IMG/VR virus record: IMGVR_UViG_3300025099_000056
Coordinates: 1-38,432 of that record
Strand: one strand, 5' to 3'
DNA length: 38,432 bases
From: a virus
Below are positions 1-38,432 of this stretch, piece after piece (within the stretch, counting starts at the first letter, position 1; each line of letters begins with the position of its first letter). The notes under the pieces were generated by a model. That model worked only from the letters and a program-made list of their open reading frames with translations, ran no database searches and had not been told where the DNA came from. Position numbers and translations under genes: made by a program.

Positions 1-3000
1 CAAATAGTTCAACACCAGCTACAGAACCGTGTCCATTTATTATTAAACCTTGTGGTTGTTGACTTACGCCAGTACTTTCTTGTAGAAAAATACCATTTGC
101 TGCAGCGATTGCTGGAGAAGAACCAAATCGTAATGGTGGACCTGTAGTAGCATTATCTTTAAGTCTTATGAATCCTTTTGCATCAGCGAAATCACTAACA
201 ATCAATGAACCTGTTAGGTGAGTTGAACCTAATATTTCTACGGTTTTAGGTTCTTCGGGTGCTGCGCGGAAATAAGCATTAGCCTCATTAGCAAGTGTAG
301 TATCTGTTAATGCTATAGTTTGAAATCCAGATGGTGCTAATTCTGTCTTTTTGTTACTCGGTTCGTGTTTAACTGAAGTAAAGTAAGCCTTAATAGATTC
401 TATACTCGTTGCTTGTGTAAAATCTTTAAATGGGTCTAAAAGAGCAAAATTTTCTGTTAAAGCATTATTAGTAACTGTTAAATTATTTACTTCAAAAAAG
501 TAGCCCTCAGCAACACCAGTGTGGTCAATTGATATATTTCTTGTTGTGGTAAACGTTGTACTATCACTACTTCCACCACCAGATGGAAATCTAGTTGTAG
601 CTAAAGATATACTACCCACCTCAGTATAAGTAGAACTCTGTTTTCTCTGTAACTTTAATGTACCAGATAAGGCATAGGTTCCAGATAAACCACTATTGTA
701 TTCACCACTATCGTGATTTGGTGTAGCTATGGTTACCTCAATATTTAGTGTTGCAGTACTTTTATATTTTGAACCAGCTGTTAGTGTTTTTAAATCAACA
801 CTTCCAGAAGATGAGGCTATCTCAGCTGAAAATATTGTATTATCACCCGAACCTGAATCACCAGCGTATAGAAGTATAGGTGAAGATGTCTGTGTATCGT
901 TTATAGTTAAACTTGTAGCCTGAGTTCTATTTCCTGATGGTACGTTGTCTGACATACCTGTATGACTGGATGATTTACCACCAGCTTGTAATATGGTAGC
1001 AGCTGGTGTAAAGTTAGGAACTAATTCACCCACAAAGCTTCCACTCGTGATTGTGATATTAGGTGAATCGGATGTAGCATCTATTTCTATTGAACCAGAT
1101 ACATTTCCCACATTACGAATCTTATTACCATCAATTTGCCAACCATTAGATTCACTCGAACCAAAGAAACCCGTTGTAGCTTCTATATTACCTGCTATGT
1201 TAGCATTCTGAGCTATTATATCACCAGCAGTATTAATACTAAATGATGGAAAGTTCATAGCTACACCAGCAGATGTTCCTTTAAGGAATGACTCTCCTCT
1301 TTGGAAACTAAAATCACCACTACCACTTAGATAGATACCATCTGAGCCAGTAACGCTTGTGGTACTTCCTGAAACAACGGCAGCCCCTAACTTGATAGCA
1401 CCACCTCTAGAAGAAGAAACTACTAAATCACTTCCTGATATGGTTGTGGAATCTATTGTAAAGCCGCCTATCTGACCACTTGTAGCAGTTATATTACCTG
1501 TAATCTGAGCAGCTGAAGCTGTAAGTTGTCCACTAGCTCCTTTTAATTTTAATGTGCCTGACGAAGCATCTAAATCAGTACCGATATTGAATCCACCAAT
1601 AGTTCCAGTTTGTGCCGTTATCTCTCCTGATATCGAAACATCTCCACTACTATCTACTGAGAAGTTGCCTGTTTTTATTTCTAAAGCACCATTACCACCA
1701 TCAGCATCAAACTTAATATAATTTGTATTATTATCATCTCCTTTAATTAATACATCACCACTTCCACTTGCAAAAAATCCTTTGTTAGTAGTTGCTACTG
1801 TACTAGCATTAGCTAAAGTTCCAGCTTTTACCGAACCATCAGAACTTAGAGTAACATCTCCACCTGTCAATGTAGATGAACCAATAGTCCAACCACCAAT
1901 CAAACCTAATGATGAGGTTAGTACACCCTCTATTTTTGCACCACTAGCAAATAATTGCCCACTTGAAGATACTGCAAAATCCGTTCCAAACCTTACATAG
2001 TAATTTGAACCAGTTGGTGTAAAATCAATGTAGTATCCATCCAATTCACCATTCTCATCCGTTTTAAATATCCTTGAACTATTTGCATCAAGTGTTATGT
2101 TACTACCTGTAATTAAACCTGTATTTGTAATATTCCAAGAACCTATATTACCCTCTGTTGCACTAACTCTACCTGATAAGAAAACATTTTCTGACATTAA
2201 ACCAAAGCCAGGATTTGCTGCACCAAATACAGCACCTGTTCCAGCTAATCCACCTAAATCTCCTAACCTTGCTTTTCTTGAAAATCCACCACTACCTGAT
2301 TCTACAATATCTATGTAAGGTGTATCGGTATCAGTAGGATTAGCATTTATATCTATGAATCCTGTACCTGGTCTTCCAAAACTAATAATAACTTGTCCAT
2401 CTTCATATGATGCTGATAAAGAACTTTCTCCACTAAAGTTACCTATAGAGCCTGTAACACTACCAGCAGCTGCTCTTGAGGCTGATAGAGCGTGGTTAAA
2501 TCCAGTAGAGTTACCTGTTTGGTCTGATGCAGAGAAAGCAGCTGTTAACTTTAAGAACTCAGAGTTAATACCTGTATCATCTACTTTCTTACAAAATAGT
2601 AATTCACCAGCTCTAAATCCAGCAGCGTTTTGAACTGGAATCGCTGTAGCACTAGCACCAACACTACCACTTATAGTAGTAGCATTACTTACAAGTAATC
2701 TACCACCAACTGCATTAACAGTTTGTTTCTCAAAGGTTGTTGTAGCTAATGTTCCCCTTACAAATACATTTGAGAACTCAGCAAAACCTATATCATCTAT
2801 AGCCCAACCTTTTTGTTTTGGAACATAATCTTTTGTTCTAATTGAACCTGTACTACTGAATATTATATTATCTGATTCTAACGTTGCACCACCTATATCC
2901 CATCCTGCAATATTACCAGCACTAGCACTTAATTCACCACTAGCTCTAACTTGGAAGTTAGATGAACTTATAAATATACCGGTATCAGTTGTGGATGTTT

Positions 3001-6000
3001 CATCTGCATTACCTCTCAAGTAAAAGGTTTCACCAGATAACTTTTCTCTACCTATCGTGAATCCACCAATCTCACCTGTTTCAGCTTTTATATTACCTTT
3101 TACTGCAACATCTCCACTTGATGATAAGTGGAAGTTTGAAGAGCTTATTTCTATATTACCACCACTACCACTTACAAATTGAGAATCACTACCTAAGAAA
3201 AATGATTTAGCTTTTACTTCAAAAACACTTGGATTACTTCTAAATTTAAGTGAACCCTCATCTCCACCAGCGTGTAATTCTAATCCCAATCCATCATAAG
3301 TTTCAGCTGAATCTATGGATTCACCAACACTACCACTAAACATAATAATACCAGGTGGACCTTCACCTGTAGTAGCTTTTTCAAATCCTTTATATGATTT
3401 AGTTCTAAAGTAAGCTGAACTCTGTCCACTTAATTCAAACCCTTGCCCCTCACCTAACCCATTATTAATTGTAAGGGTGCCGGGCATAACATTGTCATCA
3501 CCAGAAAATACCGTATTACTTCCTTGTATATCAGTAGAGTTTGGTGTGTAAGTTACTAAGTCAGCTTGCTTACCATCTTTTGTAAAGTACTCTACTTTAT
3601 AAGTTATCTTTTGAGGACGTTGTGTTAACTCTGGCGTATCAGTTATTATATCCATATTGTTTGGATTAAAGCCTGATTCTCTAGCTTGTCTTAATGAAAC
3701 ATTATTAATGTACCATCTACCAGCGGTAGCTACAAATTGTAAAGTGGCTCTAGCTGTATCTTCTAATATAAAGTTTTGGTATACACTCTTTGGAAATGTA
3801 ATATTAGCATCAGGACCTTTATCATCAGGATTTACTATACCTATCAAGTAACCCCACGGAGTAGATTTGAAATCAGCACCTTTATTGGTTAGATTCAAAC
3901 CAGAACCAGATACGTAAACTTTTAATTCTGCCTTTTGTCTTTCAACTAAACTATCATTTTCCCTAACTTGTTTAGGAGCTTTTATAGGTTTAGCATTAAA
4001 TCTTAAACTATATTCTTGTCCTCCAAATATTAAAGGACGATTTTCAGCTGATACATTACCTTTAGTAGCCACGTTTCTTGTAGATGTATCTTTTAACCAA
4101 AGTGCTACATTATCTTTTTCTGAATAGTTAGAACCTGATATTAGAATTGAATCTGTTATATCAGATACACTAGCAGTTGAACCTGTCATTTCTATAAGAA
4201 GCCCTCTTTCATTCCCACCTATATATCCAGCTTCTGTACCTTGTGAACCCGACCAGTATGATGTGAATATAGATGATGTTGGGAAGAAACCTTTCATCAA
4301 TCTACCTTTTAGATGTAACTTATCTACAAGTTCTTCTCTAGCTTCTAAAACTCTTTCTGTTAAAAATTTATATTCAGAATCATTTCTTGTTTTATAGTAA
4401 ACTTTTGCTCTGTAAACATCACCTGATACAGTTCTTAGATTAGATAATTTAATATTTGTTTTCGATATAAAATTAACTTCGTTAAAATCATACTCTTGAG
4501 TCTCGTTAAAACTCATAGTATATGGTGAACTTGCTAAATCAGGAATTTCAATTAATTTTTTAGATAAATCAGCTACTGTGTTGTTAAAAACTAAGGGTTT
4601 GCCAGATGGTATTACCTTACCATTTTGTATATCAGCTATATCAAACTCATAAGGTAAATTTTGACTTATTAAATCAGTAACAGTATATCCTGCACCTTTA
4701 GCAAAATCTAAGAGTTCATATCTATCTACTTTTACTTTAGCACCATAAATTGAATTACCTACTTTTCTATTACCTGATAAACTATCTAAAGTAATTTCAT
4801 AATCTTGTACAATAGGACTACCAGCATTTTGTTGTTCATCGTATCTATCATCCCCACTTGTATCATACGTACCATCATTATCACTATTTTGTCCTGAGTT
4901 AGATGCATTTCTATCTGAGTTAGAATCCTGTGATTGTCCATCATCATAATTGTTATCATCATCTTGAGTAACTGCGTTTTCTTTAGCATCACCACTCGTA
5001 TCTACAGCATTAAGTTGGTAATAAACTTTATTACTTTGCACTCCGTGTACACCAACTTGTAAGCCGACAGATTTTATATCACTACCATCAACTATAAAAT
5101 CTACATTCCTTCCGTGTCCAAGTCGAGTTAATTCAGCACCATCCGAATCATTTAAACTCCAAGTATAAGCAGTAATCTGAGTTGCGTAAGCAGCACTGTG
5201 TGATGCATTAACTCTTGTTATTGCTGTATGATTTCCAAATGATAGTGATGCAGTAGGTGTATTACTAGCATCATCATCATCTATTAATATATCGGTATCA
5301 TTCAGTACTACTGCAGTAGAAGCGTTAACTGTAACTGCTAAACTACTACTTACTGATGCTATATCAGCTGCATCAGTTGCAACAATACTAGCTTTGTAAC
5401 TACCAGCAGTAGTATATGTGTGAGTAAAATCTGCGCTAGATGAATCAGTACCTTTTAAGGTTATACCATTTGGATATGTGAGTAAATCACTTGAACCATC
5501 TCCCCAAGCTACTGATATCTGTTTAAGCTGACCAGGCGTAGATGAAACTTGATTAGAGCTACCACTAACTACAAGAGTAAACTCTTGTCCTGTTTCTACT
5601 GTAGAAGAACCTGATACAACATCTATATTTGGAACAGGCTGTCCTACTCGTATAGGTGCACCTATAAACGTTTTTGTACCACCTGCAAATGAAGCCTCTA
5701 TTCTTGGTGTATAAGATCCTGGTTCAGTATAAGTTATGTCGGAAGTTTGTGAAGAGGCTGACATTTCTATATCAGATATACCAGTTTTTAAAATTCTTGA
5801 AGTAGCAGTTCCTTCTCCATCCTCTGTAAATCTAACAGTAAGAGGTGCAGTTCCCTCAGAGTTATTAACAGAAAAGTGTGGGCGAGGTGTGCTTGCGTTG
5901 TTAACAACTTGTTTAGTAACTACATTTGATTTTCTTCCTGCCGTATCAACTACATAATGTTCAATATTATAGTTACCAGCTGCTTGATACGATGCTGAAA

Positions 6001-7918
6001 CTGCAGAGCCTGTTACAGTAGTTTTGTATAATTCAAACCCATCCCAATATACTGTTTTACCAGAACTCTGTTTAGCATTTATCCTAAAACTTGCATACTT
6101 TGTAGATGGGTGTAAAAATCTACTATGAACTTGTAATCGTGTCCATCCAGTAGAGTTTACTTGTGTTAATGGTGATTCAACGATGTTACCAAATTGGTCA
6201 TCTAAAGAACCTATAGTTTCAAAGTTCTCATCTAAACCAAATAACATTAGGCTAACAAAAGCATTACCACTATTACATCTAGCATAAGCATCTATCGTAA
6301 ATCCATCCGATTGAGTAGCTGGTGCTAGATTAGCAGTACTACTACCACGATAGTGTCCGAAGTAAGCCTCATCAGCATTTGGTGATTGTGCTAAAGCGTG
6401 TGAACCACTATACTTAACACTTGATTGTCTTGTTACACCTGAGTTACCTACACTATACCCATCCCAAAATCCACTTAATGAACTTCCAAATATTCCGTTG
6501 GGTGCGTAGTTTAAGAACTGACTGCCAGTTGGGCGAGCCCTATCAAAATACCAAAAGAAATTATCAATTTCTGCACCACTACCAACTGTTGCAGAAGAAG
6601 TAACATTAAAATTAACACCAGCATTAACAACAGAGTTAGATATTGAAAAATCTGCGACAGGTGGATTAGGTGAAACTAATATAGTTCTACTTACAACATC
6701 ACTTTGTGCATCGTAATTATTTTTAACAGTATGTTTTACAGTATATGTTCCACTACCTGTATACTCGTGTATCACCTTTCTACCTGCAGAACCTGTTACC
6801 TCAAGAACTCTACCATCACCGAACTCCCAAACAAATGTTGTATCATCTAAATTATCATCTGGATTATTTGATACATCACCACTAGCAGAAATAACACTCC
6901 TATCACTAAATCTAAATCTAGCTCGTGTAAAGTTAGTATCTTTTATTGGGTCTAAACTACCAGTTAAGTATTCAGTTTCATTAGCAGAGGCTTCATTAAT
7001 AGTACCATCCGATATAATCATACTAGCACTTGGTGTTGCTGGTGAGTTTACTGTGATTGTTACATCATCTTTACCACCAAAACCAAATGGTGAATTACCA
7101 ACTGCTCTTACTGTATAAGTTCCAGCCTTTGTATATGTATGAGTTCCATTTATATTTTGTGGATTGAATGTATCTGTAGTACCATCACCCCAATCAAAGT
7201 TTACATTTTTTACTGCACCATCTACACTAGCTTTTAATTTAACTTCATATTTTCTATTTCTTAAAACACCTGTTGGTTTTATATCATCAAGAAAATCTAA
7301 CTCGATATTACCTGGTTGAATCAACCACGGATTTAAAAATTGTTGTACACCGAATGGAACTCTTTTACCCGATAAACTTCCACTTATCTGTATGTTTACC
7401 TCTCGTTCACCTACTCTTGGAATCACCTCTTTTACTAATGTTTCAGATACAGATACCTTTGGTGCTCTTAAAAATATAATTTTTTCATTGTTGGGAGCTG
7501 CTGGGTCTAATAAAATTTGTGCTTGATATCTTACATTATAAACACCTTGAAATTCTGGTGGTATTTCTATTCCACCATTTAGGTTTGGGTCAGGATTAAT
7601 CTCACCTAATAATGTAAGCGTAGCTAAACCAGCTGGTGCGTTTTCGTAAACCTCTATAGTTAATCTTCTTGATGTACCCTCTAAGTAATTTCTAATAGGA
7701 TTTACATAAATTGGTTCTCCATTAGCATCTGTTAATTCATATAGAATATCTGTTTCTTTTTTAAGAGTTTCAGAACCATCTATTAATATAGAAGAACGAC
7801 CAGTAGGAATTACGGGTGGTAAATCGAGTAAATTAAAGTAGGTATTATTATTATCTTCTACAAAAACTTGTACTTGATTTAGATTTTGTTTTTTTACTGT
7901 TTTGCGAATTAAAGCCAT
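1..7918 (-). CDS. Giant PKD-repeat adhesin / tail fibre-like protein, C-terminus off the left edge
   Basis: The frame is open from an ATG at 7916-7918 to the left edge, giving at least 2639 residues with no stop seen. The N-terminus is MALIRKTVKK. Several PKD/Ig-like domains follow, with WGDG or WEFGDG and HTY..AGTYTV-type motifs, near residues 220-275, 340-400, 430-660, 680-740 and 760-860, plus a further Ig-like module to about 970. The third PKD domain seems to hold a carbohydrate-binding-like jelly-roll insert (about 466-626, ending in YWDGFELYK). A linker rich in Asp, Asn and Ser lies near 977-1030. The C-terminal half (about 1610 on) carries some eight copies of a G-x-IGG(F/W)-x-IG motif, typical of fibrous phage tail proteins. 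The likely role is host binding or tail-fibre structure, probably trimeric. Polypeptide and repeats are seen directly; the adhesin role is inferred. Confidence 0.85.
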   Translation of the reverse strand, partial: MALIRKTVKKQNLNQVQVFVEDNNNTYFNLLDLPPVIPTGRSSILIDGSETLKKETDILYELTDANGEPIYVNPIRNYLEGTSRRLTIEVYENAPAGLATLTLLGEINPDPNLNGGIEIPPEFQGVYNVRYQAQILLDPAAPNNEKIIFLRAPKVSVSETLVKEVIPRVGEREVNIQISGSLSGKRVPFGVQQFLNPWLIQPGNIELDFLDDIKPTGVLRNRKYEVKLKASVDGAVKNVNFDWGDGTTDTFNPQNINGTHTYTKAGTYTVRAVGNSPFGFGGKDDVTITVNSPATPSASMIISDGTINEASANETEYLTGSLDPIKDTNFTRARFRFSDRSVISASGDVSNNPDDNLDDTTFVWEFGDGRVLEVTGSAGRKVIHEYTGSGTYTVKHTVKNNYDAQSDVVSRTILVSPNPPVADFSISNSVVNAGVNFNVTSSATVGSGAEIDNFFWYFDRARPTGSQFLNYAPNGIFGSSLSGFWDGYSVGNSGVTRQSSVKYSGSHALAQSPNADEAYFGHYRGSSTANLAPATQSDGFTIDAYARCNSGNAFVSLMLFGLDENFETIGSLDDQFGNIVESPLTQVNSTGWTRLQVHSRFLHPSTKYASFRINAKQSSGKTVYWDGFELYKTTVTGSAVSASYQAAGNYNIEHYVVDTAGRKSNVVTKQVVNNASTPRPHFSVNNSEGTAPLTVRFTEDGEGTATSRILKTGISDIEMSASSQTSDITYTEPGSYTPRIEASFAGGTKTFIGAPIRVGQPVPNIDVVSGSSTVETGQEFTLVVSGSSNQVSSTPGQLKQISVAWGDGSSDLLTYPNGITLKGTDSSSADFTHTYTTAGSYKASIVATDAADIASVSSSLAVTVNASTAVVLNDTDILIDDDDASNTPTASLSFGNHTAITRVNASHSAAYATQITAYTWSLNDSDGAELTRLGHGRNVDFIVDGSDIKSVGLQVGVHGVQSNKVYYQLNAVDTSGDAKENAVTQDDDNNYDDGQSQDSNSDRNASNSGQNSDNDGTYDTSGDDRYDEQQNAGSPIVQDYEITLDSLSGNRKVGNSIYGAKVKVDRYELLDFAKGAGYTVTDLISQNLPYEFDIADIQNGKVIPSGKPLVFNNTVADLSKKLIEIPDLASSPYTMSFNETQEYDFNEVNFISKTNIKLSNLRTVSGDVYRAKVYYKTRNDSEYKFLTERVLEAREELVDKLHLKGRLMKGFFPTSSIFTSYWSGSQGTEAGYIGGNERGLLIEMTGSTASVSDITDSILISGSNYSEKDNVALWLKDTSTRNVATKGNVSAENRPLIFGGQEYSLRFNAKPIKAPKQVRENDSLVERQKAELKVYVSGSGLNLTNKGADFKSTPWGYLIGIVNPDDKGPDANITFPKSVYQNFILEDTARATLQFVATAGRWYINNVSLRQARESGFNPNNMDIITDTPELTQRPQKITYKVEYFTKDGKQADLVTYTPNSTDIQGSNTVFSGDDNVMPGTLTINNGLGEGQGFELSGQSSAYFRTKSYKGFEKATTGEGPPGIIMFSGSVGESIDSAETYDGLGLELHAGGDEGSLKFRSNPSVFEVKAKSFFLGSDSQFVSGSGGNIEISSSNFHLSSSGDVAVKGNIKAETGEIGGFTIGREKLSGETFYLRGNADETSTTDTGIFISSSNFQVRASGELSASAGNIAGWDIGGATLESDNIIFSSTGSIRTKDYVPKQKGWAIDDIGFAEFSNVFVRGTLATTTFEKQTVNAVGGRLLVSNATTISGSVGASATAIPVQNAAGFRAGELLFCKKVDDTGINSEFLKLTAAFSASDQTGNSTGFNHALSASRAAAGSVTGSIGNFSGESSLSASYEDGQVIISFGRPGTGFIDINANPTDTDTPYIDIVESGSGGFSRKARLGDLGGLAGTGAVFGAANPGFGLMSENVFLSGRVSATEGNIGSWNITNTGLITGSNITLDANSSRIFKTDENGELDGYYIDFTPTGSNYYVRFGTDFAVSSSGQLFASGAKIEGVLTSSLGLIGGWTIGSSTLTGGDVTLSSDGSVKAGTLANASTVATTNKGFFASGSGDVLIKGDDNNTNYIKFDADGGNGALEIKTGNFSVDSSGDVSISGEITAQTGTIGGFNIGTDLDASSGTLKLKGASGQLTASAAQITGNITATSGQIGGFTIDSTTISGSDLVVSSSRGGAIKLGAAVVSGSTTSVTGSDGIYLSGSGDFSFQRGESFLKGTSAGVAMNFPSFSINTAGDIIAQNANIAGNIEATTGFFGSSESNGWQIDGNKIRNVGNVSGSIEIDATSDSPNITITSGSFVGELVPNFTPAATILQAGGKSSSHTGMSDNVPSGNRTQATSLTINDTQTSSPILLYAGDSGSGDNTIFSAEIASSSGSVDLKTLTAGSKYKSTATLNIEVTIATPNHDSGEYNSGLSGTYALSGTLKLQRKQSSTYTEVGSISLATTRFPSGGGSSDSTTFTTTRNISIDHTGVAEGYFFEVNNLTVTNNALTENFALLDPFKDFTQATSIESIKAYFTSVKHEPSNKKTELAPSGFQTIALTDTTLANEANAYFRAAPEEPKTVEILGSTHLTGSLIVSDFADAKGFIRLKDNATTGPPLRFGSSPAIAAANGIFLQESTGVSQQPQGLIINGHGSVAGVELF

Positions 7919-7944
7919 ATTGTAAATAAATATCAGTACTTACA

Positions 7945-7950
7945 TATAAT
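7945..7950 (+). promoter_or_regulatory. Possible -10 element (TATAAT) for the small regulator gene
   Basis: A perfect TATAAT lies about 32 bases before the ATG at 7982, in the 63-base gap between the divergent giant gene and the ribbon-helix-helix gene. No recognisable -35 box sits 16-18 bases upstream. The gap is very AT-rich, so this could be chance. Confidence 0.3.
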
Positions 7951-7981
7951 TATTATAAAAGTGTGTATTGGGTGTGTATAT

Positions 7982-8152
7982 ATGAAAAAAAGATATAATT
8001 TTACTTTAGATAAGAAAGTAAAACAAAAATTAGAGGAATATTCTAAGGATAACTATACTACAATGTCTGCAGTATTAACTCGTTTAATACTAAGTTTAGA
8101 TAAGAAACCGACAGGTACTATTAAATTACCTGCTAAGAGAATCCAAAGTTAA
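7982..8152 (+). CDS. Small ribbon-helix-helix (CopG/Arc-like) DNA-binding protein
   Basis: This 56-residue protein starts MKKRYNFTLDKKVKQKLEEY, with a basic beta-strand (KRYNFTLD) followed by two helices, the second containing TMSAVLTRLILSL. That is the layout of ribbon-helix-helix repressors such as Arc and CopG. The frame is open back to an ATG at 7961, but that would add MCIGCVY; I prefer the ATG at 7982 because the RHH fold starts there. No clear ribosome binding site is visible for either. It is one of only two plus-strand genes here. It is divergent from the giant fibre gene, with a 63-base shared upstream region, and its last 20 bases overlap the end of the convergent SbcDC gene. It may control itself or its neighbour; the target is inferred. 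Confidence 0.72.
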   Translation: MKKRYNFTLDKKVKQKLEEYSKDNYTTMSAVLTRLILSLDKKPTGTIKLPAKRIQS

Positions 8153-11100
8153 TACTACTATAGCCTGATTGTTTCTTAATTTCTAATAGTGTATCTACAG
8201 TATCTCTCATTTGTTCAATATGAGATACAATAACAACAAATTGGAATTGTGTTTTTAAATACTGAAAGAAGTTATATATAGAGTTTAAATTATCACTATC
8301 CATAGAACCAAATCCCTCATCGATAGCGAGGAAGTTACCTCTTGGTAGATTACATACATTAATTAAACCAACTCGGAGAGCGAGTGATGATATGAATCTT
8401 TCCATACCACTTGATAACTCAAGAGGCCAGATATTATCATCATCATAAACAATATGATTGTTGATGGTTTTCCCATCCATTTCGAAAATAATACCAAAAT
8501 CTACGATTTGAGATAGGATATTGTTCACCTCGCCCTCTATAGTTGGTAAAGCATCTTGTATTAATTTGTATGGAACACCATCCCTACTAACAGCGCTTAA
8601 GTAATATTGATAAGCACCTACCTTATCTTCTAACTCTTCCATTTCACTAATACTCTTTAACAAACCTTTTCTTTTACTATCTAATACTGCTATATTTTTA
8701 TCAGCATCATATTTTTTACCAGCATATTCCTTAATACCAGATTCTAGTATACTAATCTCTGTATCACATTCCTCTATTTTTTTCTCCACAATTCTATTGT
8801 GTACAATAGATTTTTTTTGTCTTTCAAACTTATCTATATCTTCTAAGATATACTTTTTGTTTTGTTTTAAGGATTTAGCTTTTTCTATGATTACTTCTTT
8901 GTTATTTGATAGTTTTTGTAATTTTACATTTAAGTTTTCTACTATCTTTGTTAATGCGTTATACTCATCTTCTTTTAATTCTAAACTATTTACTTTACCT
9001 TTTATCTTTTCTATATCCGACAAATATTCTGTTCTCTGCTCTTTATGTAATTGAATAGATTCAATAGCGTTTTTAGCATCTTTTACAAATGGATTAGTTG
9101 TACAAGCATCACAATCTTCATTCCATTTCCAACTTTGTAATTTATCAATAGCGCCTTGTTCAACTTGTATTTCTGATTCTAAGGTTAGTATTAACTTTTC
9201 GTAATTAAGTAAATTTCTTTTCTCATTTTCAAGTTCAGATAAATCTGGCTTTGTAATATTAACTTGATTCTTTTTTATTTCGTTTTCTACTTCTTCTATT
9301 CTTTCTTCTGTATTAGAAAACTCATCAGCTAAACTTTTAGTTTTTAATTTTACATCTTCTAAGTTTTCATTTAGTTCTTCAATATCTTTTACATCATCAA
9401 TAGGTTTTAATTCTGATACTAACTTAAATCTTTTACTTTCTTCATCGCCCTTTTCTTCCTCAATCTTTTGTAATTGATTTGTAAAATCTTTTAGTTTTAT
9501 CTTTTCTGAATCTATTAATGACATTGTTGTAGTTAGCTCATCTTCAAAGTTAGATTTTTGAAAACTTTTTAGTATTGCTGATTCTTCTTTTACTTTCTCA
9601 GATGCTAACTGCCACAACTTATCAAACACACCAATACCCATAAATTGAGCTAACAATTCTTTCTTTTCTTTTTGTGTTTTATCAAGAAATATACCTGAGT
9701 TATTCTGAGATGATAGTGTTGTTAAAAGAAAGTCATCATAATTACCAATGACATTTTTAATATTGTTGTTGGTTGTTCTTCTTTGGTCACCATTCATAGA
9801 TATCATTTGATTTAGCGACTTATCCCACCTAGTAAAATTAACATCTACTTTTACGTGTCCATTACGTTGTTTTTTACCTTTTCTCTCAATATAATAATCT
9901 ATGCCATCAATCTCTATATTTAACTTACATCTGAACCTATCCTTTTTATTATTTAAAACCATCTCTGCTTTGTAAGCTCTACTACAATTATCAAATAAAC
10001 AAAATGATAACGCATCTAACATAGCAGATTTACCACTAGCATTAGGTGCAAATACTCCAATAATTCCGTTTAGTTCAGTAAAGTCAACCACATTGTTTTC
10101 TCCATAGCTAAACATATTGTCAAACTCAAATTTCTTTATCTTCCAATTTATATTTCTTTGTACATCTTCTTCTGGTAGTATTTGATTTAACTCATCATTA
10201 ATTTCTTTTATCTTTAATTCAGTACTATCATCTACATAGTATTCATCTTTTACGTAGTTTAAAATTAATTCGTTTTGGTAATCTACATTAGATACATCAC
10301 CGATGCTTATTTTATTACCTGTAGAATTATCTGTTATAATACTATCTACCTTATATATTTTACTTTCTGACAATTTGGGATTATCATTCTTTATAATTGA
10401 TAATACCTTTTTTAATTCTGTATCAGTCGTGTTTTTAGAACGTAATCTTAACCTACCTTTTTTTGGAACTAAAGTTGCCCAATCATCAGTAACAATCTTT
10501 CCATCTACCACATCAATAGTTATATGTCCATAATCATTAGGAAGTTCTTTATGTTCAAATGAACGTGATTCAACATCCCAAACAGATATTCCGTGTCCTA
10601 ATAATGCTTCTCCATAGTTTTGCTGTACTAAAGAACCACAATATCTTATAATAGGTTTACCACCTGATTTATCATACTCTTGTAATGTTTGCATCTTATG
10701 AATATCACCAAGTAGTACCATATCATATCCATCCATACTTTCCATCTTAACTTTACTTGGTAGTTTAAAACCTAAATCTGTTAGTGATTGGTCTACTGTT
10801 CCGTGATATAACAACACTTTGGTATCGCCCTCTACATTCTCAGCTCTAAGATAATCCTCTTCTTTATCCCAAACATCCCACACGACAAACGATACATCAG
10901 CAAACTTGTAAACACCACTGTCTTTAAAGTAATGTAGATTAGGGTGGTTTAGATTCTCTACAATCGGTGTTAACACATCCAACCTATGTTGGTTATTTAG
11001 ATTACAATCGTGATTACCTGCGATAATAATCGTTGGAACTATATCAGATAAGTTTTTAAATAACCTTGACAACTGGTCAACCAACTCAGGTGACATTTCT

Positions 11101-11297
11101 GTCTTACTATGTGCTATATCACCACCAATATAAACAACACTATCTTCAGGCTGTTTTCTTATCTCTTCATAAAGTTTTTCAAATACTAACTCAAACTCTT
11201 TATGTCTTTTAAGATTTCTTATTTGTATATCTGATATATGATATATTCTTTTTAACTTACTTATTGAAGTATCAGTAACTCTTGTTTCGTTTTTCAA
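8133..11297 (-). CDS. Fused SbcD-SbcC (Mre11-Rad50; T4 gp47-gp46) recombination nuclease
   Basis: One 1054-residue chain combines what are normally two subunits. Residues 17-260 form a Mre11/SbcD metallophosphatase: HISDIQ (19-25), GGD (58-60), GNHD (94-97), YHG (164-166) and GDIH (197-200). Residues 387 on form a Rad50/SbcC ATPase: Walker A APNASGKS (417-424), long coiled coils, a zinc-hook-like CDAC near 728-731, signature LSSGME near 956 and Walker B FLAIDEGFGSMD near 980. In T4 this complex resects DNA ends for recombination-dependent replication. The first nuclease motif is DIQ where the family usually has DxH. The start must be a TTG (11295-11297): an in-frame TAG lies just upstream, no ATG precedes the nuclease domain, and a GAAGGAAG ribosome site is well placed. 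It overlaps the primase gene by 26 bases. Confidence 0.93.
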   Translation of the reverse strand: MKNETRVTDTSISKLKRIYHISDIQIRNLKRHKEFELVFEKLYEEIRKQPEDSVVYIGGDIAHSKTEMSPELVDQLSRLFKNLSDIVPTIIIAGNHDCNLNNQHRLDVLTPIVENLNHPNLHYFKDSGVYKFADVSFVVWDVWDKEEDYLRAENVEGDTKVLLYHGTVDQSLTDLGFKLPSKVKMESMDGYDMVLLGDIHKMQTLQEYDKSGGKPIIRYCGSLVQQNYGEALLGHGISVWDVESRSFEHKELPNDYGHITIDVVDGKIVTDDWATLVPKKGRLRLRSKNTTDTELKKVLSIIKNDNPKLSESKIYKVDSIITDNSTGNKISIGDVSNVDYQNELILNYVKDEYYVDDSTELKIKEINDELNQILPEEDVQRNINWKIKKFEFDNMFSYGENNVVDFTELNGIIGVFAPNASGKSAMLDALSFCLFDNCSRAYKAEMVLNNKKDRFRCKLNIEIDGIDYYIERKGKKQRNGHVKVDVNFTRWDKSLNQMISMNGDQRRTTNNNIKNVIGNYDDFLLTTLSSQNNSGIFLDKTQKEKKELLAQFMGIGVFDKLWQLASEKVKEESAILKSFQKSNFEDELTTTMSLIDSEKIKLKDFTNQLQKIEEEKGDEESKRFKLVSELKPIDDVKDIEELNENLEDVKLKTKSLADEFSNTEERIEEVENEIKKNQVNITKPDLSELENEKRNLLNYEKLILTLESEIQVEQGAIDKLQSWKWNEDCDACTTNPFVKDAKNAIESIQLHKEQRTEYLSDIEKIKGKVNSLELKEDEYNALTKIVENLNVKLQKLSNNKEVIIEKAKSLKQNKKYILEDIDKFERQKKSIVHNRIVEKKIEECDTEISILESGIKEYAGKKYDADKNIAVLDSKRKGLLKSISEMEELEDKVGAYQYYLSAVSRDGVPYKLIQDALPTIEGEVNNILSQIVDFGIIFEMDGKTINNHIVYDDDNIWPLELSSGMERFISSLALRVGLINVCNLPRGNFLAIDEGFGSMDSDNLNSIYNFFQYLKTQFQFVVIVSHIEQMRDTVDTLLEIKKQSGYSSINFGFS

Positions 11298-12228
11298 AAC
11301 CGCTTCCTTCTAACTTTGATTTAATGATGTCATTAAAAGTTAGTTTATTTGTATTATCTATTTTCTCGGATATTTTATTGTATCCTAATTCATTAGGATC
11401 ATTTTCATCCATCTTTACCATTTTAGTTTGTATACCATAAGATTCTAAATCTCTACTAAGTCTTAAAGAATCCACCTTAGCATCTCCATCTAAAACAATG
11501 TAAGCATCTTTTACTTTCTTATCAAGTAAAGCTAACATTAATTCTTTTGATATAACTTTACCTAACAATGGTATAGCATTTCTTTTTATTGTCATAGCAT
11601 CAAACACACCCTCACATAAGATAATTGGTTCTTCCCAATTAATATACATTTCAAAACAAATGATATTTTTACTTACAGGTGGGTTCTTGTACTTCATACC
11701 ACGATCGTATAAATCTCTAGCTATAAAATAATTTAATCTACCATTCTTGTCATAGGATGGTATAATAATTCTATCTGAATATTCTCCACTCTCACAATAA
11801 CCAATACCATATCTGATTATATCATTATTATCAAATCCTCTTTCTTTTAGAAAGTTTATACATCTTTTTTCTAATGGTGTACTAAATGTATCATAGCTTA
11901 ATCTTTTAAATTCTTTTGGTAGGCTTACCTTTATCTTTTGATTCTTTGATGTTTTTACAACATAGTAATCATCTTGTTCGTTTAGATATTCTTTTAAATC
12001 ACTCCAATCAGCTTGAGATACACCAACTGCTTTAAATAACTGATATAAGTTATGCCCACCTTGATTACTAACCCAACAATGCCACTTCTGATTCTTGATG
12101 TTTACTTGTAACTTAGGTTTATGGTGAGTAATAAATGGTGACCAGAACATATACTCATCTGTCTTTTTTAATTTAGTATATGTTGAACCAATCGCTCGAG
12201 ATAAAATATTGAGTATTGTATTATCCAT
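11272..12228 (-). CDS. DNA primase, DnaG/T4 gp61-like, with a degenerate zinc ribbon
   Basis: This 318-residue protein has an N-terminal segment laid out like the DnaG CHC2 zinc ribbon (about 28-66: SPFITHHKPKLQV..WHCWVSNQGG), then a TOPRIM domain. TOPRIM motifs are CEGVFDAM (E206), VLDGDA (D247, D249) and NDPNEL (276-281). The enzyme should make RNA primers for lagging-strand synthesis, working with a helicase encoded outside the window. Where the family has Cys pairs (CPxC..CWVC), Ser or Ile stand instead at most positions and only C51 is left, so zinc binding is probably lost or altered. It lies between a PD-(D/E)xK nuclease and SbcDC, overlapping both, in a replication/recombination operon. 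TOPRIM is clear; the primase call rests on TOPRIM plus the degenerate ribbon. Confidence 0.85.
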   Translation of the reverse strand: MDNTILNILSRAIGSTYTKLKKTDEYMFWSPFITHHKPKLQVNIKNQKWHCWVSNQGGHNLYQLFKAVGVSQADWSDLKEYLNEQDDYYVVKTSKNQKIKVSLPKEFKRLSYDTFSTPLEKRCINFLKERGFDNNDIIRYGIGYCESGEYSDRIIIPSYDKNGRLNYFIARDLYDRGMKYKNPPVSKNIICFEMYINWEEPIILCEGVFDAMTIKRNAIPLLGKVISKELMLALLDKKVKDAYIVLDGDAKVDSLRLSRDLESYGIQTKMVKMDENDPNELGYNKISEKIDNTNKLTFNDIIKSKLEGSGFEKRNKSY

Positions 12229-12556
12229 TTAATAACTTTAGTAGGTCTTCAAATTCCAAAACTGCGTAACGTTTACTTCTGTTTCTTTTAAATACCACTA
12301 AAGGTGTATGTCCATTTGCATTTTCTTCTGCTTGTTCAATCGCTGACCATATGTTAAGTTTCTCGTGAGCTTTACACTCTACAGAGAAAGGAAATAACTT
12401 TCTAGCAGCTGGTGATAATAATATATCTTCACCACTAGCACCCATACTTGTTGAACGAACATCATCTTCTTCTAACGAAGAAAATTTTTCAAGTATAAGC
12501 TCTTTTATTTCTTTTTGTAGTCTACGACCTTTTGCTTTTGCTGATTGAGTTTTCAA
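12221..12556 (-). CDS. PD-(D/E)xK nuclease, Holliday-junction-resolvase-like
   Basis: This is a compact 111-residue protein. The fold signature is GEDILLSP (D44), a beta-strand with FSVECK (E60, K62), and a following helix with IEQAEENA. A basic N-terminal helix (AKAKGRRLQKEI) could bind DNA. The arrangement matches small phage nucleases of the PD-(D/E)xK superfamily, including archaeal Hjc-like resolvases and VRR-NUC-type enzymes. The order nuclease-primase-SbcDC, with the nuclease end overlapping the primase start by 8 bases, points to a role in recombination or branched-DNA processing before packaging. Motif residues are visible; the exact substrate (junction, flap or nick) is inferred. 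Confidence 0.72.
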   Translation of the reverse strand: MKTQSAKAKGRRLQKEIKELILEKFSSLEEDDVRSTSMGASGEDILLSPAARKLFPFSVECKAHEKLNIWSAIEQAEENANGHTPLVVFKRNRSKRYAVLEFEDLLKLLNG

Positions 12557-12623
12557 TAATGGTATTATTTTCTTCTTAAATCTTTAAAACTTTTTCCAGT
12601 AAATAGGGTTTAAAAACCTGATA

Positions 12624-13010
12624 TTAAATTTTATTTTTCCACCTACGATATTCTTTTAATCCCCACGCTTCTGCCTGTTCTTCAAACTTATTATCATCGT
12701 GAAAATCACCACCTTTTTGTATAGCTAATTCACCAGCTATCTCATATTCTCGTTGATATCTAGCCTTACCTAACTTCTTTCTATCTAATGCGTGTTTGAT
12801 TTCGTGTAGAACCGTTACTAAAAAATCTTTTATCGTTGGGTAAGATGGTTTTAGATTTATTGTATCTGATATCCAATCATAATCTGCTTTATTATTACCA
12901 CTCATTCTACCAAATCTTACTTTTGATTTGAGTTTATATGCTTTTACTAAACTTTTTGCAGTCTCTAAGTAATCAACTCTTTCAAAGAGTAGTGATTTTA
13001 ATTTTATCAT
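12624..13010 (-). CDS. Zincin-type metalloprotease with a putative capsid-targeting leader
   Basis: The protein has 128 residues and a HExxH zinc-protease motif, VLHEIKHALD (H69, E70, H73), followed by an acidic helix region (YEIAGELAI, 89-97; KFEEQAEAWG, 108-117) that could supply the third ligand. The first ten residues are MIKLKSLLFE. They are nearly the same as the starts of the genes at 36867 and 37193 and end in (L/I)xE, the cleavage pattern of the T4 prohead protease gp21. It starts with an ATGA overlap on the tail/structural gene at 13007, so it is co-translated with virion genes rather than with the replication genes downstream. I infer a protein packed into the capsid, trimmed during maturation and perhaps injected. 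Protease activity itself is not shown. Confidence 0.75.
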   Translation of the reverse strand: MIKLKSLLFERVDYLETAKSLVKAYKLKSKVRFGRMSGNNKADYDWISDTINLKPSYPTIKDFLVTVLHEIKHALDRKKLGKARYQREYEIAGELAIQKGGDFHDDNKFEEQAEAWGLKEYRRWKNKI

Positions 13011-13987
13011 ACATCGAACCTCACTACAAAGTTCAACATTAAATCTTTATCATTTTTAATTGGATGAGCTAATTTACCAATAGCCATCAATTCGTTTTTA
13101 TCGTTATATAATCCTATTGTAGTTACGTAAGGTTCAAATAAACTACTTGTAGCCAAGTTAATAGATTCAGAGGCAGCACTGTAACTACCACTAAAAGAAC
13201 CTGTACCATTTGTTGGATTATCGCCTGGTGGGAAAAATCTTTGTACAAAAGAAGCTGGTAAACCTGATGGTATTTCGTGTCTACCACCTCTATCTTTAGC
13301 TATACTAATATTAGTTGTACCATTAAATTCGTTTCTATCTACGTAACAATTATACTCATATTCATAATGTGTTTGAGTAGCTCTAAAATCTACTTCAAAA
13401 CCATCACTACCTACATCAGAACCTACTACAGAATAAGAGCCTGTATCTGTTATTACCATTACACCGTGTGAGTAGAATATATTACCAATAGAACCTGTCG
13501 CTCCCGAGGCGAATGATGATGAGTTAGCGTTATCGTAAATATTTCCTTTACCATCATCTTTTAAAGTATATGTTGTAGCACCACCATTGTCTGTAATTGT
13601 TACAGAGCCTGGCTTTATTGCTTCACCAAATAATTGTTGTGGAATTGTTATGACTTGAGCTGTACCGTGTAAAGTCATTTTCTTATCAGCTACATTACCA
13701 ATACCATAAGAATTGTAAGGTTCATCTTTTCTAGCATAGTATAATTGATTTATGGTAAACCAACTTGGGAGAGCATAATATGTTGCGAATGGTTTGTTAT
13801 CTGGTGATGGAGTTCCTTCAAAAAAACTAGCAGAATCGGCTGAGCCTGATGAGAATATATGGGATGAACCACTCTCTACAGAAAACCCAAAGACACCACT
13901 ACCACTATCCATATCAGTAACAGTGAATTGTTTATGGGTCTTAAACGATTCTACTGAGGTATCACCGTCTTTGAAAGTCTTAAACAT
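13007..13987 (-). CDS. Virion structural protein, paralogue of the upstream gene
   Basis: The 326-residue protein is rich in Ser, Gly, Thr and aromatic residues and is predicted mostly beta. Its C-terminus (PYVTTIGLYNDKNELMAIGKL..VVRFDV) closely matches that of the neighbour at 13998 (VYVTTVGLYNDNNELLAVAKL..KVKLDF). I recognise this C-terminal block from structural proteins of marine T4-like phages, but no precise function is known to me. A ribosome site (AAAGGAGT) precedes the ATG at 13985-13987. The stop overlaps the start of the zincin gene (ATGA), so the two are translationally coupled. The N-terminal parts of the paralogues differ strongly, as if one domain diversified while the assembly domain was kept. 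Confidence 0.75.
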   Translation of the reverse strand: MFKTFKDGDTSVESFKTHKQFTVTDMDSGSGVFGFSVESGSSHIFSSGSADSASFFEGTPSPDNKPFATYYALPSWFTINQLYYARKDEPYNSYGIGNVADKKMTLHGTAQVITIPQQLFGEAIKPGSVTITDNGGATTYTLKDDGKGNIYDNANSSSFASGATGSIGNIFYSHGVMVITDTGSYSVVGSDVGSDGFEVDFRATQTHYEYEYNCYVDRNEFNGTTNISIAKDRGGRHEIPSGLPASFVQRFFPPGDNPTNGTGSFSGSYSAASESINLATSSLFEPYVTTIGLYNDKNELMAIGKLAHPIKNDKDLMLNFVVRFDV

Positions 13988-13997
13988 ATGACTCCTT

Positions 13998-15026
13998 TTA
14001 GAAGTCTAACTTAACTTTGACTATAGCTTCTCTACTAAATGATTTTAAAAGTGGTTTACTTAATTTAGCTACAGCCAATAGTTCATTGTTATCATTATAC
14101 AATCCAACTGTAGTTACATAAACCTTTGGATCGTTTTGCATAGAACTAACAGTTAAACTACCATCTGACTGAGTAAAGAAAGTTGGATTAGTACTAAAGT
14201 TATACTTCTTATTTGTTACTCTACAGAAGTAATGTGTAGTACTTAATTGTTCTTCTCTTCTAGCTACAAAGTTTGCAGAACGTGATACAGCTGCAAAAAG
14301 TTTTTGTGAGTTATTTTTAGCAGCGTTTGAACCTGTATGAGTTCCTAATGCAAGATATCCTTGGTCTAACTTCTGTCCATTAAGAACAATGATACCCATA
14401 TCAGGATAAAATAATCCGTAAGCACCATCGGTTGTCTCACTAGCAGCCGCTGTATTTGTTACAGCATCACCACTTGCTATAGTACCACTAACAACATTAA
14501 ATACCCTACCACCTTGATTAACAGTTGGGTTTGTGGTTGCTCCACTATCATCAATCAAACTTATCTTTTTAGCAGCACTACCACTTAGATGAAGTTCCCA
14601 ATTACCTGGATCCATCTTTTCTCTCATACGAGCTCTTGCCATCGATATAACGTAAATGTGTTTTCTATCTTTAGATGGTGTAAAAGTAAACTTATCATCA
14701 TTTGGTGCCAGCAATAAGTTTCTAAATTGAGAGTAGACAGCAGCTGAAGGTCTATCTGTATAAGAAGAACCTAAAACTCCAATACTACCACTTCCATCGT
14801 AGTGTCCAAATGCTATTGAAAACTGAACTTCAGCTTCACTATCAGTTGCAGGACTTGTTTTGTAAACATCGTAAAAATATTTACCATTACTACTACTTTG
14901 TGCAGAAGATGTAAAGAATGTAGAAAGTGTTCCGACTCCGCCACTAAACATTCCTGAACTTAAAGTTTGTTGAACTTCTGTTACAACATCTTCTTCATTA
15001 TTAAATCCGGTGTATACTTCAGCCAT
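13998..15026 (-). CDS. Virion structural protein, first of a tandem paralogous pair
   Basis: This 342-residue protein begins MAEVYTGFNNEEDV and contains a long beta-rich, Ser/Gly/Ala-rich body. The segment around KDRKHIYVISMARARMREKMDPGNWELHLSG looks like a conserved core. Its last ~45 residues are shared with the next gene (13007-13987). An AGGAG ribosome site is 6 bases from the ATG. The gap to the downstream paralogue is 10 bases. Position after the baseplate genes suggests a tail or baseplate-peripheral protein, possibly a fibre attachment part. I do not recognise a specific T4 counterpart. Confidence 0.75.
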   Translation of the reverse strand: MAEVYTGFNNEEDVVTEVQQTLSSGMFSGGVGTLSTFFTSSAQSSSNGKYFYDVYKTSPATDSEAEVQFSIAFGHYDGSGSIGVLGSSYTDRPSAAVYSQFRNLLLAPNDDKFTFTPSKDRKHIYVISMARARMREKMDPGNWELHLSGSAAKKISLIDDSGATTNPTVNQGGRVFNVVSGTIASGDAVTNTAAASETTDGAYGLFYPDMGIIVLNGQKLDQGYLALGTHTGSNAAKNNSQKLFAAVSRSANFVARREEQLSTTHYFCRVTNKKYNFSTNPTFFTQSDGSLTVSSMQNDPKVYVTTVGLYNDNNELLAVAKLSKPLLKSFSREAIVKVKLDF

Positions 15027-15035
15027 TTTTTACTC

Positions 15036-15668
15036 CTAACTATTTGCCGTTACGGTAACTGTGATTGTTTTAGAAGCGCCTGAATCATTACCGAATATTG
15101 TCATTTGAGTTGTTATAGTAGATGTAGTAGCTCTTGAAATCACGTTAACAGTTTTACCAACAACTGTAGTGCTTCTCTTTCTATCTGCATCACTCAAGAA
15201 TACTGGTACCGTACCACCTCTTTGTTCAACACCACCACCAGCTGCGACAAATAAATCTGCTGCATCTGCGTTGTGTAATATAAAGGTGTATCCATTCTTT
15301 CCATCGTTACCATTTGTTGTTGATGGTGATATAGTTTGTTGTTCGTTTGCAGTTGAAAAAGAAAGTGCAGAACTTGCCAAAGTAACAACTGGCAATTTAA
15401 CAGTATTCTTTGGTAAGGTTACTAACTTATATCTCATAATCTGATTCTCATCAGGTATGGCTTCTATCAACGGCATATTCTCTATCGCCGCACCATATGA
15501 GTTAGTACCATCTGGATGAGATACGTCATATAATGCGTAATCAATCTCATCATCACCAAGTGCAAACTTAGTAATTTTAAATTCATTATTTCCTCTCGCT
15601 AGTAACTCCCTACCCTTTTTGGTTAGGATAGCATCTATCGTCTGCGATGTGTTATCAAGAAATCCCAT
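15036..15668 (-). CDS. Conserved virion structural protein (MGFLDNTSQ family)
   Basis: This 210-residue protein starts MGFLDNTSQTIDAILTKKGR and continues LLARGNNEFKITKFALGDDEIDY. I recognise that N-terminal block as conserved in virion proteins of marine T4-like phages. The C-terminal half is Ser/Thr/Val-rich and beta-type, ending with repeated TITVTVTA-like strands, which resembles an Ig-like domain. Its start follows AGGAGCAAAAA. A 68-base AT-rich gap (15669-15736) separates it from the gp7-like gene upstream, one of the few gaps in this block, so a promoter could lie there, although I see no convincing one. It is probably a tail or baseplate component; the exact position in the particle is unknown. 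Confidence 0.72.
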   Translation of the reverse strand: MGFLDNTSQTIDAILTKKGRELLARGNNEFKITKFALGDDEIDYALYDVSHPDGTNSYGAAIENMPLIEAIPDENQIMRYKLVTLPKNTVKLPVVTLASSALSFSTANEQQTISPSTTNGNDGKNGYTFILHNADAADLFVAAGGGVEQRGGTVPVFLSDADRKRSTTVVGKTVNVISRATTSTITTQMTIFGNDSGASKTITVTVTANS

Positions 15669-15736
15669 TTTTTGCTCCTAAAATAATATTCGGTAATATA
15701 ACTATTTCTCTACTATAAATATACTCTATCATTAAA

Positions 15737-18700
15737 TTATTCAATTCTAAGTTTCGATTTACCAGGTTCTTGTGATACTATACGTAATGGTGTTGTATCA
15801 TTCGTTTCTACAGGATTAAAATCACTTGAATATGAGTTTAAAACAGTTGTTTTATTTGTTTGTTTACATCCCTCAAACATCAAGTTAGCTAATGCGCTGA
15901 ATTGGTCATATTTTGTATCAAGAGTACTTCTGTTAAATGATGAAGAATATGCGTAATACTTGTTATGAACTCCTAATGAAGCACTTAATGAACTACTATA
16001 AAAATACTTAGCTTCTAAATTATGAGCTGATAATCTTGAACCTGTTAACTGCGGTTGTAATACTTCTTCAAATACATATTCAGGACCACCTTTAGTTATT
16101 GAAGCTGTACCATAAGTATTACCCCAATATCCTTTATGTGAACCAGTATAGTTTAACTTAACAATCGATGGTACATTGAATATCTCTGTAGAGCCTGATA
16201 TAATACCCTCGTTATCACTTACACTACCTGTTAAAATTAATGTAGCATCTTTTGCATATTGTGATGCATCAATGTGTCCATTAAAGTTAGGTTCTTCAAA
16301 ACTCATTGAAGTAGTAAGTTTTTGTTTACTTCTTTCAAGTATATTCTGTTTTATTACAAGTCCATACTCAGCTTTAGCTCTAGCTGGCATCAACTTATCT
16401 ATTTGTTTAAAAATTATCTGGTCGAAATACTTTATCAACCTCATATAATCCCAAAAACTATTTGGTGATGAATACTTTTGGAAGTAAGCATTTCTTATCT
16501 CGTGTAGTTTTCTATATCTTACATCGTTTATATCTCTTGGGTCACCTATGTATTGGTTGAAATCTAAATCAGCTACAGAACGAATAATATCATCATCTAT
16601 AACATCCGTGGGTGAAAAGAATATACCAACCTTTTGTGAATCAGTTGGTGAAGTATCTAACAAGCTTTTCTCTGCTCTCTTAGCTGGAAAGCCAGGTATG
16701 TGTGGTGATAAACCACCATCTTCTAAACTACTACTTATCACTCTCACTTTTACATTTGATTCTTTCTTAGGTCCTATATTTGGAACTAACATCTTATCTT
16801 CATCTTCTACAGATGCGTAAAAGTTACCAGTAAATGATTTAGCACTACCTGTTACGTTTGTTAGATATAAGTCAGCACTCTTATCTTGTAATTGTGCGTT
16901 AGCAGCATTACTTAAATCTTTATTATCATCAAAACTTAATCTAAATATTAAATCAGTATAAGAAGCTGATGGATGATTTCCATTATATGACTTTGGTGAA
17001 CTAACGTGGTTGTTAAATGCCGACATTGTAAGTGGTGTAGCCCAATATCTAAACTCCATCATTGAACCTGATAAGTAATCACCAAAATTAGTAGTTCTGT
17101 TACCTATTCTAACAGTATCTGCACTTGAGTAAGAATCATTGTAAGATGATGATGCACTACCACTTATAGACATAGTTACTTCTGAAGAATAATTTATAAC
17201 ACTCCTACCAGCATCATATTTTTTAGCCGCCAATGTAAACTTAGTAACGTGTGCTTTAGAACCACTATCGGTTGCAAGAGAACCACCACTACCAGATTCT
17301 CTTGATAACATTACAGAATAAAATTCACCATCATAGAAAGGCATTGTACTTGTAGACATTGATACAAATCCATTTGAGCCCGATAGTTTAAAATCTATGA
17401 ACGCAACATTATCTGTAGTTGTATCATCATCTCTTATACTAATACCCCATTTTTCATCACTACCACTTAGAGCTTGTACTAAGTTTTGATTAGAAGCTGA
17501 TACAGAATTAAATCTAAATTCAACTGTATCTGGCTTTCTACTTGTTAAAGTATTATTATCAAATAATGTCTCTATATGTTGTCCACCTCTAAAATCTAAA
17601 GACTTTGTGAACTTTCTTTTTATATTAAAAGTTTGAACTTGTCCTGGTAATGTAGGTCCTCCATACTCTCTAATATCAAGTATAGTAGATGGTATACCAA
17701 AAATATTAACTAAACTACGTAATGATTTTACAGTACCTTTTGTCTTTAAAAAATATGGAATATTGTTTAGTAATCTTCTTTGTATCTTCTTACTCATATC
17801 CTCAGTAGAATCAACTGAGTACGTAGTGTATGCACTATCTGAGCCTGATTGATATTGTCCATACTTGTATTTAGGTAAGTCGTCTAAATCTTTTCCATTA
17901 AATAAATCATATCCAAAACTTTTTCCAATATCTTGAAGTAAATCATTTGAATATCCTTTTTTGGAATCATCAAACGTTTCGTATAGTTTAGGAATTCCTG
18001 CTATGTATGTGTAAATCTCATCATACATCTCACCAACCATATCTACGAACTTTAAAAAATCTTGATTAGAATCATCTTCTCTAACATACTTTGGAAGTCT
18101 ACTTACAAGTCTATTTTCATTACCATTATCATAGGTAGATGCACTATATATCTGTCCTGTTCTATCTGAAACACCACCATACCAAGTTGTAAATGTTGAA
18201 TTTGATGATGTTATAGGAACATAAGGACTAGCAAATGTACCTGCACCAGTCTTGGGCCACGATGCATCATATCTTGATGTACCTAAAAACTCGGAACCAC
18301 TTTGTATAGATGAACTCTCATTGTAAAGATATTTTTCGTATGGTGAAAACTCTAATTTAAATTCTCTTATTTGTCTATGATATAAATTTAATTCTTTAGC
18401 TCTTGAGCCTGTACTTGAATTTGTAGCCAAAGAAGCTGACAAAGTTTTTAGTGATTCTATTTTATCAAACTTGTATTTTGCATTCTCTAATTTTCTTCTA
18501 GCAGAACCAAATACTGTAAAATTATCGTAATGTTCAAAATCAATATTTAAATTAGCTGAATCTAAACTTGCACTTAGGATATCAGTTCTGAGTTGGTTGG
18601 ATACATTTGTATCTGTAGTTATCAACTCATTTAAATTTTTATATTCTGTTCCTTTATTATCAAAGAAAGAACCTTGCGTATCTTCTAAATCAAATTGAGG

Positions 18701-19198
18701 TTCAAGTAAAAATGTTATATCTGTATCTAATTCATCTTCAGGTACAAGTAAAACTTCTTCCTCAATAGAGTCAATCATTTCTTCAACTACAATAACATTT
18801 GCTTTACTTTCATCCGTTGTAAATTCACTATATAATTTTATTAACTTGTTTTGGTCATTGACAGATAAGGTATTAGTAATCAAATACAGATTATCATTTT
18901 CTGTTAAAAGATAATGTGATAGTAAATCTAATTTAGCATTTTCAAATTCTACATTGAAAGTTAATGGTTTTCTTGGATTGGTTCCTTTGTAATCACCATC
19001 TTGTGCTTCTAAATCTATACCAGCTTGTTCAAAACTATCCTCTACAACTATAGTTTCTCTATCAAGTACCTCTACTATCCTTGAACTAAATGGTGAATAG
19101 CTAGGTATTACAGTTGTAGTTTGTCCACCAACACCCGTTTGGTTAGCAGGTCTCTCATCTATATCTGGTTCTGGTGCTTTTCCATCAAATAGTGCCAT
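15737..19198 (-). CDS. Large baseplate wedge protein, gp7-like, with an internal LamG-type domain
   Basis: This is a 1153-residue protein. A central region near residues 365-505 (LPKYVREDDSNQDFLKFVDM..LLQDIGKSFGYD..LLNNIPYFLKTKGTVKSLR..FGIP) resembles the tail protein I / baseplate wedge family, which joins wedge to hub. Residues about 530-755 look like a concanavalin/LamG jelly-roll (SLDFRGGQHIE..EFRFN..DGEFYSVMLSRE..VRIGNRT..GSMMEFRYWATPLT), a fold used for sugar or protein binding. A helical segment follows (about 875-960), then a beta-rich tail. The size is close to T4 gp7 (about 1030 residues). Its start overlaps the preceding stop by one base. The gp7 equivalence is inferred from size, motif and order; the LamG reading is by pattern. 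Confidence 0.75.
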   Translation of the reverse strand: MALFDGKAPEPDIDERPANQTGVGGQTTTVIPSYSPFSSRIVEVLDRETIVVEDSFEQAGIDLEAQDGDYKGTNPRKPLTFNVEFENAKLDLLSHYLLTENDNLYLITNTLSVNDQNKLIKLYSEFTTDESKANVIVVEEMIDSIEEEVLLVPEDELDTDITFLLEPQFDLEDTQGSFFDNKGTEYKNLNELITTDTNVSNQLRTDILSASLDSANLNIDFEHYDNFTVFGSARRKLENAKYKFDKIESLKTLSASLATNSSTGSRAKELNLYHRQIREFKLEFSPYEKYLYNESSSIQSGSEFLGTSRYDASWPKTGAGTFASPYVPITSSNSTFTTWYGGVSDRTGQIYSASTYDNGNENRLVSRLPKYVREDDSNQDFLKFVDMVGEMYDEIYTYIAGIPKLYETFDDSKKGYSNDLLQDIGKSFGYDLFNGKDLDDLPKYKYGQYQSGSDSAYTTYSVDSTEDMSKKIQRRLLNNIPYFLKTKGTVKSLRSLVNIFGIPSTILDIREYGGPTLPGQVQTFNIKRKFTKSLDFRGGQHIETLFDNNTLTSRKPDTVEFRFNSVSASNQNLVQALSGSDEKWGISIRDDDTTTDNVAFIDFKLSGSNGFVSMSTSTMPFYDGEFYSVMLSRESGSGGSLATDSGSKAHVTKFTLAAKKYDAGRSVINYSSEVTMSISGSASSSYNDSYSSADTVRIGNRTTNFGDYLSGSMMEFRYWATPLTMSAFNNHVSSPKSYNGNHPSASYTDLIFRLSFDDNKDLSNAANAQLQDKSADLYLTNVTGSAKSFTGNFYASVEDEDKMLVPNIGPKKESNVKVRVISSSLEDGGLSPHIPGFPAKRAEKSLLDTSPTDSQKVGIFFSPTDVIDDDIIRSVADLDFNQYIGDPRDINDVRYRKLHEIRNAYFQKYSSPNSFWDYMRLIKYFDQIIFKQIDKLMPARAKAEYGLVIKQNILERSKQKLTTSMSFEEPNFNGHIDASQYAKDATLILTGSVSDNEGIISGSTEIFNVPSIVKLNYTGSHKGYWGNTYGTASITKGGPEYVFEEVLQPQLTGSRLSAHNLEAKYFYSSSLSASLGVHNKYYAYSSSFNRSTLDTKYDQFSALANLMFEGCKQTNKTTVLNSYSSDFNPVETNDTTPLRIVSQEPGKSKLRIE

Positions 19199-20097
19199 TA
19201 GAAGTATTCCTCATCTGCTTGTTGTTGTTGGTTTGGTGTACCACCACCACTACCGCCTGTATTCTCTTCTTCTTGATTAGTATTACCTAAAGGATTTACT
19301 ACATCATCTTCTTTTATATTATCAGATTCAGGTTTTATATCTGTGGTTACATTAGTTTGAGTATTAACTGTATTTGTATTAGTTGCAACACCTCGTGTTT
19401 GTGTTGTGTAACTTGTAACAAATGCATTATCTATGGTTAATGTACCACCAACCATACCCTCTGAAAATCCTATATCTGAATCTTGTACTTTAGCTTTTAA
19501 CTTGTATGGGTCAGATGAATCAACTGTTATGGTTCCCTCATCTGCATTACCATCACTACTATTTGGTACGTATGTATAAACTGGTGTATCAAATGAGTTA
19601 AATGATGAAGAGTAGTTAGTTAATCCTTCAGGATCTAAATCTTTAAGTGTAAGTTTTATTTCTTTTTTAGATGGACTGATTTTAGTTACATCATAACCTA
19701 AAACATCTTCACTTAGTAATCTAATATTATTTGCTTGAGGATTCGCGCCAGTATACATTCTACCATCACTACCTTGATGTGTATCACCTTCATAAATTTC
19801 ACGATCACTATTTAGAAATACAGTTCTTCTTTCACCAGCTCTTCTTCGTAGAAAATTAAGTTTTACTCTATACTTACCAGCTACATAACCTAAACTTCTC
19901 AACACTCTGCCAGGATTAAATGTAAACAATTCACCTGTTTTAAATTCATCCACATTTTTTATTGATGTTTCAATAATATCACCATCATCATCTAATATGG
20001 TAACTAAAACAAAATCATTATCATTGTTTCCAAAGTTTGCATACTCACTTAAATTAGAGCCATATATTTGTTTACTATCTGATGAATCTAAAGGCAT
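19198..20097 (-). CDS. Virion structural protein of unknown type
   Basis: The 299-residue protein has a beta-rich N-terminal half (FVLVTILDDDGDIIET, YRVKLNFLRRRAGERRTVFL) and a low-complexity C-terminus rich in Thr, Asn, Gln and Gly (about 235-299, ending QQQQADEEYF). That tail is typical of a flexible linker or an assembly arm. It sits between the Ig-domain structural gene and the gp7-like gene, and its stop overlaps the start of the latter by one base, so tail/baseplate function is likely. I do not recognise the family well enough to name it. Confidence 0.68.
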   Translation of the reverse strand: MPLDSSDSKQIYGSNLSEYANFGNNDNDFVLVTILDDDGDIIETSIKNVDEFKTGELFTFNPGRVLRSLGYVAGKYRVKLNFLRRRAGERRTVFLNSDREIYEGDTHQGSDGRMYTGANPQANNIRLLSEDVLGYDVTKISPSKKEIKLTLKDLDPEGLTNYSSSFNSFDTPVYTYVPNSSDGNADEGTITVDSSDPYKLKAKVQDSDIGFSEGMVGGTLTIDNAFVTSYTTQTRGVATNTNTVNTQTNVTTDIKPESDNIKEDDVVNPLGNTNQEEENTGGSGGGTPNQQQQADEEYF

Positions 20098-20104
20098 CTC
20101 TTTC

Positions 20105-21127
20105 CTAATCTGCTTTTACTACTATAGGACCTGAAGAAAGTTCTCCTTGTCCTGATGAATCTGATATTACACATTTAAATGTTCTTTTATCCATATTTTT
20201 TCTTCTATACTCTGGATTGAAAAGTATTGTATCCGTATCAGTACCTTGAAATCTATCACCATTAGATACCTCTTCATTATTTACAAACCAACGATAACGT
20301 ATGTTTGAATCCCCAGCCGCATCAACTTTTATTTGTATTGGTTTATTAGGACCGCTCAATGTACCCTGTCCTCTTCTTGTAAATCTATTTGGAACTCTAT
20401 ATGGAAGTTTTACCTCACCCACTCTACCTTTAAATTTTGTTGGTGCAGCAATATATGGTTCATTCTTTGTAAACCTAAGTGATTGATTTCCTGCATCTAT
20501 TGATGCGACAGGTCTTCCTTTTGATTCCCAAGTAGCTCTATCATATGGACGAGTTGTATCTGAGAAGTTTAACATATCAGCTAAGTAAGTAGCCCATTCA
20601 GCTTCAACTTCAGCCTGAGCTGCTAGTAACTCTTCTAACTCTTGTAACTCTCTTTCTAACTTTTGTCTAATCCTATCCAACTCATCTTGTCCACCAATAA
20701 ACTTTACACTTTCTTCTACTAAGTAACGATGTGAGTTTATACTACCCTCTGCATCAATAGAAGTTTTTAATCTTTCATACTCATTAAAAAACTCTTGAAT
20801 TGTTATTCCTAAACCAGGATTTCCTATTAATTCAGAAAACTCTGTATCTATTAACTCTGCAACTTTATCCGTATTAACAGATTGTTTTTCTAATTTTACA
20901 GGAACTATTTGGTCTACAGAATCAACACAGAATACATCTAAATCTGTATCGACAGATAAAACAGTTCCATTCGAAGTTCTTAATGTTTTGTCGCCTGAAT
21001 CCCTTGAACCCGTTAAAGCAAAATTATCATATTCACTTTGTAATCTATCGATTCTTTTTTGATTTAACTTATCGAGTTTATCCTTATATTCAGGATTATT
21101 AACTACATCTTGATATTTTAAAGGCAT
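20105..21127 (-). CDS. Virion structural protein with coiled coil and C-terminal Ig-like domain
   Basis: The 340-residue protein has three visible parts. The N-terminal part is helical and acidic (MPLKYQDVVNNPEYKDKLDK). A coiled coil spans about 155-190 (IRQKLERELQELEELLAAQ). The C-terminal domain (about 250-338) has the features of an Ig/I-set fold: IRYRWFVNNEEV with the conserved Trp, then KRTFKCVISDSSGQ with Cys in the F-strand position. Ig-like domains are common on phage virions, where they bind weakly to cell-surface carbohydrates. It overlaps the upstream gene by one base. Membership of the baseplate block is inferred from position. Confidence 0.7.
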   Translation of the reverse strand: MPLKYQDVVNNPEYKDKLDKLNQKRIDRLQSEYDNFALTGSRDSGDKTLRTSNGTVLSVDTDLDVFCVDSVDQIVPVKLEKQSVNTDKVAELIDTEFSELIGNPGLGITIQEFFNEYERLKTSIDAEGSINSHRYLVEESVKFIGGQDELDRIRQKLERELQELEELLAAQAEVEAEWATYLADMLNFSDTTRPYDRATWESKGRPVASIDAGNQSLRFTKNEPYIAAPTKFKGRVGEVKLPYRVPNRFTRRGQGTLSGPNKPIQIKVDAAGDSNIRYRWFVNNEEVSNGDRFQGTDTDTILFNPEYRRKNMDKRTFKCVISDSSGQGELSSGPIVVKAD

Positions 21128-22278
21128 TATCTACTCACTTTAAACGTAAAGTCTTTATCAGATATAACATCGTGTTCATCAGAAGTACTCTGACTTACAG
21201 TAGCTTTAAATTGTAATTTATATACTCTCTCTGGTTGAAAAGCGTTAAGATTTAGATTAAAGAAGTTCCCATCTACATCACAACTTAATTTTGAACCACT
21301 ACCAAAAGGAACTAATACTTCTTCAGTATCAGCATCTCTTACTGAGTAGTATGAACTACCACTTGGTAAATACTTTACACCTAATTGTGTCGGTGTTGTT
21401 GCAAAAGATTTAATAGGATATCTTTCTCTACCTACCACTCTAATTTTTGTTTTTGAATTCTCTTTATATTCAGGTCTTAAATTTTTTGTGTAAAATACCA
21501 TATCATCAAAATCAGAGCCTGTTATTGGTTGTAAACTTCCTGTATTCCAAGCTGTATCATCCCACTCTACTTCTAATCTTGGTGAGTAAATCGTATTTGT
21601 ATCACGTGAGAAGAAACTGAAGTTACCTAATTGGGTTGTACTACCCTCATCATCGGTTGTATTTTTATTACCTAAACTTCCACTTCGTTTTACAAGAAAT
21701 CCGTTGTTAGGATATAGCGAACCACTTGTTAATAGAGCGTTCATAATATCAGTTACATCCATTCTCATATCTTCACTTGTATGGTCAAAAGAATGTGATG
21801 CTACTAAAAATCTCGTACCACCTTGTTCATCCGTGAAACTACCACTAGACCAAGGTGCGCCTGAACTACTTAAACTACCAGATAACCAATACTCACCTGT
21901 ACTCTCACTATTTCTATACTTCCAACTAGCACCATCTTTTATTTGTGGGTCAGAAGCGAATTCACCAGTTCCACCTGTAAAACTACCACTTACAGGATAA
22001 GCGTATAATGTATCCGAAGTAGTTAGTTCCGTAGGATTAGCATCATACATATTAAGGTAAAACTTCATACTACTTGATGGATTAGGCATTGTTCCGTTGA
22101 CAATAGAGGAACTAATGTAAGTTAAATCAAATTTTATTAAAATACGAGATACGTTTACGGTAGCACCTGTAGGACTTACATCCTTTCTAACTTCTAATAT
22201 TGCATCTAAGCCAGTATTTAAAGATTGACTAGCTTGATAAAGTGTTGTATCTACTGATGGATATTCAAAATAATGCAT
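21127..22278 (-). CDS. Virion structural protein with DNRLRE-like beta-sandwich
   Basis: In this 383-residue protein the N-terminal ~240 residues resemble the DNRLRE type of beta-sandwich: opening strands (TLYQASQSLN), SRILIKFDLTYI at about 44-55, KFYLNMYDA, then alternating W- and G-rich strands (GASWKYRNSES, APWSSGSFTD) and a closing SPRLEVEWDD. The C-terminal part (about 260-383) is a second beta domain ending KDFTFKVSR. It follows the gp6 genes with one base between them, the place where T4 has gp7/gp8. It is probably a baseplate or tail-peripheral protein. The DNRLRE resemblance is a pattern judgement, not a confirmed family assignment. Confidence 0.68.
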   Translation of the reverse strand: MHYFEYPSVDTTLYQASQSLNTGLDAILEVRKDVSPTGATVNVSRILIKFDLTYISSSIVNGTMPNPSSSMKFYLNMYDANPTELTTSDTLYAYPVSGSFTGGTGEFASDPQIKDGASWKYRNSESTGEYWLSGSLSSSGAPWSSGSFTDEQGGTRFLVASHSFDHTSEDMRMDVTDIMNALLTSGSLYPNNGFLVKRSGSLGNKNTTDDEGSTTQLGNFSFFSRDTNTIYSPRLEVEWDDTAWNTGSLQPITGSDFDDMVFYTKNLRPEYKENSKTKIRVVGRERYPIKSFATTPTQLGVKYLPSGSSYYSVRDADTEEVLVPFGSGSKLSCDVDGNFFNLNLNAFQPERVYKLQFKATVSQSTSDEHDVISDKDFTFKVSR

Positions 22279-22279
22279 T

Positions 22280-22864
22280 CTAACCTCCTACCGTACCAAC
22301 TACTTTTCCTTGAATATCTGTATCAGGATATTTCAGTTCGAAGATTGCTGGGTCTAATGATGGATGATACACTCCGTTGTAGTAAGCATTATCCATATCG
22401 TAAAAATTACCTGAATAACCATCTGCACTTCTGTACTTATTACTTATAATAATTTGTGGCTTATCAGCTGGATTAGCAGTTGCTGGAACTGCATCATCAG
22501 GTGTTACCACAGCGGCTACACCATTTATAACTGATAACTGATAAACTAAATCAGAAACAATTATGGGTTGATTTATTTGCCATCTATCTATATTGAAAAA
22601 GTCTTTTACTTTATCTATACATCTAACCAATACTTCGTTTTTATTAAATTGTGGTAGAACCATTATTGAAAATTTAACTCCTATGTTAATAACATAAGCT
22701 GGTTTTATATTGATAGCATCTGTTACCATCCTATACTGCCCTAAGTAAGTTTGTAAATTTTCTTTAGTTGCTTGATTTGGCGATGTTAGTTTTTTATCAC
22801 CATCATAACTAAGAACATATAAGTTTAGTGATAATGGGTTTCTGTTATTTGCGCTTTCAGCCAT
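22280..22864 (-). CDS. Baseplate wedge gp6, C-terminal part (split gene)
   Basis: The 194 residues correspond to the C-terminal portion of T4-like gp6: NPLSLNLYVLSYDG (9-22), NQATKENLQTYLGQYR, INIKPAYVINIGVKFSI and FFNIDRWQINQPI. In relatives I know, this follows the N-terminal part in one chain. Here it starts with its own ATG (22862-22864), 9 bases after the TAA of the upstream gp6 part and in the same frame; AAGGAA just before the ATG can serve as ribosome site. The product should pair with the N-terminal part to form the gp6 ring of the baseplate. Whether the stop is sometimes read through is unknown. Confidence 0.82.
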   Translation of the reverse strand: MAESANNRNPLSLNLYVLSYDGDKKLTSPNQATKENLQTYLGQYRMVTDAINIKPAYVINIGVKFSIMVLPQFNKNEVLVRCIDKVKDFFNIDRWQINQPIIVSDLVYQLSVINGVAAVVTPDDAVPATANPADKPQIIISNKYRSADGYSGNFYDMDNAYYNGVYHPSLDPAIFELKYPDTDIQGKVVGTVGG

Positions 22865-22873
22865 AATTTTTCC

Positions 22874-24340
22874 TTAACCGTAAGTTTGTGTTTCAGCAGT
22901 TCCACCTGTAGTTGTACCTGATGTTCCTTCACTATCGGTACCTGTATCATCAACACTAAGTTCAGCTACATCATTCAAGTAATCATCTTGAACAACATAT
23001 ACTTTTGAAATACTTCCAAATCTTGATGGCATTGATAATGCTCTAACCATATAGTCATTTTTAGTTACAGCTCTGTTTTGTGTTTGGAAGTTAGCAGCTG
23101 CATTACTCTTTATTTCTCTCAATGTTTCAGCGTTCTTTCCACCAACAGCAGCTTCCGTATTGCTAACTCGTAGTGAATTTAAAGTATCATTTACTAACGC
23201 TGATGATAAAGTAGATGAATTTGGAATTGAATCTGATTTAGATGTAACTACTGTTAATTGATTTGAACCTATATTATCATTTTGACTAGCACCATATGCA
23301 TAAGTAAAAGTTAAGTTGGTGTTGGCTGGTGCTAATCCATATGTACGTGTTTTAAGAAAGTTAGTTGGGTCAAATGTAGTATCTAATTTACTAACACCAG
23401 TTGATAAACTTGAACCAACATTATCTGGATTAGGTATAATTTCTTCATCTGGATTATCTGATATACCTGAGCCAAATCTTATTTCCATTCTGTTATCATC
23501 TCTTAGATATGTTGCAAATCTTCTTGGCGTTCTTTTCAATTTCATTAGATAAGGTGTATCACCTGAGTATGATTGTAAATCAGGTGAGTTAGTAGAATTG
23601 TTTTCCATTTGGTCTACGATCGTATCCTGTCCTAAAGACATAACTTCATACCAATCATTACCATCACTATCTGTACACGAAATAACCTCATTTACATTTG
23701 GTTCTGCTAATACAGTTGAATCAAATTGTTTTGAAGTTCCAAAATTTATTACTTCTTCTTTTATATCACCACTTACAGCATCTACTCTTTTCTTTAATAA
23801 AAATTTTGTTGGTGTTCCACTTGAATCTTCCTCATAAACTTCAAAGTAAGTTGGGTCTAGTGAACTTGAAGCCGCAAAGTTAATTGGGTCTGTAGTTCTA
23901 AATGTTGTGGAACGTCCATTATCACTAACTCTCATACCAGCATCAATTATAGGCGAGTAATTAAAATTAGGTCTTGCCGAACCACCAACACCTTGTGATG
24001 GTACAGTTACATATACATCTAATTTAACCGAAGCTGGTGTTCCTGTTTTTGGTGTGTATCCTAATGATTGTGCAATATCATATACCGCCTTAGTTTCTTC
24101 AGCGTAAGCTAGTATAGTTTCTTTAAAAGTATTATCCACATAGTAAGATAATACATCACCTACATATGATGCCATTTCAACAAACATCATACCAATAGAA
24201 CTATCACTAAAATCTGTGTAAGTGTTTGGAAAATATGTTTTGGCAAATTCTACAAGACTATTTCTAAATTGAGAAAAGTCTTTGTTCAAATATTGAACCT
24301 CTTTTTTAACATCTTTTTTTAGATTTGTTGATTCAGCCAT
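22874..24340 (-). CDS. Baseplate wedge gp6, N-terminal and central part (baseplate J-like)
   Basis: The 488-residue protein begins with the typical gp6/gpJ segment (FAKTYFPNTYTDFSDSSIGM, 33-52) followed by MFVEMASYVGDVLSYYVDN and AYAEETKAVYDIAQSLGYTP. The middle is beta-rich, and a C-terminal segment has RAVTKNDYMVRALSMPSRFG (about 428-447), characteristic of baseplate J proteins. After FGSISKVYVVQDDYL the chain enters a Gly/Thr/Ser-rich linker and stops at TYG. gp6 forms the dodecameric ring holding the inner baseplate together. It lies 2 bases after gp25, matching the T4 order 25-6. It is shorter than a full gp6 because its C-terminal part is in the next frame-matched ORF. Confidence 0.88.
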   Translation of the reverse strand: MAESTNLKKDVKKEVQYLNKDFSQFRNSLVEFAKTYFPNTYTDFSDSSIGMMFVEMASYVGDVLSYYVDNTFKETILAYAEETKAVYDIAQSLGYTPKTGTPASVKLDVYVTVPSQGVGGSARPNFNYSPIIDAGMRVSDNGRSTTFRTTDPINFAASSSLDPTYFEVYEEDSSGTPTKFLLKKRVDAVSGDIKEEVINFGTSKQFDSTVLAEPNVNEVISCTDSDGNDWYEVMSLGQDTIVDQMENNSTNSPDLQSYSGDTPYLMKLKRTPRRFATYLRDDNRMEIRFGSGISDNPDEEIIPNPDNVGSSLSTGVSKLDTTFDPTNFLKTRTYGLAPANTNLTFTYAYGASQNDNIGSNQLTVVTSKSDSIPNSSTLSSALVNDTLNSLRVSNTEAAVGGKNAETLREIKSNAAANFQTQNRAVTKNDYMVRALSMPSRFGSISKVYVVQDDYLNDVAELSVDDTGTDSEGTSGTTTGGTAETQTYG

Positions 24341-24342
24341 TA

Positions 24343-24822
24343 CTAATCTCCATATTGATTATCTCGTTCATTACTACTTTCTCTTCCTGCATCAGCAGCC
24401 GTTGGTACTTCTGTGAAGAAACCGCCAGGATCTATATCAAATGTAAAGTTAGATGAATCGGTAAAGTCTGCAGAAAAATCAACACTAACTCTTACAATAT
24501 TCTCATTAGATTCATCTGCTACTACAGTAACAGAATCTACTGTTACACCTGACATAAATGTTTCTACAGCTTCATTTATTGATTGAACGATAGCATTTTC
24601 TAATTCTATCGTACCAGCTTGGTACTGAAAACATATTGATATTAAATCTGTGCCAAAATCTAAGTTACGTCTTTCACCTTTTTGTGTGAGTAACAAATTT
24701 CTTAGGTTATCTTTTATTTCTCTACCATAGTCAAAATTTTCTTGAAACGTTTTACCACCAAACGTTAGTGGATAAGCCATCCCAAACGGTATACCTAATT
24801 GTTGATTTCTTAATACACTCAT
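24343..24822 (-). CDS. Baseplate wedge protein gp25-like
   Basis: This 159-residue protein belongs to the gp25/GPW family of sheath-initiator baseplate proteins, with YGREIKDNLRNLLLTQKGER (33-52) and NLDFGTDLISICFQ, the family's hallmark stretch. gp25 joins the wedge to the tail sheath and starts sheath polymerisation. It is slightly longer than T4 gp25 (about 130 residues) because of a C-terminal extension (GGFFTEVPTAADAG..). Position directly before gp6 matches other myoviruses. It overlaps the upstream gene by one base. Confidence 0.92.
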   Translation of the reverse strand: MSVLRNQQLGIPFGMAYPLTFGGKTFQENFDYGREIKDNLRNLLLTQKGERRNLDFGTDLISICFQYQAGTIELENAIVQSINEAVETFMSGVTVDSVTVVADESNENIVRVSVDFSADFTDSSNFTFDIDPGGFFTEVPTAADAGRESSNERDNQYGD

Positions 24823-25274
24823 TATTTTTTCTTGTTAATATGTTTCATTAAATCGCTGTAATCTCTCGTTAGTGCGTTCATAACACCATCAGGAACAGAA
24901 TTAGGATCTACACCAGCTTTTTTAGCAGTATCTATACCAACCAAATCTCGTTTAACTTCTTTACCACTACCGTATCCAAGCATCTCAGCCATTCTACTAC
25001 TATCGAAAGGTTTACCACTCATAGTTGGATAATCATCCGTTTCTGAAGATTTTTTGGTTAACCCAACTGTTTCATTTAAAACTTCATTTAGAGATTTATT
25101 CTTAGTGTACTGCTTATTCTCTACTTGTTTTACCTGTTTTTTGGGTTTAACTTCTTTTGATAATTCAACTAAATTTACTTTTTCTTTATCATTAATAAAT
25201 ATTTCGTTTAGTTGGTTTTTGATTTCTTCTGATACGATTTTTCTTATTACAGCTTTTAATCTCTTAGCAGTCAT
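24822..25274 (-). CDS. Small unknown protein within the baseplate block
   Basis: The 150-residue protein is highly charged. It has an N-terminal Lys-rich helix (TAKRLKAVIRKIVSEEIKNQL), a Lys/Val/Gln linker (about 40-62) and a C-terminal segment with PTMSGKPFDSSRMAEMLGYG and DSVPDGV-type loops (DPNSVPDGVMNALTRDYSDL). I do not recognise a family. It lies between a coiled-coil protein and gp25 with a one-base overlap, so it is probably a tail/baseplate or assembly protein. The amphipathic N-terminus could dock on another baseplate protein. Confidence 0.62.
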   Translation of the reverse strand: MTAKRLKAVIRKIVSEEIKNQLNEIFINDKEKVNLVELSKEVKPKKQVKQVENKQYTKNKSLNEVLNETVGLTKKSSETDDYPTMSGKPFDSSRMAEMLGYGSGKEVKRDLVGIDTAKKAGVDPNSVPDGVMNALTRDYSDLMKHINKKK

Positions 25275-25285
25275 AATAATACCTC

Positions 25286-25939
25286 TTAGTTTGCTTTTTG
25301 TTCTTTTCTAGCTTTAATCTCTCTAGCTTGCCTACGAAGAGTGTATCTCTTCAGTATGCTATCAGTTGGAGCATCAGCTATGAATGGGTCTGTTTGTGCC
25401 CATATTGGTAGTTGATTTAAGATTTCATCTCTATATTCATCTCTACCCTTATTTACTTCATCTATTAGTTTATTGAGTTGTTCTTTATACTCTTGTATAT
25501 CCTCATTAATTAATTCTTTTTGTTTTTTAGCAACCTTTTCTACATATTCAGCTTCTTCTTTTGATTTTTCAATAAATGCTTGTGTTTTAGCTGCTAGAAA
25601 AGCATTAAAGCCAGGACCAGCTGCTGAAGCATTAGCTGCAGCTTCTGATGCTGTAAACCCTGCTTTTATTTTTTTAAGTGCACTTATTATTCTATCAAGT
25701 GTACTAACACTATCTTCAGTTTTTTCTAAATTTTCTTTTTTCTCTCTTAACTTTGCTAGTTTTTCTCTAGCATTTTGTATACGTTCTCTATTTTTATCAC
25801 CCTCATATATTCTTCTTAAATTATCTTCTCTTAACTCTATTTGTTTTCTTTTTAAATCTGCTGTTTCTGTAGTAACATAAGTTTGTATCTTTTTACTAAA
25901 TAGTTCAATTAGGTAAACAAATGGATTTCTACTAGCCAT
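25286..25939 (-). CDS. Coiled-coil virion or assembly protein
   Basis: This 217-residue, largely helical protein has charged heptad-like stretches at about 25-75 (DLKRKQIELREDNLRRIYEG, REKLAKLREKKENLEK) and 125-170 (KSKEEAEYVEKVAKKQKEL). They are separated by an Ala-rich segment (ASEAAANASAAGPG) that may be a hinge or short membrane-active helix. The C-terminus has LPIWAQTDPFIADAPTD. It sits 2 bases after the gp5-like gene. No family recognised; the position suggests a hub-associated or tail-measuring assembly role, which is inference. Confidence 0.62.
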   Translation of the reverse strand: MASRNPFVYLIELFSKKIQTYVTTETADLKRKQIELREDNLRRIYEGDKNRERIQNAREKLAKLREKKENLEKTEDSVSTLDRIISALKKIKAGFTASEAAANASAAGPGFNAFLAAKTQAFIEKSKEEAEYVEKVAKKQKELINEDIQEYKEQLNKLIDEVNKGRDEYRDEILNQLPIWAQTDPFIADAPTDSILKRYTLRRQAREIKARKEQKAN

Positions 25940-25941
25940 AA

Positions 25942-27243
25942 TTAACTCGTAAAGTTTCTATTAGATAATGTATCCTCTAAAAATGGTAACACACCACTAT
26001 CTATTTGTTCTCTTAATTTAGTAGCTGCCATTTCTACTTCTAAAATACTATTATTTGGATTAGGCGCAGTTACATCGGTTAATCTATTTGCAAATACTTT
26101 TAAAGATATTAACAACGTTTTAAAAACTTCCATAAATATATCACCCTTAACTAAACGTTGAGCTGCGGTTCTATCACCTAAATTAATAATAGGAGCTTCA
26201 AAATTAATTCTATCACGAGCAGTTAAGTTAATATTTTGGTTAGCAAATAAATGTACATCATTTAACCTAGCATTAAAAACTATATTATCAGAATTTCCCA
26301 TTAATTGTGCACCACTAAAAGAATCTCTATTAGATAATACTCTGCCTGGTGCAACTTTCGATATCAAATCAACTGTTAAATCAATAGTTTCATTTTCAGT
26401 AAGATATAAAGAACTTGCATCAGTATTTATAGCTTGTTCTACTAATCCTGTTCCACTTTCTTGTAAATTAAGCGCTTCTTTTTTAAACCTAGTATCATCT
26501 TCAACTGAAGTTCCATTAGTGTGTAATTGTCCTGTAGACATTTTTATATTAGATGAATTTGGTTGTTCATCTTGTTCACTGCTTAAACGAATTACATTAC
26601 CAAATCTACCTTGTAATACAGTATCGCCTGGATTTAGTTTAGTTTGTCCTATTACTAAAGGTTTAAAAGTACCATTATCATCATATCCTGAATCATCAAT
26701 TTGGCTTTCATCGGGTATAGATGAGTTTCCATCTGTATTAAAGATATCTTGATATCTGTTTACTTTTAACTCACTTTCCTCTTTCTTTGTTAAATCGCTT
26801 AAACCAGTATCTCTAACATTTAAACTTAAATTTCGTTTTCTATTTACAACATCTACATAAAAAGGTTCATCTCGATAATCAACACATAAAACCGTTTCTC
26901 CCTTTATTGGTAGTTTTACAAAGTTTGAATTAAGAGGAAATCTCCACGGTAATTTTTCTTCATCTACTCCTTGTTCACTTGTAAATTGTCTTGCTTTTAT
27001 TGCACCATAGTAAGAAATATCAGGATTTGTAGTATCTGGTATAAGTCTTTTGGCTTTTTCTAAATCTTCTTCACTTGTTATTACTCTCAAAACTTCAGCG
27101 GCTTCTATCTCATAAAACTTTTGATTAGCTAAGTAACTAAATTCAGTTTTTATAATACTACTTAAAGATTCTTCAGTAACTAATGAAGAGTTTATTTTTG
27201 GTAGTCTTGATTTGTTATCTAATGATTTATCAAAATATGACAT
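25942..27243 (-). CDS. Baseplate hub/spike protein, gp5-like without lysozyme domain
   Basis: The 433-residue protein has an N-terminal OB-fold of the gp5/VgrG type (about 105-145: FVKLPIKGETVLCVDYRDEP followed by FYVDVVNRKRNLSLN). The central segment has LNPGDTVLQGRFGNVIRLSS (about 207-226), characteristic of gp5 proteins in marine T4-like phages. A C-terminal beta-rich part follows (LNDVHLFANQNINLTARDRI..INFEAPIINLGD), which may start a beta-helix spike. T4 gp5 carries a lysozyme between these parts; no lysozyme-like Glu/Asp-x5-Thr region is visible here. The protein should form the trimeric hub spike that punctures the outer membrane. It overlaps the upstream gene by one base. Confidence 0.83.
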   Translation of the reverse strand: MSYFDKSLDNKSRLPKINSSLVTEESLSSIIKTEFSYLANQKFYEIEAAEVLRVITSEEDLEKAKRLIPDTTNPDISYYGAIKARQFTSEQGVDEEKLPWRFPLNSNFVKLPIKGETVLCVDYRDEPFYVDVVNRKRNLSLNVRDTGLSDLTKKEESELKVNRYQDIFNTDGNSSIPDESQIDDSGYDDNGTFKPLVIGQTKLNPGDTVLQGRFGNVIRLSSEQDEQPNSSNIKMSTGQLHTNGTSVEDDTRFKKEALNLQESGTGLVEQAINTDASSLYLTENETIDLTVDLISKVAPGRVLSNRDSFSGAQLMGNSDNIVFNARLNDVHLFANQNINLTARDRINFEAPIINLGDRTAAQRLVKGDIFMEVFKTLLISLKVFANRLTDVTAPNPNNSILEVEMAATKLREQIDSGVLPFLEDTLSNRNFTS

Positions 27244-27647
27244 TAATTTCCTTTAGAACTACTAAATGAATGCTCTGATTTTTCTATTACTTCATCTACG
27301 ATATTCTGAGTATCTTCCACCACCTCTTGTATACTTCCCATTAATTGTTCTTTTTCTTCTTCACTTAATCCGAATTCATCCTCCGAACCACCTTTATTCT
27401 CTGCAGCCATAATACGTTGTACAATAGAAGCTATCTTAACAAGTTGGTCATCGTTTTTTACATTGATTTCAAGATACTCTTTTAACATAGGTACTATCTG
27501 AACTGCAGTATCACCATCTTTTATGAATGTAACAAGCTCTCTTGTTAGCACATCAAGTTGTTTTCTGTTTTTATCTGTATTTTCGTAGATATCTTCAAAA
27601 AGGGAAGATAGGGTTTTTCCTTTAAAAATTTCGTAATCGTTGCTCAT
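27243..27647 (-). CDS. Small acidic helical protein at the head of the baseplate operon
   Basis: I take the start at the ATG at 27645-27647 (MSNDYEIFKGKTLSSLFEDI) because an AGGAC ribosome site precedes it; the frame extends 11 codons further upstream (MISIYLSIGHI) without support. The 134-residue product is helical and acidic, with conserved-looking blocks KGKTLSSLFEDIYENTDKNR and IVPMLKEYLEINVKNDDQLV. The C-terminus is rich in Glu and Ser. Short proteins with this N-terminus occur beside gp5 in marine T4-like phages, but I know no function. It is the first gene of the long minus-strand tail block; a chaperone or hub-assembly role is a guess. Confidence 0.68.
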   Translation of the reverse strand: MSNDYEIFKGKTLSSLFEDIYENTDKNRKQLDVLTRELVTFIKDGDTAVQIVPMLKEYLEINVKNDDQLVKIASIVQRIMAAENKGGSEDEFGLSEEEKEQLMGSIQEVVEDTQNIVDEVIEKSEHSFSSSKGN

Positions 27648-27670
27648 AATATGTCCTATTGATAAATATA

Positions 27671-27700
27671 TTGAAATCAAATAACCTATGTATATAAATA
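27671..27700 (+). promoter_or_regulatory. Promoter for the plus-strand small membrane protein
   Basis: TTGAAA (27671-27676), a 16-base spacer and TATAAA (27693-27698) make a good sigma70-type promoter. The same stretch reads TATAAATA (27693-27700), the T4 late-promoter consensus used by gp55, which is encoded just 360 bases away. Transcription would start near 27706, leaving a leader of about 80 bases. The overlap of both signals could allow early and late expression. The elements are seen; the activity is inferred. Confidence 0.55.
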
Positions 27701-27745
27701 AATATAAGATAACTTTATAATTTTAAATTAATAGTTATTAAGTAC

Positions 27746-27759
27746 GGGACAATAATCCC
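27746..27759 (+). other. Small hairpin in the leader of the plus-strand gene
   Basis: GGGA (27746-27749), a six-base loop and TCCC (27756-27759) are followed by five T's. The stem is only 4 bp, so it is a weak terminator or attenuator at best, sitting 16 bases before the AGGAG ribosome site (27775-27779). It could stabilise the message or tune read-through. Confidence 0.3.
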
Positions 27760-27786
27760 TTTTTAATAACCAACAGGAGATACTCG

Positions 27787-28011
27787 ATGAAGGAAGTCGT
27801 AGCAATGGTCAGAGGATGGATGGATGATGTTACCCATCTTCTACTATCCTTTGTAGCTATCGGTGCTGTTTCTGAAGTAATATTCGGAACTGGCGTCTTT
27901 GGCGTAAATGTTGTAGGAAACCTAACAGGATTAATCAACCAATTCGGTGAATCAGGATTTGCAGGATTAGTTGCATTATTAGTGTTAGTAGGTTTATTCC
28001 GAAAATCGTAG
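27787..28011 (+). CDS. Small hydrophobic protein, stand-alone plus-strand gene
   Basis: This 74-residue protein starts MKEVVAMVRGWMDDVTHLLL and is preceded by an ideal AGGAG (27775-27779) 7 bases from the ATG. Hydrophobic stretches cover about 17-44 (HLLLSFVAIGAVSEVIFGTGV) and 58-71 (GLVALLVLVGLF), ending in RKS, so it is probably a two-pass membrane protein or a hydrophobic coat-like peptide. It has its own promoter and strong terminator and stands alone between two minus-strand blocks; base composition looks less AT-rich than its surroundings. Such isolation with strong signals suggests high, separately timed expression. A holin or superinfection-exclusion protein fits size and topology, but no family is recognised, and a capsid decoration role cannot be excluded. 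Confidence 0.8.
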   Translation: MKEVVAMVRGWMDDVTHLLLSFVAIGAVSEVIFGTGVFGVNVVGNLTGLINQFGESGFAGLVALLVLVGLFRKS

Positions 28012-28030
28012 GTTCAACTCCAGTGAGTGT

Positions 28031-28061
28031 AAAAGGGGGGATTTATTCCCCCCTTTTTTTT
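28031..28061 (+). terminator. Strong intrinsic terminator, largely bidirectional
   Basis: AAAAGGGGGG (28031-28040), loop ATTTATT and CCCCCC (28048-28053) are followed by eight T's. The A-run pairs with the first T's to give a 10-bp stem. On the plus strand it ends the small membrane protein gene. On the minus strand the stem lies just after the stop of the late sigma gene and is followed by only four T's, so it should work less well that way. Confidence 0.92.
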
Positions 28062-28767
28062 ATGCATCAAAAAATGAGCCTGTAAACGATGTATCCACTT
28101 CACCTTTAGTGTAAAACTCAAGTTTTATTTCTTCAAAATATCTCTTTAACTGAGTTATAACTCGTGTGATATGTTGAGTATTAGAACTTGTCATCTCTCG
28201 TATCTGCAAATACAAATACTTTTTATTAAAGTTTTCTATATTGTGTAGATTTTGTAAAAGATATAATACAGAATAAGCAACATCAATATCTTTCTTTCTT
28301 GTAAAGATATTTGAGATATTGTTTTCTAAGTACTCACAATAGAAGTCTAGTAATTCTGAATTACCCTCTTGATATTTTTCATCACCTAATTCGTTTTGAA
28401 TATTTCTTTCAAAATCAGCAACTTGAATATCATTTTGCTGTTTCATCTTCTTGTAGTTGTTATTATTATGAAGAATTAAATAATTTTTTGCAACTATACT
28501 GAAGTATGAAAAAGCTCTACCCTTTTCTTGTTTGTACTTATGCATATTGATAATAAGGTTAGAAACCACTTCGTGTTTAACATCTTCACTTGGAACATCA
28601 AAGTAGTAAAACTTAAATGTATGGATAATGTTTTCACACAACTTCTCCAATGGTTTTCTAATTCTCTCATTGTAGATTTGGTTTCTAACTATTGGACTTT
28701 CTTCAGCATTGTATTCGATGATAGCATCTTCAGTTGGTTGTCCAAAATATATTTTACCTCTTGCCAT
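28060..28767 (-). CDS. Late-transcription sigma factor, T4 gp55-like
   Basis: The 235-residue protein matches gp55-type sigma factors: IYFGQPTEDAIIEYN at the N-terminus, then a sigma region-2-like helical domain with VKHEVVSNLIINMHKYKQEK followed by GRAFSYFSIVAKNYLI (about 63-98), the segment for core binding and -10 recognition. A Cys/Tyr-rich helical region follows. The extreme C-terminus (TSFTGSFFDA) is short, hydrophobic and acidic, like the sliding-clamp-binding tail of T4 gp55. gp55 with gp33 and the clamp turns on late genes at TATAAATA promoters. No gp33 is visible in the window. The gene follows the small membrane protein by 3 bases and ends at a strong terminator. Confidence 0.87.
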   Translation of the reverse strand: MARGKIYFGQPTEDAIIEYNAEESPIVRNQIYNERIRKPLEKLCENIIHTFKFYYFDVPSEDVKHEVVSNLIINMHKYKQEKGRAFSYFSIVAKNYLILHNNNNYKKMKQQNDIQVADFERNIQNELGDEKYQEGNSELLDFYCEYLENNISNIFTRKKDIDVAYSVLYLLQNLHNIENFNKKYLYLQIREMTSSNTQHITRVITQLKRYFEEIKLEFYTKGEVDTSFTGSFFDA

Positions 28768-28770
28768 TTC

Positions 28771-29019
28771 TTACTCTCTTTCTATTGCTTTATTTAATTC
28801 ATTTACTGTATCCTTGATTCCATCAAAGATTGTTCCTATTTCATCATCTGCTTCAAAGTGACCTGTAGAATCTATTTCTTTTATAATTCTTTGGGTACTC
28901 ATTATTTTATCAGATAAGGTATCAATCCAAGTTTCTAAGGTTTCAGCTTTACGCATTAAGTTCCATATAATGTAACCCTCGATAACAAGTAAAATACCTA
29001 ATATAATTTCAAATATCAT
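28771..29019 (-). CDS. Small membrane-anchored coiled-coil protein
   Basis: The 82-residue protein has an N-terminal transmembrane helix (about 2-20, IFEIILGILLVIEGYIIW) followed by a charged helical tail with probable coiled coil (AETLETWIDTLSDKIMSTQR..) and an acidic stretch (EADDEIG). Its ATG overlaps the stop of the HD-hydrolase gene (ATGA), and the gp55 gene follows after 3 bases. No family recognised. One-pass proteins of this layout occur as small host-envelope or lysis-control factors in T4-like phages; that is only an analogy. Confidence 0.68.
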   Translation of the reverse strand: MIFEIILGILLVIEGYIIWNLMRKAETLETWIDTLSDKIMSTQRIIKEIDSTGHFEADDEIGTIFDGIKDTVNELNKAIERE

Positions 29020-29807
29020 ACATCATCTCCAAATAGTTCTTTAAATAAATCCTTAGATTTAGAGCCTAATTTATCTTCTTTCTTCTCCACCTGCTTATCA
29101 TCAGTTTTTAGAACACCTACCATCTTCTGATACTTCTGTTTATGCTCTTCTTCTTCCACCTCTATACTACGTTTCCACTCATCGTACTCAATCTTAGTAG
29201 CCATCATATCTGCTTGATGTATAACATATGCGATATTTGATTTCAAAGCCCAATCAGGATTATAAGACATATAGTAAGACTTATTAGCCTCTTCATATAA
29301 ACCATCTGCCAATCGTAAACCGATGTACTCATTTTCTGTCATAGGAATCTGAAATTGATTAAGTAAAAATACTGCTCTATCAGTAACCGACATATATTGT
29401 AATGCACCATTATGTGTGAATATCTCACCACGATTCTTTCTATGCCACTCACTCTCTTGTGGAACATAGTAATCTTTATCCATATCACCAACCTTACCTA
29501 AGTCGTGATGCATAGCTGCGAAGATAACTTCTTCTGTAGTGAAGTTAACCCTAGCACCCTCTGCTGCCCAAAGATTCATAACCTTTAGTGCACAATCTAT
29601 AACGTGTAAAACGTGTTCTACATAACCACCAATATGTGCGTAGTGAAATTGTTCTCTACCACTCGCTGGAGCCATACACATTCTATCTTCAAAATAATCG
29701 TACATCGTATTCAGTTTATCTAAACGTTCACCCTCAAATGTATTGGAAATCAAGTTACGAAGTTGTTCCCAATTCTTTTGGATTTGTTCAGCTGTTAGTT
29801 GTTTCAT
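29016..29807 (-). CDS. HD-domain phosphohydrolase
   Basis: I take the start at the ATG at 29805-29807 (MKQLTAEQIQKN), which has AAAGGAT before it; the frame extends further into the glycosyltransferase gene without a better site. The 263-residue protein carries the metal-binding HD pattern: EHVLHV (H65), AAMHHDLGK (H100, H101, D102) and VIHQADMMA (H197, D200). HD enzymes cleave phosphoesters of nucleotides, cyclic nucleotides or RNA 3' ends; the general layout recalls YhaM-type and nucleotidase-type domains. The C-terminus is charged and ends KELFGDDV. It overlaps the glycosyltransferase by 20 bases, so it may take part in nucleotide supply or modification chemistry. Substrate unknown. Confidence 0.82.
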   Translation of the reverse strand: MKQLTAEQIQKNWEQLRNLISNTFEGERLDKLNTMYDYFEDRMCMAPASGREQFHYAHIGGYVEHVLHVIDCALKVMNLWAAEGARVNFTTEEVIFAAMHHDLGKVGDMDKDYYVPQESEWHRKNRGEIFTHNGALQYMSVTDRAVFLLNQFQIPMTENEYIGLRLADGLYEEANKSYYMSYNPDWALKSNIAYVIHQADMMATKIEYDEWKRSIEVEEEEHKQKYQKMVGVLKTDDKQVEKKEDKLGSKSKDLFKELFGDDV

Positions 29808-31131
29808 ATCTATCCTTTGTGAATTTAATAGTTGGTTCTTGTCTAAGTTTATTTCTATAACCACTAAAACCTATTCTAACACCCCAACCTAAGTGTTCGA
29901 TAATGTCTTTCTTAGTAACTGATTTTTTCGTATGAATAAAATCAACTATTTTTTTGTAGCTATCTGTTTTTTGTTTTATTGTTTTTAAATTTAATATTGT
30001 TTCATCAAGCATATTATTGAACTGAGTTATTGCAGATTCCCACTTACACTCTTCAAATCTATCTAATGAACGTTTAGAATAATCCTCTCTAATTGATACA
30101 TCATCTAAAACCTCTTCTAACTTTTCTAAGAAGTTATTGTTATCATAGTAGATACCTGCAGAACTTGCAAGTTCACAATAGTAATCAGCATTTAAAAATA
30201 AGTAAGGAACACCTACACTCATACCATCAGTAGCTGATACAGCCCATCCACTATACTTTTGTTTCGCACATACACCAATGTAACAAGAAGATAACTTAGA
30301 GAAATATCCGAATCTATCGTATTTATCATTTGTTAGATATTCTCTACCCTCAGTAGAATCTGCAAGTGGAACCCATACCTCAAAGTCTTTTCTTTGTTCC
30401 CAAAGTTTATCCATTTGTTCTAAAAACCACGGATAATTTTTGTATGTATGAGGGCGGTGATTGAATACGATAATCTTTTTATCTGTAGTTTGATTCTCGT
30501 ATTTTGGAATCTCCCAACCAAGATATTGTGGTTCAAGAATCTCATCTAACCTTTTAACTACTTTATCATTAAAATGGCTTCTAGCATTTTTTAAAATTAA
30601 CTTCTTCTGTCCTTGTGTATTTATACCACATTTATCCATCTCTAAAATACCCAAGAAGTTTACATCCATCATAGTCATACTATAATTTGTAATCTCAGGA
30701 AATTCAGTCCAATGGGTGTACCCAATAAATCTTGGTTCCATATTTGTATTATTTATAATTGCATTCTTTAGTTGTAAAGTATGTTCAGGTAAATGAGAAT
30801 ACACAATATCATAGTCTCTTTTTTTCCATTGTAATGCTTTTACTATTGTATCATAATCAAAATGAGTTCTCATAGCATTTGGATATGATGGTAGTGGTAA
30901 TACTAATTGTTCTGTATTAGGAAAATCTAAGCTGTTAATATGATGTGGTGAAAATATTGTAAAATGTATATCATCACGTATCTTATTTAACTCCCTAATA
31001 ATATTACATAATACTACTACATAAGAATCTTTTTCTAAGTCTTGTTGATATGTTATATTCGGATATACGAGTACATTGTACTTATACTCTTTATCGCTTG
31101 TCTTATCTTTTGTAAAATTTAATATATTCAC
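29788..31131 (-). CDS. GT-B-type glycosyltransferase with C-terminal helix-turn-helix
   Basis: The 447-residue protein has two Rossmann-like halves: an N-terminal one with YDIVYSHLPEHTLQ and FIGYTHWTEFPE (107-145), and a C-terminal one with KIIVFNHRPHTYKNYPWFLE (219-238) and SGWAVSATDGMSVGVPYLFL (294-313), the sugar-nucleotide site of GT-B enzymes. The last ~55 residues (391-445) form a winged-helix-like unit (SVTKKDIIEHLGW, GFSGYRNKLRQE). A DNA-binding appendage suggests DNA is the acceptor, as for T4 alpha- and beta-glucosyltransferases, though sequence similarity to those is not evident. The start is GTG (31129-31131) overlapping the Mom-like gene's TGA. The context of Mom- and DruA-like genes supports DNA modification. 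The GT call is firm; DNA as substrate is inferred. Confidence 0.82.
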   Translation of the reverse strand: MNILNFTKDKTSDKEYKYNVLVYPNITYQQDLEKDSYVVVLCNIIRELNKIRDDIHFTIFSPHHINSLDFPNTEQLVLPLPSYPNAMRTHFDYDTIVKALQWKKRDYDIVYSHLPEHTLQLKNAIINNTNMEPRFIGYTHWTEFPEITNYSMTMMDVNFLGILEMDKCGINTQGQKKLILKNARSHFNDKVVKRLDEILEPQYLGWEIPKYENQTTDKKIIVFNHRPHTYKNYPWFLEQMDKLWEQRKDFEVWVPLADSTEGREYLTNDKYDRFGYFSKLSSCYIGVCAKQKYSGWAVSATDGMSVGVPYLFLNADYYCELASSAGIYYDNNNFLEKLEEVLDDVSIREDYSKRSLDRFEECKWESAITQFNNMLDETILNLKTIKQKTDSYKKIVDFIHTKKSVTKKDIIEHLGWGVRIGFSGYRNKLRQEPTIKFTKDRYETTNS

Positions 31132-31748
31132 GAAAATATTTTCCTTGTCTTTTTATCCAATGGTAAAATATAGATATGTTTTGGTGGTAGTGGTTCAGTC
31201 CAAATATTCTCATCACCCTTTTTCATACGTTGTCTAATATTTTCAAATTTAGGACTTTTTTTAGTTAACATCCTAGCGTGATACTTCTCACCATCAGCTA
31301 TCAACATCCTACTCGGTTTTGTCATTCCTAAATGTATAAAGTTAGTTGCTTTGTATATAACACCCTCGTGTCCTTGAAAAGTATCCGCATAGGACAGAAT
31401 AAGCTTGTAATTTGTATGCTTTTTTAACCAAGTAATGGCTTTACCAATAAAGTAACTTTCTGTATTCTTGACTGTATCGTCAATACAACAAAGTCTATTT
31501 AATTCTATAACTCTATCTGGTGTTTCTGGCATATAACTTTCTGCAACACCAGCCATAGCTGGTATTCCAAACATCATAGCACCAATTAATTTTGGTATCC
31601 CAAACTTTCCACTTGGTGAAAATAATCCGAAACAATAACTGATATGTAAACCTCTTACACTTTTTGAATAATGATTTTTTCTAACAAAATCTTCTATTGC
31701 GTTTGTAGGTACTTTTTCTACAAAATAATCTGTAACTTTATCTTCCAA
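31128..31748 (-). CDS. Mom-like DNA adenine-modification enzyme (GNAT-type fold)
   Basis: The 206-residue protein shows the signature of phage Mu Mom relatives: KNHYSKS (24-30), ELNRLCCIDD (82-91), NTESYFIGKAITWL (95-108), LSYAD (118-122) and GHEGVIYKATNFIHLG (126-141). Mu Mom converts adenine in phage DNA to N6-carbamoylmethyladenine and so blocks restriction enzymes. TTG (31746-31748) is the only possible start: an in-frame TAG lies six bases upstream and no ATG occurs before the conserved core. It overlaps the DruA-like gene by 11 bases and is followed by the glycosyltransferase with a GTGA overlap, so all three are translated together. No com-like translational activator is seen. Family call strong; actual base product untested. 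Confidence 0.88.
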   Translation of the reverse strand: MEDKVTDYFVEKVPTNAIEDFVRKNHYSKSVRGLHISYCFGLFSPSGKFGIPKLIGAMMFGIPAMAGVAESYMPETPDRVIELNRLCCIDDTVKNTESYFIGKAITWLKKHTNYKLILSYADTFQGHEGVIYKATNFIHLGMTKPSRMLIADGEKYHARMLTKKSPKFENIRQRMKKGDENIWTEPLPPKHIYILPLDKKTRKIFS

Positions 31749-32937
31749 CTTCGCCTATATATTTTTCTCTTGTTTGTTCCCAATCTAATCCTATGATATC
31801 TCCATAGAATAAAATATCATCTTTTAACTTCCCGGAAGTTAACAACTTTTCATATCTTTTACAAGCCTTTTTTTTCCACCAATCCATAACACCATCTATG
31901 TCTTGTTCAAATCTTGGTTTTAACTTTAACTCACTTTCAGATATCTCACCTCTTAGATATTCTCTACTATTTTCATAGTAAGTTAGGTAGAATACGCCAC
32001 GTTTAAATCCGTGTTCATATGCAGTTGTCCTTATCCCTAACTCTTGAAATATAAGATTTAGTATTCTTTGTTTTACACCTGTAACAGGACCTGAATCCTT
32101 ATCTTTACTTTGTATGTGTTTTGCATACTTTTCTGATTTATTATCTTTATACCAATCGTGCCACTTCTGAAAGAAATCATCGTCAGGCTTTAATGAGATT
32201 CTACCAGCAGATTCACCAAGTGTTTTCCAATAAGGAATACCATTGTACATAGAGTGTATACCATATAGTGATGTAGTTGTAACTCCAGCTAACTTTTCTC
32301 CATATAACTTTTCCCATTGTTCTCTAAACGTTTTAGTAGATATTAATGCTGCGATTAATTTACCACCTAAGAAATTAAATCCAAATGGTTGTGTAGAACA
32401 TATAGTTGTAGCTATAGTAGAGTTTTTTAATTTACCATCGGTTAATTTATTATCTTTACTCCAACCAATGTAAGAATCTCTAGCACTAATAGCTATAACA
32501 TCAGAACCAAAACATATAACACCAAGTATCTTATTACTTGTCTCATCCATAACAATAAACTTTACGTTTCTACCTGGATTAGCTGTAAACTCCATCGTAT
32601 GAATAAGTCTACGAATAAGAGTCCAATATTCATTCTGTCTTGAATCACCTTGTTTGATTGGAATGATTTTTGGTTTTATTGATTGTATCTCTGCTAGTGT
32701 TGTTTCTCTATCCGATAAGTTTGTTGGTTTCCATAACTTAGGTTTAATCGTATGAATCTTGCTAGCTTTTTGTCTAATCTCATAGTCGTTATGATTAAAC
32801 TCTTTCCACTTCTTATAAAGTGTAGATTCTTGGACACTCATAGTTTTCAAAAAATCCATATGTTCTATGAACTTCTGCTTTTCATCTTCGTAGATGAACT
32901 TATCTGGATCCTCGAAAAAGTTTTCGAATAACTCCAT
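31738..32937 (-). CDS. DruA/DUF4338-like protein
   Basis: The 399-residue protein has a core (about 105-250) with the pattern of DUF4338/DruA proteins: LIRRLIHTMEFTANPGRNVK, ILGVICFGSD, RDSYIGWS (153-160), FLGGKLIAAL, VTTTSLYG (219-226) and YWKTLGESAGR (236-246). DruA is a component of the Druantia anti-phage system; phage-borne relatives exist but I know no established role. The pattern HYLG/LGxxxFG..RDxxIGW..GxTxGR is also loosely similar to the GNAT-like Mom fold, and the next gene is Mom-like. The N-terminal ~100 residues are helical; the C-terminus is basic (WWKKKACKRYEK). The gene lies 22 bases after the 3D-domain gene. I infer a role in the same modification pathway, with moderate confidence. 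Confidence 0.68.
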   Translation of the reverse strand: MELFENFFEDPDKFIYEDEKQKFIEHMDFLKTMSVQESTLYKKWKEFNHNDYEIRQKASKIHTIKPKLWKPTNLSDRETTLAEIQSIKPKIIPIKQGDSRQNEYWTLIRRLIHTMEFTANPGRNVKFIVMDETSNKILGVICFGSDVIAISARDSYIGWSKDNKLTDGKLKNSTIATTICSTQPFGFNFLGGKLIAALISTKTFREQWEKLYGEKLAGVTTTSLYGIHSMYNGIPYWKTLGESAGRISLKPDDDFFQKWHDWYKDNKSEKYAKHIQSKDKDSGPVTGVKQRILNLIFQELGIRTTAYEHGFKRGVFYLTYYENSREYLRGEISESELKLKPRFEQDIDGVMDWWKKKACKRYEKLLTSGKLKDDILFYGDIIGLDWEQTREKYIGEVGR

Positions 32938-32959
32938 TTATAACCTTACATTTTTGTTT

Positions 32960-33478
32960 TTATTTATTAGTGCTAACCCAATCTAACTTTACGATATTAG
33001 CATCCGTAAATTTATATGGTGGAGCACCTGGTGATTCTAATACATCTATTCGATTCACAAAACGGGCATTCATAACATCTCGTACTTGATAGACGCCATC
33101 TTTTGCACCATTTTTTGTTCCTCGTAGAAGCACAAAGTCGCCAAAGTTTAATGCACCCCCCCAACGCTTCAGAAGATTCCTACTCACCGCTATAAACTTA
33201 TATTCACTAGCTTTAGTGATTTTTATTCGCGTTCCATCCGCCAGAATGTCCGGTGTAGCATCTGTCTGTTGCGTAACTGGATGATACATTGTAACATCCA
33301 CTTCTATTCCATTTTGCTCGTATTCTTTAAGTTGTAACTTCAACTCATCTCGTTCTTGTACCACCACATCGAGCATTTCTTTCATAGTGTGTTTGTTCTT
33401 TTCAATAAACTTCACACTAACTAAACCATTAATAATAACTAGCATTACAGTCATAACACTTACTAATAGCTTTCGCAT
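32960..33478 (-). CDS. Membrane-anchored 3D-domain (double-psi beta-barrel) protein
   Basis: I place the start at the ATG at 33476-33478 (MRKLLVSVMTVMLVII), with AGAGGT upstream; the frame extends 12 codons further to 33514, but that would leave almost no leader after the promoter. The 172-residue protein has a signal anchor (3-25), a short coiled coil (about 30-55) and a domain with VTMYHPVTQQTDATPDILADG, FIAVSRNLL, GGALNFGDFVLL, KDGVYQVRDVMNARFVNRID. This is the 3D/RlpA/MltA-type barrel, found in enzymes and binders of peptidoglycan. A role in lysis or cell-wall processing is likely, but whether it is catalytic is open. Confidence 0.75.
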   Translation of the reverse strand: MRKLLVSVMTVMLVIINGLVSVKFIEKNKHTMKEMLDVVVQERDELKLQLKEYEQNGIEVDVTMYHPVTQQTDATPDILADGTRIKITKASEYKFIAVSRNLLKRWGGALNFGDFVLLRGTKNGAKDGVYQVRDVMNARFVNRIDVLESPGAPPYKFTDANIVKLDWVSTNK

Positions 33479-33524
33479 AGTATTACCTCTATTGTTGTTT
33501 ATAAATATGTTCATATTTCTCTAA

Positions 33525-33553
33525 ATTTAATACTTTTTTGATATTAATGTCAA
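33525..33553 (-). promoter_or_regulatory. Sigma70-type promoter
   Basis: Reading the minus strand: TTGACA (33553-33548), 17-base spacer, TTAAAT (33530-33525). The -35 is perfect and the spacing is optimal; the -10 matches 4 of 6. It sits in the 115-base gap between 33479 and 33593 and would drive the 3D-domain gene and the modification cassette downstream. This suggests early/middle expression by host polymerase. Confidence 0.62.
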
Positions 33554-33593
33554 GCTTTTTTTTTCAAAAAAGTTTTTATTAATGTTTGATTCC

Positions 33594-33998
33594 TCAGTAC
33601 CAAGTAGGTGGTGAGCTTTCAGGAAAATTGTCAGGTAGTGGGTCATCACCATCGTTCCAACCCCAACCATCAGCCGAACTCATTGAAACTCCTGCTGAAG
33701 ATGTTCCTACGTATTCCCAATCATTACCAAATGGTAATACTGAGCCTGATAAAACTAATGCAGTTCCGAATCCATTCCAACTTCTAAAGTACGTTTCTAA
33801 TTCTGAACCTGATGTTGCGTAGTTGTTATCGTGTAACGATTTGGTGCTATAGTAATATGCAGAACAGGAGTGAGTAGCTTCTGTTAAGAATCTTACTTCT
33901 CGTTCTTCCATATTAATAGAGCCAGAGTTAGCCTCAATACGTTGCTGTTTATGCCACGTTGGCTTATAATATATAATTGCTGTGTATCTGTATCCCAT
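33594..33998 (-). CDS. Unknown small protein, Ser/Tyr/Trp-rich
   Basis: I start it at the ATG at 33996-33998 (MGYRYTAIIYYKPTWHKQQR) because GGAG lies 9 bases upstream; the frame extends to a TTG at 34011-34013 without merit. The 134-residue product has beta-type N-terminal strands, then a Ser-rich aromatic segment and a C-terminus dense in Trp, Asp and Pro (DGWGWNDGDDPLPDN..SSPPTWY). It ends before the gap that holds the next promoter. No family recognised. The acidic, aromatic C-terminus may be a protein-protein tag or a virion tip element. Confidence 0.62.
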   Translation of the reverse strand: MGYRYTAIIYYKPTWHKQQRIEANSGSINMEEREVRFLTEATHSCSAYYYSTKSLHDNNYATSGSELETYFRSWNGFGTALVLSGSVLPFGNDWEYVGTSSAGVSMSSADGWGWNDGDDPLPDNFPESSPPTWY

Positions 33999-34026
33999 AA
34001 TTTTATTCTCCAAAAATAAATATCAA

Positions 34027-34602
34027 TTAAAGACTAAATTCGATTCCCACTTTGAACTTGTAGTACTTTTTATCTTTAATATCGTTATAATCGAATATAT
34101 TACTAAATACTATCTTATCCGTGATTTTCCAATTTAAACTTACATTTTCTTCCATATCAAATCTACTATCACCTGTAAGTTCGTTCCTAAATAAATATCC
34201 ATCAAACTTAGCTTGTAAAGATAATGTATGATTTATTTCTTTTTTCTTTACAACACCTATAGATACTCCACTTTCAAATGCCTCATCAGAGTACAATCCT
34301 GTATAACCAAAACTATAACCATCTTTTTGTAAGCGAGTATCCACTTTACCATATTTTAAATTACGAGATGTCTTATTGACATATTGTGGTTTGATGTAAA
34401 GTAAGCCAGGTTTCCACTCAAACCATACCTCATCATCGGTGTAGTTTTGTCCTAACTCTCGTTCCCAATCTCGTTTGAGATATATAGTTTTAGATTTAAA
34501 TCCTAGAGATAACTCATAATCATCTTTTGTGATTGATTCATCATTGGGTGTTCTCATAGCAAAACTTGAGAACAATATTAATCCACTTAAAAAACTACTC
34601 AT
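34027..34602 (-). CDS. Exported protein, probable outer-membrane beta-barrel
   Basis: The preferred start is the ATG at 34600-34602, giving 191 residues with the signal-peptide-like N-terminus MSSFLSGLILFSSFAM; AAGGG lies 8 bases upstream. The remainder alternates polar and hydrophobic residues in repeated strands (YELSLGFKSKTIYLK, VWFEWKPGLLYIKPQY, YSFGYTGLYS, SGVSIGVVKKK, LSLQAKFDGYLF, ENVSLNWKITDKIVFSNIF) and ends YKFKVGIEFSL, resembling the last strand of outer-membrane barrels. Its start overlaps the upstream gene by 8 bases. A phage-encoded barrel could alter the host surface against superinfection or help lysis. The barrel is a pattern-based prediction. Confidence 0.66.
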   Translation of the reverse strand: MSSFLSGLILFSSFAMRTPNDESITKDDYELSLGFKSKTIYLKRDWERELGQNYTDDEVWFEWKPGLLYIKPQYVNKTSRNLKYGKVDTRLQKDGYSFGYTGLYSDEAFESGVSIGVVKKKEINHTLSLQAKFDGYLFRNELTGDSRFDMEENVSLNWKITDKIVFSNIFDYNDIKDKKYYKFKVGIEFSL

Positions 34603-34840
34603 CAGTTGTATCCCTTCTTGTCGGATACTCAGGTAGTATCCAAGTTGAATCAATCGGTTCCTCTTCTATCGGTGGTATATAATAAGGTGGATCGTTCTCA
34701 GTTGAATCTTCAGGCAGTATAGTTCTTATACCGATACTCAATTCAAACTTATTCAAATCCTCTTCTAATGTACCATTGTAATCTTTTACGACAATAACAA
34801 GCGCTAAAACACAATGGAAGTAAAACCAAGTTAAGTTCAT
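34595..34840 (-). CDS. Small protein with N-terminal hydrophobic anchor and Pro/Glu-rich tail
   Basis: The ATG at 34838-34840 is chosen because AAAGGAG precedes it by 8 bases and it overlaps the upstream stop (ATGA); a longer frame to 34927 lacks a ribosome site. The 81-residue protein has a hydrophobic start (MNLTWFYFHCVLALVIVV) and a C-terminal part rich in Pro, Glu and Tyr (DPPYYIPPIEEEPIDSTW). No lipobox is convincing: the Cys at residue 10 is preceded by YFH. It appears anchored in the inner membrane with its tail in the periplasm, and it is coupled to the barrel-like gene, so the two may act together. Confidence 0.6.
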   Translation of the reverse strand: MNLTWFYFHCVLALVIVVKDYNGTLEEDLNKFELSIGIRTILPEDSTENDPPYYIPPIEEEPIDSTWILPEYPTRRDTTDE

Positions 34841-35148
34841 ATCTGTATCTCCTTTAGATATTTTGGAACGTTTTGTTGTATGTAATGTTGTATCACAAAT
34901 GCTTCTATAAGATGAGTAAAGAACCAAAAGAAAGAAAGTAAAGGTATGTAAATCTTAAAGTTTAATTCTAAGATAGCTATACCTAACCAAGCTAAGAAAA
35001 CCATACCAATACTCTTGGTTACGAAACTAGCTCCACTAAATGCTAAACTCATTACACTACCTCGTGCTACACAAACGTACACGTTAATAGCCATATGTAA
35101 AAAGTTTAAGAAAATGGGTGCAAGAACACCCAATAAAAAATAGTTCAT
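34837..35148 (-). CDS. Three-pass integral membrane protein
   Basis: This 103-residue protein has hydrophobic segments at about 3-27, 38-62 and 66-90 (IYIPLLSFFWFFTHLIEAFVI), with a polar C-terminus. AAGGAG stands a few bases before the ATG and overlaps the stop of the oxygenase gene. It is the first of a set of four tightly packed genes (34837 to 33594) for membrane or exported proteins. No family recognised. It might be a holin-type or envelope-modifying protein. Confidence 0.65.
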   Translation of the reverse strand: MNYFLLGVLAPIFLNFLHMAINVYVCVARGSVMSLAFSGASFVTKSIGMVFLAWLGIAILELNFKIYIPLLSFFWFFTHLIEAFVIQHYIQQNVPKYLKEIQI

Positions 35149-35149
35149 T

Positions 35150-35896
35150 TTAACTCCTTATTGCTTTACTAAACCAAATCTGTAATGATAATCTATCCAT
35201 AGCCATATTTGATGTTTTGGCTACCCTATGATTTATACCTGTTCTCAAAGTTACAAGTTTGTTTGGTGTTGGTTTTATCCACCAACCATCTATAACTTCA
35301 CTCTGAGGTACATCTTCTCCTGCTTCAATTAGTAACTCTCCGTGCCATCTATCCATCCAAGTGCTATGTACGTAAAAGCTACCTGCACCAACTCTTTGCA
35401 TTTGTTTTGCATTGAAAACCTCTTGCTCTTTTTCATCTAAGTCAAAACAAGTAGAGGGATCGTTATGCCAATCAATACCACCACCTGGTGAATTCCATTT
35501 GTAACAATGTATATCTAAGTAATCAAAGTCTGAATCAAATGTTTGCATAAACTCTTCTTTCATTTCAAAGATACGCCTAACAAGTGGTTGAAAATAAACA
35601 TTTAATTCTTTTACAGAATATGGTATCTCATCATATACTGTTTGATTTTCTATCTGTATGGGAAACTCTTTATGTGAATATGGGTTGTATTGTTTATGCA
35701 CAAACTCACGTTCACCAAACATACCAATTTGCATTATGGTGGTTTTATTATAATCTGATACTAGATTTCTATCCCATATAGCTCTCTCGTGAGTATGCTT
35801 CATAGTATCTGTTACATCGATAAATTTATTGTAACAGAACCATTGAACATTTTGAAAGTCTATTTCAGATAATAGATTTTTTGTTACTGAAACCAT
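35150..35896 (-). CDS. 2-oxoglutarate/Fe(II)-dependent oxygenase
   Basis: The 248-residue protein has the double-stranded beta-helix metal site: WHND (H144, D146) after CYKWNSPGGG, then NHRVAKTS (H223) and RLSLQIW (R235, the 2OG-binding position). Enzymes of this prolyl-4-hydroxylase-like group are common in marine T4-like phages, where they are thought to hydroxylate proteins or small molecules; nucleic-acid targets are known in other branches of the superfamily. A TATAAATA late-promoter match lies 45 bases before the ATG (35894-35896). The gene stands between the leader-bearing virion genes and the membrane-protein set. Substrate unknown. Confidence 0.83.
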   Translation of the reverse strand: MVSVTKNLLSEIDFQNVQWFCYNKFIDVTDTMKHTHERAIWDRNLVSDYNKTTIMQIGMFGEREFVHKQYNPYSHKEFPIQIENQTVYDEIPYSVKELNVYFQPLVRRIFEMKEEFMQTFDSDFDYLDIHCYKWNSPGGGIDWHNDPSTCFDLDEKEQEVFNAKQMQRVGAGSFYVHSTWMDRWHGELLIEAGEDVPQSEVIDGWWIKPTPNKLVTLRTGINHRVAKTSNMAMDRLSLQIWFSKAIRS

Positions 35897-35905
35897 TTAT
35901 TTTTT

Positions 35906-36865
35906 TTATTGATTAGGATTTTTTAAGTAGTCCCTTGCTTTATTTATATCATTACGAACAACTGCAATTTTGTTCATCCACCAGCTTGGTAGTGAATCTT
36001 CATCATTCATCATAGTTAGCATCTGTAATACTTCTTGTGCATCCTCTGTAACTAACTTCATACTTCTCTTAGCACTAGCTACATCCGTGTGTCCATCCTC
36101 AGTTATAGTTTCTGACATCCATTCTAAGCCTGGTACTACTACATTCTTAACTTTATATTTCTTTTTCACGTTATCTAAATCTTTAGCTAACTTCTTCAAA
36201 TGAGGTGGTAATTCACCTGTCTTTTTAAAATCATCTCTCATCTTTTTAATCTGAGATTTACTCATCGATTCTTGTATAGCTACTTGAAATCCACCTTTAG
36301 AACTTTTTAAAACAACCATATTTTTAGTTATGGTACTTTTTCTTAAATTTTTCATAGATTGTTTATGTACTGCGATTTGAGCATCTTTTAAATTCTTATA
36401 TATCTTTGGTAATCTTTTAAACTTCATAGTTTCAGCTGATTCGTTCTTTATACAATTAGGATATCTTTTACCAAACAATACTTTTGTTTTACGAGTAGGA
36501 TGTATCTTATATCCTTTCCAACACTTTTCACATAAGCATTGTTTACCCTCTTTTAGTTCCTCATCTTCTTCACCTGTACCACCTGGTGATTTTAATTTGT
36601 AAGTTGGGTCTTCAGCTGACATAACATAACCACAACCCTCAAGTTCTAATCTAATTAATTCTCTTAACTTATCTAAAGTTTCTTGTCTTACCTTGTTAGG
36701 TAATCCCTTATGTTTTGTAGAAGCAAACTTTTTAGTTGATTTCTTTTTCATTGATTTAGCTGCATCTTTTACAGCTTTACTAACTTTACTCGCTGGAACC
36801 TCACCCTTTTTATAAGCGTGAACCAGTCCCATAAATCTTTGTTGTGCTTTACTTACTGATGGCAT
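35906..36865 (-). CDS. DUF3008-like protein with a Cys cluster
   Basis: The 319-residue protein opens with MPSVSKAQQRFMGLVHAYKK..TKHKGLP (1-56), the hallmark of the DUF3008 family, a short helical basic module of unknown function common in phages. A Cys cluster at 110, 112, 115 and 138 (CLCEKCWKGY..RYPNCIK) could bind zinc. The second half is Lys-rich and helical (MSKSQIKKMRDDFKKTGELP..), with a C-terminal DEDSLPSWWMNKIAVVRNDINK segment. The high positive charge suggests nucleic-acid contact, for example an internal head protein. It sits one base after the leader-bearing gene at 36867. The role is inferred. Confidence 0.72.
   Translation of the reverse strand: MPSVSKAQQRFMGLVHAYKKGEVPASKVSKAVKDAAKSMKKKSTKKFASTKHKGLPNKVRQETLDKLRELIRLELEGCGYVMSAEDPTYKLKSPGGTGEEDEELKEGKQCLCEKCWKGYKIHPTRKTKVLFGKRYPNCIKNESAETMKFKRLPKIYKNLKDAQIAVHKQSMKNLRKSTITKNMVVLKSSKGGFQVAIQESMSKSQIKKMRDDFKKTGELPPHLKKLAKDLDNVKKKYKVKNVVVPGLEWMSETITEDGHTDVASAKRSMKLVTEDAQEVLQMLTMMNDEDSLPSWWMNKIAVVRNDINKARDYLKNPNQ
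35941..35948 (-). promoter_or_regulatory. T4-type late promoter motif (TATAAATA)
   Basis: On the minus strand the bases read TATAAATA, the gp55 consensus, 45 bases before the start of the oxygenase gene and inside the end of the DUF3008-like gene. A gp55-type sigma factor is encoded in this window. An 8-base AT-only motif is expected several times by chance in such AT-rich DNA, so confidence is limited. Confidence 0.35.
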
Positions 36866-36866
36866 A

Positions 36867-37193
36867 TTATTTATTTCTATTTAATGCATTTAAAATATCA
36901 GAAACTCTAAAATTATCCTTTTCGATATAATGTTTATCCTCACGATTATTCATAATTTTTTTTATTTTATTAATTTGAGCTGGTTTTAATTTTACTTTTT
37001 TCTGTTTTTTTAATATATTTTCTGATGATGTGCCGCCACCCTTATAAAAGTCTTGTCTCAAATCAAAATCAACAACTTTCCACTTACCTTTTACAAAGTG
37101 TTTATCTATCACCAACTCTATCTGTCCATTATTATCATAAGCGCTTCCTACTTCTACAGATTGTTCATTTAATATGTCCATTAACTTAATCAT
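36867..37193 (-). CDS. Small internal-head-type protein with capsid-leader-like N-terminus
   Basis: The 108-residue protein begins MIKLMDILNEQSVEVG, very like the starts of the genes at 12624 and 37193 and ending in LNE, the (L/I)xE pattern cut by T4 prohead protease. The rest is a Lys-rich small domain (GQIELVIDKHFVKGKWKVVD; KKQKKVKLKPAQINKIKKIM) with a helical C-terminus. Its ATG (37191-37193) overlaps the upstream stop. A small, basic, DNA-compatible protein packed in the capsid, like T4 internal proteins IPI-IPIII, is the natural reading. No enzymatic motif seen. Confidence 0.72.
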   Translation of the reverse strand: MIKLMDILNEQSVEVGSAYDNNGQIELVIDKHFVKGKWKVVDFDLRQDFYKGGGTSSENILKKQKKVKLKPAQINKIKKIMNNREDKHYIEKDNFRVSDILNALNRNK

Positions 37194-38209
37194 TAGAATT
37201 TACCTTGTATAATCCTACCAGCTTTGGCTGCAACACTTCTAGCATCATCATCTGCACGATAGTAGGCTAGTTTTCCACCCTTTTTCTTTTCTTGTTCCTC
37301 ATCATATTTTGTTGATTCAATATATCTTCCGAAATCACCATATAAATCTTCCATTGAACGTGTGATACGAGACATATACTCGTATACCTTTTTTTCTTCA
37401 TTTGTAGTCCAACTATTATACTGCTTTAGTAACTTATCAAACTTAGCTGATGGTTTACCACCGATAGCTGCGGCTATCAATCCATTGGTAAAATCTTTTG
37501 CTGCTTTTACTTTAGCATTCACTTTCTTTTTATCTTTGTATGTTTGATTAAGTAAATCTCTATATCTTCTTTCGTTTCCATCTCTAAACTCACCATCGCT
37601 TTTCCACTTCCAAGAACCCTCACCAACTGCTTGTCTCAATTCTCTTTTTTCTTTACCACCCATATAAGGCATATTTTCATCTAAAGTCACCTGATAGTAA
37701 ACAATGCCGGGTAGTGATTGTACAGCAGCTAAACTTTGGTATCCAAACTTATCAATACCAAAAGACATCTTATCATCACCATAAAGTGAACTTCTTGGAC
37801 CAGCTTGCATCGATGTGCCTTTTCCTGTAGCCCCTTTACGTTTTTGGTCTACATTTCTCCAAGATTTTGTATACCAAAGTGGTTTACCATCTCTTAGCAC
37901 AATAAGTGCAGTTCCCTTTTCTACTTGTCGAATAGAATTGTAATCACCATATCTTTTTTTAGATGGTAAATCCATCTTTTTTGTTGCGACTGCAAACTCT
38001 ATACCTTTTTTCTTAGGTTTTGTATTCTTTTCTATTTGGCTATCCGTAACCTTATCCCATTGAACACCAAGTCTTGCACCATAGGTAAAGAAGTCTCTAT
38101 CTAAACCTTGAAAGTTGTTCACCATTTTTCTAAGGATAGAACTTCTAAATGCTTCTGATAATACACCTGAAGATTTGGATTCTCTTATTATATCTTTTAA
38201 TTTAATCAT
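37193..38209 (-). CDS. 338-residue protein with capsid-leader-like N-terminus
   Basis: The start is the ATG at 38207-38209 (MIKLKDIIRESKSSGVLSEA); the frame also runs back to a TTG at 38219-38221, which I reject because the leader motif begins at the ATG. The first ten residues end in IRE, the prohead-protease pattern. The body is basic and has aromatic- and Gly-rich segments: RKMVNNFQGLDRDFFTYGAR, TALIVLRDGKPLWYTKSWRN, LPGIVYYQVTLDENMPYMGG. The C-terminal half has helices (KAAKDFTNGLIAAAIGGKPS). I recognise no enzyme family. Large size and leader recall T4 Alt, an injected enzyme, but ADP-ribosyltransferase motifs are not evident. It lies 13 bases after the partial gene at the right edge. 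Confidence 0.74.
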   Translation of the reverse strand: MIKLKDIIRESKSSGVLSEAFRSSILRKMVNNFQGLDRDFFTYGARLGVQWDKVTDSQIEKNTKPKKKGIEFAVATKKMDLPSKKRYGDYNSIRQVEKGTALIVLRDGKPLWYTKSWRNVDQKRKGATGKGTSMQAGPRSSLYGDDKMSFGIDKFGYQSLAAVQSLPGIVYYQVTLDENMPYMGGKEKRELRQAVGEGSWKWKSDGEFRDGNERRYRDLLNQTYKDKKKVNAKVKAAKDFTNGLIAAAIGGKPSAKFDKLLKQYNSWTTNEEKKVYEYMSRITRSMEDLYGDFGRYIESTKYDEEQEKKKGGKLAYYRADDDARSVAAKAGRIIQGKF

Positions 38210-38222
38210 ATTATCTTTCAAA

Positions 38223-38432
38223 CTATTTAAAATATTTTAAAATTAATTGTTTCATCTTTGGTAATTGTATAGCTCTGAATTTTTTCTGTAATCTTGGATT
38301 TTTATTGTAAGCCTTATCAATGGTTACTATGAGATTAGCGGTCTGTAAATCAATACCCTTTTCGTGTTGTTTATTTTTAAGAACCTTTTTAGCCACTTCA
38401 ACACCACTAACTTCATTTACTGATTCTTTTAT
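38223..38432 (-). CDS. Small basic protein, 5' end off the right edge
   Basis: The frame is open from the right edge to the TAG at 38223-38225 and gives 69 residues, starting (within the window) IKESVNEVSGVEVAKKVLKN and ending RAIQLPKMKQLILKYFK. It is Lys-rich and helical. The first visible residues, IKE followed by Ser, look like the end of the same leader found in the next gene (IIRESKSS), so the true start probably lies only a few codons beyond the window. If so, it is another small capsid-internal protein. Confidence 0.65.
   Translation of the reverse strand: MKESVNEVSGVEVAKKVLKNKQHEKGIDLQTANLIVTIDKAYNKNPRLQKKFRAIQLPKMKQLILKYFK

What the first reader, a model, noticed from the sequence alone, without database searches (positions are those of the whole stretch)
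12624..13010. A zinc-protease-like protein with the same capsid leader, far from the other carriers
The leader MIKLKSLLFE appears 24 kb away on a protein with HEIKH. Its start is coupled (ATGA) to a structural gene. If packed and injected, this would be a metalloprotease delivered into the host at the start of infection, for instance to cut a host regulator or defence protein. Gene location apart from the other leader genes makes a common targeting function more convincing than simple duplication.
Basis: partly seen in the sequence, partly recalled or inferred. Interest (0 to 1): 0.75.

Follow-up and report, generated by a model that had tools for sequence, protein, structure and literature searches.

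The report
Head-packaged phage zinc protease with cleavable leader
A marine T4-like phage makes a small zinc-protease-type protein that starts with a 10-residue capsid-packing tag shared by dozens of unrelated phage proteins, so it is probably packed in the virus head, trimmed there by the phage's own head protease, and injected into the host; relatives string such cargo together as polyproteins with the same cut site between the parts.

Summary
ORF 13010→12624 (-) is a conserved 128-aa protein with 66 relatives in IMG/VR and none in the isolated-phage collection. It starts MIKLKSLLFE, overlaps the upstream gene by ATGA, and carries HEIKH at 69-73. AlphaFold2 (pLDDT 89.9) gives a zincin core with invariant H69, E70, H73 and E110.

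The leader matches T4's capsid-targeting sequence in length (10 aa), in its key positions (4, 7, 8, 10) and in the gp21 cut motif L/I-x-E. It also resembles the T4 gp24 propeptide MAKINELLRE. In related contigs it heads about 20 unrelated protein families, and leader genes concentrate between the gp23 capsid and gp21 protease genes.

New here: in relatives the zincin is fused to Nudix, HD, nucleotidyltransferase-like, kinase and other modules. At 36 of 46 internal junctions the motif [LIVMF]-x-E sits exactly before the module, against a 2% background. This suggests prohead-protease-processed effector polyproteins.

Packaging, cleavage, injection and proteolysis are inferred, not shown. gp21 and gp23 are not in the window record itself, which is a fragment. 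The host target is unknown. Filed as a new variant of T4-type internal (ejection) proteins that overlaps the "polyvalent protein" zincins.

The parts
12624..13010 (-). zincin-like metallopeptidase gene with capsid-targeting-type leader, 128 aa
   Evidence: ORF; 66 IMG/VR relatives; AlphaFold2 pLDDT 89.9; PF18818 MPTase-PolyVal matches 43 of 44 members, below the curated cut-off
12981..13010 (-). 10-residue leader MIKLKSLLFE; predicted gp21-type cut after Glu10 (codon 12981-12983)
   Evidence: unbiased leader statistics; T4 comparison; residues 1-10 pLDDT 62 against 91 or more for residues 11-30
12792..12806 (-). HEIKH zinc-binding and catalytic motif, residues 69-73
   Evidence: H69, E70 and H73 invariant in 44 sequences
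12783..12785 (-). Asp76, three residues after HExxH, a feature reported for phage-type polyvalent zincins
   Evidence: nearly invariant; PMC5512222 section 8
12681..12683 (-). Glu110, predicted third zinc ligand in the C-terminal helix
   Evidence: invariant; helix 108-124 in the model
13019..13022 (-). GAGG Shine-Dalgarno-like sequence, 8 nt from the start codon
   Evidence: sequence upstream of the ATG
13007..13987 (-). upstream gene, probable virion structural protein, translationally coupled by ATGA
   Evidence: no Pfam or PHROGs hit, so the structural role is inferred from composition and context
36867..37193 (-). second leader carrier (MIKLMDILNE), 108 aa, unknown function
   Evidence: a homologue with leader VIKLKDLLSE lies between gp23 and gp21 in G005
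37193..38209 (-). third leader carrier (MIKLKDIIRE), 338 aa, unknown function
   Evidence: a homologue lies between gp23 and gp21 in G002

Best explanation
The gene encodes a capsid-packaged (internal, ejection-type) zincin of a far-T4 marine phage. It is made late by translational coupling to the upstream gene. The leader MIKLKSLLFE binds the prohead core, as the T4 capsid-targeting sequence does. The gp21-type prohead protease cuts after Glu10 and leaves a 118-residue mature zincin (R11 to I128) inside the head, which enters the cell with the DNA. There it most likely acts as an early effector protease on a host protein (inferred). In relatives the same module is one part of larger head polyproteins whose modules (Nudix, HD, kinase and others) are separated by the same [L/I/V]-x-E site, so one precursor would deliver several effectors. 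Shown by computation: leader family, T4 match, zincin fold, junction motif, gp21 and gp23 in cousins. Inferred: packaging, cleavage, injection, activity, target.
For: Zincin fold and site: AlphaFold2 pLDDT 89.9, order helix, three strands, HExxH helix, helix, Glu110 helix. H69, E70, H73 and E110 are invariant. MPTase-PolyVal matches 43 of 44 members. The top viral Foldseek neighbours include IrrE-like and SprT-like proteins at probability 1.0. Leader: E10, L4, L7/I7 and L8 recur across 35 unrelated clusters. T4 literature: targeting maps to CTS residues 4 and 7, processing to 8 and 10, gp21 motif L/I-x-E (PMC9026906). A matrix built from these leaders ranks T4 gp24 (MAKINELLRE|S) first and Alt (MELITELFDE|D) fifth of 229 candidate starts in 75 kb of T4. 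Head context: gp21 family in 7 and gp23 in 6 of 30 contigs; 12 of 17 leader genes fall in the gp23-gp21 interval, hypergeometric P = 6e-8; the gp23 N-termini carry QL[IV]xE|[AS]. Junctions: 36 of 46 exact, background 0.022; the conserved positions are -3 and -1, not -12 to -4.
Against: No virion proteomics for any member. The window and its nearest long relative (G001, 60 kb) do not hold gp21 or gp23; both are fragments. The residue after the predicted cut is Arg throughout the zincin family, unlike A/S/D in T4. A distant clade (L060, L061, L063-L066) seems to lack the leader. Profile scores stay below curated cut-offs, and PDB fold matches are weak (best E 0.27). E10, R11 and D13 are conserved together, so part of the motif could belong to the domain.
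Confidence: 0.7

Rival explanations
1. The zincin is packaged, but its job is to process phage polyproteins (autoproteolysis or release of fused modules), as proposed for zincins of polyvalent proteins, rather than to cut host proteins.
For: Iyer et al. 2017 propose processing by zincin-like MPTases in multidomain phage proteins (PMC5512222). The module is fused to other domains in many relatives.
Against: Polyproteins without a zincin (L110, L107, L118, L123) have the same [LIVMF]-x-E junctions. The gp23 capsid protein has the same site and gp21 is present in the same contigs, so no second processing enzyme is needed. The window's zincin stands alone.
Confidence: 0.14
2. The leader packages the protein, but the zincin is a structural or head-maturation factor, or a degenerate non-proteolytic domain, with no effector role in the host.
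For: Leader genes include small proteins in the core gene cluster. No substrate is known.
Against: The complete HExxH plus Glu110 set is invariant across 44 diverse members, which argues for catalysis. Cargo elsewhere is enzymatic: Nudix, HD, kinase.
Confidence: 0.1
3. The shared N-terminus is a relic of gene duplication or part of the domain and has no targeting function.
For: E10, R11 and D13 are conserved within the zincin family. Leader genes occur in tandem clusters, e.g. L041.
Against: Cargo families are unrelated after residue 10 and information drops there. Eight kinase-module junctions share only [IVL]-x-E with otherwise different upstream sequence. The leader is of low confidence in the model while the domain is not.
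Confidence: 0.06

Closest known systems
T4 internal/ejection proteins IPI, IPII, IPIII and Alt with their capsid-targeting sequence
   Same: 10-residue N-terminal propeptide with hydrophobic residues at 4 and 7 and an (L/I)-x-E type site at 8-10; shared by unrelated cargo; gp21 and gp23 in related contigs
   Different: Different leader flavour (MIKLKxLLxE against MKTYQEFIAE and MELITELFDE); a zincin cargo rather than an inhibitor or ADP-ribosyltransferase; many more carriers per phage; fused multi-module cargo; virion presence not shown
T4 gp24 vertex-protein propeptide MAKINELLRE
   Same: Best T4 match to the leader matrix; 10 residues, ends L-x-E followed by S; gp24 loses a short propeptide to gp21 (PMC5694885)
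   Different: gp24 is a shell protein; here the leader is on soluble, enzyme-like cargo
MPTase-PolyVal zincins (PF18818) of polyvalent proteins
   Same: Fold order, HExxH plus C-terminal-helix Glu, Asp three residues after HExxH, fusion to unrelated enzymatic domains in phage proteins
   Different: Scores below the Pfam cut-off; here a standalone 118-aa domain behind a capsid-targeting leader; junctions carry a prohead-protease motif, whereas Iyer et al. proposed zincin autoprocessing
phiKZ/SPN3US inner-body ejection proteins cut by gp175/gp245
   Same: Head proteins cut C-terminal to a short x-x-E motif by a gp21 relative
   Different: Those lose long N-terminal propeptides; here unrelated modules appear to be separated by the cut motif

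Membership tests
T4-type CTS-bearing internal head protein | short N-terminal propeptide ending in the gp21 motif (L/I)-x-E | tested here: met
   MIKLKSLLFE: L8-F9-E10; motif from PMC9026906
T4-type CTS-bearing internal head protein | targeting residues 4 and 7 | tested here: met
   L4 and L7 here; conserved in 35 clusters selected without them
T4-type CTS-bearing internal head protein | leader shared by otherwise unrelated proteins of the phage group | tested here: met
T4-type CTS-bearing internal head protein | gp21-type protease and gp23-type capsid in the same phage | tested here: inconclusive
   Found in related contigs; not in the window record, a 38-kb fragment, nor in its nearest long relative G001
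T4-type CTS-bearing internal head protein | present in the virion, leader removed, ejected into the host | not testable with these tools
   needs virion mass spectrometry
MPTase-PolyVal (PF18818) zincin | fold: N-terminal helix, 3-stranded sheet, HExxH helix, Glu helix | tested here: met
   AlphaFold2 model, pLDDT 89.9; fold description in PMC5512222
MPTase-PolyVal (PF18818) zincin | HExxH plus C-terminal-helix Glu | tested here: met
   H69, E70, H73 and E110 invariant
MPTase-PolyVal (PF18818) zincin | Pfam gathering score 27.5 bits | tested here: not met
   15.6 bits for the window protein; 43 of 44 relatives match at E up to 0.1, best E 1.3e-5. A divergent relative, not a filed member
ImmA/IrrE (Peptidase_M78, PF06114) | profile match | tested here: not met
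   1 of 44 members at E 0.002; only a distant structural neighbour
SprT-like (PF10263) | profile match | tested here: not met
   1 of 44 members at E 0.07; distant structural neighbour

The most novel reading that the evidence does not exclude
Far-T4 marine phages build head-packaged polyproteins in which interchangeable effector modules (zincin, Nudix, HD, zeta/AAA-type kinase, nucleotidyltransferase-like, ligase-like) are joined by prohead-protease sites. A single precursor with one targeting leader is loaded into the prohead and cut into several separate injected enzymes by the gp21-type protease, much as Gag-Pol-type precursors are cut during maturation. The window's zincin is one such module in standalone form.
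Probability: 0.5. Interest if true: 0.82.

Novelty: new variant of a known kind. Interest (0 to 1): 0.62.

Why it matters
T4 internal proteins were known as a small set of hypervariable injected proteins. If the reading is right, a 10-residue tag readable from sequence marks the injected proteome of a large group of uncultured aquatic phages. That would allow head-delivered effectors, including likely counter-defence enzymes, to be listed by computation. The junction motif also makes a direct prediction: mature N-termini immediately after [L/I/V]-x-E.

Tried and rejected
- Search of the isolated-phage collection with the zincin: no match, so no isolate with this gene is at hand.
- NCBIfam and PADLOC: nothing for the zincin.
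- PDB sequence profile search: nothing useful (best hit a ribosomal protein, E 0.32).
- PDB Foldseek: only weak zincin neighbours such as PprI/IrrE, selecase and a zincin toxin domain, E 0.27 or worse. Fold assignment therefore rests on the model, the motif and the viral neighbours.
- phrog_4529 'minor head protein and DNA pilot' (E 6e-4): spans the HExxH region only; not used as evidence of head location.
- Statistics on alignment A2 (leader columns nearly invariant) were rejected as circular, because those proteins were picked by a leader-shaped DNA pattern. The unbiased M-I-K test was used instead.
- Generic blastp-start pooling of polyproteins is blurred, because alignments run into linkers. 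The leader-anchored test is the clean one.
- The polyprotein model (L004) is of low overall confidence (pLDDT 65.8, 17 sequences). Three of four predicted cut sites lie inside low-confidence stretches and the fourth is two residues before one. Supportive only.
- Searches for virion proteomics of close isolates, and for the leader string in papers, found nothing.

Full report
1. The observation. The minus-strand ORF 13010-12624 is 128 aa, starts MIKLKSLLFE and holds HEIKH at 69-73. Its ATG overlaps the TGA of the upstream gene (ATGA), and GAGG lies 8 nt upstream. 66 IMG/VR loci encode relatives at 37-97% identity; no isolated-phage record does. The window is itself a 38,432-base virus record and a fragment. 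Comparison with L001 shows mostly synonymous change.

2. The domain. Across 44 aligned relatives H69, E70, H73 and E110 are invariant and D76 nearly so. AlphaFold2 on that alignment gives pLDDT 89.9 and the order helix 4-24, three strands, HExxH helix 60-80, helix 82-98, Glu helix 108-124; residues 1-10 are of low confidence (62) and residues 11-30 of high confidence. This is the core described for zincin MPTases of polyvalent proteins, including an Asp three residues after HExxH (PMC5512222). Pfam MPTase-PolyVal matches 43 of 44 members, but below its curated cut-off. Structural neighbours among viral models include IrrE-like and SprT-like zincins at probability 1.0; PDB neighbours are weak. 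It is a divergent zincin, related to but not formally inside PF18818.

3. The leader. T4 work places capsid targeting of IPIII in its first 10 residues, targeting mainly at 4 and 7 and processing at 8 and 10, with gp21 cutting after L/I-x-E (PMC9026906). T4 sequences read here are IPII/IPIII MKTYQEFIAE|A, Alt MELITELFDE|D, gp24 MAKINELLRE|S and gp23 FLTE|AEI. The window leader has L4, L7, L8 and E10. Selecting ORFs only for an M-I-K start gave 35 unrelated clusters, with Glu at position 10 in 20 (background 7%) and a sharp loss of conservation from position 11. A matrix from these leaders, scored on 229 candidate starts in 75 kb of T4, ranks gp24 first and Alt fifth; the IPs rank 32nd and 33rd, so they carry a different flavour of tag.

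4. Genomic setting. Of 30 contigs with zincin relatives, 7 hold a gp21-type protease (PF03420) and 6 a gp23-type capsid gene (PF07068). In the six contigs with both, 12 of 17 leader genes lie in the gp23-gp21 interval, which holds 58 of 420 genes (P = 6e-8). The gp23 N-termini carry QL[IV]xE|[AS]S, the same form of site. Neither gene is in the window record or in the 60-kb near relative G001. Homologues of the window's other carriers (36867-37193, 37193-38209) sit in that head cluster in G005 and G002. In several relatives the zincin gene is next to further leader genes, so its isolation in this window is not general.

5. Polyproteins. In many relatives the zincin is not alone. It follows a Nudix domain (5e-13), an HD domain (3e-9), a 'YISxGQLNQVEKYLD' module or an 'EPDTGF' module, or it ends proteins of about 970-1320 aa with a zeta/AAA-type kinase. 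Using leader-bearing standalone proteins to define where modules begin, 46 non-identical internal junctions were found. [LIVMF]-x-E ends exactly at the junction in 36, against about 1 at a typical other offset and a background of 0.022 per position. At the zincin junctions, conservation upstream is confined to -3 and -1; the eight kinase junctions share only [IVL]-x-E. In polyproteins that lack a zincin, modules come in different orders with the motif kept: GLSE|ALPTK, GLSE|AFAVRG, GLSE|APRVPRKK, PVIE|APRVPRKK, KVNE|AFAVRG. The kinase module of isolated phages Melnitz (MKTFAELQE|GVYDP) and HTVC008M (MIPFILKE|GLYDP) also begins right after such a site. A model of one fusion puts three of four predicted cut sites in low-confidence linkers and the fourth two residues from one.

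6. Mechanism. Best reading: late synthesis, core binding through the leader, cleavage by the gp21-type protease after Glu10, retention in the mature head, injection with DNA, and action as an early protease in the host. The first part rests on the leader, site and context evidence; injection, activity and target are inferred from T4 internal proteins and polyvalent proteins. The main rival is a processing role for the zincin. It is disfavoured because polyproteins without a zincin and the capsid protein carry the same site.

7. Limits. No virion proteomics; gp21 not seen in this record; Arg at P1' is unusual; a distant clade lacks the leader; host unknown.

8. Novelty. Capsid-targeting leaders and polyvalent zincins are each known. 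Their combination, the breadth of the leader family, and prohead-protease motifs at module junctions were not found in the papers searched (the library is partial). Filed as a new variant of a known kind.

Noticed in passing
window 8133-11297 (-): Single 1054-aa chain with an Mre11-type phosphoesterase (Metallophos 2e-10) fused to an SMC/Rad50-type ATPase (SMC_N 3e-7, below cut-off); T4 encodes gp47 and gp46 separately (from memory).
   Followed up: partly
window 29788-32937 (-): Three adjacent genes: glycosyltransferase-like (6e-4), Mom DNA-modification family (3e-40) and a DruA-like protein (4e-29 Pfam, 4e-27 PADLOC). Possibly a DNA hypermodification or counter-defence cassette.
   Followed up: partly
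L110:8265-13193 (-), L107:13718-17647, L118, L123: 1300-1640-aa polyproteins with zeta/AAA-type kinase, cytidylyltransferase-like and ligase-like (EKLDGQN) modules in differing order, with [LIVMF]-x-E at boundaries.
   Followed up: partly
L055:8342-9262, L152, L178, L220, L166 and others: A recurrent ~300-aa leader-bearing family ('WYPAHTRDAL...FHVTD') with no Pfam match, often beside the zincin gene.
   Followed up: no
L164:472-1008 (+); L188:11213-11752 (+): Leader-bearing proteins that by eye resemble an ADP-ribosyltransferase ('YHYTN..I.REGLL') and a protein kinase ('FFDKGANGRIYKI...FLFKI'); not confirmed by profile search.
   Followed up: no
window 38223-38432 (-): 5'-truncated ORF '..IKESVNEV..' that may be the C-terminal module of a longer gene like G001 12064-13323, with its own I-x-E|S site.
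   Followed up: no
window 27787-28011 (+): Small hydrophobic ORF on the opposite strand within a minus-strand gene block; holin- or membrane-protein-like by eye, no Pfam hit.
   Followed up: no
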